A model generated the notes under the pieces. It saw only the letters and a program-made list of their open reading frames with translations, made no database searches and had not been told where the DNA came from. A stretch of 64,000 nt of DNA, taken from Bacteroidota bacterium. Its GTDB lineage: Bacteria; Bacteroidota; Ignavibacteria; OLB7. Positions 1 through 64,000 of this stretch are shown here, in pieces. Position 1 is the stretch's first letter. Every line of letters begins with the position of its first letter. The position numbers and the translations under genes are program-made. The stretch spans positions 1 through 64,000 of the forward strand of contig JAFDZV010000012.1 of NCBI GenBank assembly GCA_018266795.1, in the 5' to 3' direction.

Positions 1-663
<663 letters not shown>

Positions 664-682
664 TAACAGGAGTCCCGCACGT

Positions 683-1105
683 ATGAACGACAAGACCTTT
701 CATGTTGAGATCGTGACGCCGCGCGGCGAGGCGTTCAGCGGTGATGCCGTGATGGTTGCGCTTCCCGGCGTGATGGCCCCGTTCCAGGTTCTGGTACACC
801 ACGCGCCGATCATGTCGCAGCTTGGCCTCGGCATGATCCGCATCATCGACGAGCACAACAAGGAGACGCGATTCGCGACCTCCGGCGGGTTCATGGAGAT
901 GAACCACAATAACATGACGGTGATCGTGGAGTCCATCGAGTCCGCCTTGGATATCGACGTTGCTCGCGCGGAGTCCGCCTTCGCGCGGGCTCAGGAGCAT
1001 ATCCGGAACCTCCGCAACGGGCACGAGACCAGTATCGACCTCTCGCGCGCGCAGGAGGCGCTGGCCCGCGCAACCAACCGCCTGAAGGTGGCCGGCAAGA
1101 TGTAA
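683..1105 (+). CDS. atpC: F-type ATP synthase epsilon subunit
   Basis: A 140-residue protein of normal length for the epsilon subunit, the rotor-stalk subunit that couples F1 to Fo and restrains ATP hydrolysis. The N-terminal beta-sandwich (FHVEIVTPRGEAFSGDA, then a VHHAPIMSQL stretch where the family has GHAP) and a C-terminal helical arm with an alternating Arg/Ala pattern are visible. The start at 683 is chosen because AGGAG lies about 10 bases upstream and because a longer frame would overlap atpD with unconserved residues. A strong hairpin follows 40 bases after the stop, so the pair probably ends its transcript here. Confidence 0.95.
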   Translation: MNDKTFHVEIVTPRGEAFSGDAVMVALPGVMAPFQVLVHHAPIMSQLGLGMIRIIDEHNKETRFATSGGFMEMNHNNMTVIVESIESALDIDVARAESAFARAQEHIRNLRNGHETSIDLSRAQEALARATNRLKVAGKM

Positions 1106-1144
1106 TCGCAGCCGGCACGCCTCGAGTTCGATCCGATAATCAGC

Positions 1145-1180
1145 GGGGACGCTTCCGGCATGGAGGCGTCCCCGTTTGCG
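1145..1180 (+). terminator. Terminator hairpin after atpC
   Basis: GGGGACGC (1145-1152) pairs with GCGTCCCC (1166-1173); four further inner pairs give a 12-bp stem with a five-base loop, followed by GTTTG. It lies 40 bases after the atpC stop and is probably the end of the atp transcript, although the T tract is short. Confidence 0.6.
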
Positions 1181-1468
1181 TTCATTGATTCCTTCCTCCG
1201 CCTCCCTCGGAGCGCGCGGCGCGTCCGCCTGCACCGGCCCCGGGTGTCATTCTTCATGAAGCCATGGCGCATGCTGACGGAACACCGACAAACATTCTTC
1301 CTTCGCGGCGGTTGCCCGGAACCGCACGTCTGCCCAGTCTTCGCAGACCCCAGGTCCCCGTACATCTCCTCACACCTGCAAACGCAACGGAAGCCCGTTG
1401 TCGCTTGTACAGTCCTGCTCCGGTCCCTAAGTTTGCTTCTCAAGACTCAGTCTAAATAAGCATTACGA
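1181..1468. other. Gene-free stretch before fur
   Basis: No reading frame here has convincing protein features. The stretch holds the candidate fur promoter at its downstream end and nothing else recognisable. No clear Fur-type operator was found by eye. Confidence 0.5.
1405..1435 (+). promoter_or_regulatory. Candidate fur promoter (TTG-N20-TAAGTTTG)
   Basis: TTG at 1405-1407 is separated by 20 bases from TAAGTTTG at 1428-1435. This matches the TTTG / TAnnTTTG promoter pattern known from Bacteroides, and it ends 33 bases before the fur start. The same pattern and spacing recur before lon, groES, clpS, yebC and the gene at 9837. Confidence 0.5.
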
Positions 1469-2080
1469 ATGGTCTCGACTGCCGAAAAACGCGCAAAAGA
1501 GCAATTCACGGAGTTTCTCCGCGAGGGGAACTACCGTATTACATCCGAACGCTTCGAGGTTCTGGCGCAGGTTCTGAAGACTGAGGGGCACTTCGACGCG
1601 GACACTCTCTACCTCCAGCTACGCGCGGACGGAAGCAAGGTCTCCCGCGCCACGGTCTACAAGACCCTGACACTTCTTCATCAGTGCGGCCTGGTATCGC
1701 GCTACATGTTCTCTCCCGGCGACTTCGCCCAATACGAGAAGACGATCGATCGCCCCTGCCACGACCACATGGTCTGCATGAAGTGCGGGCGGATTCTCGA
1801 GTTCCCGAACGGAAGCGTGCGCTATCTGCAGAAGCAGATCTGCGACCTTCACGATTTCGAGGGGGTGTACCACACGCTGCAGATCTTCGGCGTGTGCAGC
1901 GATTGCCGGCGCGGCAAGCGGAACGGAGCCCCCGTAGCCGGAACCCCGCTGGCTGCCGGCGCCCCGGCGCTTCCCTACCAGTCACCGATGCCGGATACGG
2001 CCTCCGGCCCGCACGTTCCTCCGCTGCATGAGATGGCGCACGTCGGCACGGCACTCGGTGAGGAGGTACCCGAATCATGA
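1469..2080 (+). CDS. fur: Fur-family metalloregulator
   Basis: A 203-residue Fur-family repressor, probably the iron-responsive regulator of the feoAB genes it precedes. The winged helix (YRITSERFEVLAQVL, then SRATVYKTLTLLHQCGLV) occupies about residues 20-85. The dimerisation domain has the metal-binding run CHDHMVCMKCG near residues 96-106 and a second CxxC (VCSDC) near 140, so the two CxxC pairs of the structural zinc site are present. Unusually, a proline/alanine-rich tail of about 55 residues follows where most Fur proteins stop. The stop overlaps the feoA start by 4 bases (ATGA), so the two are translationally coupled. Family assignment is firm; iron rather than zinc or peroxide specificity is inferred from context. 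Confidence 0.93.
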   Translation: MVSTAEKRAKEQFTEFLREGNYRITSERFEVLAQVLKTEGHFDADTLYLQLRADGSKVSRATVYKTLTLLHQCGLVSRYMFSPGDFAQYEKTIDRPCHDHMVCMKCGRILEFPNGSVRYLQKQICDLHDFEGVYHTLQIFGVCSDCRRGKRNGAPVAGTPLAAGAPALPYQSPMPDTASGPHVPPLHEMAHVGTALGEEVPES

Positions 2081-2307
2081 CAACGCTCTACGATGTTCGC
2101 CGCGGCATGGCCGGCACGATCGTGGGCCTTCCCTCCGGCGCGGAGCTTCGCTCCCAATGCATCCGGCTGGGCCTGATGATCGGCGCAAGCTTTCAATGCC
2201 TGGAGCGCCTTCCCGGCGGGACGATCGTCCTGGAGACGCACCGGCAGGAGATCGCGCTGGGGAATGCGCTGGCGCGCGAGATCGAAGTAGTGATGGAGAA
2301 GGAATAG
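2077..2307 (+). CDS. feoA: Ferrous iron transport protein A
   Basis: A 76-residue single SH3-like FeoA domain, the small cytosolic partner of the ferrous iron permease FeoB. The conserved pattern is seen: a Gly-rich turn (GMAGTIVGLPSG), RLGLMIGASFQCL, and the closing strand with ALGNALAREIEV. It overlaps the fur stop by 4 bases, so fur-feoA-feoB probably form one iron-responsive unit. feoB follows after 136 bases, and that gap is filled by a 7-bp-period repeat beginning at the feoA stop codon. Confidence 0.93.
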   Translation: MTTLYDVRRGMAGTIVGLPSGAELRSQCIRLGLMIGASFQCLERLPGGTIVLETHRQEIALGNALAREIEVVMEKE

Positions 2308-2375
2308 TCGGTGGCCAGCCGTTGGTAGTCAGTCGCACGCATGTTCTACTGACAACTGACAACCAACCACTGACT
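2305..2375. repeat. 7-bp-period degenerate repeat after feoA
   Basis: Starting with the feoA stop codon the sequence can be cut into heptamers: TAGTCGG TGGCCAG CCGTTGG TAGTCAG, and after two irregular units TACTGAC AACTGAC AACCAAC CACTGAC. The first half is of the GTCAGT type and the second half is its complement, so the block can fold back. Related blocks lie at 19291-19337 and 19581-19639. Confidence 0.6.
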
Positions 2376-2443
2376 TCACGAACAACGTCCCTGTACTGCC
2401 CGTCCCGCCCGTACCGCGGGGCACCGACACGTTTGAACACGCA

Positions 2444-4510
2444 ATGAACGATAGATCGCAGCCCAGTTCCGAAGACCTTACCGACGTAATGCCGCACGCG
2501 GCGCATCGCCACGTGGATTCGAGCGCGATGCGTTTCATGGGGAGCGACAAGAAGAAACTGGTTCTTGTCGGCAACCCGAACGTGGGCAAGTCGGTCTTCT
2601 TCAACCATCTCACCGGCCTCTACGTTGACGTGTCGAACTTCCCCGGCACCACGGTGGAGGTCTCGCACGGACACCATCCCAAGTTCGCCGTCTTCGACAC
2701 GCCCGGCATCTACGGCGTCAGCTCGTTCAACGATGAGGAACGCGTGGCGCGCGATATCATCCTCGAGGCGGACATCGTGCTGAACGTTGTCGATGCTGTT
2801 CATCTGGAGCGCGATCTCTTCCTCACGCTGCAGTTGATCGACATGGGGAAGAAGATGGTGGTGTGTCTCAACATGATGGATGAGGCGAAGCTCCGCGGCC
2901 TGACGATCGATGTGGAGGAGCTCTCCAATCGTCTGGGCGTGCCGGTGCTGCCGACTACTGCAATCCACAGAACCGGCTTCGACGGGCTGGACCAGCATAT
3001 CGCGCAGGCCTGCACGGGAACATCGGATTCGCGCCTGCATCGCCAGCTTCACGACCTGCTGAACCGCGTCGGCTCGCAGGAGGAGGCGCTGATGGTGTTG
3101 GAGGGGGACAGCGTGATCGCCGAACGCCACGGCATCGAGCCGGGTGACGAGCGCGAGCTGATCTACGTGGAGCGCCGCAACCGCGTCAACCGCATTCTGG
3201 ACCGCGTTGTCACCGTGAGCGAGCAGAAGCGGACGCTTGCGCACACACTTGGCCGCATTTCGATATCGCCGCGCTGGGGTCTTCCCTTCCTCCTCGTTGT
3301 GCTCTACGGCCTCTATCTGTTCGTTGGCTCCTTCATCGCCCAGGATGTTGTGGGGTTCACCGAGAAGACGATCGGCGACAGGATCTTCGAACCATTCGTG
3401 AAGGATCAGGTGGCACGCATCGCCGCCGTGGATATCACGGTGGAGAAGATCGGGCTGGATGCTGCGGGCAAGGAGACAACGCTTGGAAGCCGCGTGTTCT
3501 CCTTCCCGGACGGAACCGGCAGCAATGGGAACCTGAAGGATGAGATGTCGAAGTACCGCGACGGCGGCACGAACAATCTCCACTACGATTTCAAGTCGCC
3601 GGTTGCAGTTGTCTTCTTCGGAGAGTTCGGCGCCTTCTCGATGACGGTCACCTATCTCCTCTTTCTGCTCCTTCCGCTGGTGCTCGGCTTCTACGTATCG
3701 CTCTCCATCCTGGAGGATTCCGGCTATCTGCCGCGGCTGGCAACGTTCGTGGACCGCTCGCTCAACGGCCTGGGGCTGAACGGGCGCGCGATCATCCCAC
3801 TGATCCTCGGCTTCGGCTGCGTGACGATGGCAACCATCACCACGCGCCTGCTGGGCTCCGACCGCGAGAAGAGAATTGCCACAACCATCCTGCAGTTCGC
3901 CATCCCCTGCTCGGCACAGCTAGCCGTGATCGCGGCGCTCCTTGCAACGGCCGGTGTGAAGGCAACGCTGATCTACGCCGCGGTGATTTTCACGGTGTTC
4001 ATCGCCATCGGCACGGCGCTGGACAAGGCGTTGCCCGGCACGTCTTCGCCGCTGCTGCTGGATCTTCCCCCGATGCGCCTTCCGCGTGCGGGGAATGTGT
4101 TGCAGAAGACATGGACGCGGACGCTCTCCTTCATGAAGGAAGCCACACCCTGGTTCTTCGTCGGCGCGCTGGCGGTGTCGGTGATGCAGGTTACGGGCGT
4201 GCTGGACAGCTGGACCAAACTCCTCTCGCCGGTAACCACCGGCTGGTTGAAGCTCCCGGCGGAGGCTTCCACGGCGTTCGTGATGGGACTGGTTCGCCGC
4301 GACTTTGGGGCGGCCGGTCTGTATCAGATGCATCTGACGCCGATGCAGGTTGTGGTGGCCCTTACCACGATCACGCTCTTCGTTCCCTGCATCGCCTCGC
4401 TGATGGTGATGATCAAGGAGCGGGGCGCGCGGGAAGGCCTGGTGATCTGGGCCGGAAGCTGGGTGCTTGCATTCGGTATCGGCGGCCTGGTGGCACTGGC
4501 GGTTCTGTAG
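2444..4510 (+). CDS. feoB: Ferrous iron permease FeoB
   Basis: A 688-residue FeoB, the inner-membrane Fe(II) transporter with an N-terminal G domain. GTPase motifs are in order: G1 GNPNVGKS near residue 44, G3 DTPG near 85, G4 NMMD near 143 and G5 TTA near 171. A helical GDI-like region follows, then a membrane domain from about residue 280 with two repeated gate segments (LEDSGYLPRLATFVDR; ATPWFFVGALAVSVMQ) and DFGAAGLYQM near the C-terminal core. Length is normal for a bacterial FeoB without a FeoA fusion. It follows fur and feoA, which supports iron-regulated expression. An alternative internal start (Met at residue 28) would also keep the whole G domain. Confidence 0.96.
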   Translation: MNDRSQPSSEDLTDVMPHAAHRHVDSSAMRFMGSDKKKLVLVGNPNVGKSVFFNHLTGLYVDVSNFPGTTVEVSHGHHPKFAVFDTPGIYGVSSFNDEERVARDIILEADIVLNVVDAVHLERDLFLTLQLIDMGKKMVVCLNMMDEAKLRGLTIDVEELSNRLGVPVLPTTAIHRTGFDGLDQHIAQACTGTSDSRLHRQLHDLLNRVGSQEEALMVLEGDSVIAERHGIEPGDERELIYVERRNRVNRILDRVVTVSEQKRTLAHTLGRISISPRWGLPFLLVVLYGLYLFVGSFIAQDVVGFTEKTIGDRIFEPFVKDQVARIAAVDITVEKIGLDAAGKETTLGSRVFSFPDGTGSNGNLKDEMSKYRDGGTNNLHYDFKSPVAVVFFGEFGAFSMTVTYLLFLLLPLVLGFYVSLSILEDSGYLPRLATFVDRSLNGLGLNGRAIIPLILGFGCVTMATITTRLLGSDREKRIATTILQFAIPCSAQLAVIAALLATAGVKATLIYAAVIFTVFIAIGTALDKALPGTSSPLLLDLPPMRLPRAGNVLQKTWTRTLSFMKEATPWFFVGALAVSVMQVTGVLDSWTKLLSPVTTGWLKLPAEASTAFVMGLVRRDFGAAGLYQMHLTPMQVVVALTTITLFVPCIASLMVMIKERGAREGLVIWAGSWVLAFGIGGLVALAVL

Positions 4511-4662
4511 GGATTCTCCTCGCGTTCCTCCGCAGCTGCCGGACGCAACGGACTCGTCCGCGGGCTTCATCCGCTTGTTGAACGCGCAGGCAACGGATCC
4601 GCCGGAGGTCATCGAACTGCGAACGCCGCTCCCCGGCTATCGTTGCGGCTCGTTATCATTCA

Positions 4663-4938
4663 GTGACTCACGTGACACTCTTCAAGAAAAAGACCCCCTC
4701 GCAACCGGCTCCGGAGGTGTTGTCCCTTCCGGTGTTGAACGATCCCGCGCTTGCACGGAAGCTGGCGTCGGAGGTTCGTACCTGCCCCACGTGCAGCTAC
4801 GAGATCACAAACCCGATGAACGATCGCTGCCCGCGCTGTTTCACCACGGTGCCGTTGAGCGAGCATACCAACTGCGGCGAGTGTTCGCATCAAGGCAACT
4901 GCACGTATGCAGGCGATCAGAAGATCAGTGGGATATAG
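4663..4938 (+). CDS. Small Cys-rich zinc-ribbon protein downstream of feoB
   Basis: A 91-residue cytosolic protein with two cysteine clusters: RTCPTCSYEI with DRCPRCF, a classic CxxC-CxxC zinc ribbon, and near the end NCGECSHQGNC. It begins with GTG at 4663, or with a second GTG at 4672; no strong ribosome-binding site decides between them. It lies 152 bases after feoB on the same strand, a position often held by small Fe-S or zinc accessory proteins such as FeoC, but it lacks the FeoC winged helix. Function is unknown; a role in iron homeostasis is inferred only from position. Confidence 0.65.
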   Translation: MTHVTLFKKKTPSQPAPEVLSLPVLNDPALARKLASEVRTCPTCSYEITNPMNDRCPRCFTTVPLSEHTNCGECSHQGNCTYAGDQKISGI

Positions 4939-5010
4939 CAGGTAACCGTCGGCCGGCGGGCAAGCGCACGTCGGCCATGGAACGACCATCAACTGCCAGC
5001 CGCATCCCGC

Positions 5011-5562
5011 CTAGCCATCGGACGGCCCGGGCGGCAGGGCAACGCGAATGACATCGGCCATCTGCGAAACGCTGAGTATCCGTTCGTACGCCATCAACTG
5101 CCCCATCTGCAACAGATTTTCCTGCATCAGCATTTCGGCCTTCATTTCCAGAAGCTCCACCACACGTTCCAATTTCTCCATGCGATCCTCCGCCGACACG
5201 GTGGATAATTCGAGGCGGGTGATGGCAAGCTCCTCCTCAACGGCACGCTTCCAATCGTTCGCACGATCGTTCGCGTAGACGAGAGGCTCCGCCACAACCG
5301 GCTTTCTCATTTTCGAGCGCAGTGCATGTCCGGCATCGGTTTCGGAGAACATTTCTCCTTCACCCGAGACAAGCCACTGAACGTTGCAGCCGAGGTCGGC
5401 CATGCGGGTAATGGTGGACTTGCCCGGCTGCCGCTCGTTGGAAAGATATTTATGCAGGTTGGACGGCTTCATGGCCAGGTCATGAGCAAATGCCGTGATG
5501 GCACCTTTTTCGGAGCCGTAACGGACCTTGCAGAACATTCGGAGACGTTCGCCGGATGTCAT
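5011..5562 (-). CDS. Helix-turn-helix regulator with coiled-coil tail
   Basis: A 183-residue protein. Residues 1-75 resemble the DNA-binding domain of phage CI-type or small XRE-like repressors: GERLRMFCKVRYGS, FAHDLAMKPSNLHKYL, then GCNVQWLVSGEGEMF, a signature seen in many prophage repressors. Residues 105-165 form a charged, leucine-rich heptad pattern (MEKLERVVELLEMKAEMLM) predicted to be a coiled coil for oligomerisation. There is no peptidase-like C-terminal domain, so RecA-triggered self-cleavage is unlikely. It is divergently transcribed from a tiny HTH-like gene at 5661 across an AT-rich gap, an arrangement like a phage lysis-lysogeny switch. Confidence 0.75.
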   Translation of the reverse strand: MTSGERLRMFCKVRYGSEKGAITAFAHDLAMKPSNLHKYLSNERQPGKSTITRMADLGCNVQWLVSGEGEMFSETDAGHALRSKMRKPVVAEPLVYANDRANDWKRAVEEELAITRLELSTVSAEDRMEKLERVVELLEMKAEMLMQENLLQMGQLMAYERILSVSQMADVIRVALPPGPSDG

Positions 5563-5660
5563 CGCAGAATTATTTTGTAGACTGTGAGAATTTTATTGTA
5601 TATTCGCATCTACATAGATATATCACTATGACATGCGTTTGACAACTATACGGTTCCAGT
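5563..5660. promoter_or_regulatory. AT-rich divergent promoter/operator region
   Basis: These 98 bases are far richer in A+T than the flanks and separate two divergently transcribed HTH genes. On the minus strand TACAAT (within ATACAATAAAATTC) could be a -10 for the regulator. On the plus strand TTGACA lies at about 5639, 20 bases before the small gene. Short partly repeated words (TCTACATAG, TAGACTGTG) could be operators. The exact sites are not resolved. Confidence 0.4.
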
Positions 5661-5876
5661 ATGACAAAACATAGTGGCCATGGCGCGCTCGACTTGCGGC
5701 GCCACCCGTATCGAGGCATTCTGGCAGAGATCGCCCGGGAGGATGGTGTGGAGCGACAGGCGGTACAGAAACGTGCAAAGCGCGGTGATCCTGATACTCT
5801 GGCACGGATTGCACGAAAGGTTCGTGAACGCGACGCCAAGCTGGCGGATTACACCCGGCTCAAAGAAGGCGAGTGA
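5661..5876 (+). CDS. Small HTH-like protein, divergent partner of the repressor-like gene
   Basis: A 71-residue basic, helical protein. The segment ILAEIAREDGVERQAVQKRAKRGD reads as a short helix-turn-helix with a RQAVQKR recognition-like helix, followed by a second Arg-rich helix. It starts with ATG at 5661, facing the repressor-like gene at 5562. Cro-like or excisionase-like roles would fit size and position, but no family is recognised. No further phage genes follow; the next 500 bases carry only terminator hairpins, so the pair looks like an isolated regulatory module or prophage remnant. Confidence 0.55.
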   Translation: MTKHSGHGALDLRRHPYRGILAEIAREDGVERQAVQKRAKRGDPDTLARIARKVRERDAKLADYTRLKEGE

Positions 5877-6188
5877 TCGTTTATTGCCGGTGGTCACATT
5901 GCAGCCCTGCGGACCATTTCTCCGAAATACCGGCAAATCCCTACGTAGACACCAGCGGTTCCTTACGCTACTGAGGTATACAATGCGCGCATCGATATTT
6001 TCCGGCGGCAATCTGCTCGCTGCCGGCCGGAGTTGAGCGCGCCAGCGAAGCGGCTCCTACCGTTGTGCAGCGCTCCTCCGGGAACATCCGTATGAGCGCG
6101 GACGCCCCACGCATCCGCGTTCGTGACGCCGTCAGTTGCTGTGGCATACGACTGGCGGCGTCAAAAAAAATCCCTCTCTCTCCACTCG

Positions 6189-6232
6189 CGGTGAATGTGC
6201 CCAGGGCCCGGGCATGTTCACCGTTCTTTTTT
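6189..6232 (+). terminator. Strong intrinsic terminator
   Basis: A 14-bp stem (arms 6189-6202 and 6210-6223, two G-T pairs) with a seven-base loop is followed by TTCTTTTTT. This is a classic rho-independent terminator for plus-strand transcription. The nearest plus-strand gene ends 313 bases upstream. Confidence 0.85.
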
Positions 6233-6296
6233 CAGACAGCTCGGATCATGACGGAAGCACGGAGATATTTCGCGAACTGTGCGCCCCAACAACAGC

Positions 6297-6329
6297 GCGC
6301 CCGTACCGATTTCCGGCACGGGCGCTTTT
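6297..6329 (+). terminator. Second intrinsic terminator
   Basis: GCGCCCGT (6297-6304) pairs with ACGGGCGC (6318-6325), followed by TTTT. It lies between the stronger terminator and the convergent lipoprotein gene and may insulate it from read-through. Confidence 0.6.
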
Positions 6330-6373
6330 GCATGAACGGGTCAACGCGTTGAATCGCGCTCTCCGGGAATCTG

Positions 6374-7051
6374 TCAATGCCCCTTGGCGCCGTCGGTCTT
6401 CGGAGCCGTGTCGGCCTTCGCAGCACCGTCACTCTTGGCAGCACCGCCATTGGCGGCACCATCGGTCTTGGCGGCACCATCACCCTTGCCACTCCCACCT
6501 CCAGGCGGCGGCATCATGCCGAGCTGCGTCATCATGGCACCGAGGTCCATCTGTCCCCAGTGCTCGACAGCCTTCCCATCCTTGATCCGGATAATATCGA
6601 TCCCCTCCACCTTCACGGCCTTGTTGGTTGCAGGAGTACCCATCATCGGACCGGAGTTGGTGCCGGACATCGTGCTTCGGATCACAACCTTGTCGCCCGA
6701 TGCGAAGATGTCGTCAATCGTAGTGTTCTGATCCGGGAAGGCAGCACGCCACTGTGTCACCATCTTCTTGAAGCCGGCGATGCCGGGCTCCTGGCCGGGA
6801 GACGGATCATGCTCCACGAAATCCGGACTCACCAACTCGTCGATTGCAGACACATCACCCTTGTTGAAAACACGATCCACGAACTGCTTCGACTTCTCGA
6901 TGTTGGACTGCTGCGTGGCTTCATCCACGCCGGATGAGCCGGGGGCTGCATCGCCGGAAGGCTTGTCAGCAGCCTTCTTGCCGCATGCGGACAGAGCCAG
7001 ACAGAGGCAGGCCATGACGAACAGGCTGACATTGGTTCGTAGCAATCGCAT
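6374..7051 (-). CDS. SnoaL/NTF2-like lipoprotein
   Basis: A 225-residue exported protein. The N-terminus has a lipoprotein signal (hydrophobic LFVMACLCLALSAC with lipobox LSAC near residue 22). Residues about 45-170 match the SnoaL-like ester-cyclase branch of the NTF2 fold: FVDRVFNKGDVSAIDELVSP, DFVEHDP, then FPDQNTTIDDIFASGDKVV and the closing EHWGQMDLGAMM. The last 45 residues are low-complexity repeats of the type GAAKTDGA/GAAKSDGA, apparently expanded by slippage. Start at 7051 is chosen because it places the signal peptide at the N-terminus. Substrate unknown; many such domains only bind small ligands. Confidence 0.8.
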   Translation of the reverse strand: MRLLRTNVSLFVMACLCLALSACGKKAADKPSGDAAPGSSGVDEATQQSNIEKSKQFVDRVFNKGDVSAIDELVSPDFVEHDPSPGQEPGIAGFKKMVTQWRAAFPDQNTTIDDIFASGDKVVIRSTMSGTNSGPMMGTPATNKAVKVEGIDIIRIKDGKAVEHWGQMDLGAMMTQLGMMPPPGGGSGKGDGAAKTDGAANGGAAKSDGAAKADTAPKTDGAKGH

Positions 7052-7250
7052 GATTGTCCCTCCACGATTTGGAAATATGAGCAAGGATTATTGCGACCGG
7101 CAGGATACGCATGCCCGGTCATGAGATGGGGTGGCGGCAAAGTTAGGAAAAGGTAATCCCAAAGATACCCGCAATCTCCAGTACGTGCCGGAGACCGGTT
7201 TTCACGCAGCGGACGCCGCAGTGCAGCGGAAGCGTGGAATGGGAGGGGAT

Positions 7251-7748
7251 CTAGGGCGCCGGCTCCAGCCGTGCGCCTCCAAGGCCGTCAACCCGAAGCA
7301 GTCGGAGCAGATCGGCCGCTTCCCCCTCGTCGAGATCGAGGATGTAGCCGTAGCCGGCATTATCCATCACGGCAAGAAGCCGCCGCTGGCCGGAGAACAG
7401 ATACAGATCCTCCACCGGCGACTCGCTCCCTATCGAGCCGGGAGGCGCCATGTGGCCGGTCATCACCGCGGCGAACGCCGCATCGGGCTTCCCCTCCACC
7501 ACGGTTACCGTAATCGGCCGCGCGCCGAAGAGGAGACGCGCCACCGCGCCGGAAGGCGGTTCGTGCAGTTGGCAGGTATGCGAGCCAAGCGAACGGAACA
7601 ACTCCACGAGCGACGAATCCCGGTAGCGATCCTCCACGAAACGGATCTCGAAGCGATCGGCACGCGGAACGGCCCACAGCACAACGGCGCGGTAGAACCG
7701 GAGCAGATCGTCCTCATCGAGATCATTGAGCCTCACCCAGTATTGCAT
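7251..7748 (-). CDS. Hypothetical protein
   Basis: A 165-residue protein with no signal peptide, membrane segment or recognised motif, acidic at its C-terminal end (LDLDEGEAADLLRLLRVDG). The Met of MQYWVRLNDLDEDDLL at 7748 is the most protein-like start; Met codons at 7814 and 7844 would add 22 or 32 residues of doubtful quality. It stands alone between a lipoprotein gene and the von Willebrand gene, all on the minus strand. No function can be proposed. Confidence 0.55.
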   Translation of the reverse strand: MQYWVRLNDLDEDDLLRFYRAVVLWAVPRADRFEIRFVEDRYRDSSLVELFRSLGSHTCQLHEPPSGAVARLLFGARPITVTVVEGKPDAAFAAVMTGHMAPPGSIGSESPVEDLYLFSGQRRLLAVMDNAGYGYILDLDEGEAADLLRLLRVDGLGGARLEPAP

Positions 7749-7869
7749 ATCGTATGGTAGCGCATCGCGAGCAGGCAGGCAACAGGTAACGCGGGCAAAC
7801 GCATCGCTCCTCATCGCCCGCCCATGCCCCCGCTCGGCATCCATCCGGTAATGAATCGCGCCGCCCGCA

Positions 7870-7921
7870 GCAACGATGATGACGGGCCCCGCATCGGCGC
7901 GGGGCCCGTCATCATCGTTGC
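7870..7921. repeat. Perfect 23-bp inverted repeat (long hairpin)
   Basis: Bases 7870-7892 are exactly complementary to 7899-7921 with a six-base loop (ATCGGC). The stem starts GCAACGATGATGACGGGCC. It lies 21 bases beyond the stop of the minus-strand gene ending at 7943 and has no T tract on either side. It may be a factor-independent terminator of unusual length or an mRNA 3'-end stabiliser. Confidence 0.85.
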
Positions 7922-7942
7922 ATATCCCTCGGCATCCGGGTT

Positions 7943-9601
7943 CTATTCATTCGGCATCGAAGCAGGCGTTCGCACATCGCTCCCTTTCTCGATATTCTCC
8001 TGCAGCTTGTCCAGCAAGGCGATCTCATTGCTCAGCCCCTTATCCATCAACATCAGATTCTCCAGCATCGCAATGCCGCGCCCGCGGCTGATCGCATCAA
8101 CGGACTCCTTGCGCTTCCCTTCCGCCAGCAGCGTGCATCCGTCACGCAGCGCGAAGTAGATATTGGTGAGGGCAACGGCCATGCGCATGCCGTCGTGCGA
8201 GTAGAACTGTGTTCCCGGTTCCAGCCGTTCCGCTCCCTGATAGCGCACATCCCGATCCTCACTGTACTTCGTGCCGTCGACGCCGGTGAAGCTGAGCGTC
8301 CCATCGGCAACGCGGTCACCGCGATCAAGCACCAGAGGCCCGTCGCCATCCTTCTCGTAGCGAAGCACGATGGCGCCGTGATTGGAGGAGAGAAACACTG
8401 TCGGCACATGCAGCTCGGCATCGCGGCTTCCGGGCTTCCATGTAGGAAGGCCGTAGACGGCCGTGAGCTTCAGCCCGCTGGGGGTGCGCACCATCACGTC
8501 GAGATCGTACACGAGCGGCGTCACCAGGTAGTCGAACTCTGAATCGAACACGCGGGCGATCTTCTCCGGCGATTCCAGGAAGAAGAAGTTGCCGCCGCGA
8601 AGCTGCGTGATGTGGTAGACGAGTTCCTGGCCGAAGTCCTCGCCGACGCCGAAGGCAGATATGCCGATCCCCTGATCGGCATACTGCCGGGTAAGCGTGC
8701 GGAAGCTGCCGGAGTCCGTGCGGCCCACATTGGGGCGGGCATCGGTGAAGAGCATCACCCGCTTGGAAACGCCGGGGCGGGCGGGAAGCGCGGCAAGTTC
8801 GCGGAAGCCAAGCGCGAGGCCGGCTTCGATATCCGTTCCGCCGCCGATACGGATGCCGTCGACGGCGGCGATCACCTTCGTGAGATCGGAGATACGCGTT
8901 GCAGGAAGAACCACCTGTGCCTGATCGTCGAACTGTACCAGCATGATCTCGTCATCGGGCCCCAGCTTCCGCGCCAGCGAATGAAGCGCCGTCTTCACGG
9001 AGTTCATGCTTGCTCCCTCCATCGAGCCGCTCCTGTCGATCACCACCGCCAACTGCAGCGGCGTACGCTTGAACTCACCCGGCTTGATGTTGGAGTTCAT
9101 TCCCAATTGCAGGAAGATTGCATTGGAACGATTGTCCGCCGTTGGGGCGTAGCCATAGCCGAGCGAGAGGCAGAGCTTCTCGTTGCAATCGCCGGAAGGT
9201 GTCGGTATATCGTGCTCGCTGTAGAGTCCCTCGGCAGAGAAGTCGATGAAGCGCGGAATCTGTCCGGAGTTGATGAGCTGCCGCGCATAGCCGATATCCT
9301 GCGCTCCGCCAACCTTCGCCCCCAGCGTGCCCGTGGATTGAACGGAGTACATGTAGCCGTAGGAGCCTCGTGCCTGCACCGAGGCGCCGCCCGCACCGAG
9401 CGTAGACGATGTGGAGACAGGCGCGGCGGCATCGACCTCCATTGTTGCCTTCAGGCTCTTCCGCGTCGTATCAATGGGCTGTGTTCCCTGCGCATGCCCG
9501 ATGCCCGCGACAGCGGCGAACAACAGTCCCGCAATCAGGAGAAGACGGCGTGGGCTGCGCCGGGCATATGCGCCGATCCGTGCATCGTAGTATCGTTTCA
9601 T
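7943..9601 (-). CDS. Secreted von Willebrand factor A domain protein
   Basis: A 552-residue exported protein. A signal peptide covers about residues 1-38 (LLLIAGLLFAAVAGIGHA). Residues 183-370 are a VWA domain with an intact MIDAS motif, DRSGSM at 189-194, a conserved FTDARPN near residue 285 and GFREL just before it. It resembles YfbK-like periplasmic VWA proteins, with a preceding segment of the QIPRFIDFSAEGLYSEHD type and a C-terminal beta-rich part. Such proteins mediate metal-dependent protein contacts; no partner is evident here. A strong hairpin lies just after the stop. Confidence 0.85.
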   Translation of the reverse strand: MKRYYDARIGAYARRSPRRLLLIAGLLFAAVAGIGHAQGTQPIDTTRKSLKATMEVDAAAPVSTSSTLGAGGASVQARGSYGYMYSVQSTGTLGAKVGGAQDIGYARQLINSGQIPRFIDFSAEGLYSEHDIPTPSGDCNEKLCLSLGYGYAPTADNRSNAIFLQLGMNSNIKPGEFKRTPLQLAVVIDRSGSMEGASMNSVKTALHSLARKLGPDDEIMLVQFDDQAQVVLPATRISDLTKVIAAVDGIRIGGGTDIEAGLALGFRELAALPARPGVSKRVMLFTDARPNVGRTDSGSFRTLTRQYADQGIGISAFGVGEDFGQELVYHITQLRGGNFFFLESPEKIARVFDSEFDYLVTPLVYDLDVMVRTPSGLKLTAVYGLPTWKPGSRDAELHVPTVFLSSNHGAIVLRYEKDGDGPLVLDRGDRVADGTLSFTGVDGTKYSEDRDVRYQGAERLEPGTQFYSHDGMRMAVALTNIYFALRDGCTLLAEGKRKESVDAISRGRGIAMLENLMLMDKGLSNEIALLDKLQENIEKGSDVRTPASMPNE

Positions 9602-9778
9602 CGTTCAATCCCCCGTGAAGTGCAGTTCGTATCACAACGGTGTTCCGTACCGTGGCCGCGCGCCCGAACCCGATCCTCTGCCGCAGTGTTCATGGGGTGC
9701 ATGGCTTGATTCGGCAATGCCGCGAACATTCAGCAGACGAGGCCGTCACGGGCATGTAACAACCCGGCTGCCGGAATG

Positions 9779-9811
9779 TTTGGCCGAAGCATCTGCAGAC
9801 ACGTACTTTAG
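9779..9811 (+). promoter_or_regulatory. Candidate promoter (TTG-N21-TACTTTAG)
   Basis: TTTG at 9779-9782 and TACTTTAG at 9804-9811 with a 21-base spacer match the Bacteroides-type promoter apart from one base, 25 bases before the start at 9837. Confidence 0.4.
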
Positions 9812-9836
9812 ACGCATATTTTCAGACGAACAGATC

Positions 9837-11279
9837 ATGAGACGATACCGGGTTCTTCTCTTCATCGCGCTCGTATGCGGCACATTGGTCCACTGCGGCA
9901 CGGCCAACGCGCAGGAGGACAGAGTGGTCTATCCCCCGGAGATCTACTGCGGGGAGAACACGATCACCATCTCGCTGCCAAGCGGCATTCAACGTGTGGA
10001 GGTAGGCGATGCAACCCCGAACATCACTGTGTTCGGCGCCGGCAAGGTTGACTGCAGGCAGAAGTACGGCATACGTGTACTGGTGACCGATCCGCTTCGC
10101 GGCAGCGTTCAACTGGTTGTCACCGACTGCCGCAACCGGACATTTGTACGGACGCTCAACAGCCGATCGTGGAATGTGGATATCAACCGGCTGGGCCGCG
10201 TGCAGCTCGGCGACACGGCATGCCACGAGTTCCAAATCCGAACGGACGCCAACGATCCCACGCTCGGCACAACCGTGGTCGCACAGCCCACGATCCTCGA
10301 TTCCATCACCGTGAACGATCCGCGCATCATCGTGCGACTCCCGGGGAAACTGCCGGTGACCGTACGCCCCGGCGAGACGTATCGCTACAAGGTATGTGTT
10401 GTGGCAACGGAGCTGGGACGCATGAAGTATCCGGTAACCACATGGATTCGACGCACCTATCCCTCCGGGGGCCTTACTACGTACGCCGTTGCCGATACCG
10501 GCCTGGTTACCGTGGTGGCTCCGCCGGAACAGCACGACACACTTCCGGTACGCACCCCTGAACGCCCACCGGACCAGCCCCCTCCAGCGCCGGAGCCGCC
10601 GATCACCGACCCGACAACGTTCCGCAGCATCGCGGTGCCGAATGCCATTCTGCCGAAGAAGGGACACGGCTACGTGGGGAGCTACGATGTGCTTGGCCTC
10701 ACGGCCGGATATTCGCTCCACAAGAATGTGATGCTTCTCGCCGGTGGCGCGCTTCCGACACCGGATGACTGGACCGGCATTCACGGCGACATGTTCGGAG
10801 CCTATTCGATAGGGCTGAAGGCGGGCCTTCCAATCGGCGACCGGTTCAATGTGGCGGCAGGGTATCAGTGGGGACGCAGCTTCTACGACAAACAGAATCC
10901 CGTGGCCGATACCGTGCGATCGGACATCACGATCAGCGCTCCGTATGCAGCGCTCAGCTATGGTGATGACGACAGCCGCCTCTCCCTCACCGCCGGGTAT
11001 GCATTCAAGCATCACAAGAAACCGAATGTGGAGTTCGATCAGAACGCTGCCTTCTTCGCGGTGGGCGGCGACATCCGCGTGGCACGGCACTGGAAGCTTG
11101 CAGGGGAGCTGCTGCGGATGGAGACGGTAGGTGTGGTGCCGCTGGTGGCCACGGCCCGCTACTTCGGCGAGAGCTTCGCCATAGACGCAGGCGTGGCGTA
11201 TGTGGGCATCACCACCGGCGATACGAAGACTCCATCGATTCCCGTGGTGCCGGTGGTCTCCGCGATCCTGGTATTCTGA
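9837..11279 (+). CDS. Two-domain envelope protein: Cys-containing N-domain, Pro linker, barrel-like C-domain
   Basis: A 480-residue exported protein with signal peptide (LLFIALVCGTLVHCGTANA). The N-terminal domain (about residues 27-225) begins with YPPEIYCGENTITISLPSGI and has paired cysteines (VDC, VTDC, DTACHEF, YKVCVV) and an immunoglobulin-like beta pattern. A proline-rich linker (PERPPDQPPPAPEPP) follows. The C-terminal 200 residues alternate polar and hydrophobic positions with repeated GxxY turns and end in a hydrophobic VVSAILVF, as in outer-membrane beta-barrels. The protein at 51465 has the same layout and shared words (DTACH/ATACH, RRTYPSGG/RRRYPAGG, ALSYGDDD/VASIGDDD, VATARYFG/VATVRYFG), so they are paralogues. 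I know no named family. Confidence 0.75.
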   Translation: MRRYRVLLFIALVCGTLVHCGTANAQEDRVVYPPEIYCGENTITISLPSGIQRVEVGDATPNITVFGAGKVDCRQKYGIRVLVTDPLRGSVQLVVTDCRNRTFVRTLNSRSWNVDINRLGRVQLGDTACHEFQIRTDANDPTLGTTVVAQPTILDSITVNDPRIIVRLPGKLPVTVRPGETYRYKVCVVATELGRMKYPVTTWIRRTYPSGGLTTYAVADTGLVTVVAPPEQHDTLPVRTPERPPDQPPPAPEPPITDPTTFRSIAVPNAILPKKGHGYVGSYDVLGLTAGYSLHKNVMLLAGGALPTPDDWTGIHGDMFGAYSIGLKAGLPIGDRFNVAAGYQWGRSFYDKQNPVADTVRSDITISAPYAALSYGDDDSRLSLTAGYAFKHHKKPNVEFDQNAAFFAVGGDIRVARHWKLAGELLRMETVGVVPLVATARYFGESFAIDAGVAYVGITTGDTKTPSIPVVPVVSAILVF

Positions 11280-11542
11280 TCGGCCCGCCCGATTGGCGGA
11301 AGAGGTATTTCGTGGTGGAGGACCTGCCGCGGGCATCTCCCTGCGCCGTCGGCGTGCCCATGCATGGGAGTCGGAGAGCAATGCTCTCGCGGACCAAATG
11401 TGGTATTGAGCCATTCACCGCGTGGTGTTGTTCCGGGACCTTGTAGTAAATTCCCCGCGCATTCTTCTCGCCTGCAATAGCTCCTCCCCAGCCTATGAGG
11501 CGCTTCAAGCTTATTCAACCCACATTCACATCAGGAGCATCG

Positions 11543-12166
11543 ATGATCCAACGAATCGTTCATGCCGTATTGTTGTTCGGTCTCGCTGCCGTCATCGTTT
11601 CGTGCGGTGACAAGACCAAGGGCAAGGCGCCCGATGCGTCAACCGACAAGAAGACCGGCGCCTCAGCAGCCACAGACGTAGCATCGAGCGGTGGGACGGA
11701 GTTTACGTCCAAGGAAGGGAAGTTCACCGTGAAGTATCCGGACGGGTTCACCATGAGCTCCAATTCGGAGTCCACCATGCCGCTCGAGACCGCGGTCGGC
11801 AAGCTGGACATGAAGGTGAACACCGCCATGAAGGGAGCCGGTGAAGTGATGATGACGGCCTACATCGACTATCCGGACAAGGCCTTCGATGCCGGCATCC
11901 CGGTGATGCTGGACGGCGCGCAGGATGGCGCAATGAAGAACCTGGGCGGAACGGTGGAGCACCGTGAGGACATCACGCTCGACGGCAATCCCGGCCGTTC
12001 GCTGACGTTCTCCGGCAAGTCCAGCGGCACCGATGTCTACGGCCGCGTGGATTACTACATCGTAAAGCCGCGCCTGTATCAGATCCTTTATCTGAGCGAC
12101 AAGAAGGATGGTGTCAGCAGCGACCCGGTAAAGGCCGCGTTCTCCTCCTTCAAGCTCAACAAGTAG
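11543..12166 (+). CDS. Secreted lipoprotein, paralogue 1 of a tandem set
   Basis: A 207-residue lipoprotein: signal VLLFGLAAVIVSC with lipobox ending at Cys near residue 19, then a Lys/Asp-rich spacer. The 150-residue domain starts with FTSKEGKFTVKYPDGF and contains MPLETAVGKLDMKV, IDYPDKAFD, LDGAQDGAMKNLGGTV, DGNPGRSLTF and GRVDYYIVKPRLYQIL. The same words occur in the genes at 17033 and 17628. An SD-like CAGGAG lies 5 bases before the ATG at 11543. A strong terminator follows, and a mobile element is inserted just after that, between this gene and its paralogues. Function unknown; the fold may be PsbP- or Mog1-like, which is a guess. Confidence 0.8.
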   Translation: MIQRIVHAVLLFGLAAVIVSCGDKTKGKAPDASTDKKTGASAATDVASSGGTEFTSKEGKFTVKYPDGFTMSSNSESTMPLETAVGKLDMKVNTAMKGAGEVMMTAYIDYPDKAFDAGIPVMLDGAQDGAMKNLGGTVEHREDITLDGNPGRSLTFSGKSSGTDVYGRVDYYIVKPRLYQILYLSDKKDGVSSDPVKAAFSSFKLNK

Positions 12167-12210
12167 GCCGCTTCCCGCTGCACGGCGTAGTGTGACGAAC
12201 AGAACAGCCC

Positions 12211-12252
12211 GAACGGCCCCGATGCGGAACCGCGTCGGGGCCGTTCATTTTT
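12211..12252 (+). terminator. Strong intrinsic terminator
   Basis: GAACGGCCCCGA (12211-12222) pairs with TCGGGGCCGTTC (12235-12246), extended by inner pairs, and is followed by ATTTTT. It ends the transcript of the lipoprotein gene; the mobile element's target duplication begins 21 bases later. Confidence 0.85.
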
Positions 12253-12272
12253 CACCGGACCGTGACCCGGCG

Positions 12273-12299
12273 GACGGGGCGGTACTGGGTCAATTTGAA
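12273..12299. repeat. Left end of the element: target duplication plus inverted repeat
   Basis: The 8-bp duplication GACGGGGC (12273-12280) is followed by the 19-bp left inverted repeat (12281-12299). The repeat overlaps the transposase stop codon at 12290-12292. Confidence 0.92.
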
Positions 12300-13159
12300 T
12301 CTTCCCCGTCTTCGGGTGCTGCCGGGTAGCGGTCCAACAACTCCACAATGTCCCTCACGTCCCACAACTTCGAGATGATACCCGCTTCCTGTGCAGGAGT
12401 GCAGCGGATGGAGGAGTGAATCCGCGCAAAGTTATAGTAGGTGAAGAAGACCGAGACCGCCGCGACGTGGTTCGTGATCTTCTTCGAGTGCCCGTCGGTC
12501 AATCGCGTGTAGCGGCGAAGACCCATCCGCACCGTCTTGTTGCTTCTCTCGATGTGACTCGTTGAGATGCTCTTCTTGTCGGGGCTTCCCATGATGATGG
12601 TCTTCTTCACACCGGTGCAATCAGCGGGGCTGTACTTGCGCTCTGGCGTCGTACCACCTTCGTTGCCGTAGCTCTTGATGACGGTCGCGTAATCCACAGC
12701 GCTGCCGAAGACTTCATCGATCGCCGTCGCGTACAAACCTAACCCATCGGTGGAGATTTGCGGGCGCGTGGTGAGACGTGACGCGAGGTCTTTCACGAAG
12801 GCACGCGCACATTCCATGTCACGGCGCCCGATCAACCACGATACCATCAGCTTGCTATCCGAGTCCAAGCAGGTCCATGTCCACACGTCGCCGTAGCCGA
12901 GAACGCCCTTCTTCTCAGCCGGGACGTTCCGTTCCTTCATCCCACAGAACGCCCAAAGCTCATCACACTGAATGTGCTTCGATGATACCCCGCGAACGGC
13001 TTCGTCGTGGAACTGCATGCAGCACTCACCAAGATCCAGTACGAGGCGCTGAATCGTGTTCTTCGCCACGCCGGTCATGCGCGTGGTGCTCCGAATCGAG
13101 TTACCCTCGACAAGGGAGGAAACGACGGCGATGCGTTTGTCTGTGCTCAACTTGTTCAT
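12290..13159 (-). CDS. IS1-family DDE transposase
   Basis: A 289-residue single-frame transposase of the IS1-like type seen in many environmental bacteria. The N-terminal HTH (SIRSTTRMTGVAKNTIQRLV) lies at about residues 20-42. Candidate catalytic residues are Asp66 in IQCDELWAF, Asp138 in ISTDGLGLY and Glu204 in TSHIERSNK. The conserved GYGDVWTWT lies between the first two acids and the conserved YYNFARIHSS follows the Glu. It is intact, with no programmed frameshift like that of IS1 insAB. The ATG at 13159 is preferred; a TTG two codons upstream is possible. The stop lies inside the left inverted repeat, so the gene ends at the element's edge. Confidence 0.93.
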   Translation of the reverse strand: MNKLSTDKRIAVVSSLVEGNSIRSTTRMTGVAKNTIQRLVLDLGECCMQFHDEAVRGVSSKHIQCDELWAFCGMKERNVPAEKKGVLGYGDVWTWTCLDSDSKLMVSWLIGRRDMECARAFVKDLASRLTTRPQISTDGLGLYATAIDEVFGSAVDYATVIKSYGNEGGTTPERKYSPADCTGVKKTIIMGSPDKKSISTSHIERSNKTVRMGLRRYTRLTDGHSKKITNHVAAVSVFFTYYNFARIHSSIRCTPAQEAGIISKLWDVRDIVELLDRYPAAPEDGEDSN

Positions 13160-13162
13160 GTG

Positions 13163-13184
13163 CAAATATACTAAAGCGCTTTAG
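13163..13184 (-). promoter_or_regulatory. Palindrome before the transposase
   Basis: CTAAAGCGCTTTAG (13171-13184) is a perfect 14-bp palindrome 11 bases before the ATG, followed on the minus strand by TATATTTG. It could be an operator, though the TAnnTTTG match is too close to the ATG for a normal leader. Confidence 0.45.
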
Positions 13185-13236
13185 CATGGACAACAGGAAA
13201 GGTGCGGCCATGCGCATAGAATACAAGATTCTTGCA

Positions 13237-13254
13237 CTTGAATTGACCAGAGGC
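13237..13254. repeat. Possible degenerate internal copy of the right inverted repeat
   Basis: CTTGAATTGACCAGAGGC resembles the right terminal repeat TTCAAATTGACCCAGTACC, in the same orientation. It lies about 80 bases beyond the transposase start, where the right end of a simple one-gene IS would be expected. The match needs a gap and could be chance. Confidence 0.3.
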
Positions 13255-13279
13255 ATACGGGTTATGGTTGATTCGGAGC

Positions 13280-13304
13280 GCCCCGCGATTGGCCATCGCG
13301 GGGC
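13280..13304. terminator. Hairpin between cargo genes and transposase
   Basis: GCCCCGCGAT (13280-13289) pairs perfectly with ATCGCGGGGC (13295-13304) around a five-base loop. It probably ends the minus-strand cargo transcript ahead of the transposase; no long T tract is present. Confidence 0.5.
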
Positions 13305-13420
13305 TTATGTTTCGTGAGATCGTGAGTCAGTCGAAGGTGGGCGATAGGTGTCGAGTCAGTCGGCGGCATCGTAAGAGGTTGAAGCCGAACACAAAGTTTG
13401 CTTATGCACTCGACTCTCGC

Positions 13421-13663
13421 TCATCGATATACATTCCCCAAATCCGAATTCTCTGACATATCCCGCATTGTCTTCTGCCAATCAGAATTTTCGTTCTCGC
13501 TCAAGTAACAGAAAGATTTCCCGTCATTGACCCAACGACCCGATTCAACATCCGGTGTTGGCTCCGTATCGAAAGCGAACCATTCGCCGTTCATATTCTG
13601 TGCCAGGAACCGCGCCCAATTGGGAACTTCGTGGTTAAAGCTATTGGATTGAATGTCTGCCAT
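13421..13663 (-). CDS. Small protein of unknown function (element cargo)
   Basis: An 80-residue protein read from the ATG at 13663. Its core, PNWARFLAQNMNGEWFAFDTEP followed by a WVNDGK turn, resembles small acidic proteins common in phages and mobile elements, with a tryptophan-rich beta hairpin. It follows the ImmA/IrrE-type gene by 79 bases on the same strand and is probably co-transcribed with it. A longer frame to 13888 overlaps that gene and is less likely. No function can be assigned. Confidence 0.55.
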   Translation of the reverse strand: MADIQSNSFNHEVPNWARFLAQNMNGEWFAFDTEPTPDVESGRWVNDGKSFCYLSENENSDWQKTMRDMSENSDLGNVYR

Positions 13664-13742
13664 TATTCGTGTTCTCCGTATAGTTGTTAGTTTGAGTTGG
13701 CCGCATTGACACATCGTCGCGGGGAGCAATCTGGGACATCGA

Positions 13743-14825
13743 TTATGCCCGATTTGGCATCTTGAATGTTTTCGGGCGCAGTAGCGAAAGTTGGGGCTCT
13801 CTGCGCAGTTGGTACCAATCGGTAAGCACGTCGATCTTGATAGCGAGCATGTCAGCAAGTTCGGCCAGACTATACCCCAATTGGTCAAGGTGCATGTTGA
13901 TGAGCTCGGACATCAACGCGGGCCGCTCGGGGGCAATATCCAGATTGGCGGGCTCGCGAGTTTTGTAGGGGGCCATTTCCTTGTGCAGCCTGATATGTTG
14001 GCGATCGGAAATGCAACCAAGTTCATGTGCTCGATACAATAGCGAAGCCATCGATACGCGCCAATAGGTTTTAAGCTGCGCAAGCGTAGCGAGTGACGCA
14101 CCTGTAAGTTGGGAACGGATTTCGCTAGCAGGCGTAAGGAACTCACTCGCAAACCGATTCGACTCTTTTTCTTCGTCGCCCAACGGAGGGCGGCGTGAGT
14201 GCAAAACCTCATGTCCAAGTTCATGGCACAAGGTGTGCCGTTGCCGGTCACCTGGCAGCGCCTTATTGATGAAGAGAACGGGTGGAAGTTTCGGCAGTGA
14301 AACCGTTACTCCGTCGATCTTCGATGACCCGAAGTCGCATAGCACAACGGCAGCGCCGTTTCCCTCTATCACGTTCATTGCATTGCGCACCGGACCCGCA
14401 GGCATCTTCCAGAACTCCCTCAGTGCGCGGGCGGTTTCTTCCGGTGTATCGTATTGCGATGCATCGAAAGCATGAAAGCCAGACGAATCTATCTCGACCG
14501 AATGAAGAAGCTTTTCAAGGTGCATCCGCACGATGTTGATATATGCATCCTGTTTATCGAGAAGTTTTTTCGGGCATGACTTTCTTGCCCTCTGGTACTT
14601 CATGCCCGGTACATGCACATCGCCGGCCATGAAGTAGAAGTGTGTCGGGAAGTAGAGCTCTCTTGCCAGACGCTGAATAACATCTTCGGACACGGGGAGA
14701 ATGCCGAGCTCCATTTTTGAAAGCGTGCCTTGGGCAATGCCGAGCTTCGCGGCTAACTCTTCCTGAGTTAGCCCGCTGACTTGACGTGCCAAGGTTATCA
14801 TGCTAGGATTTACCCTGTGTTCCAT
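13743..14825 (-). CDS. XRE-family regulator with ImmA/IrrE metallopeptidase domain
   Basis: A 360-residue protein. Residues 6-60 are an XRE helix-turn-helix (MITLARQVSGLTQEELAAKL, then QGTLSKMELG). Residues 150-270 are an ImmA/IrrE (DUF955) peptidase domain: the zinc motif HELGH is at 201-205, and NRFASEFLTP near 223 supplies the usual third-ligand region. The tail after residue 310 has a second short HTH-like helix pair. Proteins of this build cleave or bind repressors or act as the antitoxin half of a TA pair; ImmA of ICEBs1 and DdrO protease IrrE are the studied relatives. The start at 14825 overlaps the upstream gene by 23 bases, implying coupling. Start choice rests on the family's NPxMITLAR beginning. 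Confidence 0.88.
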   Translation of the reverse strand: MEHRVNPSMITLARQVSGLTQEELAAKLGIAQGTLSKMELGILPVSEDVIQRLARELYFPTHFYFMAGDVHVPGMKYQRARKSCPKKLLDKQDAYINIVRMHLEKLLHSVEIDSSGFHAFDASQYDTPEETARALREFWKMPAGPVRNAMNVIEGNGAAVVLCDFGSSKIDGVTVSLPKLPPVLFINKALPGDRQRHTLCHELGHEVLHSRRPPLGDEEKESNRFASEFLTPASEIRSQLTGASLATLAQLKTYWRVSMASLLYRAHELGCISDRQHIRLHKEMAPYKTREPANLDIAPERPALMSELINMHLDQLGYSLAELADMLAIKIDVLTDWYQLRREPQLSLLRPKTFKMPNRA

Positions 14826-15453
14826 CGGGTAGCTGGATAACGTTGCTCTTATGGCGTGGGCGCATGATCTTGTCGAACCGCGCGCTATCAAACTCCTCTG
14901 TCGTTGCGGGCTCAGGGAGTTCTAATTCCTGATTCTCATGCCCGATCATCGTGCTCAAATCGGGGATGTACCAAGATGGTATAGCCCCGCCATGCCAGCA
15001 TGCGGCACGGGTGAATTCGATGCTCTGTTCAAGCTTGTCCCATTTCCAACCGACGAATACCCACGTTGGAACGAATAACGTTCCATCGGTTTCCATTGGT
15101 AGCACCCCTGAGAAGATTGCCTGTTGTCGCTGTGTCTGTCCGATAGCTGGCCTAGGACCGCGCATCTTCTTGAAAATGCAAGCCATCCGCCGCTCTTCTT
15201 CCTGAAGGATTAGAGAGAAGATTCCACTCTCGGGGCGGTCATCGACGGATACGCCATCGTGAAGCCGCCATTGCGCCCGTAGCTCGGCGACTACGTGATC
15301 GCGGAACATTGAAGCCCGCACGGAGGGGCTATAAACGAGCGCCTGGCCATTGTGCCTTTCCAGATAACCGCCTGCGGCTGCATGGATGGCTTCCCTAATC
15401 CAAGGATGCGCCTTCAGTATCTTGGCTGCTTCATCCAGTCCAATCCTGTTCAT
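14803..15453 (-). CDS. Unknown protein coupled to the ImmA/IrrE-type gene
   Basis: A 216-residue soluble protein with no signal peptide. Features are a helical N-terminus (EAAKILKAHPWIREAI), LVYSPSVRASMFRDHVV, a two-strand central part (TLFVPTWVFVGWKWDKL), and a charged C-terminus (RFDKIMRPRHKSNVIQLP). No family is recognised. Its 3' end overlaps the XRE-ImmA/IrrE gene by 23 bases, so it may be the toxin, substrate or co-regulator of that protein; this is inference from order only. The ATG at 15453 is preferred, with ATG at 15477 possible. Base composition looks lower in G+C than chromosomal neighbours. Confidence 0.65.
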   Translation of the reverse strand: MNRIGLDEAAKILKAHPWIREAIHAAAGGYLERHNGQALVYSPSVRASMFRDHVVAELRAQWRLHDGVSVDDRPESGIFSLILQEEERRMACIFKKMRGPRPAIGQTQRQQAIFSGVLPMETDGTLFVPTWVFVGWKWDKLEQSIEFTRAACWHGGAIPSWYIPDLSTMIGHENQELELPEPATTEEFDSARFDKIMRPRHKSNVIQLPDGTQGKS

Positions 15454-15696
15454 CCTATTCTCGGTTTGATGGAACATGCCTGACGGGGTGAGCGGCTGCA
15501 AAGATAGTGTGGGCGCGTGAGTAATGCAAGATTTTATTCCGAAAAATATTCCGACGGCCGTTTTTTTGCCGAGAATCGACATACATAATAGGGATCAGAA
15601 TAATTTTCGCAGTGCAGGTGACACTTCCCCTCGATGGCCGCTTTGCCCCAACAAGCACAACGGGCACCCGCTCAGTATCTCCACCGGCCGCCGGTG

Positions 15697-15981
15697 TTAC
15701 TTCTTCTTGTCCTTGCTCCACCGTGCTTGTGCGGCCTTCCGGGCAACTTCCGATCGCTGTTCTGGCGTCATGGTCTCCAACCGTCGTTTGCCCCCTACAA
15801 GCCCTCCCTTACGGCCAAGCTCGACCGCTGCCGGGTTCTTCTTGGCCGCCGCTTTGGCGGTCTTCTTCGTGCCCGTGGCGGCCTTCTTCTTCGGCGTCAG
15901 GCTTTCCCCCGTGGCTTCCTCAACGATCGCCCGTGCGATCTGAGAGAAGTCGCCTTGTCGTGCTCGTGTTGGTTTCTTCAT
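15697..15981 (-). CDS. Small basic protein with KGG-type motif (element cargo)
   Basis: A 94-residue, very basic protein. The middle is a Lys/Ala-rich histone-like run (KKKAATGTKKTAKAAAKK). The end has AAVELGRKGGLVGGKRR followed by MTPEQRSEVARKAAQARW, a widespread short motif found on plasmids and in mobile DNA. Such proteins are presumed to bind nucleic acid, but the role is not established. It is the fourth of the same-strand cargo genes. Confidence 0.65.
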   Translation of the reverse strand: MKKPTRARQGDFSQIARAIVEEATGESLTPKKKAATGTKKTAKAAAKKNPAAVELGRKGGLVGGKRRLETMTPEQRSEVARKAAQARWSKDKKK

Positions 15982-16030
15982 GCTGCGAAGATAGAGGAGT
16001 ATGAGGGCGGATGCAAGAGCGGTTTAGAAT

Positions 16031-16058
16031 GCCCCGTCGATCGCCTGACCAACGGGGC
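16031..16058 (-). terminator. Hairpin after the antitoxin-like operon
   Basis: GCCCCGT (16031-16037) pairs with ACGGGGC (16052-16058); on the minus strand it follows the stop at 16069 by 10 bases and is followed by ATTCT. A modest terminator for the three-gene operon above it. Confidence 0.45.
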
Positions 16059-16068
16059 ATTGCGCGTC

Positions 16069-16251
16069 CTATATTCCTTCTCGTTCTCTTGCTCGTTGTT
16101 CCAGCCGTTGGAGTTCATCAACATGAACCAAGACAACATCCCGTTGGCCTTCAAACTGGATCACGATGCGGCGTTGATCCTGCCGGATGAACTCAATCAA
16201 CTCCGGTAAGCGTATCCGTGCTTCAAGCGCTGAGATATGAGTGAGGCTCAT
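16069..16251 (-). CDS. Phd/YefM-like antitoxin 2 (element cargo)
   Basis: A 60-residue protein with the ordering of a Phd/YefM fold: THISALEARIRLPELIEFI (where the family has the EAR..LP/LS helix), a beta strand RRIVIQFEGQRDVVLVHVDEL, and a charged C-terminal helix. Phd/YefM proteins bind operator DNA and neutralise a partner toxin. Its start overlaps the stop of the preceding Phd-like gene by 4 bases. No RelE/Doc/PIN-type toxin follows; a hairpin and then the KGG gene do. It may be an orphan antitoxin or may serve another protein in the element. Confidence 0.6.
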   Translation of the reverse strand: MSLTHISALEARIRLPELIEFIRQDQRRIVIQFEGQRDVVLVHVDELQRLEQRAREREGI

Positions 16252-16451
16252 GATGTTCTCTCCTCCCGCTCCCGATCTATCTGTTCCACGAGAAGCTCCA
16301 TATCTTGAAGCTGCTCAAGATCGGACAACGGCACCATCGCCAGCACCGGCACACGGCACCGGGTGAGGATGATACGCTCGTTCTCCTGCACACGCTCAAC
16401 GCACATGAGGATGTCTCTACGGGCTTCCTGTGTGGTCACGTAGGTAATCAC
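16248..16451 (-). CDS. Phd/YefM-like antitoxin 1 (element cargo)
   Basis: A 67-residue protein resembling antitoxin 2: TYVTTQEARRDILMCVERV, a strand with RIILTRCRVPVLAMVPLSDLEQL, the PV-A-ML/V-P pattern typical of Phd/YefM, then an acidic helix. It overlaps both neighbours by 4 bases, so the three genes form a tight operon. Two adjacent antitoxin-like genes without a recognisable toxin are unusual. Confidence 0.65.
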   Translation of the reverse strand: MITYVTTQEARRDILMCVERVQENERIILTRCRVPVLAMVPLSDLEQLQDMELLVEQIDREREERTS

Positions 16452-16696
16452 GAGGCACCCCCTTCGAGCAATGCCGTGATGGCCTTCAGTTCATCGGCTA
16501 CGAAGTCGCACACGTCGGCACGGGTACCGATGTGGCTACTGTACTCCCGGCCGTCAGACAGCAAGGCATCGCCGAGACAGTCAAGGACGGCGGTGGCGCG
16601 TTGCAAGCGAAGTGGGGCGGGAAGGGGGTGCGGCGGGTCTGTGCTGGTGGGTGAGCTGGTGGCGTGCAGGTTGGTTTCGTTCGGATTGGTGTTCAT
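16448..16696 (-). CDS. Small hypothetical protein, first gene of the antitoxin-like operon
   Basis: An 82-residue protein. The first 30 residues are Thr/Pro/Ser-rich and probably disordered (TSSPTSTDPPHPLPAP); the remainder is helical with ATAVLDCLGDALL and ADVCDFVADELKAITALLE. No family is recognised. It overlaps the next gene by 4 bases. Its position where toxins can sit makes it the only candidate partner for the two antitoxin-like proteins in this operon, but it has no toxin motif. Confidence 0.5.
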   Translation of the reverse strand: MNTNPNETNLHATSSPTSTDPPHPLPAPLRLQRATAVLDCLGDALLSDGREYSSHIGTRADVCDFVADELKAITALLEGGAS

Positions 16697-17032
16697 GATG
16701 CTTTCAGATATAGAGATGGCCCAACCGCTATCTACGCAGCATCAGCGGCGCTCCGGTCCTCACGGATACGGAACGGTTGGGCCAAGAGGGAGAACGAGGT
16801 ACCGTGCATGGCCGCTTCTGCATGTAGATGCGACGAAGGTATCTCGTTGACAAAGTCTTGACAAAGTAGTGATTTCGGCGATTTCAAATTGACCCAGTAC
16901 CGACGGGGCGGGCTTTGAGAAGATTCTGTCGTAACTTGGCCGCGAACGTTCCACGGCCGGGCTCGATCGGCACCGATCGTTGCTTCACCGGCCATTCCCC
17001 CGCCGAACAACGCAACCGGATTTACACGGCCC
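16697..17032. other. Right end of the element and upstream region of the next paralogue
   Basis: This gene-free stretch contains the end of the element (to 16901), the target duplication and, on the chromosomal side, TAACTTGG at 16932-16939, the same word seen in the yebC promoter. Just inside the element end, TTGACAAAG occurs twice (near 16848 and 16858), which could form an outward-facing -35, but no matching -10 is clear. Confidence 0.5.
16883..16909. repeat. Right end of the element: inverted repeat plus target duplication
   Basis: The right inverted repeat (16883-16901) is the exact reverse complement of the left one; GACGGGGC (16902-16909) repeats the left flank. Confidence 0.92.
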
Positions 17033-17596
17033 ATGCTTCCCGCAATAGCTTCCTGGCTTGCAGCCGCAATTGTTTCGCTCAGCGCCGGCAGCGGCGCCCA
17101 TCTTCCGGACGGTACGCAGTTCGCGCCCGCCGATGGGAACTTCAGTATTCTGATGCCGAAAGGCTTCACCGAGCCGGTGGCCTCGGACATGCCTATCCAA
17201 TCGGCAGTAGGGCCGTTGAATATGAAGCTCTATACGTCGCTGCTGGATGCACAGACGGTGATGCTGATCTCCTATACGGACTATCCGGATCCTGCATCGA
17301 AGACCGACAGCAGAGTCCTGATCAAAGGCGCCCGCGACGGAGCGATGAAGAGTTTGAAGGGAACCGTTCTCAACGAGAAGGAAACGACAACGAACGGGAT
17401 CGCCGGACGCTCGGTGCTTTTCTCCGGCGTCTCCTCCGGTCACCGGACGTACGGGCGCGTGGACTACTATTACGATCAACCACGACTCTATACGTTGCTG
17501 CTGCTTACTCCGAAGCGAAGCATCGTCTCCTCGGCCCCTGTCAGCAACGCCTTCGCGTCGTTCGCGATCACGCCGGCTTCCCCGGCGACGCATTAG
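17033..17596 (+). CDS. Secreted protein, paralogue 2 of the tandem set
   Basis: A 187-residue exported protein with a signal peptide (IASWLAAAIVSLSAGSGA) but no lipobox Cys. The shared domain is clear: FSILMPKGFTEPVASDMP, AVGPLNMKLYTS, YTDYPDPA, KGARDGAMKSLKGTV, GIAGRSVLFSG and YGRVDYYYDQPRLYTLL. It is more diverged than paralogues 1 and 3. The next paralogue starts 31 bases after its stop, so the two are probably one operon. The IS1-type element now separates this pair from paralogue 1. Confidence 0.75.
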   Translation: MLPAIASWLAAAIVSLSAGSGAHLPDGTQFAPADGNFSILMPKGFTEPVASDMPIQSAVGPLNMKLYTSLLDAQTVMLISYTDYPDPASKTDSRVLIKGARDGAMKSLKGTVLNEKETTTNGIAGRSVLFSGVSSGHRTYGRVDYYYDQPRLYTLLLLTPKRSIVSSAPVSNAFASFAITPASPATH

Positions 17597-17627
17597 TTCG
17601 ATTACTCACTCAATCAACGCATACGCT

Positions 17628-18221
17628 ATGACCGCACTACTTCTCAGCCTTGTAGTTGCCTCCGCGCATCTCTTCGGTGGCATCGCACCCGGCGCGGCAA
17701 CCGCCAACGCCATTGTTCGCAACGCATTTCTGGCGGGCGGCACACCCTTCCAATCGAAGGACGGCCGATTCAGCTTCACGTTCCCCGATGGATTCTCGGA
17801 GCCGTCGCCAAGCACGATGCCGCTGGAGACGGCCGTCGGGAATCTGAAGATGAAGGTCTTCACCAGCACCAAGGGATCGGGTTCGGTGTTCCTGGCGGCC
17901 TACATCGACTATCCGAAGAAGGCATTCACGGAAGGAACGGAAGTGATGCTGGATGGTGCGGAGAACGGCGCAATGGAGAATCTGGGCGGGACGGTTGATA
18001 CCAAGCACTCCATTGCGATCGACGGCAACCCCGGGCGCTCGCTCGTGTTCCACGGTAACAACAAGGGGACCGACATCTTCGGCCGCGTGGATTACTACAT
18101 CGTGAAGCCGCGCCTGTACCAGATACTCTATCTGACGGACAGCCAGGAGAATCTCACGGACGACAACATCACCAACGCGTTCTCCTCCTTCGCCCTTACA
18201 AAGGGAAAGAGCAGGAAGTAA
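17628..18221 (+). CDS. Secreted protein, paralogue 3 of the tandem set
   Basis: A 197-residue exported protein with a signal peptide (LLLSLVVASAHLFGGIAPG). The domain is closest to paralogue 1: RFSFTFPDGFSEPS, MPLETAVGNLKMKVFT, IDYPKKAF, LDGAENGAMENLGGTV, DGNPGRSLVFHG and GRVDYYIVKPRLYQILYL. The last third also agrees at base level with paralogue 1, suggesting recent duplication or gene conversion. Function unknown. A 10-bp hairpin follows. Confidence 0.78.
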   Translation: MTALLLSLVVASAHLFGGIAPGAATANAIVRNAFLAGGTPFQSKDGRFSFTFPDGFSEPSPSTMPLETAVGNLKMKVFTSTKGSGSVFLAAYIDYPKKAFTEGTEVMLDGAENGAMENLGGTVDTKHSIAIDGNPGRSLVFHGNNKGTDIFGRVDYYIVKPRLYQILYLTDSQENLTDDNITNAFSSFALTKGKSRK

Positions 18222-18619
18222 GGGCGGCTGCGGATTCTGCCGAACATCGTCCAGTGCCCCGTGAGGCCGAAACCTCATGGGGCGTTGCGCATATGTACCT
18301 GCCGGTCACGCGAACCTCGGCATGCGCCCGTTTCAATGCCGCGACGGCATCGTCGATGAAGGTGGACTTCGAGGAGATGGTGCGTTCAGAAGCGATCGAA
18401 GAGGACAACCCGAAGATCACGCGCCGATAGACGCATGGGAGACGGTGTTGCACTCACCGCCTCCCGATGCGCACTCTTCATGTCGATCGTGGTATATCTC
18501 TTCGTCACAGGGAATGATCCCGCCCGATCGAAAAAGGTAACACGTATGAATGCGGGTTATGAGAAAGACCACCTCCGCCGATACGGGGATGGCCTTTCAA
18601 GCGTTCGGCACCGGCAGAA
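18222..18619. other. Gene-free stretch with hairpin
   Basis: A hairpin (CCCCGTGAGG at 18257-18266 with CCTCATGGGG at 18273-18282) probably ends the preceding transcript. A 45-codon frame at 18293-18430 (ending DFEEMVRSEAIEEDNPK) is protein-like, but so is the opposite strand, so neither is called. Nothing else is recognisable. Confidence 0.4.
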
Positions 18620-19255
18620 TCAGACCGGCTCCCCGGTCAGCTCGCGGCGAGATAGAACCTCCACGTCGTCACCATGCGCCTCCACTTCGTAGACAAGGGG
18701 GACTCCGGTGGGGATGTTGAGCTCCATGATCGTATCCTCGGAGTACTTGTCCAGATGAAAGAGAAGGGAGCGAAGCGAGTTGCCGTGCGCAACGATCAGC
18801 ACGTTCCTGCCGGCACGGAGTTCCGGAAGGATGTGCTCGCGGTAGTACGGCATCACGCGCTCGATCGTCATCGCCAGGCTCTCCCCTTCCTTGCCGGGCG
18901 GACGCACACCGAAGGAACGCCGCCAGATGTGAACCTGCTCGGCGCCGTACTTGGCTGCGGTCTCCGCCTTGTTCAACCCCTGCAGATCGCCGTAGTGCCG
19001 TTCGTTCAATGCCTGGTTGCTGATCAGCGGAAGCTCCGAATGTCCCATCTCCTTCAGCACGATGATTGCCGTATCGATGGCGCGCACCAGCGCGGATGTG
19101 AACACAACGTCCAGGTGCATGCCGCGCAATCGCTCACCAGCGCTTCGCGCCTCCGCACGCCCCTCCTCGGAGAGTGGGATATCCACCCATCCCGTAAAGC
19201 GATTCTCCAGATTCCACTGCGACTGTCCGTGACGAAGCATGACAAGCGTTGGCAT
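18620..19255 (-). CDS. gpmA: 2,3-bisphosphoglycerate-dependent phosphoglycerate mutase
   Basis: A 211-residue histidine-phosphatase-superfamily enzyme that interconverts 3- and 2-phosphoglycerate in glycolysis. The phosphohistidine motif LRHGQSQWN is at residues 7-15, the GpmA-specific [13 protein letters not shown] follows, then [11 protein letters not shown] with the catalytic Glu, [10 protein letters not shown], and AHGNSLR with the second catalytic His near residue 180. It is slightly shorter than E. coli GpmA (about 250), as in many bacteria. The ATG at 19255 is the only start consistent with the family. Upstream DNA is filled with dispersed repeats. Confidence 0.95.
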
Positions 19256-19290
19256 GATGCGATACCGAGAGTTGAAGGTTGTTGGAAGAG

Positions 19291-19337
19291 CCTGACTGTA
19301 GTCCCTGCCGGTTGTCAGTAGTTGGTTGTCCGTTGGG
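19291..19337. repeat. 7-bp-period GTCAGT-type repeat
   Basis: TGACTGTAGTCCCTGCCGG and TTGTCAGTAGTTGGTTGTCC read as loosely 7-bp-phased units of the same type as at 2305-2375. It lies just upstream of gpmA. Confidence 0.45.
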
Positions 19338-19341
19338 ATCG

Positions 19342-19563
19342 CGATGACAACAGGCATTGGGCGCCACGTACATCGATGGTCATCGCGAGACCCGGGCCGC
19401 CGGAGGCCATCTGTTCCACTCAATGTTCCCAACCATGCCAGCCGCCTGAGACCAACCCGCACAGATCGCCATGGCTTCGCTGCGCGACGCCTGCAATGAC
19501 CATAGGTGGGTCATTGCAGACGAATACCCTGACACTGTCGAGGTTGAGGCTCTCGCGATGACC
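19342..19563. repeat. R2 composite palindromic repeat, copy 1
   Basis: The left arm (GGTCATCGCGAG...GGCCATCTGTTC, 19378-19417) is the approximate inverse of the right arm (CAGATCGCCATGGCTTCGC...TGCAATGACC, 19461-19502). A third module follows (19508-19563), running from GTCATTGC to GCGATGAC. This is the GTCATTGCGAG...GGCAATCTG type of palindrome seen in unrelated bacterial genomes. Copy 2, same order and strand, is at 23142-23389. Confidence 0.7.
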
Positions 19564-19580
19564 GGGACGAATTGTCGTCG

Positions 19581-19639
19581 GCCGTCAGTTGCATGCATTC
19601 CCACTGACGACCTGACCACTGACGACCGACCACTCCCTA
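19581..19639. repeat. 7-bp-period repeat adjoining the amidohydrolase stop
   Basis: On the minus strand the array starts with the stop codon of the amidohydrolase gene: TAGGGAG TGGTCGG TCGTCAG TGGTCAG, then GTCGTCAGTGGG. The placement at the stop codon is the same as after feoA. Confidence 0.6.
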
Positions 19640-21466
19640 CTGATACAGCTCGATGGAGTCGATCGTGAAATCGAAATCGCCGTTGTTGATATCGCTGGCC
19701 CACAGGGCGACGCCGCGCATGTCCCTGCCGGTCCATGGCACCGGGCTGGACCAGATCTGATGAAACTCGCCGAAGGGGATATCGATCTGCGTGATCGATG
19801 GACCAACCGGAATCATGCTTGCATGGAAGTCGTAGTTCTTCACTCCGGTGGTCATCAACTTCAACGTGAGCGGGCCCTTCGCGCATCGCACGCGAATCCG
19901 CACTCCCTTGAAGCGCGTGACATCGAACGGCGTGCCCAGCGAATCGAAGGCGAGCGAAATGCCGGCCAGTGCCGGAGCCCCCTTCCGGGTGATCAGCTTG
20001 CCGTGTACACGCAGCATCCCCTGCTTCCATTCGGTGCTGATGGTGGAGCTCCCGCCCCAGGCGGAATCGTTGTTCACCTCCCAGCGAGGGCCGGCGGTAC
20101 TTTTCAGATCGCGCGCGGAGAAGTCGTCGATCAGTGCCACCGTCCACGGCGTTGCCGGGGGATGGATCAGTTCCTCGCGGTTGATCAGCCTGCCGTGCTG
20201 AATCACGGCAACGATGCGCTGCGTGTTGGCGATGTTCTCCACCGGAGATGCATCCAGCACCAGGAGATCGGCGGGAAGCTTCGGTGCGATGCCCACCGGG
20301 CGGCCCAGGAACTCCCCCGCCATCGTTGTTGTGGAGGCGATCGCCTCCCACGGCGTCATGCCGCATGCAACCATCAACTCCAGTTCGCGATGAACGGAGT
20401 ACCCCTGGAACGTTGCGAGATTGCCGACGTCCGTTCCGGACATCAGCTTCACACCGCCATCCTGCATCTTCTTCACGGAGGCGAACGTGTTGCCCACCGT
20501 CCGCTTCTGCATCGCCCACCAACCTCGCGACCGCCCGTCCCAACCGGTGGTGTCGCGATAGGCATTCAGCACATCGTACGTTGCAACGTTGCGAAGCAAC
20601 GGACGGTCCAGCAGGTGGGGATCGTTCATGATGGCCTGGAAGTCGCACTGCACGGCCATCGTGGGGATCTCGTACACGCCGCGATCGTGCATCAGCTTCA
20701 CCAGATCGTCCGGAATCACTTCGTTCAGATAGCAGTGCGTGATGCATGTGGCGCCCGCCTCGATCGCCTCGCGTGCGTCCTTCCACGTACCGATGTGGAT
20801 AACGGTCTTGATGCCGTTCTCGCCTGCGGTCTTGACGGCCGCCGACATGGTTGCCTGGTCGATGGTCGGCATCCAGTTCGCCGCGTGATCGTACACGATC
20901 TTCACAACGTCCGGATGCTTCGCAGCAAGTTCCGTCACCTGACTGCGCGCCTCCGCCGGTGTGGACATGGTACGCGTGGGCATGCCGTACTCCGTGCCAT
21001 GCCCGCCGGGGCAGGTGAGGATAGGCCCGGCGCAATAGATGTCGGCGCCTGGAAGCCCGCGCTCGCGCTGCTCGTTCCGAAGCGCGAAAATCGGGTCCTC
21101 CGGCGAGAAGAGATCCAGGAAGGCGCCCACGCCGCAGTAGAGCATCACCTTCGCAACCTCACCGGTCCCGAGCATCTGCATCCGATTTCCCGGGGCAAGG
21201 TTGCCGAAGGAGTGCACGTGCATGTCGTGCAGCGCCGGCATCACCCACTTCCCGGAAAGATCGATCACCCTGCCATCGAACTCCTCAGGCGCCACCGCGA
21301 GCACGCGATCGATCATGTCGTTGTGCACCACGATCGAACCGCGCTCAATCGTGCGACGCACCGGATCAACCAGCCATGCATTCTTCAACAGAAGATCCTG
21401 CGCGTGCAGCTCGGCGCCGCAGAATGCGGCGGCACCGAGAAGAAGTAGTGCGATGCGTTGGTACAT
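19637..21466 (-). CDS. Secreted amidohydrolase with C-terminal CIA30-like domain
   Basis: A 609-residue exported protein with signal peptide (IALLLLGAAAFCGAELHA). Residues about 25-425 are a metal-dependent amidohydrolase TIM barrel: the HxH motif reads HDMHVH near residue 80, VIHIGTW near 220 and THCY near 240 supply further metal histidines, and SGTDVGNL near 365 gives the catalytic Asp. The conserved Lys (VKIVYD) near 190 suits an imidazolonepropionase/prolidase-type subgroup. Residues 445-609 form a beta-sandwich resembling CIA30/CBM11 domains (IDDFSARDLKS, FKGVRIRVR, DFDFTIDSIELYQ). Substrate unknown. It lies 38 bases after the MqnA-like gene and is probably co-transcribed. Confidence 0.85.
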   Translation of the reverse strand: MYQRIALLLLGAAAFCGAELHAQDLLLKNAWLVDPVRRTIERGSIVVHNDMIDRVLAVAPEEFDGRVIDLSGKWVMPALHDMHVHSFGNLAPGNRMQMLGTGEVAKVMLYCGVGAFLDLFSPEDPIFALRNEQRERGLPGADIYCAGPILTCPGGHGTEYGMPTRTMSTPAEARSQVTELAAKHPDVVKIVYDHAANWMPTIDQATMSAAVKTAGENGIKTVIHIGTWKDAREAIEAGATCITHCYLNEVIPDDLVKLMHDRGVYEIPTMAVQCDFQAIMNDPHLLDRPLLRNVATYDVLNAYRDTTGWDGRSRGWWAMQKRTVGNTFASVKKMQDGGVKLMSGTDVGNLATFQGYSVHRELELMVACGMTPWEAIASTTTMAGEFLGRPVGIAPKLPADLLVLDASPVENIANTQRIVAVIQHGRLINREELIHPPATPWTVALIDDFSARDLKSTAGPRWEVNNDSAWGGSSTISTEWKQGMLRVHGKLITRKGAPALAGISLAFDSLGTPFDVTRFKGVRIRVRCAKGPLTLKLMTTGVKNYDFHASMIPVGPSITQIDIPFGEFHQIWSSPVPWTGRDMRGVALWASDINNGDFDFTIDSIELYQ

Positions 21467-21504
21467 CGGGTGTCCTGTGTGTGTGAACGAGATCTCCGAT
21501 GGGC

Positions 21505-22320
21505 TCAGACGCCGGGCGGAGCAATCGGAGCCAGCTCGCCGTCGGGAAGGAATTTCAGCGCCGGGATATCCGGAATCACGGAGTAGTAGAATGCGTAGCG
21601 GTAGTAGGCGTCGAGCGCAGCAACCTCCACCGGACCCAGCGTGTACACGATTTCGCCGCGCAGATAGCGCTGATAGAAGGCGTTCGCGGCCGCCGCATGT
21701 TCGTGATGCGCGGCCATGCCCGGAAGCATCAGCACGGCCTCATCGCGCGCAGCTCTCAGCTCCTCCAGAGCGACCTGCGGAACAGCGCCCATGCGCCCCC
21801 ACGCGATCATGTAGGGAAGCGGAGCCTCCACCGTGTCCTCCCACTCGTCGGTCAGGTCCAGCAACGACGTGGACCCGGACGTATCGAAGAGCGCATCATC
21901 GCCGGTGAGAAGGGCGCAATCGGCAACCGCGAGCATTTCGCCGAGCGATGCATCAGGGGCAACCTGAATCACCTTCGGCTCCAGATCGTGCTTCTCCGAG
22001 AGGAGCATCACGGCAACGATGGTCTCGGCCGCATGCGGGTCCCTGGCCGCCATGGTGGAGAAGCCGGCAAGCCCCTTGTTGAACATCAGCTTGATCAGCC
22101 CGGCGAAGCCGCTTGTCGTGATGGCCACACCGGGGACCAGCGCCATCTCGATCACGCCGATGGCGTTGGCGTAATCGAGCGGCGGAGTAAGCACCACATC
22201 GGCCCGACCCTGGCCAAGCAGGACGTCCGGGCGATCGTCGGCAACCGTTTCCCAGCCACGCGCGCGCAACGCTTCGGCGAGCGGCTCGGTCACGAATTCT
22301 TTACGGTAGGCAAATCGCAC
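21505..22320 (-). CDS. MqnA/MqnD-family protein (futalosine menaquinone pathway type)
   Basis: A 271-residue soluble protein of the periplasmic-binding-protein-like fold used by chorismate dehydratase MqnA and cyclase MqnD. Supporting patterns are VLTPPLDYANAIG, IEMALVPGVAITTSG, then ALLTGDDALF and DLTDEWEDTVEAPLPYMIAWGR, the LxxEWxxxTxLPFVFA-like region of the family. There is no signal peptide. The C-terminal helix QRYLRGEIVYTLGPVEVAALDAYYRYAFYY is also family-like. Which of the two enzymes it is cannot be decided; a diverged binding protein is possible. It heads a likely two-gene unit with the amidohydrolase. Confidence 0.72.
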   Translation of the reverse strand: MRFAYRKEFVTEPLAEALRARGWETVADDRPDVLLGQGRADVVLTPPLDYANAIGVIEMALVPGVAITTSGFAGLIKLMFNKGLAGFSTMAARDPHAAETIVAVMLLSEKHDLEPKVIQVAPDASLGEMLAVADCALLTGDDALFDTSGSTSLLDLTDEWEDTVEAPLPYMIAWGRMGAVPQVALEELRAARDEAVLMLPGMAAHHEHAAAANAFYQRYLRGEIVYTLGPVEVAALDAYYRYAFYYSVIPDIPALKFLPDGELAPIAPPGV

Positions 22321-22357
22321 GGCCGGAGATCAGTAGTTGGGGTTGAACAGGGATGTC

Positions 22358-22381
22358 GTCGCGCGTTGATTGCCGCGCGAC
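22358..22381. repeat. 8-bp hairpin between the MqnA-like and membrane protein genes
   Basis: GTCGCGCG (22358-22365) pairs with CGCGCGAC (22374-22381) with an eight-base loop. A second imperfect hairpin (GTGTTCGTCA with TGACGAAACAC) follows at about 22400-22433. Possible terminator signals; no T tract. Confidence 0.4.
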
Positions 22382-22548
22382 GCCTTCGAGCACATGTCGT
22401 GTTCGTCACGAGTCATGCTCATGACGAAACACCGGCAGGCAGCGTGTCCGGATTTCGATGACGTCCCCGGGGAGGGGGGACGGTTGGTTCTCAAGATGCG
22501 AAAAAGCGTTCGAGCCGCCACGCGGGCTGCGCGCACAGCCCGCAAGGG

Positions 22549-23013
22549 CTAGGGCAGCCGCGCGGCGGATGTGCCGCCCGGATCGCCGCTGTGCATCTCG
22601 CGATGCAGCGCGCCCATCTGCTGAGCGATCACCTGAAGCAGTACTCCCAGCCAGACGCCGGGAAACACCTCCCAGGCAAGCCTCTCGCCGCTCAACCCGT
22701 GATTGTATGCCTGGTAGAGAATGACGCCGAGCTGTACGATCAATCCGGCATAGACGAAGCGCAGCAGCCATCTGATCCACGCCGGCGCAAGCCTGCGGTC
22801 ATCCTTCAGCCCGCGCAGCCGCTCGGAGCGCGGAAGGTTGCGCGCATCACGATTGGCGATGGCGATCAGGATGAAGAAGCATGCGTTCGGCACGCCCCAC
22901 AGTCCGTACGGGATCGGGCGATAACCGAAGTAGGCGATCACCCCCAGCACGAGCGAGCAGGCTGCGAACAGAGCCGCAACCGCTATCAGGATATGTCGAT
23001 GCGCAGGTTTCAT
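22549..23013 (-). CDS. Small integral membrane protein
   Basis: A 154-residue protein with about four predicted membrane segments: ILIAVAALFAACSLVLGVIA, GVPNACFFILIAIA, WLLRFVYAGLIVQLGVILY and VWLGVLLQVIAQQMG. A charged loop (RDARNLPRSERLRGLKDDRR) separates the first and second pairs. The ATG at 23013 is chosen because it puts the first hydrophobic helix at the N-terminus. No family is recognised. The upstream side is a 535-base block of dispersed repeats. Confidence 0.6.
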   Translation of the reverse strand: MKPAHRHILIAVAALFAACSLVLGVIAYFGYRPIPYGLWGVPNACFFILIAIANRDARNLPRSERLRGLKDDRRLAPAWIRWLLRFVYAGLIVQLGVILYQAYNHGLSGERLAWEVFPGVWLGVLLQVIAQQMGALHREMHSGDPGGTSAARLP

Positions 23014-23141
23014 GAATCGATACAGAGCGTTCGCCTCTTCCGCCCGGCTTTTCCCCTCACAACTGACCACGAACTGCGGTCGTGTCTCCGTTTGCCGGCT
23101 ATGTCATCATCGGCTGACGGCCGTTCTTTGCCTGCGGCTGC

Positions 23142-23389
23142 CAATGACAATGGATGTGAACGTCCACCAAGGGTCGTTGCGAGGCAGCCGCAAAGCGGAT
23201 GCCGACGTGGCAACCCATGCCGGCCGGCATCACGGTTCAACCGGCGGAACGATGCGCTGTATGGAACAGATGGCCTTCGGCGCTGCTTCGCGGTGCCACG
23301 GCTTCGCTACGCTCGCCTCGCGAGGACCACGGGTGGGGCATTGCCGACGGATACCTTGACGCGGTCGAGGTTGATGCTCTCACAATGGC
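23142..23389. repeat. R2 composite palindromic repeat, copy 2
   Basis: It begins CAATGACAATGG. The left arm contains GGTCGTTGCGAGG and GTGGCAACCC, the right arm GAACAGATGGCC and GGCTTCGCTACGC with CGCGAGGACC. Then comes the third module GGTGGGGCATTGCCGACGG ... GTCGAGGTTGATGCTCTC. About three quarters of the third module agrees with copy 1 (19508-19563). Short GTCAGT-type repeat words precede it at 23056-23075. Confidence 0.7.
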
Positions 23390-23403
23390 GCCACGATAGT
23401 GAG

Positions 23404-23548
23404 AGGCAAACTGCAGCACTCCCCGCGCTACAGCAAGCCGCGGGCGAGCGTACAAAGAACCAACGCCTGGTTGCGGTTGTGAAGAGCTGTCGATAACGCA
23501 ATCAGCCGTCTGGCAGGAACCCGTGATCTACCATGCCGGTGCGTCGAT
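23404..23548 (-). repeat. R1 element, copy after ackA
   Basis: On the minus strand, starting 25-30 bases after the ackA stop: TTCCTGCCAGACGGCTGATT, then AACCAGGCGTTGGTTCTTTG and TACGCTCGCCCGCGGCTTGC. The distal half is replaced by an R2 repeat. Between the stop codon and the element the word GCATGGTAGATC occurs twice (23525-23536 and 23546-23557 on the opposite strand), the second copy containing the ackA stop. Confidence 0.65.
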
Positions 23549-24799
23549 CTACCATGCAGGGACTTCGGCCTTTGCAACCAGACGTGCCGTATCGCGAGCG
23601 ATCAACAATTCTTCATCTGTCGGGATTACATAGGCCCGCAGCGTGGAGCCATCTGCGCTGATCTCCCCTTCCTTCCGGTTCACCGTTGCGGCATTGCGCG
23701 CGGGATCGATACGCAGCCCGCACCAATCCATGCCGGCGCAGATACGCTCGCGAATCTCCGGCGAGTTCTCGCCGATACCGCCGGCGAAGATCAGTGCGTC
23801 CGCACCGCCAAGCTCCATCAGGTAGGCGCCGATATACTTGCGGGCACGATGTACGAAGATGTCGATCGCCAGGCGCGCCCTGCGATCGTCGTGCTCCTGT
23901 GCCTCGGCGAGCAGATCGCGCATGTCGTTGGTGAGTCCGCTTACGCCGAGCAGGCCGGACTGCTTGTTGAGGAGCGCCTCCATCTGCTGCGAGGAGAAGC
24001 CTTCCTTCTCCATCAGATACTCCACCACCGCGGGATCGATATCGCCGGCCCGGGTGCCCATCACCAGCCCCTCCAGTGGCGTCATCCCCATGGAGGTATC
24101 CAGCGATCGCCCCGCATCGATCGCAGCAGCCGAACAGCCGTTGCCGAGATGGAGCGTGATCACCCTGACGGTCTCCTTTGGAATATTCAGCATCCGCCGG
24201 TAGCGATACGCCACATAGCGATGCGACGTGCCGTGGAATCCGTAGCGACGCACCCGGTGGCGCCGATAGAACTGATAGGGAATGGCGTAGAGATAGGAAC
24301 GGGGCGGCATGGAATGATGAAACGCGGTATCGAACACCGCGGCCTGCGGAATTCCAGGTCCGAGGATGTCGGCCATCGCACGGATGCCGCGCAGGTTATC
24401 CGGATTGTGCAACGGCGCCAGATCGATACACTCCTCGATGTCCGCAATCACCTCCGGCGTGATCAGCACGGAGCGCGCGAACTTCTCTCCGCCATGCACC
24501 ACACGATGGCCAGCGGCGTGGATGTCCGCGAAGGACTGTATAGTGGGGACGCCCGCCTCCGCCGATATCAACCATCGCATGACCTGATCGATCGCCGCGT
24601 GATGATCGCGGATGGGCTGTGCGGTGTGCAGCACCTTCCCGCCTTCGTTCTCGAATCGCAGAAGCGCCTGCGAGCCGATCCGTTCCACAACGCCGCGCGC
24701 AATGCAGCGATCGGCATCCGAGGCGATCTTCTCCAGATCGGTATCGATCACCTGGAACTTCAACGACGACGAACCGGCGTTCAGTACGAGAACATTCAT
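23549..24799 (-). CDS. ackA: Acetate kinase
   Basis: A 416-residue acetate kinase, which makes ATP and acetate from acetyl phosphate or the reverse. Family signatures are complete: N-terminal LVLNAGSSSLKFQV, HRVVHGGEKF near residue 95, PLHNPDNL near 125, DTAFHHSMP with the catalytic Asp near 150, RRYGFHGTSHRYV, LHLGNGCSAAAI, DTSMGMTPLEGL and GGIGENSPEIRE. Length is slightly above the usual 400 residues. No phosphotransacetylase gene is adjacent. Both flanks consist of dispersed repeats. Confidence 0.97.
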   Translation of the reverse strand: MNVLVLNAGSSSLKFQVIDTDLEKIASDADRCIARGVVERIGSQALLRFENEGGKVLHTAQPIRDHHAAIDQVMRWLISAEAGVPTIQSFADIHAAGHRVVHGGEKFARSVLITPEVIADIEECIDLAPLHNPDNLRGIRAMADILGPGIPQAAVFDTAFHHSMPPRSYLYAIPYQFYRRHRVRRYGFHGTSHRYVAYRYRRMLNIPKETVRVITLHLGNGCSAAAIDAGRSLDTSMGMTPLEGLVMGTRAGDIDPAVVEYLMEKEGFSSQQMEALLNKQSGLLGVSGLTNDMRDLLAEAQEHDDRRARLAIDIFVHRARKYIGAYLMELGGADALIFAGGIGENSPEIRERICAGMDWCGLRIDPARNAATVNRKEGEISADGSTLRAYVIPTDEELLIARDTARLVAKAEVPAW

Positions 24800-24809
24800 G
24801 GGAAGAGGG

Positions 24810-25062
24810 GCTTGGTCCTTGGGACATTAGTCCGTAGTCCTTGGTGCTTAGTCCTTCGAGCTTGGCACCAAGACCCAAGTACCAAGAACTACAGCGAGCC
24901 GCAGGCGAGCGTACCAAGTGCCGAGTACCACACGTTGGGCCTGAGTCTTACCCAGGCCCCTTTCTCCAGATGGAGATCGCGGAGTGAACTCTGCGATAAT
25001 ACGAGAGGGAGACTTGGCACAACCGGAAACGAAGAACCAAGTACGAAGAACCAAGTACCACA
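24810..25062. repeat. Composite repeat block upstream of ackA
   Basis: Four parts are visible. 24811-24893 is a 7-bp-period array (CTTGGTC CTTGGGA CATTAGT CCGTAGT CCTTGGT GCTTAGT ...) whose second half is complementary (ACCAAGA CCCAAGT ACCAAGA). 24891-24915 is the R1 core (ACTACAGCGAGCCGCAGGCG). 24957-25003 is an R3 unit. 25031-25062 is another heptamer run (AGAACCA AGTACGA AGAACCA AGTACCA). The block fills nearly the whole gap between ackA and the next gene. Confidence 0.65.
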
Positions 25063-25070
25063 TCCGAGCG

Positions 25071-25712
25071 TCACCAATCCTGATCCTCGGCAGCTTCCAC
25101 GGCGCGCTGGATATTCTCGGGATCATCCGAAAGGAAATGGTACGAGCTCACGAGCGCGGTGAAGGCAGGAAGCGCCTTGCTGAAGGCCTCCGGTGTTCTA
25201 CAGGAGAGCACCACCATCACGATCACCTTGGACTCCTCGATGTAGGCCACCTGTTCCAGTGCGCCGTTCACACCGCCGCTGAGCCTGCGCACGGTTGCGC
25301 GCCGGTCCTTCGGCAGAACGATTGCCGGCTGTTCGATGATTGCTGCGCTGGGGCTTGAATTGTGGAAACGATTCGCATCGTACTCCAGCATGGCGGCGAG
25401 GTCACGGATCTGCCCGCTGCGCGGCACAACCGCACAGTACATCACGGCAGGGCTCGTGGCCCAGGCCTCGCCTCGCGGATAGAACACCGCCTGGAGCCCC
25501 TGCGCTCTGCCGCTCTTCTCATCGAGCACCCAGCCATCCGGAGCGTGCAGCGTGAGCGCATGCCGCTGCCCGTACACGAGCGCCGCACCATGCTCCACAA
25601 CCATGCTGTCGTCGGTTCTGGACGGCTGGGCATTGAGCGGATAGGCTGCAAGGCAGAGCGCGGCAAGAGCCGCGCAGATCGTACATGCCGATATCGTTCG
25701 GTTGCTTCTCAC
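25071..25712 (-). CDS. Secreted hypothetical protein
   Basis: A 213-residue exported protein: signal peptide ICAALAALCLAAYPLNA cleaved after about residue 28. The mature part has HALTLHAPDGWVLDEKSG, GLQAVFYPRG, a region with YEANRFHNSSPSA-like sequence (YDANRFHNSSPSA), EQVAYIEESKVIVMVVLSCR and FTALVSSYHFLSDD. The arrangement of a strand-rich domain ending in ALVSSYHFL resembles small PsbP/DUF-type lipoprotein domains, but no named family is certain. It stands alone between ackA and a DedA gene. Confidence 0.65.
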   Translation of the reverse strand: MRSNRTISACTICAALAALCLAAYPLNAQPSRTDDSMVVEHGAALVYGQRHALTLHAPDGWVLDEKSGRAQGLQAVFYPRGEAWATSPAVMYCAVVPRSGQIRDLAAMLEYDANRFHNSSPSAAIIEQPAIVLPKDRRATVRRLSGGVNGALEQVAYIEESKVIVMVVLSCRTPEAFSKALPAFTALVSSYHFLSDDPENIQRAVEAAEDQDW

Positions 25713-25812
25713 CTGTCACAGAAATCTGCCCGGCAGTTGGAGCCGGAACGAACAATGCCCGGCGGTCTACGGCGGCATGGCCATGCGCTGCCGACCTGCA
25801 TTCGCCGGCGGC

Positions 25813-26463
25813 TCAGCCGTTCGCTGCGGCCTTCCGCTTTCCGATGCGGCTGCGGATGAACTCCACAACCACCGGCAGCAGGGAAAGAACCACCACGATC
25901 GCGATCACATAGTGAAGCTTCGAAGTGATGTTGGGGAACTGGCGCCCGAGATAGAATCCGGAGAGCGTAGTTGCGCCGATCCAGAAGGCCCCTCCCAGAA
26001 TGTTGTAGGCTGCAAACCTGCGATACGGCATGCGGGCGATGCCGGCTACCACCGGAGCGAACGTCCGGATCAGCGGAATGAACCGCGCCAGCACGATCGT
26101 CTTGCCGCCATGTTTCTGGTAGAACGCCTGCGTCTTCTCGATATGATGCCGTTTGAAGAACCGGCTGTCCGGCCGCTCCAGCAGGCGCTTGCCACCTCTG
26201 AAACCAATGGTATAACCGGTTGCATCGCCGATGATCGCCGCCGGAATCAACAGGAGGTTCAGCAGCGCGATGTCCAGCTGCCCGTGCGCCGCCATCACGC
26301 CGGCCGTTACGAGGAGCGAATCGCCCGGCAGGAAGAACCCAACCAGCAGACCGGTCTCGGCGAACACGATAACCATCAGGATGATATAGCCTCCCCACAT
26401 GATCAGCTTGTTGATGCCGTCGGGCGAAGAGAGCATGCTGAAGAAATCTCCGATCGATTCCAT
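25813..26463 (-). CDS. DedA-family membrane protein
   Basis: A 216-residue DedA/SNARE-associated inner-membrane protein. Hallmarks are ETGLLVGFFLPGDSLLVTAG at about residues 30-50 with the conserved E and F/LPG, GDATGYTIGFRGG near 82, FYQKHGGKTIVLARFIPLIR near 118 (the ARFxPxxR motif) and TFAPVVAGIARMPYRRF. DedA proteins are now thought to flip phospholipids or carrier lipids such as undecaprenyl phosphate; which one here cannot be said. The ATG at 26463 places the family's short N-terminus correctly; longer frames are not conserved. Confidence 0.92.
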   Translation of the reverse strand: MESIGDFFSMLSSPDGINKLIMWGGYIILMVIVFAETGLLVGFFLPGDSLLVTAGVMAAHGQLDIALLNLLLIPAAIIGDATGYTIGFRGGKRLLERPDSRFFKRHHIEKTQAFYQKHGGKTIVLARFIPLIRTFAPVVAGIARMPYRRFAAYNILGGAFWIGATTLSGFYLGRQFPNITSKLHYVIAIVVVLSLLPVVVEFIRSRIGKRKAAANG

Positions 26464-26618
26464 CTGGTTCCTGCTACGGTAGGGATACGATCCTGGCTCG
26501 GCCGGGATCTGAATTCGGTTCTCCGCCGATACTCGAAATGGCTGGAGGGGTTTGCTGGATCGCGAAAGATATGAGTGCCGGATGGAACTGGCACCGGCCA
26601 CGGCGGTCCCGCATTGTA

Positions 26619-27188
26619 TCAGTCTGCGCGGCCGGACCCCGCGTGCTTGCGGACGCCGGCAACACGGTCCGGATTCTCCTCCACGAACTGCCGCCAGCTT
26701 CGTCCGCGCGATTGCGGACGTGCCATTCTGTTGGCATGGCAGATCGCGATGGCCACGGCGTCCGTGGCATCCAGCGCAGCCTGGCGTTCGGTGATGCCGA
26801 GCAATCGCATCACCATGAACTCCACCTGCTCCTTTGTTGCGCCGCCGTTTCCGGTTACGGCCTGCTTCACCTCGCGCGGCGCATACTCCGCCGTGGGTAT
26901 TTCACGCAGCGCAGCGGCAAGTATCGCCACACCCCGCGCATGCCCCAGCTTCAGCGTGGATTGAACGTTCTTGGAGTAGAAGGCCGACTCGATCGCGAAC
27001 TCGTCCGGCGCGGTGCGCTCGATCACCTCCAGCAGGCGCAGATGAATATCGCGCAGACGCAGCGGCATGCTCATTGCCTGGCTGGTGCGGATGACGCCGT
27101 ATTCCACGAGCGTCATCTTCCCACCCTCGCAGTCGATAACGCCGAACCCGGTGACCAATGTCCCGGGGTCCACCCCCATGATGCGCAT
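26619..27188 (-). CDS. ruvC: Holliday junction resolvase RuvC
   Basis: A 189-residue RuvC, the endonuclease that resolves Holliday junctions with RuvAB. The catalytic acids are in place: GVDPGTLVTGFGV with Asp near residue 7, AIESAFYSKNVQS with Glu near 68, and the C-terminal ALDATDAVAIAICHA with the paired Asp near 140. The glycine-rich AVTGNGGATKEQVE of the family is also seen. Start may be ATG at 27188 or at 27179, three codons downstream. ruvAB are not adjacent. It is divergent from the DUF2723 gene. Confidence 0.95.
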   Translation of the reverse strand: MRIMGVDPGTLVTGFGVIDCEGGKMTLVEYGVIRTSQAMSMPLRLRDIHLRLLEVIERTAPDEFAIESAFYSKNVQSTLKLGHARGVAILAAALREIPTAEYAPREVKQAVTGNGGATKEQVEFMVMRLLGITERQAALDATDAVAIAICHANRMARPQSRGRSWRQFVEENPDRVAGVRKHAGSGRAD

Positions 27189-27505
27189 GCGCTTCCTGCG
27201 AATGATCTCTGGTACGATGCCGGCAATTCCGGCCGGCCTCATTGTCAGCCGAGATACAAACTACGATTGCCCCGCCATCGCTGAAAGCCATGGGAGATGC
27301 CGGTGATCTCCGATGCAGCATGTACGCAATGCAGTTGCGATGTGCATTGAACGTTGACCGCAGCCCCCAGGGACTTGAGCGGGCAACGGGATCGCAACGA
27401 TCATCCGTGTCTGGAAGGGTTGCGGATCGTACTTTCGCAGCCGGCCGTGCCACACGGCCCGCACCGACGCAGTTGCTCCCGCACAGACCTACGGCACGAA
27501 CCTCC
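27189..27505. other. Divergent intergenic region ruvC / DUF2723 gene
   Basis: A 317-base gap between divergent genes. The plus-strand frame is open through it, but its residues are not protein-like and the family start lies at 27506. Promoters for both genes must lie here; none is clear enough to call. Confidence 0.4.
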
Positions 27506-29860
27506 ATGAGCAAGGCAAAACGCAGATCGCAACCACGGACGCAGAACCAGGAGACCCACCCGGCATCGCCAGCCGGAGTTCCAGCTGCCGGCATTCCCGA
27601 TGCCGACATTCCGCTGAAGAGCGCATCCCACGCACTGGCATGGCTTACGCCGCGCCGCGCTGCGTGGATCGTCGGCATCCTCTCCTTCGTTCTCTACATC
27701 ATCACGATGAACCCCTCCTTCGGCTTCGTGGACAAGGGGGAGCTGGTGGCGGTGGCGAGCACGCTGGGGATTGCGCATCCAACGGGCTATCCAACCATCA
27801 TGCTGATCGGGTATGCGTTCACCAAGATCATGCCGTTCCGCCCGGTGGTGTCGCTGAACATCATGTCCGCGATCTTCACGGCCGCAGGTGCAGCCGTGCT
27901 GGTATTCCTGTACAGCGATCTGATTCGCCGCGCAGCCCGCCGTTCCCGTGCGGCCGATGGCGGGAAGCAGAAGCAGGGGCGCAATGCGTCCAGGCGGCAG
28001 GAGGCCGACACGGCACCTGCTGCGGAGAGTGCGGAGACGGTGGAGCCCACGATGCGCACGGCGTACGCCGCGCTCGCTGCGCTCTTCACCGCATGTACGG
28101 CAACGTGGTGGAACCAGGGGAACGGCTTCGAGGTCTACTCGCTGCACGCATTGATGATGCCGCTGGTAACCCTTCTCTTCCTCCGATTCGCGGACGATCT
28201 GGAGGGAATACTTCTCTCCGGCACCGATCGCTACCGTATCTCGATCAGGCGCGGCGGCATCTTCGCTCTCTTCGTGGGCCTCTCCTTCACGAATCACATG
28301 TCCACGATCCTGCTGGCGCCGGCGTTCATCTTCTACTATCTCTGGATCTGGATTGCAGGAGCACGAGCCATGCGGGCAGGTGGTACGCTGGGCACGCCGG
28401 CGAACTGGCTGGCGTTCACCGGCAGGTTCCTTCTGCAACAGGCGTATCTCGGTGCGATGCTCGCCGCCGGCCTTCTGCCATACATCTGGCTCCCGATACG
28501 CGCCGCCATGAATCCGCAGTTCAACTGGGGATCGCCCACAACCCTGCAACTGCTGTTTGATCACGTATCGGGTAAGATCTACCAGGTGTACATGTTCGAC
28601 AACCTGGAGACCTTCCACCAACAGACGTCGTTCTTCCTGGGTGGGCTCCCCTCTGAGCTCGCCTACGCAGGCATCGTGGTCTGCGTGCTGGGCGGGCTGC
28701 TGCTGGCGCGCCGGTCCGAATTCGCCGCGCCTCTCATGGTGGTGCTTTCCGTGCTCGGATTCTACTACGCAGGCAACTTCACCTCCATACCGATCAAGTG
28801 GCTGCACATGCTGGCGCTCTTCGGCATTGCGGCCTTCGTGCTGATGGGCCTTGCCTGGAAGACCACGTTCCGCCTCGGCGTGTTCGTGACGCTGATCTTC
28901 ATGACCTGCCTCATCTATACGGGCTTCTACGACATCATGGAGATCGGCCCCTACTTCATGACCGCAATCTTCGCAGCCGGTATTCTCTGTGCGCTCGGGA
29001 TGGCCTGGCTGCACGAACGCCTGGGCGCGCGCGCCGGACTCGGCATAGCCTGCGCGCTGGTAGTGGCAACGTGCTGGAGCAACTTCGCCGACAGCAACGA
29101 GCACGGCAACACGATCGTGGAGGATATGGCGGTGAACGTGATGGGGAAGCTTCCGCAGAAGGCCATCATCTTCTCGGGTCAGTGGGACTTCTGGGTGGCC
29201 GGCAGTTTCTATCTCCAGGGAGTGGAGAGCTACCGGCCGGACGTTCTGGTGGTTGATCCGGAGCTGCTGCGCCGCGTCTGGTACATCGACGAGCTTGAGC
29301 ACTATCACCCGGAATTCATGAGCCGGGTGAAGCCGGAAGTGGCCGCATTCCGCCGCGCTGTCTACAACTTCGACCACGACCTCCCGTTCAACGCGGACTC
29401 GATTCAGAATGCCTATGTGGGGATGATGAACGCGATGATCGACCGATGGATAGACGAGCGGCCAATCCACGTGACGGGGGATGTGATCCCGGAGGTCGGA
29501 GCGAAGTACCGCCGCACCCCCTTCTGCATGACGCTGCGCCTGATGAAGGACAGCACGTATCTGCCGCAGGACTTCCCGGACTACCGCTTCTCGTTCTGGA
29601 AGGGACGTGTGGACAGCTATGTGGCGAAGGCGTACGAGCTCTACGGCCGCGCAGCCCTGGCGCGCGGCATCTACGAGGAGCAGAACGGCCATCATGACCT
29701 CGCGCTGCGATACCTCGATTTCGCGCTCACCTTCGATCCCGGATTCACGAACTCGAAGGTGCCGGACCTGCAGCTCAACAGCGAGGATCAGGTGCATGGG
29801 ATGATCGGCTTCTTCGATGACGTGCGCACGATGCGGGCCCAGGCAGGCCCGCGCCAATAG
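27506..29860 (+). CDS. DUF2723-family membrane glycosyltransferase-like protein
   Basis: A 784-residue multi-pass membrane protein of the DUF2723 family, a GT-C-type group related to protein O-mannosyltransferases and typical of Bacteroidota. After a basic N-terminus the first membrane helix is followed by NPSFGFVDKGELVAVASTLG near residue 75, where the family has its conserved acid pair, and by AHPTGYPTIMLIGY. About ten hydrophobic helices follow. The soluble C-terminal third has FSGQWDFWVAGSFYLQ and DVLVVDPELLRRVWYI, also family features. A disordered basic insert (about residues 150-180) is unusual. Its stop codon is immediately followed by an R1 repeat. Confidence 0.85.
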   Translation: MSKAKRRSQPRTQNQETHPASPAGVPAAGIPDADIPLKSASHALAWLTPRRAAWIVGILSFVLYIITMNPSFGFVDKGELVAVASTLGIAHPTGYPTIMLIGYAFTKIMPFRPVVSLNIMSAIFTAAGAAVLVFLYSDLIRRAARRSRAADGGKQKQGRNASRRQEADTAPAAESAETVEPTMRTAYAALAALFTACTATWWNQGNGFEVYSLHALMMPLVTLLFLRFADDLEGILLSGTDRYRISIRRGGIFALFVGLSFTNHMSTILLAPAFIFYYLWIWIAGARAMRAGGTLGTPANWLAFTGRFLLQQAYLGAMLAAGLLPYIWLPIRAAMNPQFNWGSPTTLQLLFDHVSGKIYQVYMFDNLETFHQQTSFFLGGLPSELAYAGIVVCVLGGLLLARRSEFAAPLMVVLSVLGFYYAGNFTSIPIKWLHMLALFGIAAFVLMGLAWKTTFRLGVFVTLIFMTCLIYTGFYDIMEIGPYFMTAIFAAGILCALGMAWLHERLGARAGLGIACALVVATCWSNFADSNEHGNTIVEDMAVNVMGKLPQKAIIFSGQWDFWVAGSFYLQGVESYRPDVLVVDPELLRRVWYIDELEHYHPEFMSRVKPEVAAFRRAVYNFDHDLPFNADSIQNAYVGMMNAMIDRWIDERPIHVTGDVIPEVGAKYRRTPFCMTLRLMKDSTYLPQDFPDYRFSFWKGRVDSYVAKAYELYGRAALARGIYEEQNGHHDLALRYLDFALTFDPGFTNSKVPDLQLNSEDQVHGMIGFFDDVRTMRAQAGPRQ

Positions 29861-30008
29861 TTCCCAACAACGGGCTGATCTCGTAATCAACGATCTCTCG
29901 CAACCAAGGGTCCGGTTCTTTGTACGCTCGCCTGCGGCTCGCAGTAGTTCTTGGTCGGTTGCAAGAACAAGCCGAACGGAGGAGAACAACATCCTGTTGT
30001 GTCAGGAT
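29861..30008 (+). repeat. R1 element, copy after the DUF2723 gene
   Basis: It begins at the stop codon (TAGTTCCCAACAACGGGCTG), contains the core hairpin AACCAAGGGTCCGGTT and TTTGTACGCTCGCCTGCGG, and ends CTGTTGTGTCAGGATC. That end is an approximate inverse of the beginning (inverted ends of about 12 bases). Confidence 0.75.
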
Positions 30009-30068
30009 CGCTATATGCGAAGAGGTACTCTGCCATGCGCTCAGCGGTGCGTCGGACCCGAGCTGTAC

Positions 30069-30115
30069 CCGGCACCTTCCTCCGGAGGGAGATCCCGGAG
30101 GGAACTCCGCGATAA
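30069..30115. repeat. R3 repeat, copy 2
   Basis: CCTTCCTCCGGAGGGAGATC then CCGGAGGGAACTCCGCGATAA. It matches 24957-25003 (CCTTTCTCCAGATGGAGATC then GCGGAGTGAACTCTGCGATAA) in the same orientation. Both sit near an R1 core. Confidence 0.6.
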
Positions 30116-30582
30116 CACAGCAGAACGTATCAAGGATCAATTCCCTCTATACTTGGCATCGGTGGAAACCAGGAACAAAAAAATGTTCATGCCCCCTGCA
30201 ATCCTTGCGCAGCCTCACCTTGGGCTCATCCTGGAGCCGTACGTTTGTACCGTAGTCGATTTGATTCCTTGACATCACGATCCGCCTCGCTCACGACGTG
30301 CCCTTCTCCGTGACGAGTTGCACTGCGGAAACGGCATGCAGAATCGTTGTCCGGAACGATGTGTGGCAGCATGCCGACCGATGCCGGTATAGGTTACGGC
30401 ATCGTGGTGCCGATCGATGAAATGCACGGGCGAACGTCCAGACACCCCGAGCAACGATATCGCATCACCGGAGCAGATGTCAGACGGAGCGCGCCCACTT
30501 GCACTACGGTGCGCCTGTCCGGGGTCCACCAGTTGGAATCAATTCACGAGAGCGGTTGAGTAGTGGGCTGGTATATCTCCTC

Positions 30583-30620
30583 GTTGAGCCTCGTGCGGCA
30601 TGCTGCCCGCACGAGGCTCA
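30583..30620 (-). terminator. Long hairpin at the end of the glycan operon
   Basis: A perfect 15-bp stem with an eight-base loop, 62 bases downstream of the wecB stop. No T tract follows on the minus strand, so termination may need Rho or the hairpin may protect the 3' end. Confidence 0.55.
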
Positions 30621-30681
30621 ATTACATTCACCAGCAGCGCAGGCATCGCCGATACATACGGGATACCGTTCGGCCCGGAGT

Positions 30682-31812
30682 TCACTCACCGGCCGTGATG
30701 AACCGGTGCACGATCCGGGCGATCTGCTCCGCCGCACCCGCCCCGCCGAACGGATAGCGAACAACGGCCATGTGTTCGTAGAGTGAGGAGTTGCGCAGCA
30801 GTTCCCCCGCCGCGGCAACGATATCATCGCAACGCACGCCAACAAGCAGACCCCCACCGGAGCGTATCAGCTCCTCGCGCTCGGTGGTGGTTCGCAGCAC
30901 GAGCACCGGTTTGCCGAGCGCGGGGCCTTCTTCCTGCAGTCCGCCGGAGTCCGTCATCACCAGATAGGAAGCCGCAAGCAGGCGTACGAATGCCGGATAA
31001 TCCATCGGCTCCAGGGAGTGAATGCGTGGATGCGGCGGAAGATGTTCGGCTACCGCTGCCAGCACCAACGGGTTGGGATGCACCGGGAATGCCACCTCCA
31101 CATCGGGATGTTCCTCCACAATCCTCCGTACGGCTCTCAGAATTTCCCGCTGAGGCTCGCCGAAGTTCTCGCGGCGATGTGTGGTGAGAAGCAGAAGGCG
31201 GTTGCCGCGCGCCGCCACGGCCCGCGCCAGTTCCGGCTGCGCATCCTCCGAGGCATCGGCGAGGATCGATGCAAGTGCATCGATTACTGTGTTGCCGGTG
31301 ACATGAATCCTCGCGGCCGGCACATTCTCCTGCAGCAGCGCCTGCCGGTTGGCCTCGGTGGCCGCAAGATGGAGTGTGGCGAGGCGGGCCACCAACCGCC
31401 GGTTCATCTCCTCGGGAAACGGGTTTACTGGCGAATCCGTCCGCAGCCCGGCCTCCACGTGCGCAACGGGAATACCGCGATGGAAGGCTGCCAGCGCCGC
31501 GCTCATCGTGGTGGTGGTATCACCCTGCACAACTACCAGTCCGGACGGATCGTTGGCGAAGTACGGATCGAGCGAGGAAAGCACGCGCGCCGCAAGCTGC
31601 GACGGCGATTGGCCGGGAGTCATCAGATCCAGATCGAGATCGGGCTTCAACCCGAACGCCGCAGCGCTCGTGGCCGCCAGTTCCCGATGCTGCGATGTGA
31701 AGATCACCCGCGTCTCGAGGTGCGAGGCACGGAGCGCGGCGATCACCGGAGCGAGCTTTATCACCTCCGGCCGCGTTCCCAGAATTACATCGATGCGGGT
31801 TGGCTGGTTCAT
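30682..31812 (-). CDS. wecB: UDP-N-acetylglucosamine 2-epimerase
   Basis: A 376-residue non-hydrolysing UDP-GlcNAc 2-epimerase, which makes UDP-ManNAc for surface polysaccharides. Family motifs in order: ILGTRPEVIKLAPVI at the N-terminus, VQGDTTTTMSA near residue 95, HVEAGLRT near 116, FPEEMNRRL, HVTGNTVIDAL near 185, TTHRRENFG near 213 and MTDSGGLQEEGPALGKPVLV near 295. Start at 31812 is set by the TRIDVILGTRPE beginning. It is the last gene of the minus-strand glycan locus, 107 bases after the preceding glycosyltransferase gene. Confidence 0.95.
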   Translation of the reverse strand: MNQPTRIDVILGTRPEVIKLAPVIAALRASHLETRVIFTSQHRELAATSAAAFGLKPDLDLDLMTPGQSPSQLAARVLSSLDPYFANDPSGLVVVQGDTTTTMSAALAAFHRGIPVAHVEAGLRTDSPVNPFPEEMNRRLVARLATLHLAATEANRQALLQENVPAARIHVTGNTVIDALASILADASEDAQPELARAVAARGNRLLLLTTHRRENFGEPQREILRAVRRIVEEHPDVEVAFPVHPNPLVLAAVAEHLPPHPRIHSLEPMDYPAFVRLLAASYLVMTDSGGLQEEGPALGKPVLVLRTTTEREELIRSGGGLLVGVRCDDIVAAAGELLRNSSLYEHMAVVRYPFGGAGAAEQIARIVHRFITAGE

Positions 31813-31919
31813 TGATTCCGATCTCGTGATGCAGAGCGGGCGGGCCGGGCCGGGATTACAATCCACCACCCGAAGATTTCATGCAGGGCGCAGCCTGTTC
31901 GATGCGGCGTTGAAACCGG

Positions 31920-32954
31920 CTATCGGCCGGCCACGGCGCGGTATGCATCCGCGGTTTTCCGCGCAACGTGAGCCCAGAGATACTCCGCGCGGATCCTCTC
32001 CCTCAGCGCGGCGTTCTTCGGCCGGTTCAGCGCCCGTTCAATCCCCGATGCGATGGAGCGAACGGAGTCCGGCTCCACATAGTCCGCAAGCTCCGCAAAG
32101 TACTCGCGCGTTCCGCCGTGCGGCGTGATAACGATCCTGGCTCCGGCCAGGCCGGCCTCCAGCGCAGCGATGCCCGGCGTCTCGAAGAACGATGGAAGCG
32201 CGAAGACGTCACACGCAGCATACGCGGACGCAAGCATCTCCGAATCGTTCGGCAGCCCCTGGATGATCGTCACGTTGCGTGCGGCATGCGCCTCCTCCAG
32301 CACCTGGCGCGCGTAGGGGCCATCCTGCACCTGACCGATGATCACGGCAGGATGGTCGATCACGGCAAGCGCGCGCACAAGCCCCAGCAGATTCTTGCGC
32401 TGCGATCCGATATGCCCCACAGAGAGGATGAAGTCCTGCAGGCCGTACGCCTTGCGGAACGGCTCCGGGTCCGCGTCCGCAAAACGTTTGTCCACGCCGT
32501 TCGGCACAACCGTGATGCGGCCGCGATCGATCCCAAGCCCCTCTTCGATCAACCGACCCTCCGCGGCAGTATTCGGCAGCACGGCATCGGCGTGGGAACA
32601 GACACGCGCCGTGAGGCCGTAGTCCGTCCAGACGCCGCTATAGAGCCGGTTTGCGAGGCGCTCGATGCGGCGCGCCATGCGCATGAAGCCGGGCGAACGC
32701 CGCGTGTAGAAGATGGAGGAGACGGCAAACCTGTGGCCGAACTGCCGCAACCGAAGCGCGATGTCGTGCGTCATCATGTTCGCGCCGAAGAGGTGGAAGA
32801 GATCGAACTGATCGGTCCGATACTGCTTCCACGCATCGAAGAACTCCACCTCCACGCCGTACGCGCCCAGGTGGCGTGCCGTCTCCAGCGCCTGCACGCG
32901 CGGCCCGCCGCCAACCATGGTAACGCTATGTTGAGCGATCATGCAGACCTTCAT
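31920..32954 (-). CDS. GT4-type glycosyltransferase
   Basis: A 344-residue GT-B glycosyltransferase of the GT4 type. The N-terminal nucleotide fold starts MKVCMIAQHSVTMVGGGPRV, where the glycine-rich loop is visible. The C-terminal domain has PNGVDKRFADADP near residue 165, ILSVGHIGSQRKNLLGLVRAL, and the E-x7-E retaining motif region PSFFETPGIAALEAGLAGARIV near 260. Donor and acceptor are unknown. Its ATG overlaps the stop of the deacetylase-like gene by 4 bases. It probably adds a sugar to the lipid-linked glycan exported by the flippase of this locus. Confidence 0.9.
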   Translation of the reverse strand: MKVCMIAQHSVTMVGGGPRVQALETARHLGAYGVEVEFFDAWKQYRTDQFDLFHLFGANMMTHDIALRLRQFGHRFAVSSIFYTRRSPGFMRMARRIERLANRLYSGVWTDYGLTARVCSHADAVLPNTAAEGRLIEEGLGIDRGRITVVPNGVDKRFADADPEPFRKAYGLQDFILSVGHIGSQRKNLLGLVRALAVIDHPAVIIGQVQDGPYARQVLEEAHAARNVTIIQGLPNDSEMLASAYAACDVFALPSFFETPGIAALEAGLAGARIVITPHGGTREYFAELADYVEPDSVRSIASGIERALNRPKNAALRERIRAEYLWAHVARKTADAYRAVAGR

Positions 32955-34498
32955 TGCCGTGCCCGCGCGTTGTAATCCTCGATGCTGTGACGAATGCGGT
33001 CCAGACTGAACCGCCTGCTCCGCTTCATTCCTTCCGGTCCGTCCGGATCGGCGTGATGCCGCTCGCGCCACTGCAGGCCATCCGGTGCCGCCCCCTCACC
33101 CCGCACGAACGCAACGCGCCCGTCGGACCCGCGCGCGGCCAGGAGCACGGTCGGGTCCGGACGAGTATATCGTATCGCGATATGCCCATCGGCCGCATCG
33201 GCCGCATGGCGCACGGAGTTGCGGCGGATCCACCAGCGGGCGTACTCTCCCATCGTGATCGCCGGAATGTCGCGCGCGCGCGCATGCAGGAACGTATCCT
33301 CCACCACATCCCACTCCTCGTGCCCTGGATGATGGTAGAGGAGTGCGGGAAGGTTTCCGGCAATCGCGCGGTCCACCGCCTGGCGGAAGTATCGGGCCAT
33401 CGCATCCTGCGAGGCCTTCATACGCTTCAGGCTTCCGATACAGACCGGGTGAACGGGCACCTGCAGGGTTGGGAGCAGATCGCCGCGGCTCCACGGCCGG
33501 AAGGGAACGTCATCGTACGCGAGTGAAAACTCCGAGGAGTAGAGAAGCCCTGCCGCCGCTACCGCGCCGGCAAGCGCGTCGTTCCAGAATCCGTTGGGGG
33601 CAGCGAAGCCCTCCACCTGCATGCCGCATTCGTTCATCATTGCAAGTGCCAGCGCGATGTTGGCGGCATTCTCCTCGCCGCCCTTGAACGTGCGGTGCCG
33701 GTAACAATGCAGCGCCGTTTCATCCCCTTCGAACTCGTTGAAGAGCGGGAGCCACTCCTCGTGCGCCGCCACATGCAGAAACCAGGTAAGCGGAATCCGA
33801 TGGCGCGCCGCACGCTCATGCAGGGCAAGCACCTGTCCCCGCGTACCGTAGTCGCTGTCGATGCGGTAGCAGAAGACGCTCCGCGCATCCCCGGGGAAGT
33901 ACCATCGATGAAGATAGGGGAGACCGCGTTGCTCATGCAGCCATATCAACGCCGTCTCCACCAGGCGCCGGATTCCCCCCTTCGAGATGCGCCCAACGAT
34001 CTCGTCCGGATCGCGCGACCATGGCGAATGAAACGTTCGCCGCACGGACCGATGGTTCACCATGGCGCGATGCAGATCGAACGGCACATAGGCCACGTGC
34101 CCCCCCTCCGCCGCCGTGAGATGCACCAGACCATCGCAATACGATGCCCCCGGATGGCACCAGACGATTTGATGAAGATCGGTGAGACCGAGTGTTCCGA
34201 ACAACGGATCGCCCGCATCCGGCAGGAACCAGCGCACGCGGCGCTGCGCAAACCCGGCGCGAGAGATCGCTCGAAGCAGATATCCCGCATCCAGAACGGC
34301 ACCTCCTCCCCGCAGATACTCCCGCAGCCCGGCAAGCTGTCCGGCATCGGGCGAACGATTCACGATCACGACGCTGTAGCGCGCTGGGTCCAGTTCATCC
34401 CAACGCACGATTCCCTCGTACGCAACGCCGAGCTGGTCGAGAAGCATCCGCATTCCCGGCCGCAGCACCGCAACGCCGATCACGAGTCTCGTGTTCAT
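32951..34498 (-). CDS. Two-domain NodB-type polysaccharide deacetylase
   Basis: A 515-residue soluble protein. Residues 1-190 look like a GATase/ThuA-type flavodoxin-like domain (YSVVIVNRSPDAGQLAGLRE, then GGGAVLDAGYLLRAI). Residues about 215-430 are a NodB deacetylase: motif 1 YRIDSDYGTRGQVL with the Asp pair, motif 2 LHCYRHRTF giving an HxxxH, motif 3 GFAAPNGFWN where the usual Arg is replaced by Ala, and LLYHHPGHEEW near the end. The missing Arg and the fused N-terminal domain make substrate prediction unsafe. Both ends overlap neighbours by 4 bases, showing tight coupling to the flippase and glycosyltransferase genes. Confidence 0.8.
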   Translation of the reverse strand: MNTRLVIGVAVLRPGMRMLLDQLGVAYEGIVRWDELDPARYSVVIVNRSPDAGQLAGLREYLRGGGAVLDAGYLLRAISRAGFAQRRVRWFLPDAGDPLFGTLGLTDLHQIVWCHPGASYCDGLVHLTAAEGGHVAYVPFDLHRAMVNHRSVRRTFHSPWSRDPDEIVGRISKGGIRRLVETALIWLHEQRGLPYLHRWYFPGDARSVFCYRIDSDYGTRGQVLALHERAARHRIPLTWFLHVAAHEEWLPLFNEFEGDETALHCYRHRTFKGGEENAANIALALAMMNECGMQVEGFAAPNGFWNDALAGAVAAAGLLYSSEFSLAYDDVPFRPWSRGDLLPTLQVPVHPVCIGSLKRMKASQDAMARYFRQAVDRAIAGNLPALLYHHPGHEEWDVVEDTFLHARARDIPAITMGEYARWWIRRNSVRHAADAADGHIAIRYTRPDPTVLLAARGSDGRVAFVRGEGAAPDGLQWRERHHADPDGPEGMKRSRRFSLDRIRHSIEDYNARARQ

Positions 34499-35904
34499 CG
34501 CTTCAACACCCAGATGATATCCTCCCGCCGCAGCCCGCCGAGAGCGATGGTAAGCCCAACCGCGAGGAGCGCGGCGAGCGGCCCCTGCCACAGGAAAGCA
34601 GGCGAGGCGCGATCCGGATGGAGAAGAGATGCCGCACCGAGAATCAGCGCGGCAACGCCGACGGCCGTAAGAAGCGGCCGTGCCCATCGCACGCGCAGCA
34701 CGCGCCGGAACTCGCTCCACGTGAGCAGCACCACGACAACTTCGCTGGCGGTCATCGCAAGGGCCGCGCCGGCCAATCCCATGAAGTACACGCCGGCAAC
34801 AGTGAACACGGCCGTGACGGCGGCGCTGGCGACAGCAGCCCGGAAGAATGCGCGCTCCGCTCCGGCACCGATCAGCCCGTACACGAAAACGCTGTTGACA
34901 AGTGTTATCGCGGCGAACCATGCCGTGATCCCGAGGGCGTCGGCGCCAGCCTCGTAACCGGCACCGAACACGAGCCTCATGATCCCCGGCGCATAGATGG
35001 CGATCGGCACGGCCAGTGCAACACCCGCGGCAATCACCAACCGGAGCACGCGTTCGATTGCAGGCCCGGCTTCCTGGCGTCTCGCTCCCAGATGCCGCGT
35101 CACCGCGGGAAGGAAGAGCACGGCGAACACCCGGTCCACGATCAGCACCACGGCCACGATGCGCAGCGCAGCCCCCAGCAGGCCGGCCTGCGCCGCGGAG
35201 TACGCTCCCAGCACCAGCGGAGGAAGCAGCTGCACTGTCTGCGCGGCGATGCCGCCGGCGCCGATCACCGATGCACTCCGCACCAGGCGGCCCGACTGCC
35301 GGATCCCGAGGCCGCGAGGCGAGAAGGAATCGCCAGCACGCGTGAACAGGAAGAGAAGAAGCGCGGGCAGAAGCGTACTGGCCGCATAGAGCCACGGCAC
35401 CCGGATCAGGTCGCCGCTCTGCTGCACCAGCAGATAGAGGAAGCCGAGGTACAGCGCCGCGGAGACCGTTCGTGAGATCACCAGCGGGCGATACCGCTGG
35501 ATTCCCTGGAAGTACCATTCGAGCGTGAGCGCATACGGCACGGCGTTCAACAGATAGGCGCAGACAACATACCGGAGAGGCTCCGCATGGTAGATCAGCG
35601 CGGCAACGGCCGCCGCCGGAAGCATTACCAGGAAACCGAGGGCGATGCGGGTCCAGAGGATCTGGCTTGGAGTATACAGCCGCTCGGCCGGCGGGCGTCC
35701 GAGTTCGCGCGTGCCCAGCGTGCCGATGCCGAGATCCACGAACCAGAGCGCGTAGGAGAGAAAGGAGAGGCCGATAACGATCGCACCGAACCCATCCTCA
35801 TGCAGCGTACGCGCCAGATGCGCAGCGGCCAGGAAGCCGAGCAGCCGTGCGCCTGCATCGGCGCCGAAGACAATGAGCGCATCAGTCGATAGCTTTCGCA
35901 CCAC
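34495..35904 (-). CDS. Wzx-type oligosaccharide flippase
   Basis: A 469-residue membrane protein with about 12-14 helices of the polysaccharide-biosynthesis (MOP) superfamily, which flips lipid-linked glycans across the inner membrane. Characteristic are the N-terminal ADAGARLLGFLAAAHLARTL, the amphipathic FGAIVIGLSFLSY, GIGTLGTRELGR, and the second-half repeat GAYSAAQAGLLGAALRI with FAVLFLPAVTRHL. Its 3' end overlaps the deacetylase-like gene by 4 bases and its 5' end overlaps the preceding glycosyltransferase by 23. No Wzy polymerase or chain-length protein is present here. Confidence 0.9.
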   Translation of the reverse strand: MVRKLSTDALIVFGADAGARLLGFLAAAHLARTLHEDGFGAIVIGLSFLSYALWFVDLGIGTLGTRELGRPPAERLYTPSQILWTRIALGFLVMLPAAAVAALIYHAEPLRYVVCAYLLNAVPYALTLEWYFQGIQRYRPLVISRTVSAALYLGFLYLLVQQSGDLIRVPWLYAASTLLPALLLFLFTRAGDSFSPRGLGIRQSGRLVRSASVIGAGGIAAQTVQLLPPLVLGAYSAAQAGLLGAALRIVAVVLIVDRVFAVLFLPAVTRHLGARRQEAGPAIERVLRLVIAAGVALAVPIAIYAPGIMRLVFGAGYEAGADALGITAWFAAITLVNSVFVYGLIGAGAERAFFRAAVASAAVTAVFTVAGVYFMGLAGAALAMTASEVVVVLLTWSEFRRVLRVRWARPLLTAVGVAALILGAASLLHPDRASPAFLWQGPLAALLAVGLTIALGGLRREDIIWVLKR

Positions 35905-36892
35905 CTGCCCGCCGTATGGTTTCGATCAGAATGTTCTCGCGACGTTCCTTCGTGAAGGTAGTCGCGATGCGAGCGCGAGCGCGCAGCCCGGCCTCGGAGC
36001 CGGCCTCGAGAGCGCGCAGAATGGCGTCGCGCAGGGCTGCAGCGTTGCCGGCATCTACCAGTTCGCCGGTGTCGCCGATGGCCGTGGGTATGCCGCCAAC
36101 CTTCGTCCCGACCGGAACGCACGCGCAGAGCATTGCCTCGCACAGCGCATTGGGTAATCCTTCGCGGCGCGAGGGCTGGCAGTAGACGGCCGCCGCTTGA
36201 TATTCCGCACGAAGCGCATCGCGCGGGACGGGAGGCACCAGCGTCACGTTCTCCGGAACGGCTCCCAGAGCGGCCCGCGTGGAGTCTTCCACCCCGATCA
36301 CCCGGAACGGAACATCCGGCATGGCGCCTGCGGCGTCGATCAACAGATCGATCCCCTTCACGCGCGCACGGTCCAGCGAATTGCATGCCGCCACGCAGAG
36401 CACGCTGCGGCTTCCCGCATTGCCCGGCAACCAGTATGCGGCATCGTATCCGGTTGGAAGCGTCGCAACCTTCTCCCACGTGCGCCCGCTGGAGCGCTCC
36501 AGCGTTGCACGCAGGCTTGGATCCACCGCGAACACGTGGTCCGCCTTCCGCAGCGCGTGCCCAAGCAGCATCCCCTTCCACCGGCTGCGCCAGATTCCGT
36601 AGCCCAGCTCCGGCTCCTTCGCAACATCCACGCCGCCAAGCAGCACGATGCTTCCGCCGCGCCCCAGGCGGGCGCCAATCACCATGAACCAGGTATAGAC
36701 CGATCCGAACCAGCTTATGCTCACATCGGCGCGGAGCGCACGGAGGAAATTCTGCCATGCCCCACCCATCCCGCTCCCGATATAGACATCCAGCGGGAAG
36801 TGCCGCCGGAGCATATCGATATCATCCTGCACGAAGGGATAGAGCGCCGTGGAGGCAAGAAGCAGATGAAGCCGACCGTCTGGCTGCGGCAT
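35882..36892 (-). CDS. GT4-type glycosyltransferase, first gene of the glycan locus
   Basis: A 336-residue GT-B glycosyltransferase. The N-terminal half has a shortened nucleotide-like fold without a clear glycine loop (LLLASTALYPFVQDDIDML). The C-terminal half is typical GT4: LPTGYDAAYWLPG near residue 145, VKGIDLLIDAAGAMPDVPFRVIGV, and the retaining motif region PSRREGLPNALCEAMLCACVPV with the E-x7-E spacing near 250. It shares its last 23 bases with the flippase gene. Sugar specificity cannot be predicted. Confidence 0.88.
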   Translation of the reverse strand: MPQPDGRLHLLLASTALYPFVQDDIDMLRRHFPLDVYIGSGMGGAWQNFLRALRADVSISWFGSVYTWFMVIGARLGRGGSIVLLGGVDVAKEPELGYGIWRSRWKGMLLGHALRKADHVFAVDPSLRATLERSSGRTWEKVATLPTGYDAAYWLPGNAGSRSVLCVAACNSLDRARVKGIDLLIDAAGAMPDVPFRVIGVEDSTRAALGAVPENVTLVPPVPRDALRAEYQAAAVYCQPSRREGLPNALCEAMLCACVPVGTKVGGIPTAIGDTGELVDAGNAAALRDAILRALEAGSEAGLRARARIATTFTKERRENILIETIRRAGGAKAID

Positions 36893-36998
36893 TGATCGAT
36901 TCGTGAGGTTGAGCGATGCGGACGCGAAGCCACATCACGGAGCGTACGGAGCAACGGGCATCCAGGGGTTCACGACGGAACGCGAGGCCGCCACTATT

Positions 36999-37104
36999 TC
37001 GACTGACCAAGAACTACAGCAAGCCAGGGGAGAGTGTCCAACGGGGCAGGCTCCTGGTTGTGTATGTCATGCACCGGCAGCGCAGGAGCATGTTGCCGGA
37101 TGTT
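36999..37104 (-). repeat. R1 element, short copy after hutU
   Basis: On the minus strand the sequence after the hutU stop runs to GCTCCTGCGCTGCCGG, then ACAACCAGGAGCCTG and CTTGCTGTAGTTCTTGGTCA. It keeps the beginning, hairpin and core of R1 but is shorter and lacks the far end. Confidence 0.6.
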
Positions 37105-38799
37105 CTACTCCATCATCGGCACCTTCACACCGAACGACCGGGCGTTGTCGATGGCGCGCTGGTAGCCGGCATCCGCATGCCGTACGATGCCCATGCCGGG
37201 ATCGTACGTGAGGACGCGCGCGAGACGCTCATCGGCCTCCGGTGTGCCGTCTGCAACAACCACCATCCCCGCATGCTGCGAGTATCCCATCCCGACGCCG
37301 CCTCCGTGATGAAAGGAGACCCACGTGGCGCCGCCGACGGCGTTGAGCGCGAAGTTGAGCAGCGGCCAGTCGCTGATTGCATCGGAGCCATCGAGCATTC
37401 CTTCGGTCTCGCGGTTCGGGCTTGCAACCGAACCACAGTCCAGATGGTCGCGCCCGATCACGATCGGCGCCGAGACTCGCCCGGCGCGGACCATCTGATT
37501 GAACAGAAGCCCGGCGCGTTCGCGATCGCCATACCCGAGCCAGCAGATCCGCGAGGGGAGTCCCTGCCAGTGCACTTTCTGCGCCGCCATCGTAAGCCAG
37601 CGATGCAGCGCCGCGTCCGCGGGAAAGAGTTCCATCAACGCACGATCCGTTGCGTAGATATCCTCCGGATCGCCCGAGAGGGCAACCCAGCGGAACGGCC
37701 CCTTGCCGTCGCAGAAGAGCGGGCGGATGTACTCCGGCACGAAGCCCTTGAACGCGAAGGCACGGCCGAAGCCGGCGCGCTGCGCCTCCGCACGAATGTT
37801 GTTGCCGTAGTCGAACACAACGGCTCCTCGATCCATCATCGCAACCATTGCCTCCACATGCACGCGAATCGATTCGCCGGCACGCTTCAGGTATTCGTCG
37901 GGAGCGGCGGCGCGCAATGCGTCAGCCTCCTGCTTGCCGAGGCCTGCGGGATAGTAGCCGTTGAGCGGGTCGTGCGCCGACGTCTGATCGGTCACCACAT
38001 CCGGAATGATCCCACGCTCCACGAGGAGCGGCAGCACCTCGGCAGCATTGCCAAGCAGCCCGACGGAGAGCCCCGCACGGTTATCCTGCGCCTCGCGCAA
38101 CCACGCGAGCGCCTGATCCAGATCGGCGGTCTTGCGATCGCAGTAGCCGTCGTGAATGCGCTTGTCGATCCGCCATTCGTCGATCTCCACCACAAGCACG
38201 GCGCCGCTGTTCATGGTCACGGCCAGCGGTTGCGCGCCACCCATGCCGCCAAGTCCCGCGGTCACAACCAGCCGCCCGGCAAGCGAGCCGCCGAAGTGCT
38301 GCGCGGCGCAGGCCGAGAACGTCTCGTAGGTCCCCTGCAGGATGCCCTGCGTGCCGATATAGATCCAGCTTCCGGCCGTCATCTGGCCGTACATGATAAG
38401 GCCAAGCTCGTCCAGCCGACGGAACTCGTCCCATGTGGCCCACTTCGGCACCAGGTTGGAGTTCGCGATCAGCACGCGCGGCGCGTTGAGATGCGTTCTG
38501 AAAATACCGACCGGCTTGCCGGACTGTACCAGCAACGTTTCATCGGGTTCCAGCGAGCGGAGCGAATCGAGAATGGCATCGAAGCACTCCCAGTTGCGGG
38601 CAGCCTTCCCGAGGCCGCCGTAGACGATCAACTCCGAGGGCTTCTCCGCCACTTCGGGGTCCAGATTGTTCTGAATCATCCGATAGGCCGCCTCGATCTC
38701 CCAGTTACGGCAGGTAAGCTCCGATCCGCGCGGCGCACGCACGGTCCGGTTGCTGATGCGGGTGCCGGTAGCGCTGCCGGCGGAAGTCTGTGCGTCCAT
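37105..38799 (-). CDS. hutU: Urocanate hydratase
   Basis: A 564-residue urocanase, the NAD-dependent second enzyme of histidine degradation, converting urocanate to imidazolonepropionate. Family patterns are complete: [17 protein letters not shown] near residue 55, [20 protein letters not shown], the NAD-binding [16 protein letters not shown] near 170, [28 protein letters not shown] near 440 around the catalytic Cys, and [19 protein letters not shown]-like sequence ([19 protein letters not shown]). The ATG at 38799 gives the normal N-terminus. No hutH, hutI or hutG gene is in the window. Confidence 0.97.
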
Positions 38800-39167
38800 G
38801 CGATCGACCCGGGAGTATTGATTGAGAGTTCCCAACAGAACCGGATGGCAATAACCTGCCGACCGGCCTTGCAGCTACTATAGACAGGAACTCTGAGCAC
38901 GTCCGATTTGAAGCCGCTGAAGGACGCCAATTTACAGTTCCTGCCCGAACCGGACCGCGCCTATCTGCCTGCACGTTCCAGGCAGCCGCGGTTCGGCGAC
39001 CACGCCGGCTGCGACCGAAAAGTATGGACGGAACGGCGTGACGATTCGCGCGAAAGGTCGTAGTTTCGGGCGCTCATTGCGAACGCGTCTCCATGAACCC
39101 TCACGCTGGATCCGGCATCAGCGGGGACGCGACCGAGCGGATCGATTCACTTCATCAGCCGAAGCAT
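38800..39167. other. Divergent intergenic region hutU / sugar dehydrogenase gene
   Basis: 368 bases between divergent starts. TAGTTTCG at 39061-39068 could be a relaxed -7 element for the plus-strand gene; TATAGTAG on the minus strand near 38878 could serve hutU. No gene is supported. Confidence 0.35.
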
Positions 39168-40469
39168 ATGTCGCAGCCAATCACACTCGCGATTCGTTCT
39201 CTTCGTTTCGGAATCCTCCTTGCTCTCTCCGCCGTGGCGCTGGCTTCCTGTTTCGGAGGCGGGGGCCAGAGCTTCTTCATGCTCAACAAGAACACGCAGG
39301 CGATTCGCCGCGATACGGTGGTAACCGACGGTGTGCACACCTTCATCCAGAACCCGAAGGACTCCGTCAACGGCATCATCAAGCTGGCGCCGGTGGACCC
39401 CGTTCCGTTGGTGCAGAGCGCATTGAACACCAACGGCAATGCGAAGCCTCCGTTCGACAAGAAGCATATGATGATGCTTCCGGCCGGCTTCACGATGAGC
39501 ATCTATGCAGCGGAACTGAATCGTCCGCGCGATCTGGCATTGCGTGATGACGGCACACTCTTCTACGACGACTTCGACGGCAAGGTGATCGCCATCTCGC
39601 CGGACGGGAAGCAGACGACGATCGCGGAGGGGCTTTCCTCGCCGCACGGCCTGGAGATCGTGAACGGCGTTCTCTTCTACACGGACGAGCAGCATCTCTA
39701 CCGCTTCGAGTTCAGTTCTCCAACCGCGGTCACCGGCCGCATGCAGATCCTTTCGGACAAGCTTCCTCCGGGCGCACAGCACTACACGCGGGCAATCCGC
39801 TGGGTTCCGGCGGACAAGAAATTCTATATCGCCGTTGGCTCCTCGCAGAACAAGGGCATTGAGGATGACAACCAGCACGGCACCATGCTTCGCATCGGCG
39901 AGCAGGGGGGAACACCGGATGCGGCCACGCGCGGCGGCCTGCGCGACGTTGTGGCAATGGACGTGAACCCGAACACCGGGGAGCTCTGGGCGCTGGACAA
40001 TGGAACGGAGCTGCTCTCGCCGGTGCTTCCTCCAACCGAGGTGAACATCATCAAGATCGGCAAGCATTACGGCTGGCCGTTCTTCTACTCGCAGAACTTC
40101 CGCGACCCGGACTATCAGGACGCAACACCAACGAAGTATCCGCGCTTCCCGATGGGTCCCACGCCGCCGGTGATCGAGCTGGAGGCTCATGCCGAGGTGC
40201 TTGGCATGCGCTTCTACACGGGGAGTGCGTTCGGCAACGACTGGCACAACGCGATGGTGATCGCCTATCATTCGATTCCCAAGATCGTCCGGGTTCAGGC
40301 CAACGGCGACGGCACGAATGCACGCCAGGCGGACGTGGTTACCGGCTTCGACGATCCGGTGAACGGGGTCTGGGGACGCCCGGTGAGCGTTGCGATCTCC
40401 AAGGATGGCCGGACGCTGTATATCAGCGACGACAAGGCCGGCGCGATCTATAAGGTGACGAAGCAGTAA
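39168..40469 (+). CDS. PQQ-type sugar/sorbosone dehydrogenase-like lipoprotein
   Basis: A 433-residue exported lipoprotein: signal LLALSAVALASC with lipobox LASC. The rest is a six-bladed propeller of the sorbosone/glucose dehydrogenase family: LNRPRDLALRDDGTLFYDDF, LSSPHGLEIVNGVLFYTDEQ, RAIRWVPADKKFYIAVGSSQNKG, the conserved GGLRDVVAMDVNPNTGELWALDNGTE broken over two blades, and WGRPVSVAISKDGRTLYISDD at the end. Such enzymes oxidise sugars in the periplasm, some with PQQ; no PQQ synthesis gene is seen here. The ATG at 39168 is chosen because it starts the signal peptide. Confidence 0.87.
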   Translation: MSQPITLAIRSLRFGILLALSAVALASCFGGGGQSFFMLNKNTQAIRRDTVVTDGVHTFIQNPKDSVNGIIKLAPVDPVPLVQSALNTNGNAKPPFDKKHMMMLPAGFTMSIYAAELNRPRDLALRDDGTLFYDDFDGKVIAISPDGKQTTIAEGLSSPHGLEIVNGVLFYTDEQHLYRFEFSSPTAVTGRMQILSDKLPPGAQHYTRAIRWVPADKKFYIAVGSSQNKGIEDDNQHGTMLRIGEQGGTPDAATRGGLRDVVAMDVNPNTGELWALDNGTELLSPVLPPTEVNIIKIGKHYGWPFFYSQNFRDPDYQDATPTKYPRFPMGPTPPVIELEAHAEVLGMRFYTGSAFGNDWHNAMVIAYHSIPKIVRVQANGDGTNARQADVVTGFDDPVNGVWGRPVSVAISKDGRTLYISDDKAGAIYKVTKQ

Positions 40470-40485
40470 GAAGATTGCTTTGGCA

Positions 40486-40517
40486 TTGCGTCGATGCCGC
40501 CCGGTTTCGTAGACTTG
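40486..40517 (+). promoter_or_regulatory. Candidate clpS promoter (TTG-N21-TAGACTTG)
   Basis: TTG at 40486-40488, a 21-base spacer and TAGACTTG at 40510-40517, 47 bases before the clpS start. One mismatch to TAnnTTTG. Confidence 0.4.
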
Positions 40518-40564
40518 AGACCCGATAGTGTAAATGTGACGGAATTTTGGACGGATTGGAGGCA

Positions 40565-40903
40565 ATGAAGCTCACAGTCAGAGATATCGCCGAGAACGTT
40601 CGGCGTGTGCTCATGAGTTCGTTCGGGATGGAAGATCCGGACTCGGACCTGATGGTTGCCGAGGAGATCGCGATCACTCTTCCCGCGCGTGTCATCCTGT
40701 ACAACGATGACGAGCATACGTTCGACGAGGTGATCTTCCAGTTGATGAAGGCTGTCGGCTGTTCCCGAAGCGAAGGCGAACAGTTCGCCTTCGAGGTGGA
40801 CAGCCGCGGGCTTGCCTGCGTGTTCGAGGGAGAGATGACCGATTGCCTTCGCGTCAGCTCCGTGCTGGAGGAGATCAGCCTGCACACGGAAGTAAAGTTC
40901 TGA
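40565..40903 (+). CDS. clpS: ClpS-family adaptor
   Basis: A 112-residue protein whose C-terminal 80 residues match the ClpS core, the adaptor that delivers N-degron substrates to ClpAP: RVILYNDDEHTFDEVIFQL with the conserved N-D-D-x-T/H-x-F stretch, then a cysteine-bearing helix, FAFEVDSRGLACVFEG (where ClpS has H..G.AVV..G) and a final helix. The usual Lys-rich N-terminal tail is replaced by about 35 residues with acidic patches. The ATG at 40565 follows GGAGG closely; a TTG six codons earlier would give better spacing. No clpA is adjacent. Confidence 0.82.
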   Translation: MKLTVRDIAENVRRVLMSSFGMEDPDSDLMVAEEIAITLPARVILYNDDEHTFDEVIFQLMKAVGCSRSEGEQFAFEVDSRGLACVFEGEMTDCLRVSSVLEEISLHTEVKF

Positions 40904-41027
40904 GCGCATGCACTATGTTGCCGCCAGGCTCGTCCGATGCCTGGCGGATATCGGCGCGGACGAACCGGACCGACGTTCGAATTGAACCCACGAAAATGTC
41001 TTTTCATGAACATGGAGGAATAGACCC

Positions 41028-41459
41028 ATGATGAAGCGTCTTGCAGTGTTTGCGATGGCTGCCGCGATGTTCGCCGGCGCCAACATGCTCCACGCCCAGT
41101 GCAGCGGCGACGCCAAGGGGCATTGCAGCGGATCGTGCCACGTGAGCAAGAGCGAGAAGAATTCGCTCTCGCAGTTGAAGACGGTAACGAAGGACGAGGT
41201 TGCCCGCCTGATCAAGGCCGGCAACGTGACGGTGATGGACGCACGCAGCGAGGATCAGTACAAGGCCGGCCACATCCAGGGCGCGGTGATGTTCAGCCAG
41301 GCTGCCCTTCCGGCAGACAAGAACGCAAAGCTGATCTTCTACTGTGGCGGCACCCGTTGCCCGCTGTCGCATCAGGCCGCAAAGAAGGCCGCGGACCTGG
41401 GCTACAAGAACATCATGGTGTTCAGCGGCGGCTGGGCTGAGTGGAACAAGAACAGCTGA
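41028..41459 (+). CDS. Periplasmic rhodanese-domain protein
   Basis: A 143-residue exported protein: signal LAVFAMAAAMFAGANMLHA, then a short Cys-rich segment (CSGDAKGHCSGSCHVSK) and a rhodanese domain at about residues 50-140. The domain shows VTVMDARSEDQYKAGHIQGA and the catalytic loop FYCGGTRCPLS with Cys near residue 107. Rhodaneses carry a persulfide on this cysteine. The extra cysteine cluster after the signal peptide might bind metal. A strong terminator follows 36 bases after the stop. Confidence 0.88.
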   Translation: MMKRLAVFAMAAAMFAGANMLHAQCSGDAKGHCSGSCHVSKSEKNSLSQLKTVTKDEVARLIKAGNVTVMDARSEDQYKAGHIQGAVMFSQAALPADKNAKLIFYCGGTRCPLSHQAAKKAADLGYKNIMVFSGGWAEWNKNS

Positions 41460-41495
41460 TCCGCTCCGGCACCAGTTTCCTCTGCAGAGAGTGAA

Positions 41496-41530
41496 AAGCC
41501 CTTTGGGAGTATGCTCCCAAAGGGCTTGTT
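41496..41530 (+). terminator. Strong intrinsic terminator
   Basis: A 14-bp perfect stem, AAGCCCTTTGGGAG (41496-41509) with CTCCCAAAGGGCTT (41514-41527), a four-base loop and a T-rich tail. It ends the rhodanese transcript. Confidence 0.9.
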
Positions 41531-41555
41531 CGTTATCGAACTCATGCAACAGTGA

Positions 41556-41712
41556 GAGCTCCCGACAACACCGGGCATTGCTCCCTTCCGCCCGGCCTGT
41601 TTCACAACTGACGAAGAACTCTCGGCGGGCAGAAGGCGGGTGTACCCGAAGCAGCCACGTGGTTGCGCACGATGCCGCTGACAACGTGATCAGCCGTTTG
41701 GCAGGAGCCTTC
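41556..41712 (-). repeat. R1 element, copy after the TPR protein gene
   Basis: On the minus strand it starts three bases after the stop: GGCTCCTGCCAAACGGCTGAT, continues through a diverged core (CGCAACCACGTGGCTG; GAGAGTTCTTCGTCAGTTG) and ends GGTGTTGTCGGGAGCTC, approximately inverse to its start. Confidence 0.65.
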
Positions 41713-42927
41713 TCAGTTGTACGGCTGCCCCATGTACTTCTGCGCCATCTGATGCGAGTTGCCGTAGTCATCCATGTCCAGCACCTTCTTGTACTGTGCC
41801 AGTGCCTCCTGCCGCTTGCCGAGAAGATCGTAGGCAAAGCCCATTTTGAGCTGCGAGAGGATGTTCCACCCGCTCTCCTCTTCGCCGAAGCGGCGGCTGA
41901 TCTTGTCCGCCTCCTGAAGGAAACGGAGCGCGTCATCCGGCATGTGCCGGCGCACACGTATATCGCCGAGGTAGTAGAGCGCCTGGCGCGCGCTCGAGAG
42001 TTCGTAGCCGGACTGGCGATTCTTCACGCGGGTAAGCAGGTCCACGTACAACGTATCGGCATGCAGCCAGTCCGAGTTCATGTAGTAGGCCTTCGCAAGG
42101 AACCGCTCGAAGACGGGGTTGCTGGGATACTGCGTGTGCAGTTCCTCGCCCACCTGAATGGCTCCGGCAAAATCGTTCTCCATCGTCACCAGGATCTCGA
42201 GCAGTGAGTACTTCGCCTCCGTGGCCGCATACTGCGCCCGCTTGCCGGCAATGCGGAGCATGCTGAGGCCGATCTTCTTGTCGCCGGGAGGAAGGAATCC
42301 TACGGCGTTCTTGGCGATCGGATACTTCTCCGGAATGTATGCGCCCAGATAATTGTACAGTCCGGAACCGAGCAGGATATCGCTGTTGCTTGGTGCCAGA
42401 CGCTGGCAGCGCTGGATGATATCGTAGGCATCCTTCCCCTCGCTGGCCGCGGACACCCAGTCGAGTATGCTGGTCCCGCTGAAGTTCTCAACCTTCAGAC
42501 GCGCACGATAACCGAGTGCCGAGCCCTTGAAGAAGAGACCCACGATATCGTTGGGGTTCTGCTCCAGCATCTTGTCGCAGATCTCAATCGTCTTGTCGAT
42601 GCGGCTGTTGAACGATTCGGAGTAGCGGTCCACCTTGCTCCCCACACTTTGATTGGGAGTGATACGCCACCAGTCCACCAGCGCAAGCAGGAAGTACCCG
42701 GCCGGATGCTCCGGCCGAAGCTGCACCAGCTGTGTGAAAATGGAATCGGCTTCGTTGTAGCGAAGGTTGTACATCGCATCGGTTCCACGCTTCACCAGCG
42801 TGGTGGATGCGGCATCCAGCAGCACCCAGTTCCCTCCGGTCTCCTGAGCGAAGGCAGTGTTTGCGGCATAGAGTATGGTGAGGAGGAGCGCAAGAAATAC
42901 GGCTCCGGATTCACGCTGTCGGGTCAT
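41713..42927 (-). CDS. Secreted tetratricopeptide-repeat protein
   Basis: A 404-residue exported protein. The signal peptide (VFLALLLTILYAANTAFA) is followed by helical repeats of TPR length: AMYNLRYNEADSIFTQLVQLRPEHPAG, a Gly/Leu-rich middle with DIVGLFFKGSALGYRARL, then ARQALYYLGDIRVRRHMPDDALRFLQ and LGKRQEALAQYKKVLDMD near the end. TPR proteins act as protein-binding scaffolds; partner unknown. Start at 42927 fits the signal peptide. The gene is followed directly by an R1 repeat. Confidence 0.8.
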   Translation of the reverse strand: MTRQRESGAVFLALLLTILYAANTAFAQETGGNWVLLDAASTTLVKRGTDAMYNLRYNEADSIFTQLVQLRPEHPAGYFLLALVDWWRITPNQSVGSKVDRYSESFNSRIDKTIEICDKMLEQNPNDIVGLFFKGSALGYRARLKVENFSGTSILDWVSAASEGKDAYDIIQRCQRLAPSNSDILLGSGLYNYLGAYIPEKYPIAKNAVGFLPPGDKKIGLSMLRIAGKRAQYAATEAKYSLLEILVTMENDFAGAIQVGEELHTQYPSNPVFERFLAKAYYMNSDWLHADTLYVDLLTRVKNRQSGYELSSARQALYYLGDIRVRRHMPDDALRFLQEADKISRRFGEEESGWNILSQLKMGFAYDLLGKRQEALAQYKKVLDMDDYGNSHQMAQKYMGQPYN

Positions 42928-43073
42928 CGTAGTTCTCCTGCACACAGTTGTTCCCATGAACGCGAGCGTTGGAACTGCGTGCGATTATCAAGACGCATAT
43001 CCGGCAATTTGGTTTTGCCCGATCCATCGGCAAAGAGACCTCCAGGCTGTTCTCACGCAACACACTTTCAGCG

Positions 43074-43961
43074 TTACGAACCGCCGGAGCGAACGGTTTT
43101 CCCCGGGCGGGCGGCAAAGGCACGGAACACGCCTGCGTACACATACGGTGAGAAGGTGATCGCCGGCAACCGGAGAAGCGCCCAGATACCGAACGCAAGC
43201 GCGATGATGCCTGCCGCTCCTCCCTCCGGACCGAAGTCACCGCCGGTAAGGGCTGCGGGAGAAGCAATACCGGTTCTCAACAACGACCCGCCGAAATCGA
43301 GACCGCTCACCGGAAGACCGAGCACCTTTCCCAGCACCAGGTTCCAGGCGGCATGCGCACCGATCGGCAGCCAGAGCGATCCGGTGCGAATGTAGCAGAG
43401 AGCGAAGAAGATTCCACCGATGAAGATGATCGCCGTGGAGAGCATTGTCGCGTTGGGATTCCCGTAATGCCCCAGGGCAAACAGCAGCGCGGAGCCGAGC
43501 ACCGCCGCCACCGGGCCGATGATCTCCACGAGACGCTGGAACAGATAGCCGCGAAAGAGAACCTCCTCCCCGGCTGCCAGCAGAATCATCGTTGGAATGA
43601 AGTAGCCTAGGTCGCGCGAACTCCACCCCTGGCCGGCACTCACGCCCCCAACGGCAGCGATGGGCGCCCATGCAACGAGCGCCATCGAAAGGCCAAGTGC
43701 CAGGCCGGCCAGCAGCTCGCGTGCCGTCCAGCGATGCAGCCCCAGGCCGGCCCATGCGGCGGGCATGCGATCGTACAGCCTCGTCACCAGAAGCGTGGCC
43801 GCCGTGATCAACGCATAGTAGACAACCGTCACCCATCGCTGCGGCGCGGACTGCAGGAACGGAAGCCTGGCCGCACCAAGCAGAAGCAGTCCGCCCGTTG
43901 CGGCGAAGAGAACGATGCCGAGAATGTTCGTGAGGATGGAACGGCGCGCCCAGAAATCCAT
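43074..43961 (-). CDS. CPBP-family intramembrane metalloprotease
   Basis: A 295-residue membrane protein of the CAAX-protease/bacteriocin-processing (CPBP, ABI) family. The four family motifs are present: GEEVLFRGYLFQRLVE near residue 132 with the EExxxR signature, FALGHYGN near 165 with the conserved His, and GAHAAWNLVLG near 205 with HxxxN. About eight membrane helices are predicted. Prokaryotic members process peptides or prenylated-type substrates, or confer bacteriocin immunity; the role here is unknown. It stands alone on the minus strand. Confidence 0.9.
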   Translation of the reverse strand: MDFWARRSILTNILGIVLFAATGGLLLLGAARLPFLQSAPQRWVTVVYYALITAATLLVTRLYDRMPAAWAGLGLHRWTARELLAGLALGLSMALVAWAPIAAVGGVSAGQGWSSRDLGYFIPTMILLAAGEEVLFRGYLFQRLVEIIGPVAAVLGSALLFALGHYGNPNATMLSTAIIFIGGIFFALCYIRTGSLWLPIGAHAAWNLVLGKVLGLPVSGLDFGGSLLRTGIASPAALTGGDFGPEGGAAGIIALAFGIWALLRLPAITFSPYVYAGVFRAFAARPGKTVRSGGS

Positions 43962-44246
43962 GATGCCGGAAGTTTATGAGGTCCGCGCATTCCTGCCAAG
44001 CGCAGCGTTGCACGAAACGTTGCAGCCGGATATCGATCGCCGGCCCGGTGCGGTGCGTTCGCCCATCGAGATGGAATGCCTCGAGCCCGGACCGGGGAAG
44101 ATAACCGGCCTGCGTGCAGCAGCGATGCGGGCGTCTCGCGGCGGAGAGTTCCGCGCACGGCATCACTGCCGGAGGATCTCGCACGCGGAACGAATATCGT
44201 CCTACCCGATACTCGGCGGCCTATCATCGCTCCGGCACGGGCTTCA

Positions 44247-44576
44247 TCAATAGACCGGGATGGAGGGATCAACGTCGCTGCTGTAGCGGTGGATACCGCC
44301 GGTTAGGTTGCAGAGATTGCCGTAGCCCATCGAGGCAAGCACCGCGCAGGCCTGAAGCGAGCGGATGCCGTGATGGCAGTACACGATCACGAGCCGGTCG
44401 TGCTCGGGAAGTTCCTCCTCGGCACGCGTCATCAACGAACCCAGCGGAATCAGGAGCGAGCCCGGGATCGAGGCATGCCGATGCTCCCACTCCTCGCGCA
44501 CGTCCAGCAGAAGTGCATCGGGTTTATCGGCACGGATGCCTGCCAGCTCTGCGGGACTGATCTGGCGCACGTTCAT
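44247..44576 (-). CDS. Cytosolic rhodanese-domain protein (GlpE type)
   Basis: A 109-residue single-domain rhodanese without signal peptide: LLLDVREEWEHRHASIPGSLLIPLG, then the active-site loop VYCHHGIRSLQACAVLA with the persulfide Cys near residue 67, and the closing GYGNLCNLTGGIHRYS. The size equals GlpE-type thiosulfate sulfurtransferases. The loop CHHGIRS is common in this group. Neighbours give no pathway clue. Confidence 0.92.
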   Translation of the reverse strand: MNVRQISPAELAGIRADKPDALLLDVREEWEHRHASIPGSLLIPLGSLMTRAEEELPEHDRLVIVYCHHGIRSLQACAVLASMGYGNLCNLTGGIHRYSSDVDPSIPVY

Positions 44577-44718
44577 TCGCTCGGATTATCTTTTGGTTAT
44601 TCGGTTCGGCGGGTATGAAAACAGTCATCCCCACGATGCCGTCATCCTTCGGACAACGATCGCAGGGATGTTTCACACTCACTACTTTATTGCTGCAGCA
44701 CGCCACGGAGACGCTGGA

Positions 44719-45117
44719 TCAATGCGGCTTCTTCTTCTCCTCGCGCAGCTTGGCCAGCAGTTTTTTCTGATCAGCAGTCAGCAGTGCTTCCAACCGTTCG
44801 TTGAATCGCGTAAGCGCGAGCGAGAGCTCGATTTCCATATCGGCCCGTTTCTTCAGAACTGCCTCCAGTGCCGTCTGATTAACCGGAGTAGTGGCCTTCA
44901 CGCGCTTTTCCTCCTCGAGGAGTCGCTTCAGTTCCGTGCGTGGTTTCTCCGTCTCGGCCCGGAACTTGTCGCGCAGATCCTTGATCTGCGTCTTCTGTGC
45001 ATCGGAGAGGTTCAGCTTGTCGATGATGGAGCCGTCCTCCTGCGCGAACGCGGAGGCCGACGCCAGCAGGAGTCCTGCGACGAGAAGCACGGCGGGGCGT
45101 TTGGTCATCAGCTTCAT
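44719..45117 (-). CDS. Spy/CpxP-like periplasmic protein
   Basis: A 132-residue exported helical protein: signal VLLVAGLLLASASAFA, then LNLSDAQKTQIKDLRDKFRAE and ERLEALLTADQKKLLAKLREE. The LTxxQ motif appears as LSDAQ and LTADQ, as in Spy and CpxP, small chaperones or stress sensors of the periplasm. The central part is strongly charged and probably coiled. The ATG at 45117 starts the signal peptide. The gene stands alone, with a terminator-poor downstream region. Confidence 0.8.
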   Translation of the reverse strand: MKLMTKRPAVLLVAGLLLASASAFAQEDGSIIDKLNLSDAQKTQIKDLRDKFRAETEKPRTELKRLLEEEKRVKATTPVNQTALEAVLKKRADMEIELSLALTRFNERLEALLTADQKKLLAKLREEKKKPH

Positions 45118-45460
45118 TGCGGTTCCCTCTGCCTGGTACGATGAGAGGAGAATATATGAGAAACTCTTCACGATAGGAAGGCAGCGGATTTTCCCCTGCG
45201 TTCGATATCGCGTCTATGACTCCTCCCCATGGGAGGGGTTTAAGAGTTCCTGCCCAAAGGCTGATCACATCATCAGCGCCATTTGACAATCAGGGGCCTG
45301 GTTCTTTGCACGCTCGCCCAAGGCTCGCTGTAGTTCTCCGTGAGTTGCAGGAACAGGTCGAGCCGAAGAGAACGGCATCCTATTTTGGTAGAAACTCTTA
45401 CCCCGGGAATGATGCGCAGGTAATGCCTGCAGTACTCCGCCCGTGTTGTCGAGAGGGATC
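45118..45460. other. Gene-free stretch with an R1 element
   Basis: Between the Spy-like start and the lon stop. It holds a small hairpin (CTCCC CAT GGGAG near 45225-45237) and an R1 copy (45244-45397). No gene is supported. Confidence 0.5.
45244..45397 (+). repeat. R1 element, copy between the Spy-like gene and lon
   Basis: Starts GAGTTCCTGCCCAAAGGCTG, contains the hairpin ATCAGGGGCCTGGTT, then TTTGCACGCTCGCCC and GGCTCGCTGTAGTTCT, and ends TATTTTGGTAGAAACTC, which is the near inverse of the start. It is the one full copy not starting at the stop codon of a recognised gene, though TAA precedes it. Confidence 0.75.
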
Positions 45461-47953
45461 CTATGCCGATCCGTGTGTTTTCGGATGCTGTGTGCTTTGT
45501 CTGGCACGGTGCGTCGCGATCTGGTTCGCTGGCACCCCGTGAAGCCGGAAGATGTGAGGCACTGCCTCGATCAACGTACCCACCGGAATGATCTCCAGAC
45601 CCTGCTTCACGGTATCGGAGATGTCCGCAAGGTCCTTCACATTGTCGCGTGGAATGATCACGGTCTTGATGCCGACACGCCGCGCGGCAATGAGCTTCTC
45701 GGTGAGCCCGCCGATCGGCAAGATACGACCTCGCAGCGTAATCTCGCCGGTCATTGCCACATCGGAGCGGATCGGGCGCCCCGTGGCGGCCGATATCACC
45801 GCAACCGCCATCGTGATGCCGGCGGAGGGCCCATCCTTCGGGATCGCCCCCTCCGGCACGTGCACGTGAATCTCCTTCCCCTTGCTGAAATCCTCCGAGA
45901 CCCCCAGAAGCACCGCGTTCGCACGGATGTAGGTAATCGCAGCGGAGACGGACTCCTTCATGACGTCGCCGAGCTGGCCGGTCAGGGTCAGCTTCTCGGT
46001 GCCTGAAACGATGGAGACCTCCACGGTCAGCGTGTCGCCGCCAACCGACGTCCAGGCAAGCCCGGTAGCGGCTCCCACCAGATCCTCCTTCTCCCCCACG
46101 CGATTACGATAGCGCGGCACCTTCAGATAGTGCTCCACGAGATCGGGAGTAAGCGTGACGCTCCCGCCGGGCTTACGGCCCCGGCCGGTTGCGCGCGTCT
46201 TCACTGCAGGCGCCTCCCTCACACTCGAGGTAACGACACCGGAGCTGATCAACTGCTTGGCAACCTTGCGGCAGAGCGACGCAATCTCGCGTTCGAGGTT
46301 CCGAACGCCCGCCTCGGCGGTGTACTCGCGGACCACCTTCAGAATAGCGGCGTCGGTAAAGGTGATGCGATAGCGATCCAGCCCGTGCTCCTTCAACTGC
46401 TTCGGAATGATATGTCGCTTCGCGATCTCAAGCTTCTCGTACTCCAGATAGCCGTTCAGCTCGATGATCTCCATACGGTCCTGCAGCGGCAGCGGAATGT
46501 TGAAGAGAACATTCGCCGTCGTGATGAAGAGAACCTTGGAGAGATCGTAGTCCACCTCGAGATAGTGATCGTTGAAGGTGGAGTTCTGCTCGGGGTCCAG
46601 AACCTCCAGCATGGCCGAGGAGGGATCGCCGCGGAAGTCCGCGCTCATCTTGTCGATCTCATCGAGCAGGAGCACCGGATTGGTAACGCCGGCGCGTTTC
46701 ATGGACTGAAGGATCTTCCCCGGCATGGAGCCGATATAGGTGCGGCGATGCCCGCGGATCTCCGCCTCGTCGCGCACGCCGCCAAGGGAGACGCGCACGA
46801 ACTTGCGCCCGAGCGCCCGGGCGATAGACTTGCCCAGCGAGGTCTTCCCAACGCCGGGCGGGCCCACCAGGCAGAGGATCTGGCCGCGCATCTCCTTCAC
46901 CAGATTCAGTACGGCAATATGCTCGAGGATGCGCTCCTTCGGACGCTCCAGGCCGAAATGGTCCTCATCCAGCACCTGCTTCACATGGTGGATGTCCAGA
47001 TTGTCCTCGGTCTCCTTGGACCACGGCACCGCGGTCAGCCACTCCAGATAATTCCGGTTGACGGCAAACTCCGGCGACATCATCGGGGTCTTGCGGAGCT
47101 TCTCCAGCTCTTCGTACGCACGTACCTCCACCTCCTGCGGCATCTTCGCCTCACGGATCGCCTCGAGCAGCTTGCCCAACTCCGGCGACACCTCCCCTTC
47201 CTCCTCCAGCTCCGTCTGGAGCGCACGGATCTGTTCCTGAATAAGGAACTGGCGCTGCGAGCGCTGGATGGTGTCCTGCACCTTGGTGTCGATCTCCTGC
47301 TCCAGCTTCAACACCTCGATCTCGTTCTTCAGGATCGTGATCAGCTCCATATACTGTTCACGAATCTCGCGCGTCTCGAGAATGCGCTGCTTCGCCTCCA
47401 CCTTGCTGATCAGATTCGCAGCAATGAAGTAGAGCTTGCGAACCGGCTCGGCGATGTTGTCGAAGGCAACCATCACTTCCTGCGGGAGGCCGCGATGAAG
47501 CTGCGTGTACTCCTGGAACAGATCGGAGGCCTGGCGCAGAAGCGCCTCCATCTTCTTGTCGCCGGGAACAGTCACCGTCAGGACGCTGACGTCGGCCTCC
47601 ATGAAGCCGTTGGTTTCCACTACCCGATCGATGAATCCCTGCGACTCCCCTTCCACGAGTATCTTCATCAGACCGTTGGGAAGGCGCAGCATCTGCACGA
47701 TCTTGGCAACGGTACCGGTCAGGTAGATATCCTCGGCCTGAGGCTCGTCCACGGAGGAGTTGCGCTGGGCCACGAGGAAGATGTATTTGTCGCGGCTAAG
47801 TGCCTCGGCTGCAGCCCGAAGAGAGAGCTCCCGGCCAACGAGGACCGGGAAGATCATGTTCGGAAAGATCACCACATCACGAAGCGGAAGCACCGGCAAA
47901 CGATTCGTTGTCGGCAACTTCTCCTTGGCACGCCTGCTGTTTGTTCGTTTCAT
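45461..47953 (-). CDS. lon: ATP-dependent protease Lon
   Basis: An 830-residue LonA protease, which degrades misfolded and regulatory proteins in the cytosol. Domain order is normal: the substrate-binding N-domain ([20 protein letters not shown]), a long coiled-coil region near residues 200-310, the AAA+ module with Walker [14 protein letters not shown] near 365 and Walker [11 protein letters not shown] near 430, and the peptidase domain with catalytic Ser in [10 protein letters not shown] near 708 and the conserved Lys in [10 protein letters not shown] near 750. A basic linker ([14 protein letters not shown]) near 600 is longer than usual. The ATG at 47953 is used; a TTG two codons upstream is possible. 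It is divergent from the sigma factor gene. Confidence 0.97.
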
Positions 47954-47964
47954 AGTCAAGCCGG

Positions 47965-47997
47965 TAAAGATAGAGCTTGCGGTAGCCTTGGTGCAAG
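47965..47997 (-). promoter_or_regulatory. Candidate lon promoter (TTG-N22-TATCTTTA)
   Basis: Read on the minus strand, TTG (47997-47995) is followed after 22 bases by TATCTTTA (47972-47965), 11 bases before the ATG. One mismatch to TAnnTTTG. Confidence 0.4.
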
Positions 47998-48123
47998 GTA
48001 CGCAACCTTGGGACTATGCAACAAAAGGCGACGATTTCGGAGCGGATTTGGGAGTAACCATTTGCAATCTACTGTGTAAGTTGATGGAGAATGGGAAGAA
48101 GATCATCCATACGAAGCGTTGAA

Positions 48124-48651
48124 ATGTCCGATGACGACCTGTTCTGCCTGACGCAGAACGGCGACATGGAGGCATTCAACGTTCTGTTCAAGCGGTACGA
48201 GCGCAAGGTGTACATGTACTGTATGCGTGTGCTGCTTGACGAGGACATGGCCCACGATGCGTTTCAGGAGGCATTCATGCGCCTGTACGAACATCGGATG
48301 AGCTATGACGGACGCAATTTCATGGTCTGGTTCTTCACAATTGTCAGGAACGTTTGCCTGAACCTGCGTCGAAACAAAAAGGTGACGGTACCGTTCGAGA
48401 CATCGCGCGCCAACGAGTCGCCGGCGAAGGTGACCGATGTCGTGCTGCATGAGCACATCGTCCTGGCATTGAATCAACTGCCGATAGATCATCGCGAGGC
48501 CCTTGTTCTGTACGAGTATGACGGCTACTCCTATCAGGAGATCGCCAACATCACAGGTGTTTCGATAGCTACGGTCAAGATCAGGATCTTCCGCGCACGC
48601 AAGCTGTTACGCACGTTACTACATCCGGTGGTCTACGATAATGGAGTTTGA
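48124..48651 (+). CDS. ECF-type RNA polymerase sigma factor
   Basis: A 175-residue sigma-70-family factor of ECF size. Region 2: FNVLFKRYERKVYMYCMRVL, DMAHDAFQEAFMRLYEH and FMVWFFTIVRNVCLNLRR, the last being the usual RNA-polymerase and -10 contact helix. Region 4: LNQLPIDHREALVLYEYDGYSYQEIANITGVS followed by ATVKIRIFRARKLLR, the -35 helix-turn-helix. The start at 48124 is set by MSDDDLFCLTQNGD. It overlaps the next gene by 11 bases, which encodes the presumed anti-sigma factor, the standard arrangement for an ECF pair. Confidence 0.95.
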   Translation: MSDDDLFCLTQNGDMEAFNVLFKRYERKVYMYCMRVLLDEDMAHDAFQEAFMRLYEHRMSYDGRNFMVWFFTIVRNVCLNLRRNKKVTVPFETSRANESPAKVTDVVLHEHIVLALNQLPIDHREALVLYEYDGYSYQEIANITGVSIATVKIRIFRARKLLRTLLHPVVYDNGV

Positions 48652-50290
48652 TCATCTACTTCGGAAATACTTGTCGGGCACGATAACCGACGGCGAGCTG
48701 GACCAGTTCCAGTCGCTGTTGGAGCGTGTGCCGGAATACATGGCGGAGCTTCGCGACACGCTGGAGCTTCGCTCGCTCCTGCACGACGACGCCCTGACGC
48801 TGACGCCTCCGGCCGATCTTTCGGAGCATGTCCGCATTGCTGTATCGAGCAGCTTCGCGGCCGATGCGATCACGGAGTTCGAAGAGGTGTCCCGCCGCCG
48901 CCGTGCATTTCTCTTTCCGCTCCGCATTACCGCCGGGGCTCTGGTTGCAGTCTGTCTGGCCGTAAGCGTAGCGCTCACCCCGACGCTGCCGCCTGGCACC
49001 TTTGCAGCCAAGGGGAGCCAGAGCATCCAGACCGGAAGGATGGCCGACAATTCGATCGACGCCCCGTCGCCCGCGAACATTCGCGGCAACACTTCGGTAC
49101 CGCATGTGCGGCCGAATCCGGCACACGCTCCGGCTGAGCGGTCCGGCATTCCCGTTGATAACCATGCGGCAACGGCCCAGCCCGATGTACTTGCCGATGC
49201 CGGAACGGCGCATGCCGATGCGGTATCCGCAACGCATGCCGGCCGCACGGAGGGCTACCGGTGGCTTGTCGATCACGAGATCCCGATCCGCGTACCGGCC
49301 ATGGAAGCGGATGGGCACGGCGGCAGCATCGCAAGCAACGACGTTCGTCACTCCGGCAACCCGATACTGCTCGGCGGATCGGGAAGCGAGGGGATGATCT
49401 CGCGCGACCCGATGGATCTGCTGATGCGTACGCCGATGGGCTCCGGCTATAACCCGCTGATCGATTCTGCTACCCAGCGCGAGTCGCAGCCGTCCATTCA
49501 ATCCGAAGCAACTCCGGGCGAGGCAATCGCCAGTGTGACCCCGAACGACTGGCACCTGATGACGATCGGCGTAACGCTCGGCGCGGGAAGCATCATCGAG
49601 AAGGTATCCCCAACGGCTCTGCTTCAGAACTCCTACTACTTCTCGTTCAGCCTCTCCGGAGGCGACCGCATCGGAGTAGAGATGGGCGCTTCAACGTTCG
49701 AGCGTGAGAGCAAGAGCTCCTCACCGTTCGGCGCGGGCAAGCGGAACAGCAACGACAACATCTTCCTCGCCTCCAACCTTCCGGTCTCCGGCGGCGGAGG
49801 AAGCTATCTCGGTCTGGTGGACAATGCGCAGGGCTCGCACTCGAAGGGGCTGGGCAAATCCGTGATAGACGACACGCCAACCAACGGAGACCTTCCCACG
49901 AAGGATCTGCCGCCGGTGCCGAAGCGGGGAAGTGACATGAAGGACAACAGCCGTTCGTACGCTGTAGATCCCACCGAGCCGAGCGGCCCGGTGCCCACGC
50001 CCGCTCCTGCCCATCTGCTGGAACAGCAGATCACCTATGGCGCGGTGTTCTACGATCATCGCTTCAAGCTCGGCAAGCGGTGGGACGTATGCGGGCGCGT
50101 TACCGTCGGCGCCGCCGACGACGGCCTGGTAAGCAGTTTCCGTACGTACGCGGCCTACAGCCCGGGCACCCGGAATATCTCACTGACCATGGGCGTTGGA
50201 AGCTCTACGCTCTTCAACCTCAGCCCGACGCGCGAGAAGACGGTAAGCACCAACTACGGTGTGTACTATGGTGTGGAACTCGGGTTCTGA
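48641..50290 (+). CDS. Anti-sigma-like membrane protein with barrel-like C-terminal domain
   Basis: A 549-residue protein overlapping the sigma gene by 11 bases. Residues 1-85 are helical and resemble cytosolic anti-sigma segments (LLRKYLSGTITDGELDQFQS, then VPEYMAELRDTLELRSLL). One membrane helix follows at about 90-112 (ITAGALVAVCLAVSVAL). Residues 115-280 are a Pro/Ala/Thr-rich, probably disordered linker. Residues about 290-549 alternate in beta-barrel fashion (SYYFSFSLSGGDRIGVEMGA, WDVCGRVTVGAADDG) and end in YGVELGF, the aromatic C-terminus typical of outer-membrane barrels. There is no zinc-finger HxxxCxxC. Similar fusions are known in Bacteroidota; whether the tail truly spans the outer membrane is uncertain. 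Confidence 0.75.
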   Translation: MEFDHLLRKYLSGTITDGELDQFQSLLERVPEYMAELRDTLELRSLLHDDALTLTPPADLSEHVRIAVSSSFAADAITEFEEVSRRRRAFLFPLRITAGALVAVCLAVSVALTPTLPPGTFAAKGSQSIQTGRMADNSIDAPSPANIRGNTSVPHVRPNPAHAPAERSGIPVDNHAATAQPDVLADAGTAHADAVSATHAGRTEGYRWLVDHEIPIRVPAMEADGHGGSIASNDVRHSGNPILLGGSGSEGMISRDPMDLLMRTPMGSGYNPLIDSATQRESQPSIQSEATPGEAIASVTPNDWHLMTIGVTLGAGSIIEKVSPTALLQNSYYFSFSLSGGDRIGVEMGASTFERESKSSSPFGAGKRNSNDNIFLASNLPVSGGGGSYLGLVDNAQGSHSKGLGKSVIDDTPTNGDLPTKDLPPVPKRGSDMKDNSRSYAVDPTEPSGPVPTPAPAHLLEQQITYGAVFYDHRFKLGKRWDVCGRVTVGAADDGLVSSFRTYAAYSPGTRNISLTMGVGSSTLFNLSPTREKTVSTNYGVYYGVELGF

Positions 50291-50340
50291 CGGCCATGCA
50301 CGCCGATGGCAGCGGAATCCTCACCAGGTAAAAGCATCAG

Positions 50341-50382
50341 CAGGCGCCTTCCAGAACATCTCGGAGGCGCCTGATTCGTTTT
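50341..50382 (+). terminator. Intrinsic terminator
   Basis: CAGGCGCCT (50341-50349) pairs with AGGCGCCTG (50365-50373), followed by ATTCGTTTT. It ends the sigma/anti-sigma transcript. Confidence 0.75.
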
Positions 50383-50456
50383 CATCATCGTGCCCGCCGC
50401 ACAGATCGCAGAACGATATGATTGTGTCCGGCAACATCAGCGAACCACGGAATACC

Positions 50457-51377
50457 ATGCATCGCCCTTCACTACTGCAAACCGCCGCCGGAGCCTGCAT
50501 CCTGTGCGCACTTCTGTTCCTGGCGCAATGCCTGTACGCGGGCAACCCGATCGTACAGCCCAAGGGAAAGGGAGAGCTCACGATCTACGGGGGATCCTCC
50601 AGCACCACGGGCTACTACGACGTGAACGGCGTGATGAAGCGCTTCGATACGCTTGCCACGGAGTTCACCGCAACCACGTTCGGAATGAACATGACGTACG
50701 GACTCACGGACGATGTGCAACTGGACCTGGACGTGCCGCTGGGTTACTACTCCATCACCAGCAAGGCGTTGCATCCGAAGCGGAGCATCTTCTCGATAAC
50801 GTACTATGGAGTGGGGGCCACGTATCAATTGAGCCGCGGAAAGGTGAGCAGCTCGATCAGCGGCATGGTGAAGGTACCGCCGGGATTCCATCACGGCATC
50901 TACGACGATCCCAACCATCCCACGTTCCTGAGCGACGGCTACTTCCAGATCGGCGGCGCGTTCAATTTCGGGTTCAACATGAAGGAGACCTGGATCAAGG
51001 GACATGTTGGCTACAACTGGCGCGACGAGGAGCCGGCCGATGAGATCGTCTACGGTGCCGAAGTCGGCTTCTCGAAGGTGGAGGGAACGGGAATCTATGT
51101 GAAGGTAGACGGTGTTGTCACCACGGCGGATGTCACGCAGCCGCTGGAGCCCTTCTACGCCGGCACGTCGGGGCCGCCCAGCAGCCTCGAACGACTCGAC
51201 GGCGGCCGCGGGATTTTCCGGACGATCGACCGGGAGGACTATACAGCGCTCACCGCGGGCGCATTCGTTGGAATCTCCAGCCACGTCTTCCTGAGCGGTT
51301 CCTATACGCTCAGGCTGTTCGGCAACAACACCCTGGACCTGAAGGGCGCATACCTTGGCGCAGGCTACAAATTTTAG
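50457..51377 (+). CDS. Outer-membrane beta-barrel protein
   Basis: A 306-residue exported protein with signal peptide (GACILCALLFLAQCLYA). The mature part is a succession of amphipathic strands and turns, for example ELTIYGGSSSTTGYYD, FGMNMTYGLTDDVQLDLDVPLG, ITYYGVGATYQLSRGKVSSSISG, FQIGGAFNFGFNM and the final LKGAYLGAGYKF with C-terminal Phe. The pattern fits a transporter-like or MetA-pathway-phenol-type barrel. No export partner is adjacent. Its position just after an ECF pair suggests regulation by that sigma factor, which is inference. Confidence 0.78.
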   Translation: MHRPSLLQTAAGACILCALLFLAQCLYAGNPIVQPKGKGELTIYGGSSSTTGYYDVNGVMKRFDTLATEFTATTFGMNMTYGLTDDVQLDLDVPLGYYSITSKALHPKRSIFSITYYGVGATYQLSRGKVSSSISGMVKVPPGFHHGIYDDPNHPTFLSDGYFQIGGAFNFGFNMKETWIKGHVGYNWRDEEPADEIVYGAEVGFSKVEGTGIYVKVDGVVTTADVTQPLEPFYAGTSGPPSSLERLDGGRGIFRTIDREDYTALTAGAFVGISSHVFLSGSYTLRLFGNNTLDLKGAYLGAGYKF

Positions 51378-51464
51378 CCTGCGAGGAGTAACTTCCCATC
51401 TGCCCGGTCGTCACATGGTAACCGGCCGGGCGCCGGGAAGCAGTATGCGCCACTCTTATCGGGA

Positions 51465-53144
51465 ATGAAGATCGGAGCCGCACGAACAGATGCATGCTGG
51501 CGGCACGCGGAGTGCCGGAGTTGCGATGAGTCCGGAACACATCACGCCATCAGGCGGACGGTTCCACATGTCGTGCTGCATTTGCTGTGGCTGATCGCGG
51601 CGGCGACTGCCCTGCTTGCCCAGGCAGATGTCTACCCTCCGGTTCTGTACTCGGGCAACAACGCGCTCACCATCACCTGCCCCGACGGCATCAGGCAGAT
51701 CATGGGGTTCATCGGCGGCCGGTGGACGCTGATGCATACCGGCCTCAGCGCCCCCTACGTCAAGGTCACCTCCGCTCCGATGTTCGGCGACTGCGCCACT
51801 CGCGTGAAGATGTCCATCTTCATCATGAAGGCAAATCCGGCGGAGCTCTTCCGGCTCCGCATCGTGACCTGTGACGGCGACATCCAGTATTTCGATTTCA
51901 ATGCAAGCGAACGCTGGGATGTCTTCCATGAACAGTTCGGCACGGTGCAACTCGGGGCAACCGCCTGCCACACGTTCCGCGTGGATACCAGAGGAACGAC
52001 CATCGTCATCGATTCGGTGGCAAGCCCTTCACCGCTCTTCAAGATCCGCTACTTCAACGGGCATCCACCGCTGCGCGTAACCTCCGGCTCATCGTATCTC
52101 TACGACGTCTGCTTCCGGCCGGCAAGAATCGGATTTGTGAAGATGCCGATCCTCGTTTACCTGCGAAGGCGATATCCGGCGGGAGGGTTCACCAATTTCA
52201 TCGTGGCGGACACCGCCTACGTGAACGTCGTGCAGCCGAACACACCGCTGGCCAGAGTGGACGCGCCCCCAGCGCCGCAGAGGCCGCGGCAGTTGACGGC
52301 TCTCCCTCCACTTATCATTCACCGGCCGAAGCCCCGACCGAAACCTGTTCCGCCGCCGGCAGCACCCCATGTGGACACGCCGCACGTTGCTGGGCCTCCG
52401 CCGCAGATTACTTCCGTGGGATACCGTACGATTCCCATGGCGGTCGATCCCCCGGCCCCGGCTCCCGGCACTGCGCCGCCGGCGGTTCCGGTTGTGGAGG
52501 ATGAAGTGCTGACCGATCCCACCACGCATCGCGTTGTGCTGATGCCGACGGCGCGGTCCGTAAATGCCGGACGCTTCTTCGTTGCCAACTACGAGCTCGG
52601 CGGCTGGCTGGCCGGCTATGGTGCGGGCGATCGGCTCACACTGCTGGCTGGAGGCGCCTACGTCCCCCCCGCAATCTCCTACAATCTGGTTGCAACCGCC
52701 GGCGCGCGCTACGAGCTGCTGCGTGAAGGAACCCTGCGCGGCGCACTGGGAGTGCAGGGAAGCCTGTCGCGCACCGATATCTCATCGATCACGCTGGCCG
52801 CACCGTATGCGGTTGCAAGCATCGGCGACGACGATCAACGCGCGAGCATTGTGCTGGGCTACACGTGGCGGCATCACACACCGCGGGACGGCACGCCGGC
52901 GTTCGACCGGAACGCCGCGCTGCTGGCGGCCGGCGGCGACTATCGCTTCGCCGAACACTGGAAGGTTGCTGCGGAGGCGTATCTCTTGGAGAGTGCGGAC
53001 TACCAGCCGCTGGTGGCAACGGTACGCTACTTCGGCAGAAACTTCGCGGTGGATGCCGGGCTCGGCATAAACATGGGGCTGAACGGAGCGGGCTCCGGAA
53101 CGCTGCGCGCCGCACCGGTGGTAACGGCAACGTGGGTGTGGTAG
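51465..53144 (+). CDS. Two-domain envelope protein, paralogue of the gene at 9837
   Basis: A 559-residue exported protein. After a long, doubtful N-terminus, the signal-like segment VVLHLLWLIAAATALLAQA precedes YPPVLYSGNNALTITCPDGI, matching YPPEIYCGENTITISLPSGI of the 9837 protein. The first domain keeps cysteines in VTC, ATACHTF and YDVCF and the word RRRYPAGG. A very long Pro-rich linker (PKPRPKPVPPPAAPH and PPAPAPGTAPPAVPV) follows; the last 200 residues are barrel-like (APYAVASIGDDDQRASIV, VATVRYFGRNFAVDAGLG). The first Met at 51465 is used, but an in-frame GTG near the hydrophobic segment could be the real start. Function unknown. Confidence 0.72.
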   Translation: MKIGAARTDACWRHAECRSCDESGTHHAIRRTVPHVVLHLLWLIAAATALLAQADVYPPVLYSGNNALTITCPDGIRQIMGFIGGRWTLMHTGLSAPYVKVTSAPMFGDCATRVKMSIFIMKANPAELFRLRIVTCDGDIQYFDFNASERWDVFHEQFGTVQLGATACHTFRVDTRGTTIVIDSVASPSPLFKIRYFNGHPPLRVTSGSSYLYDVCFRPARIGFVKMPILVYLRRRYPAGGFTNFIVADTAYVNVVQPNTPLARVDAPPAPQRPRQLTALPPLIIHRPKPRPKPVPPPAAPHVDTPHVAGPPPQITSVGYRTIPMAVDPPAPAPGTAPPAVPVVEDEVLTDPTTHRVVLMPTARSVNAGRFFVANYELGGWLAGYGAGDRLTLLAGGAYVPPAISYNLVATAGARYELLREGTLRGALGVQGSLSRTDISSITLAAPYAVASIGDDDQRASIVLGYTWRHHTPRDGTPAFDRNAALLAAGGDYRFAEHWKVAAEAYLLESADYQPLVATVRYFGRNFAVDAGLGINMGLNGAGSGTLRAAPVVTATWVW

Positions 53145-53202
53145 TGCGGGGCAATGTGCTTCGTGCTTGGGTCTTGGCACCGTGCTTCGCCGGTGCCGGC
53201 CC

Positions 53203-53239
53203 CAAAAAACACCGGGCCAGGCGCAATGCCCGGCCCGGT
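53203..53239 (-). terminator. Intrinsic terminator of the groESL transcript
   Basis: On the minus strand ACCGGGCC pairs with GGCCCGGT (bases 53211-53239) and is followed by GTTTTTTGG. It lies beyond the R1 copy that follows groEL, so that repeat should be part of the groESL 3' untranslated region. Confidence 0.8.
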
Positions 53240-53254
53240 ACAAACGAACCATTG

Positions 53255-53424
53255 AATCCTGCCACACAAGGTGCTGTTCTCTTCCGCTCGTCCTGTTCCG
53301 CTTGGTTTGTTCTTACGACTGACCAAGAACTACAGCGAGCCGCAGGCAAGCGTTCGAAGAACCAGACACCTGGTTGCGAGAGGCCGCCGACAACGCGGTC
53401 GGCCTTCCGGCGGCAGGCCATCTC
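53255..53424 (-). repeat. R1 element, copy after groEL
   Basis: On the minus strand it starts directly after the groEL stop (TAAGAGATGGCCTGCCGCCGG), contains the hairpin AACCAGGTGTCTGGTT, then GCTTGCCTGCGGCTCGCTG and TAGTTCTTGGTCAGTCG, and ends TTGTGTGGCAGGATT, inverse to the start. Confidence 0.75.
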
Positions 53425-55083
<1,659 letters not shown>

Positions 55084-55201
55084 TTATCTACGTGTTATCG
55101 AATTATCTACGGCCCGAAGCTCGGGACCACCTGCCGTTCCCATCAACGCCGGGCTGCACTTCAGAGTTTGCAGGCCCCGCAGCGCCGATTGCAGGGAACT
55201 T

Positions 55202-55489
55202 CTACTGATAGATCGCGAAGATGTCGGACTCACGCATGATCAGGTAGTCCACGCCATCAACCGAAACTTCAGTGCCGGAGTACTTTCCGTACAGAACGCT
55301 GTCGCCAACCTTTACCGTCAGCGGCGTCGTCTTACCATCCTCGGCCACCTTGCCGTTCCCGATGGCAACAATTTCGCCGCGCTGCGGCTTTTCCTTCACG
55401 GTATCCGGAATGATGATGCCACCCTTCGTCATTTCCTCTGCCTGCGCGGGCTTTACGATCACGCGGTCATGAAGCGGTGTAAGATTCAT
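55202..55489 (-). CDS. groS: Co-chaperonin GroES
   Basis: A 95-residue GroES of normal length, the heptameric lid of the chaperonin. It starts [20 protein letters not shown], has the mobile-loop region [18 protein letters not shown], then [21 protein letters not shown] and ends [13 protein letters not shown]. The ATG at 55489 is fixed by the family N-terminus. It is the first gene of the groESL operon, preceded by a CIRCE element and a well-spaced promoter. Confidence 0.98.
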
Positions 55490-55557
55490 TGTGATGCTCC
55501 TGCTTGCTTGTGAGTTGGTATATGGAGTCTGTGTAAACCGATCGTCGTTTTCATTCG

Positions 55558-55584
55558 TTAGCACTCACGGGGGAGGAGTGCTAA
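55558..55584 (-). promoter_or_regulatory. CIRCE operator (HrcA binding site)
   Basis: TTAGCACTC (55558-55566), nine bases, GAGTGCTAA (55576-55584): an exact match to the consensus CIRCE inverted repeat. It lies 69 bases before the groES start, just after the predicted transcription start, so HrcA should repress groESL. hrcA is not in the window. Confidence 0.97.
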
Positions 55585-55594
55585 TCAGTGGCCG

Positions 55595-55625
55595 CAAATT
55601 TAGGATGTCTTGGAGAGCGTGTCAA
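55595..55625 (-). promoter_or_regulatory. groES promoter (TTGACA / TAAATTTG)
   Basis: On the minus strand TTGACA (55625-55620), then 17 bases, then TAAATT (55602-55597), which reads on as TAAATTTG. It fits both a sigma-70 consensus and the Bacteroides TAnnTTTG form, and it ends 11 bases before CIRCE. Confidence 0.8.
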
Positions 55626-55907
55626 CAGTTTCGTACCGTATGATTGTGTTAAACGGACTTCATCTGACCACCCCGGGGGCGGGATGCGAGGAATCTGCGG
55701 CGCCATCGTTGACGATTGCTGCCGCGGATCTAGTGTCCGTGGGAGGGTGGCGGCGGAAGATTTCGGCAGGAAGCGGGTGGATCGGCCGGAGCTGCCCGGA
55801 CAGGCGCCGCTGTATGCCGCGGCCCGATCGGCATCCCGACTCCCGGCGCGGCAATGGATCGTACCGCGATATCTCCGGTCCATCCGGAGCGGAGCATGCG
55901 GGGTTGC

Positions 55908-56807
55908 TCATGTGCGGCTGGGGCCCAGAAGACGGAACTGTACCAGCGAGACGCTCAGTATGAGAATGAAGACGACGTAGGCGATCGCGGAGGCGTAGCC
56001 CATGGAATCCCCCTGCACGAACGCCTTCTCGTAGATCTGATAGACGAGCGTAGTAGTGGAGTTGAGCGGGCCTCCCTTGGTCATCACATACACCTCCGTG
56101 AACACCTGGAACGACCGGATGGTGTTGATCACGATCACGAAGAGAAGCATCGGCCTGATCCCAGGCAGTGTGACCTGCCGGAACTGCTGCCACATGGAGG
56201 CACCGTCCAGATCGGCCGCCTCGTAGAGATCGTTCGGGATCGTCTGCAGCGCGGCCAGGAACAGCACCACGTAGTAGCCGATGGCTATCCAGATATCCAT
56301 CGCCATGATCGCCGGCAGCGCAGTGCCCGGCTCCGCAAGCCAGCCGCTCCTGGGATACGGCAGGCCCACCATCGCAAGCAGGCTGTTGATGTAGCCGTCG
56401 TGCGCGTAGAGATTGGTGAAGATCAGCGAGAGGACAACGATGGAGGTGACTGAGGGAATGAAGTATGCCGATCGATAGAAGCTTTTCCAGGCGATGTTCT
56501 TGTTCAGCATCACTGCAAGCACCAGCGCGGCAATCGTGGTGAAGGGAATGGTTCCCACAACGAAGATCACGGTGTTGGCCAGCGCCTTCCAGAACGTATC
56601 GTCGCTCAGCAGCCGGCTGTAGTTGGCCAGACCAATCCACGTGGCCTTGTTGGCAAGCGTGTTGTAGTGCGTGAAGCTGAGATAGAACGATTGCAGAAGC
56701 GGATAGAGCCAGAAGAGCGCAAGCGTGAGGAGCCATGGAGAGAGGAACGTCCACGTGATGGCGGGCTTCTCCAGCGAATATCCGGTACGCGGGGTCTGTG
56801 ATCTCAT
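55908..56807 (-). CDS. Sugar-type ABC transporter permease (MalF/UgpA-like)
   Basis: A 299-residue inner-membrane permease of the binding-protein-dependent carbohydrate class. The N-terminus ITWTFLSPWLLTLALFWLYPL, six membrane helices, and the EAA loop YEAADLDGASMWQQFRQVTLPGIRP near residue 210, which docks the ATPase, are all present. The late signature TKGGPLNSTTTLVYQIYEKAF is typical of MalF/UgpA-like subunits. A partner permease, binding protein and ATPase would be needed; none is adjacent (ligA lies upstream). It may be the last gene of a scattered system or an orphan. Confidence 0.92.
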   Translation of the reverse strand: MRSQTPRTGYSLEKPAITWTFLSPWLLTLALFWLYPLLQSFYLSFTHYNTLANKATWIGLANYSRLLSDDTFWKALANTVIFVVGTIPFTTIAALVLAVMLNKNIAWKSFYRSAYFIPSVTSIVVLSLIFTNLYAHDGYINSLLAMVGLPYPRSGWLAEPGTALPAIMAMDIWIAIGYYVVLFLAALQTIPNDLYEAADLDGASMWQQFRQVTLPGIRPMLLFVIVINTIRSFQVFTEVYVMTKGGPLNSTTTLVYQIYEKAFVQGDSMGYASAIAYVVFILILSVSLVQFRLLGPSRT

Positions 56808-56942
56808 TCCCGTGAATTGGCTGCTCGTTATTCCGACTGCGCCCGCACAATCAATCGTGCCGGGCTCTTCACAACGGTCGCGGCGTTGCACGCCCCAACA
56901 ACCCGAATCATCCCGCACCTGGTGCGGGAAGGAACGCTCCGC

Positions 56943-59353
<2,411 letters not shown>

Positions 59354-60061
59354 ATGGGTAGAGCATTTGAATTCCGGCGCGCCCGCAAGGAGAAGCGCTG
59401 GGCAAACATGGCGAAGACCTTCACGAAGATCGGCCGCGAGATCGCCATTGCGGTAAAGCAGGGCGGGCCGGATCCCACCACCAACCCGCGGCTCCGCATG
59501 GCGATCCAGAACGCCAAGGGGGCAAACATGCCGAAGGACAACGTGGAGTCCGCCATCAAGCGCGCATCGTCCAAGGAGGAAGGAAACTTTCAGGAGGCGG
59601 TGTACGAAGGATACGGTCCGAACGGCGTCGCCATCATGGTGGAGTGCGCCACGGACAACCCTACGCGTACTGTTGCCAACGTTCGCATGTACTTCAACCG
59701 TGCCGGCGGCGCACTTGGAACGTCGGGTTCGTTGGACTTCATGTTCGAACGCAAGGGAGTATTCGCGATACCGGCAGAGGGGGTCAACACGGAGGAACTG
59801 GAGCTGGAGCTGATCGATCACGGCGCAGAGGATGTAACCACGGAGGAAGGCTCGATTCTCATCTATACCCAGTTCTCGGATTTCGGTACGATGCAGAAGG
59901 CGCTGGATGAACGAGGCATCGTCCCCACGAGCGCGCAGCTGCAGCGTATCCCGACAACGACAACGGAACTGAGCGACGAACAGGCGGAGGCCGTGATGGG
60001 TCTGATCGAACGGCTGGAGGAGGATGACGACGTGCAGGCCGTGTATCACAACATCGCATAA
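59354..60061 (+). CDS. YebC/PmpR-family regulator
   Basis: A 235-residue YebC/PmpR-family protein (formerly DUF28). It has the family opening MGRAFEFRRARKEKRWANMAKTF with I/T-K-IGREI, then DPTTNPRLRMAIQNAKGANMPKDNVESAIKRAS and the middle region YEGYGPNGVAIMVECATDNPTRT. The usual first words GHSKW are replaced by GRAFEF, as in the YeeN-like branch. Members act as transcription regulators, and recent work links some to relief of ribosome stalling at proline runs, which would suit the Pro-rich proteins in this window. Two small related genes follow closely. Confidence 0.93.
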   Translation: MGRAFEFRRARKEKRWANMAKTFTKIGREIAIAVKQGGPDPTTNPRLRMAIQNAKGANMPKDNVESAIKRASSKEEGNFQEAVYEGYGPNGVAIMVECATDNPTRTVANVRMYFNRAGGALGTSGSLDFMFERKGVFAIPAEGVNTEELELELIDHGAEDVTTEEGSILIYTQFSDFGTMQKALDERGIVPTSAQLQRIPTTTTELSDEQAEAVMGLIERLEEDDDVQAVYHNIA

Positions 60062-60078
60062 CTCCGGGTGGGACAGTT

Positions 60079-60354
60079 ATGACATCGGGATCCGATCCAC
60101 GCTATGCCGATTATTCGCTCGAGGAGCTCCGCATCGTTCGGATGTATGCGGACGCGAAACGCTTCCCGGTGCGGGCGGCCGCTGTTGATGCCGAGATAGC
60201 ACGCCGGGAAGGGCGCGGCGAACCATGGATCAACCAGCCGGCCGCTCCCGCCTTCTCCCATGGCGAAGAGGAAGAACCACGAGCCGGCAGGCCGCTCGAC
60301 ATCGGGCGTGCATGGGGAATCGCGGAGATCATCACCGCCATATTCGGCGGATAG
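60079..60354 (+). CDS. Small acidic protein with YxxxSxEEL / RxxAxxAEI motif
   Basis: A 91-residue soluble protein starting 17 bases after the yebC-family stop. Residues 7-45 (DPRYADYSLEELRIVRMYAD, then RFPVRAAAVDAEIARRE) form a two-helix motif repeated in the next gene (PDYAHYTLDQLEDAALHINR, RFPERAAILDAEIERR). The rest is Pro/Glu-rich and ends in a short hydrophobic IGRAWGIAEIITAIFGG. No function is known for this motif; it occurs at the N-terminus of assorted bacterial membrane proteins. Confidence 0.65.
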   Translation: MTSGSDPRYADYSLEELRIVRMYADAKRFPVRAAAVDAEIARREGRGEPWINQPAAPAFSHGEEEEPRAGRPLDIGRAWGIAEIITAIFGG

Positions 60355-60452
60355 AATCCCACGGCAACCAGGTGCGGCACGGTCAGGGCGCGCGCGTTCG
60401 CGAACTATGCCGTTCAACCGTACTGCACTGCAATTCTTCACGAGGTGCGACG

Positions 60453-61115
60453 ATGTCGGAAGGATTGATCCCTGACTACGCCCACTATACGCTCGATCAG
60501 CTGGAGGACGCCGCCCTGCACATCAACAGGGAACGGTTCCCGGAGCGAGCGGCGATACTGGACGCCGAGATCGAGCGCCGGCATCGCGACGAGGTGGACG
60601 ATCTGTTCATACCCGCGGCGAAGGTAGATGCGATCGGAAGCGATCCATTGATAGACGAACCGCTGGAGGCCGCTCCGAACCGATCTTCATGGCTGCCTGT
60701 CGCCGGGGCAGTGATTCTTCTGGTTGCGGTTCTCTCGCTCACAGGGCTTGCGAACCCGGACCACGGCGCCATCGCAAGCCATGTCGTTATCGGCGGCCTG
60801 TTTACCGCGGCAGGAATCATGCTCCTCCGGCGCCGACGCGCCGGGCTGTGGTTTGCGATCCCGGGAGCATTCCTGTACATGATGTCCGTGCAGGTTGGCC
60901 GGGTGTGGATCGGCATTCCCACGCTGACTCCGCTCCGGTTCGTATTCAATCTGAACACCGGCAACGTCGGCATATCGATGAAGGTGGAGGGTTTGATATT
61001 GCTGGCCGGTCTGCTCCTCCTTCTGTTGAGAACCTACCCGGAACCCGAACGGCAGCGAGGCGTCGGGGAGGAGGAACCGGTTCCGCCGCACGAGCAGCGC
61101 ACGAAGGCACCATAG
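60453..61115 (+). CDS. Membrane protein with the same N-terminal motif
   Basis: A 220-residue protein. Residues 8-45 carry the two-helix motif shared with the preceding small gene, presumably cytosolic. After an acidic linker come four membrane helices: WLPVAGAVILLVAVLSLTGL, HVVIGGLFTAAGIMLL, AGLWFAIPGAFLYMMSVQV and VEGLILLAGLLLLLL. It ends in a charged tail. The start at 60453 is favoured because the motif then lies at the N-terminus. Function unknown. Confidence 0.68.
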   Translation: MSEGLIPDYAHYTLDQLEDAALHINRERFPERAAILDAEIERRHRDEVDDLFIPAAKVDAIGSDPLIDEPLEAAPNRSSWLPVAGAVILLVAVLSLTGLANPDHGAIASHVVIGGLFTAAGIMLLRRRRAGLWFAIPGAFLYMMSVQVGRVWIGIPTLTPLRFVFNLNTGNVGISMKVEGLILLAGLLLLLLRTYPEPERQRGVGEEEPVPPHEQRTKAP

Positions 61116-61225
61116 AGGCCTGTGCGTTACCGCCTTGCCGCAACGAGTGGTAGTTCGTGGCTGCCCGGTTCGGGCACGGCCACGCGCTCCCCTCCGTCAA
61201 CAAATAACCAAACTCGCAGCATCAC

Positions 61226-62068
61226 ATGACCACCAGATCAACCCTTCTCACCGCCGCTCTTCTCCTCGCCGGCCTGTCGTGCGCCGGGGCGCAGACGCCG
61301 GAAGCGATGCAGACAACGGCATCGGGCTTGAAGTATGTGATCATGCATCACGGAAACGGCGCGGCATTGAAGGCCGGCCAGTTCGTGGTGGTTCACTATC
61401 GCGGCATGTTGACCGACAGCACCGTGTTCGACGACTCGCATACGCGCAACGAGCCGTTCACCTTCGCGCTCGGGAAGGGACAGGTGATCAAGGGATGGGA
61501 TGAAGGGATTGCGCTGCTGCACGTTGGCGACAAGGCACGTCTGGTGATAACGCCGGAGCTGGGATACGGCCAGAAGGGAGCCGGCAAGGTGATACCACCG
61601 AATGCTACGCTCATCTTCGACGTGGAGGTGCTGGATGTGAAGGATCAGACGGTTGGGAGCGCTCTGGAGAAGGAGACTCTGGCGCACGGCGCGGCATCGG
61701 CCAGATCGCTCTACAACCGGATCAAGAAGAACGGCTTCGCCGGATACTATCTCGCCGAATCGGAATTGAACGCGCTCGGCTACCGGCTCCTCAAGGAGAA
61801 GCGCACGAAGGACGCCGTTGCAATCTTCGAGATCGCTGCGGATGCATTCCCGGAATCGGCCAACGTCTACGACTCGCTCGGCGAGGGATACTGCAATGCC
61901 GGCGATCGCACCAGGGCCATCACAAACTACGAGCGATCGTTGAAGCTGGATCCGAAGAACAACAACGCCAAGGAGATGCTGGAGTTGTTGAAGAGCAGGA
62001 ACTGGAAGAGCGCTGTGAAGGCGAAGCTGGGCGACGGCGACGGTAATGCCGGCACGTCCGATCACTGA
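61226..62068 (+). CDS. Exported FKBP-type prolyl isomerase with TPR tail
   Basis: A 280-residue exported protein. A signal peptide (LLTAALLLAGLSCAGA; the Cys could be a lipobox) is followed by an FKBP domain at about residues 28-140 (TTASGLKYVIMHHGNG, VVVHYRGMLTDSTVFDDS, FALGKGQVIKGWDEGIALL, ITPELGYGQKGAGKVIPPNATLIF). This folds proteins at proline bonds. Residues 170-265 contain TPR-like helices (NALGYRLLKEKRTKDAVAIFEIAADAFP, YDSLGEGYCNAGDRTRAITNYERSLKLDP). The combination is seen in envelope folding factors. An R1 repeat starts at its stop codon. Confidence 0.92.
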   Translation: MTTRSTLLTAALLLAGLSCAGAQTPEAMQTTASGLKYVIMHHGNGAALKAGQFVVVHYRGMLTDSTVFDDSHTRNEPFTFALGKGQVIKGWDEGIALLHVGDKARLVITPELGYGQKGAGKVIPPNATLIFDVEVLDVKDQTVGSALEKETLAHGAASARSLYNRIKKNGFAGYYLAESELNALGYRLLKEKRTKDAVAIFEIAADAFPESANVYDSLGEGYCNAGDRTRAITNYERSLKLDPKNNNAKEMLELLKSRNWKSAVKAKLGDGDGNAGTSDH

Positions 62069-62223
62069 GAGTTCCGGACAACAGGCCGACGACGTTATCA
62101 ACGGTCTCCCGCAACCAGGGGCTTGATTCTCTGCACACTCGCCTGCGGCTCGCCGAGAGTTCCCGATCAGTTGCAAGCAGAAGTCCAACGGAACAGAGCA
62201 ATGTCCCGATTTGTCAGGAACGT
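62069..62223 (+). repeat. R1 element, copy after the FKBP gene
   Basis: Starts directly at the stop (TGAGAGTTCCGGACAACAGG), contains ACGACGTTATCAACGG, the hairpin AACCAGGGGCTTGATT, the core CACTCGCCTGCGGCTCGCC and ends GATTTGTCAGGAACG, approximately inverse to its start. Confidence 0.75.
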
Positions 62224-62247
62224 CAAGTTTCAACCGGTTCCAACGCG

Positions 62248-62760
62248 ATGGTTCTTGGGTCAGTGAAAGATCGTCCCGTTCTCCATCTGCGATATTCGCG
62301 GAGCGAGATGGCGTTGGAAACGCTCGGCATCGCCGCGCTGGCATTCTGCTTCGTGCTGCTTGCGATCAACTGGAGTGTGTTGCCGGATCGTATCCCGTCG
62401 CACTTCTCCTTCAGCGGCGAAGTGGACGGCTGGAGTTCCAAGGGAACGATACTGATCGTCCCGCTCGTAATGCTCTTTCTGTATTGCGGCCTCACCGCGC
62501 TCGTGCGGGTTCCGCACTACTTCAACTATCCGCGGGCGATCACACCGGAGAATGCCGAACGGCAGTACCGGCTGGCACGCCTTCTGCTCTTCTTCGTCAA
62601 GACCGTGATCGCCTCGATCGCGGCATTCGTGATATGGAATCTGGTGGAGAATGCGTCGGCCGCACATCCGCACGTGGACATCATCTTCCTCCCCATCATT
62701 CTCGGCCTTCTCTTCGGCGGCATCGGCACATATCTCTACGCGGCATTGCGGCGCCGCTGA
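62248..62760 (+). CDS. DUF1648-domain membrane protein
   Basis: A 170-residue inner-membrane protein. The motif VLPDRIPSHFSFSGEVDGWSSKG near residue 45 is the hallmark of DUF1648 (as in SdpI-type immunity/signal proteins and many Gram-positive membrane proteins). Four membrane helices are predicted: LGIAALAFCFVLLAINW, ILIVPLVMLFLYCGLTAL, LLLFFVKTVIASIAAFVIW and IIFLPIILGLLFGGIGTYLY. The start could be ATG at 62248 or the internal Met before ALETLG. Function unknown; SdpI relatives sense or resist toxic peptides. Confidence 0.8.
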   Translation: MVLGSVKDRPVLHLRYSRSEMALETLGIAALAFCFVLLAINWSVLPDRIPSHFSFSGEVDGWSSKGTILIVPLVMLFLYCGLTALVRVPHYFNYPRAITPENAERQYRLARLLLFFVKTVIASIAAFVIWNLVENASAAHPHVDIIFLPIILGLLFGGIGTYLYAALRRR

Positions 62761-62841
62761 ACGTTGGAGACACCGGGGCCGGAATGCGCCGACACAGAAA
62801 TGCACCGGCACACAGAGCCGCATACAACGGACTACATCGCA

Positions 62842-64000
62842 ATGGATGATACTCGTCAGCAACGCGAACATCGGGCCACACGCATTCGCAGCATCGGGAC
62901 CTCCGTCTTCGCGGAGATGAGCGCGCTTGCACGGCAGTACAACGCCGTGAATCTTGGGCAGGGCTTTCCGGATTTCGACGGCCCGCTGGAGATACGGCAG
63001 GCAGCGGCGGATGCGATCATGGCCGGGCGCAACCAGTACGCCATCTCACATGGCGAGACGCCGCTGCGGGAGGCGATCGCCGCACATGCGCTCCGCTTCC
63101 ACGGTCAGAAGCTGGATCCGAATACGGAGATCACCGCAACCAGCGGCGCCACGGAGGCGCTGTTCTGCAGTGCGCTCGCCTTCATCGAACCGGGTGACGA
63201 AGTGATCGTCTTCCAACCCGCATACGATTCCTACGTGCCGAGCATCCGCATGGCCGGGGGCGTGCCGGTGGCCGTGACGCTGCATGCGCCGGAGTTCCGG
63301 TTCGATCCCGGGGAGCTTCGCGCCGCCTTCACGCAGCGCACGCGCGTGATCTACATCAACACGCCGCACAACCCATCGGGCACGGTCTTCACACGCGAGG
63401 AGCTGGAGCTGATCGCCTCGCTCTGCCGCGAGCACGATGTGCTGGCCATCACGGACGAGGTGTACGAGCACATCGTCTTCACGGGGAACACGCACCATCG
63501 TCTGGCCACGCTTCCGGACATGTGGGAGCGGACGCTGACGATTTCGAGCGGCGGCAAGAGCTTCAGCCTGACCGGCTGGAAGGTGGGCTGGGGGATAGGC
63601 CCGGCACCGTTGATGAACGCGCTTCGCAGCACGCATCAGTTTGCAGTCTTCGCCGGCACAACGCCCGTGCAGCACGCAATTGCGCAGGCGCTGCATCTTC
63701 CGGACACATACTACGCCGAGCTTGCAGCGGACTATCAGGCGCGCCGCGACTTTCTCTGCGATGCGCTCGCGGCGGCCGGCCTGGCACCGCGAGTGCCGGA
63801 GGGGAGCTACTTCATCCTTGCGAACATCGAGAGCACACCGTTCGCCACCGGCCTGGAGTTCAGCCGTCACCTGGTTCGCGAGGCAGGCGTGGCATCGATT
63901 CCGTTGGACAGTTTCTATCTGGATCCATCGCACGGCGAGAAGTACGTACGCTTCTGCTTCTGCAAGCGGTGGGAGACGCTGGAGGCGGGAGCCGCCCGGT
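62842..64000 (+). CDS. Class I/II PLP aminotransferase, 3' end beyond the window
   Basis: 386 residues are visible of a fold-type-I aminotransferase running off the window end. Visible are SVFAEMSALARQYNAVNLGQGFPDF at the N-terminus, NQYAISHGETPLREAIA near residue 70, TSGATEALFCSALAF near 98, INTPHNPSGTVFTREEL near 170, ITDEVYEHIVF near 205, and SGGKSFSLTGWKVGWGIG near 235, where the first Lys should bind PLP. The NLGQGFPDF and SHGE features place it with YbdL/KAT-type enzymes acting on methionine or kynurenine and glutamine; the true substrate is open. Start at 62842 gives the normal N-terminus. Confidence 0.92.
   Translation, partial: MDDTRQQREHRATRIRSIGTSVFAEMSALARQYNAVNLGQGFPDFDGPLEIRQAAADAIMAGRNQYAISHGETPLREAIAAHALRFHGQKLDPNTEITATSGATEALFCSALAFIEPGDEVIVFQPAYDSYVPSIRMAGGVPVAVTLHAPEFRFDPGELRAAFTQRTRVIYINTPHNPSGTVFTREELELIASLCREHDVLAITDEVYEHIVFTGNTHHRLATLPDMWERTLTISSGGKSFSLTGWKVGWGIGPAPLMNALRSTHQFAVFAGTTPVQHAIAQALHLPDTYYAELAADYQARRDFLCDALAAAGLAPRVPEGSYFILANIESTPFATGLEFSRHLVREAGVASIPLDSFYLDPSHGEKYVRFCFCKRWETLEAGAAR

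Follow-up and report, generated by a model that had tools for sequence, protein, structure and literature searches.

A probable ECF sigma/anti-sigma pair of cross-envelope, Dma-like design beside lon in a Chlorobiota-lineage bacterium

Introduction

Dual membrane-spanning anti-sigma factors (Dma) are defined, in the sections of PMC13088901 drawn on here, by an N-terminal anti-sigma domain, a membrane helix, a long disordered tether and a C-terminal barrel. According to the same sections, the partner is an adjacent sigma factor of the ECF21 group. Genetic evidence for sigma restraint was given there for Dma1 and Dma2 of Bacteroides, and loss of Dma2 acts via its sigma factor. The definition further holds that deletion of a Dma raises vesicle output or changes envelope genes (PMC13088901). 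In these sections the published examples of the design are a few proteins of Bacteroides, its stated range is Bacteroidota alone, and Pardue et al. speculate that Dma2 is a glycan sensor. A related plan is found in the excerpts of PMC9308784 on the Phocaeicola vulgatus pair M0N98_03761/03760. The anti-sigma factor of this pair is said to cross the periplasm and to end in an outer-membrane barrel, and induction of the sigma gene by a toxin that damages the envelope is described.

In this study, a sigma gene and the gene overlapping it were analyzed in a 64,000-nucleotide stretch of DNA (the window) from a bacterium of the Chlorobiota lineage. A preliminary description of the pair had been made from the letters and open reading frames. 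The features of the locus are listed in Table 1.

Table 1. Features of the locus, with positions in the window
Feature	Position	Strand	Details and basis
lon	45461-47959		Divergent from the sigma gene; flanks the locus
Promoter-like motif GTAACYATT-N10-TGTGTAWGTT	48054..48082	+	41 bases before the sigma start codon
ECF sigma gene	48124..48651	+	175 aa; Pfam Sigma70_r2, Sigma70_r4_2; TIGR02937
Putative Dma-like cross-envelope anti-sigma gene (ORF2)	48641..50290	+	549 aa, ATG start; relatives, alignment, AlphaFold2
Predicted cytosolic, helical anti-sigma-like domain	48641..48886	+	Residues 1-82; four model helices; NF052375
Predicted single membrane helix	48914..48976	+	Residues 92-112, Arg-rich cytosolic flank; model, hydropathy
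Predicted disordered tether for the periplasm	48977..49549	+	Residues 113-303; pLDDT about 35-50
Predicted eight-stranded outer-membrane-type barrel	49550..50287	+	Residues 304-549; AlphaFold2, structure search, strand faces
Disordered, variable loop joining strands 3 and 4	49712..50011	+	Residues 358-457; 9-100 residues in 31 relatives
Terminator-like strong hairpin, then UGAUUCGUUUUC	50341..50373	+	-23.6 kcal/mol, z -5.24
ORF3	50457..51377	+	About 306 aa, exported, barrel-like end LGAGYKF; 45-55% identity in 4/4 relatives
ORF4	51465..53144	+	About 559 aa (start uncertain), exported N-terminus, Pro-rich middle, barrel-like end TATWVW; 41-47% identity in 4/4 relatives
groEL	53425-55056		Downstream flank, after ORF4

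Results and Discussion

The gene pair and its surroundings

The first gene had been called an ECF sigma gene in the preliminary description, and this was borne out. The protein matched Pfam Sigma70_r2 (1.1e-14) and Sigma70_r4_2 (1.2e-17), both above cut-off, and the NCBIfam model TIGR02937 with 95.2 bits (cut-off 42.9). Among the models listed, that of the ECF superfamily was the only NCBIfam model above its cut-off. Identity of the sigma factor to its four relatives of the same family (G001-G004) was 69-95%.

The second gene, ORF2, overlaps the sigma gene by 11 bases (48641-48651), just as had been described. Overlap was found in 26 of 33 sigma/anti-sigma pairs of related genomes and was exactly 11 bases in 11 of them; some starts among the 33 are those of the longest possible frame and may be wrong. 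The overlapping arrangement can thus be regarded as a habit of the family. Relatives of ORF2 with 30-52% identity were present in all four other searched family genomes, and a sigma gene adjoined each of them. Therefore, ORF2 is a real gene and no chance frame.

The gene order of lon (divergent), sigma, anti-sigma, ORF3 and ORF4 was kept in all four relatives. ORF4 is followed by groEL in the window genome and in G001, and by another gene in G002 and G004; the contig of G003 ends there. The flanks lon and groEL make up a protein-quality-control neighbourhood, with lon adjacent in 4/4 relatives and groEL just in G001 among those read.

Predicted anatomy of the ORF2 protein

The three-dimensional structure of the ORF2 protein was modelled with AlphaFold2 from an alignment of 31 sequences, those of the five orthologues and 26 more distant relatives. 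In this alignment, two loci of unusual length (L040 and L059) and a candidate unmatched by the profile (L044) were omitted. For G001-G004 the sequences came out of longer loci; for L008, L019, L027, L028, L034 and L046 the start codon was picked within the longest frame. The model had an overall pLDDT of 63.5 and a pTM of 0.43, with 141 residues at pLDDT 90 or above and 250 of the 549 residues below 50; confidence was high for the order of the domains and for the eight strands.

The head helices of the model were residues 3-12, 17-29, 31-53 and 58-82. The hydropathy of the membrane helix was 2.19 at residue 94, and low confidence prevailed almost throughout residues 114-301. The barrel strands were residues 307-319, 325-337, 342-357, 458-476, 481-492, 495-506, 513-526 and 535-548. 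The model agreed with the order proposed in the preliminary description: cytosolic helices, one membrane helix, a disordered linker and a barrel-like end, YGVELGF. The barrel proposed for the C-terminal 260 residues was also found, but as a continuous domain it did not hold up, about 150 barrel residues being split by a disordered loop of about 95 residues (about 360-455). In the five orthologues, both ends of the protein were conserved and the middle was not. Lys and Arg were more numerous before the membrane helix than after it in 23 of the 31 relatives, equal in 5 and fewer in 3, and the excess in 23/31 fits a cytosolic N-terminus. The loop between strands 3 and 4 would lie on the cell surface if the barrel start is periplasmic.

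From the computed layout, fold and conservation, we infer that the locus very probably encodes an ECF sigma/anti-sigma pair of the Dma design. By analogy with the published proteins of this layout, the head of the ORF2 protein would bind the sigma factor and retain it until some event in the envelope. The barrel would be inserted in the outer membrane, and the pair would be autoregulated from the GTAAC-type motif.

Proposed mechanism and constraint on the tether and loop

In the Dma design, the N-terminal helices would keep the sigma factor on the cytosolic side of the inner membrane, in which the single helix would anchor the protein. The disordered tether of about 190 residues would cross the periplasm, and the C-terminus would fold in the outer membrane as an eight-stranded barrel of OmpA size. 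With one chain moored in both membranes, transcription would be coupled straight to the condition of the outer membrane, and no relay would be needed.

The likeliest mechanism within this explanation is that the barrel serves as a reporter on outer-membrane state or on barrel assembly, a quite plausible reading that falls a little short of being probable. A misinserted or disturbed barrel would leave the tether open to periplasmic cleavage. A cut by an RseP-type intramembrane protease, at a guess, would then free the sigma factor, which would activate envelope genes as well as the gene pair to which it belongs. An RseP family member was found above cut-off in the window genome; RseP-type matches were also found in 14/14 control genomes, and its presence is therefore of little weight.

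A specific surface ligand or partner is the first alternative. In that case, the anatomy would be the same, the barrel would be a receptor whose long loop binds the ligand, and binding would be the signal. At 100 residues in the window protein, the loop that joins strands 3 and 4 is indeed long and, by the predicted topology, on the surface. Its length varies within the family (9-100 residues in the 31 relatives, CV 0.50), one genome carries several pairs, and the glycan sensing ascribed speculatively to Dma2 by Pardue et al. in the sections cited above points the same way. Among the five orthologues, however, the loop varies in length (41-100 residues) and is unconserved in sequence, whereas the less hydrophobic barrel face is conserved. 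Since the loop is unconserved even among orthologues, sensing of the outer membrane or of its assembly was considered likelier, and a ligand receptor is possible but doubtful.

The tether was the least conserved of six compared segments (mean majority identity 0.25). It consisted to 66% of S, T, N, Q, P, G, A, E and D in the 31 relatives and had no Cys. As its sequence is unconserved, any unspecific protease could cut it, and the barrel might be freed during maturation as an ordinary small outer-membrane protein, leaving the N-terminal half as an ordinary inner-membrane anti-sigma factor. This second alternative is improbable. From the helix to the barrel (counted to residue 304), the tether measured 125-208 residues in the 31 relatives (CV 0.13) and was never below 125, whereas the surface loop shrinks to 9. 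The difference suggests selection for an unbroken physical link between the membranes. A length kept within bounds, with the sequence left free, would suit a spacer for the periplasm, as read from 31 sequences that are mutually related. In the comparative set, conserved features (the head, one barrel face and the length of the tether) are thus told apart from free ones (the sequence of the tether and the loop on the surface), a distinction relevant to the working of such sensors.

Fold of the C-terminal domain

The barrel model was compared with known structures. Foldseek gave OmpA first (E 8.3e-8) and then NspA (3.0e-6). The eight-stranded barrel superposes on the OmpA transmembrane domain. 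With VIA-align, the highest Z was that of a Legionella porin (16.6), and the further outer-membrane-type matches were as follows (Z/rmsd/residues): OmpA model, 16.5/3.0/157; PagL, 16.1/2.2/130; NspA, 16.0/2.4/140; OprF, 15.1/2.2/121; and a designed transmembrane barrel, 15.1/1.7/116. The OmpA entries 1qjp, 1bxw, 9fzd, 9fzc and 9a2m gave Z 14.1-16.5, and the NMR entry 2ge4 gave 11.5.

To guard against circularity, a second model was built for a relative of another family from 19 of the 31 sequences. The window protein and its four orthologues were left out, as were L008, L039, L049, L054, L057, L058 and L060. The second model had the same domain order and eight strands, and its Z values were 16.8 for NspA, 16.4 for OmpA, 16.3 for OprF and up to 11.5 for PsbO. 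A crude strand-alternation scan was dropped, as it gave just 4 segments in the barrel part and separated poorly from controls.

The strand faces of the 31 relatives were assigned by hydrophobicity. Of the residues on the hydrophobic face, 60% were large and hydrophobic and 3.7% were charged. The hydrophobic fraction is partly a product of how the faces were chosen; the difference in conservation is not. Conservation was 0.45 on the less hydrophobic face versus 0.37 on the hydrophobic face. All six positions conserved in at least 90% (G345, E347, G349, G490, G518 and G544) lie on the less hydrophobic face, and R486 and R501 lie there too. Such a pattern would follow from contact of the hydrophobic face with lipid. 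Barrel assembly is usually signalled by an aromatic strand at the C-terminus. The C-terminal residue was F in 16 and L in 7 of the 31 relatives. No Pfam outer-membrane barrel family was matched by any of the 31 at E up to 0.01. A sequence search of the PDB with the family profile gave no significant relative; the top hit was the RseA chain 1or7_C (E 0.28, non-significant).

A soluble periplasmic domain in the C-terminal part had been named beforehand as the outcome that would speak against the preliminary description. With such an eight-stranded barrel, lipocalin- or avidin-like, ORF2 would be an anti-sigma factor that crosses one membrane and has its sensor domain in the periplasm. Soluble barrels do align (Z/rmsd/residues): designed mFAP2b, 11.5/3.0/117; avidin, 9.6/4.2/115; and PsbO, Z up to 10.2. 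The small outer-membrane barrels OmpX (Z 10.2) and Ail (10.5) do not outscore the best of these. However, the best outer-membrane barrels reach Z 13-16.6, the hydrophobic face is variable and nearly uncharged, the opposite face is conserved and Gly-rich, and F or L is the last residue in 23/31. Two models from different alignments gave an eight-stranded barrel closest to outer-membrane barrels, with strand faces that also look lipid-exposed. The soluble alternative is therefore very improbable, and a barrel in the outer membrane, as in the Dma design, is preferred.

The N-terminal head

Residues 6-111 matched the NCBIfam anti-sigma model NF052375 at 6.5e-9 (36.1 bits, below the curated cut-off of 100), and a second anti-sigma model matched the head at 5.4e-5. 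The score of the ORF2 protein against NF010501 was 22.9 bits (cut-off 225). No Pfam or NCBIfam match above a curated cut-off was obtained for the head or the barrel. Pfam zf-HC2 was matched by 4 of the 31 relatives at E up to 0.01; the window protein had no match. That anti-sigma matches fall below curated cut-offs would suit a membrane tether merely encoded beside a sigma gene and not an anti-sigma factor, but the E-values of the two anti-sigma models and the adjoining ECF sigma gene in 5/5 family genomes make this reading highly improbable; the 33 sigma/anti-sigma pairs count for nothing here, because they were selected for adjacency.

Upstream motif and possible regulon

The promoter-like motif precedes the sigma gene in 5/5 family genomes with exactly identical spacing. 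Invariant columns numbered 18 of 29 in the motif versus 19 of 141 in the remaining intergenic stretch. With up to 3 mismatches, one match was found in the window, at the sigma gene, and 0 were expected in shuffles. ECF promoters in general have a two-block layout, which the motif resembles. The results suggested that the sigma factor may drive its own gene from this GTAAC-type motif.

The genomes were then scanned with a pattern built from the five sigma-upstream sites, so those sites match by construction. With 0-1 mismatches, just two further sites were found in the window genome, both on one contig, C32 (0 and 1 mismatch; L142:1678-1706 and 971-999), and none in the four relatives. One of them lies before a gene for a 1081-aa TonB-dependent receptor, which starts about 430 bases downstream, and the other before that of a 160-aa secreted protein. 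With exactly 2 mismatches, the window genome had one more site (contig C6), and G001 had one. When the pattern was reversed as a control, no match occurred in the window genome or in G001, and one occurred in each of G002-G004. A stricter pattern used earlier, with 3 mismatches, matched 5 places in the window genome, including the sigma site, versus 2 for its control. As a weak lead, the two C32 sites may mark members of the regulon of the window sigma factor or of a paralogous one.

Pfam and PDB searches with alignments of ORF3 and ORF4 gave nothing significant. No second copy of the motif was found before ORF3 or ORF4 in the window. Because of this single copy and the hairpin after the anti-sigma gene, linkage of ORF3 and ORF4 to the window sigma factor is doubtful. 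An operon including both genes was likewise weakened as a candidate by that strong hairpin and by another before ORF4; the terminator scan called neither hairpin.

Distribution and paralogues

When 61 genomes were searched with the single protein, 6 of them had matches: the window genome, G001-G004 of the same family and, weakly, G046 of another family. A five-sequence profile matched 51 of 294 genomes of the class at E ≤0.001, and a 31-sequence profile matched 174 of 395 genomes of the phylum. Matches were counted as full-length with a profile start of at most 10 and an end of at least 448, and at most 4 candidates were scored per genome, so that counts are lower bounds. At least 54 full-length matches were found in at least 31 genomes, all in the window's class and none outside it among the matches listed; they form a large comparative set. 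Outside the class, the head alone was covered among the matches listed. Three longer out-of-class frames were inspected, and none was a barrel protein: two were anti-sigma-like with other C-terminal parts (a repeat protein and a TPR-like one), and one was shorter and anti-sigma-like. A frame from another class (L143:483-1994) has an unusual periplasmic part, in which an anti-sigma-like segment and a membrane helix are followed by many near-identical FxxLMRExA-type repeats.

In named genomes, the single protein gave no match, and the alignment found four MAG contigs, by their lengths the same as those of G001-G004. Contig JADZEY010000027.1 bears the label Armatimonadetes, which is doubtful; it seems to come from the family of the Chlorobiota MAGs. 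In another branch (L020, L057 and L060), the pair is followed by a lipoprotein-like gene of 187-239 aa and, in L020, also by one for a large exported protein. Different branches may therefore control different envelope products.

The window genome had 32 ECF-type sigma matches, and in six cases a gene for a long protein bearing a membrane helix follows. These are the window's pair and those on contigs C4 (519 aa), C9 (532 aa), C15 (up to 749 aa as an open frame), C50 (438 aa) and C3 at about 101 kb (473 aa). The genome thus probably has six cross-envelope pairs, with the barrel in the C9, C15, C50 and C3 proteins deduced from size, helix and chain end, since the alignment holds the window and C4 proteins alone.

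More speculatively, the class may have built a lineage-specific cross-envelope anti-sigma system with several paralogues per genome and an origin separate from that of Bacteroides Dma. The barrel with its unconserved loops would be a gauge of outer-membrane assembly, and the sigma factor would be off only while one continuous chain is moored in both membranes. This proposal is tentative and, taken as a whole, rather unlikely.

Comparison with known systems

RseA-type anti-sigma factors share with the ORF2 protein the cytosolic helical head, the one membrane helix and the N-in topology. RseA ends in the periplasm, whereas the window protein adds a predicted barrel. FecR-type cell-surface signalling is a different case: no FecR match was found, and the window neighbours are lon, ORF3, ORF4 and groEL, with no TonB-dependent transducer adjoining. 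The OmpA transmembrane domain, OprF, NspA and PagL have the same eight-stranded fold as the barrel model (Z 15-16.5, about 10% identity). Unlike the window protein, these barrels are free-standing or otherwise fused, without an anti-sigma fusion.

The Phocaeicola vulgatus pair, likened here by its description in the excerpts of PMC9308784, has the same plan of a barrel-ended, periplasm-spanning anti-sigma factor and belongs to a different class. Likeness to Bacteroides Dma lies in the four-part layout of head, helix, tether and barrel with an adjacent ECF sigma factor. The window pair differs in its Chlorobiota lineage and in its neighbours, lon, groEL and two exported proteins. The ECF21 partner and the vesicle phenotype are features of Dma, whereas the window partner was placed at the level of the ECF superfamily.

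In the open-licence literature searched, no report of such proteins in Chlorobiota-lineage bacteria was found. Chlorobiota is a separate phylum in NCBI and is folded into Bacteroidota in GTDB, so whether the stated range of Dma is widened depends on the taxonomy used. By layout, and as modelled, the ORF2 protein is of a kind already known, the Dma plan. What is new is a large family in a class of the Chlorobiota lineage, its conserved place beside lon and its pattern of constraint.
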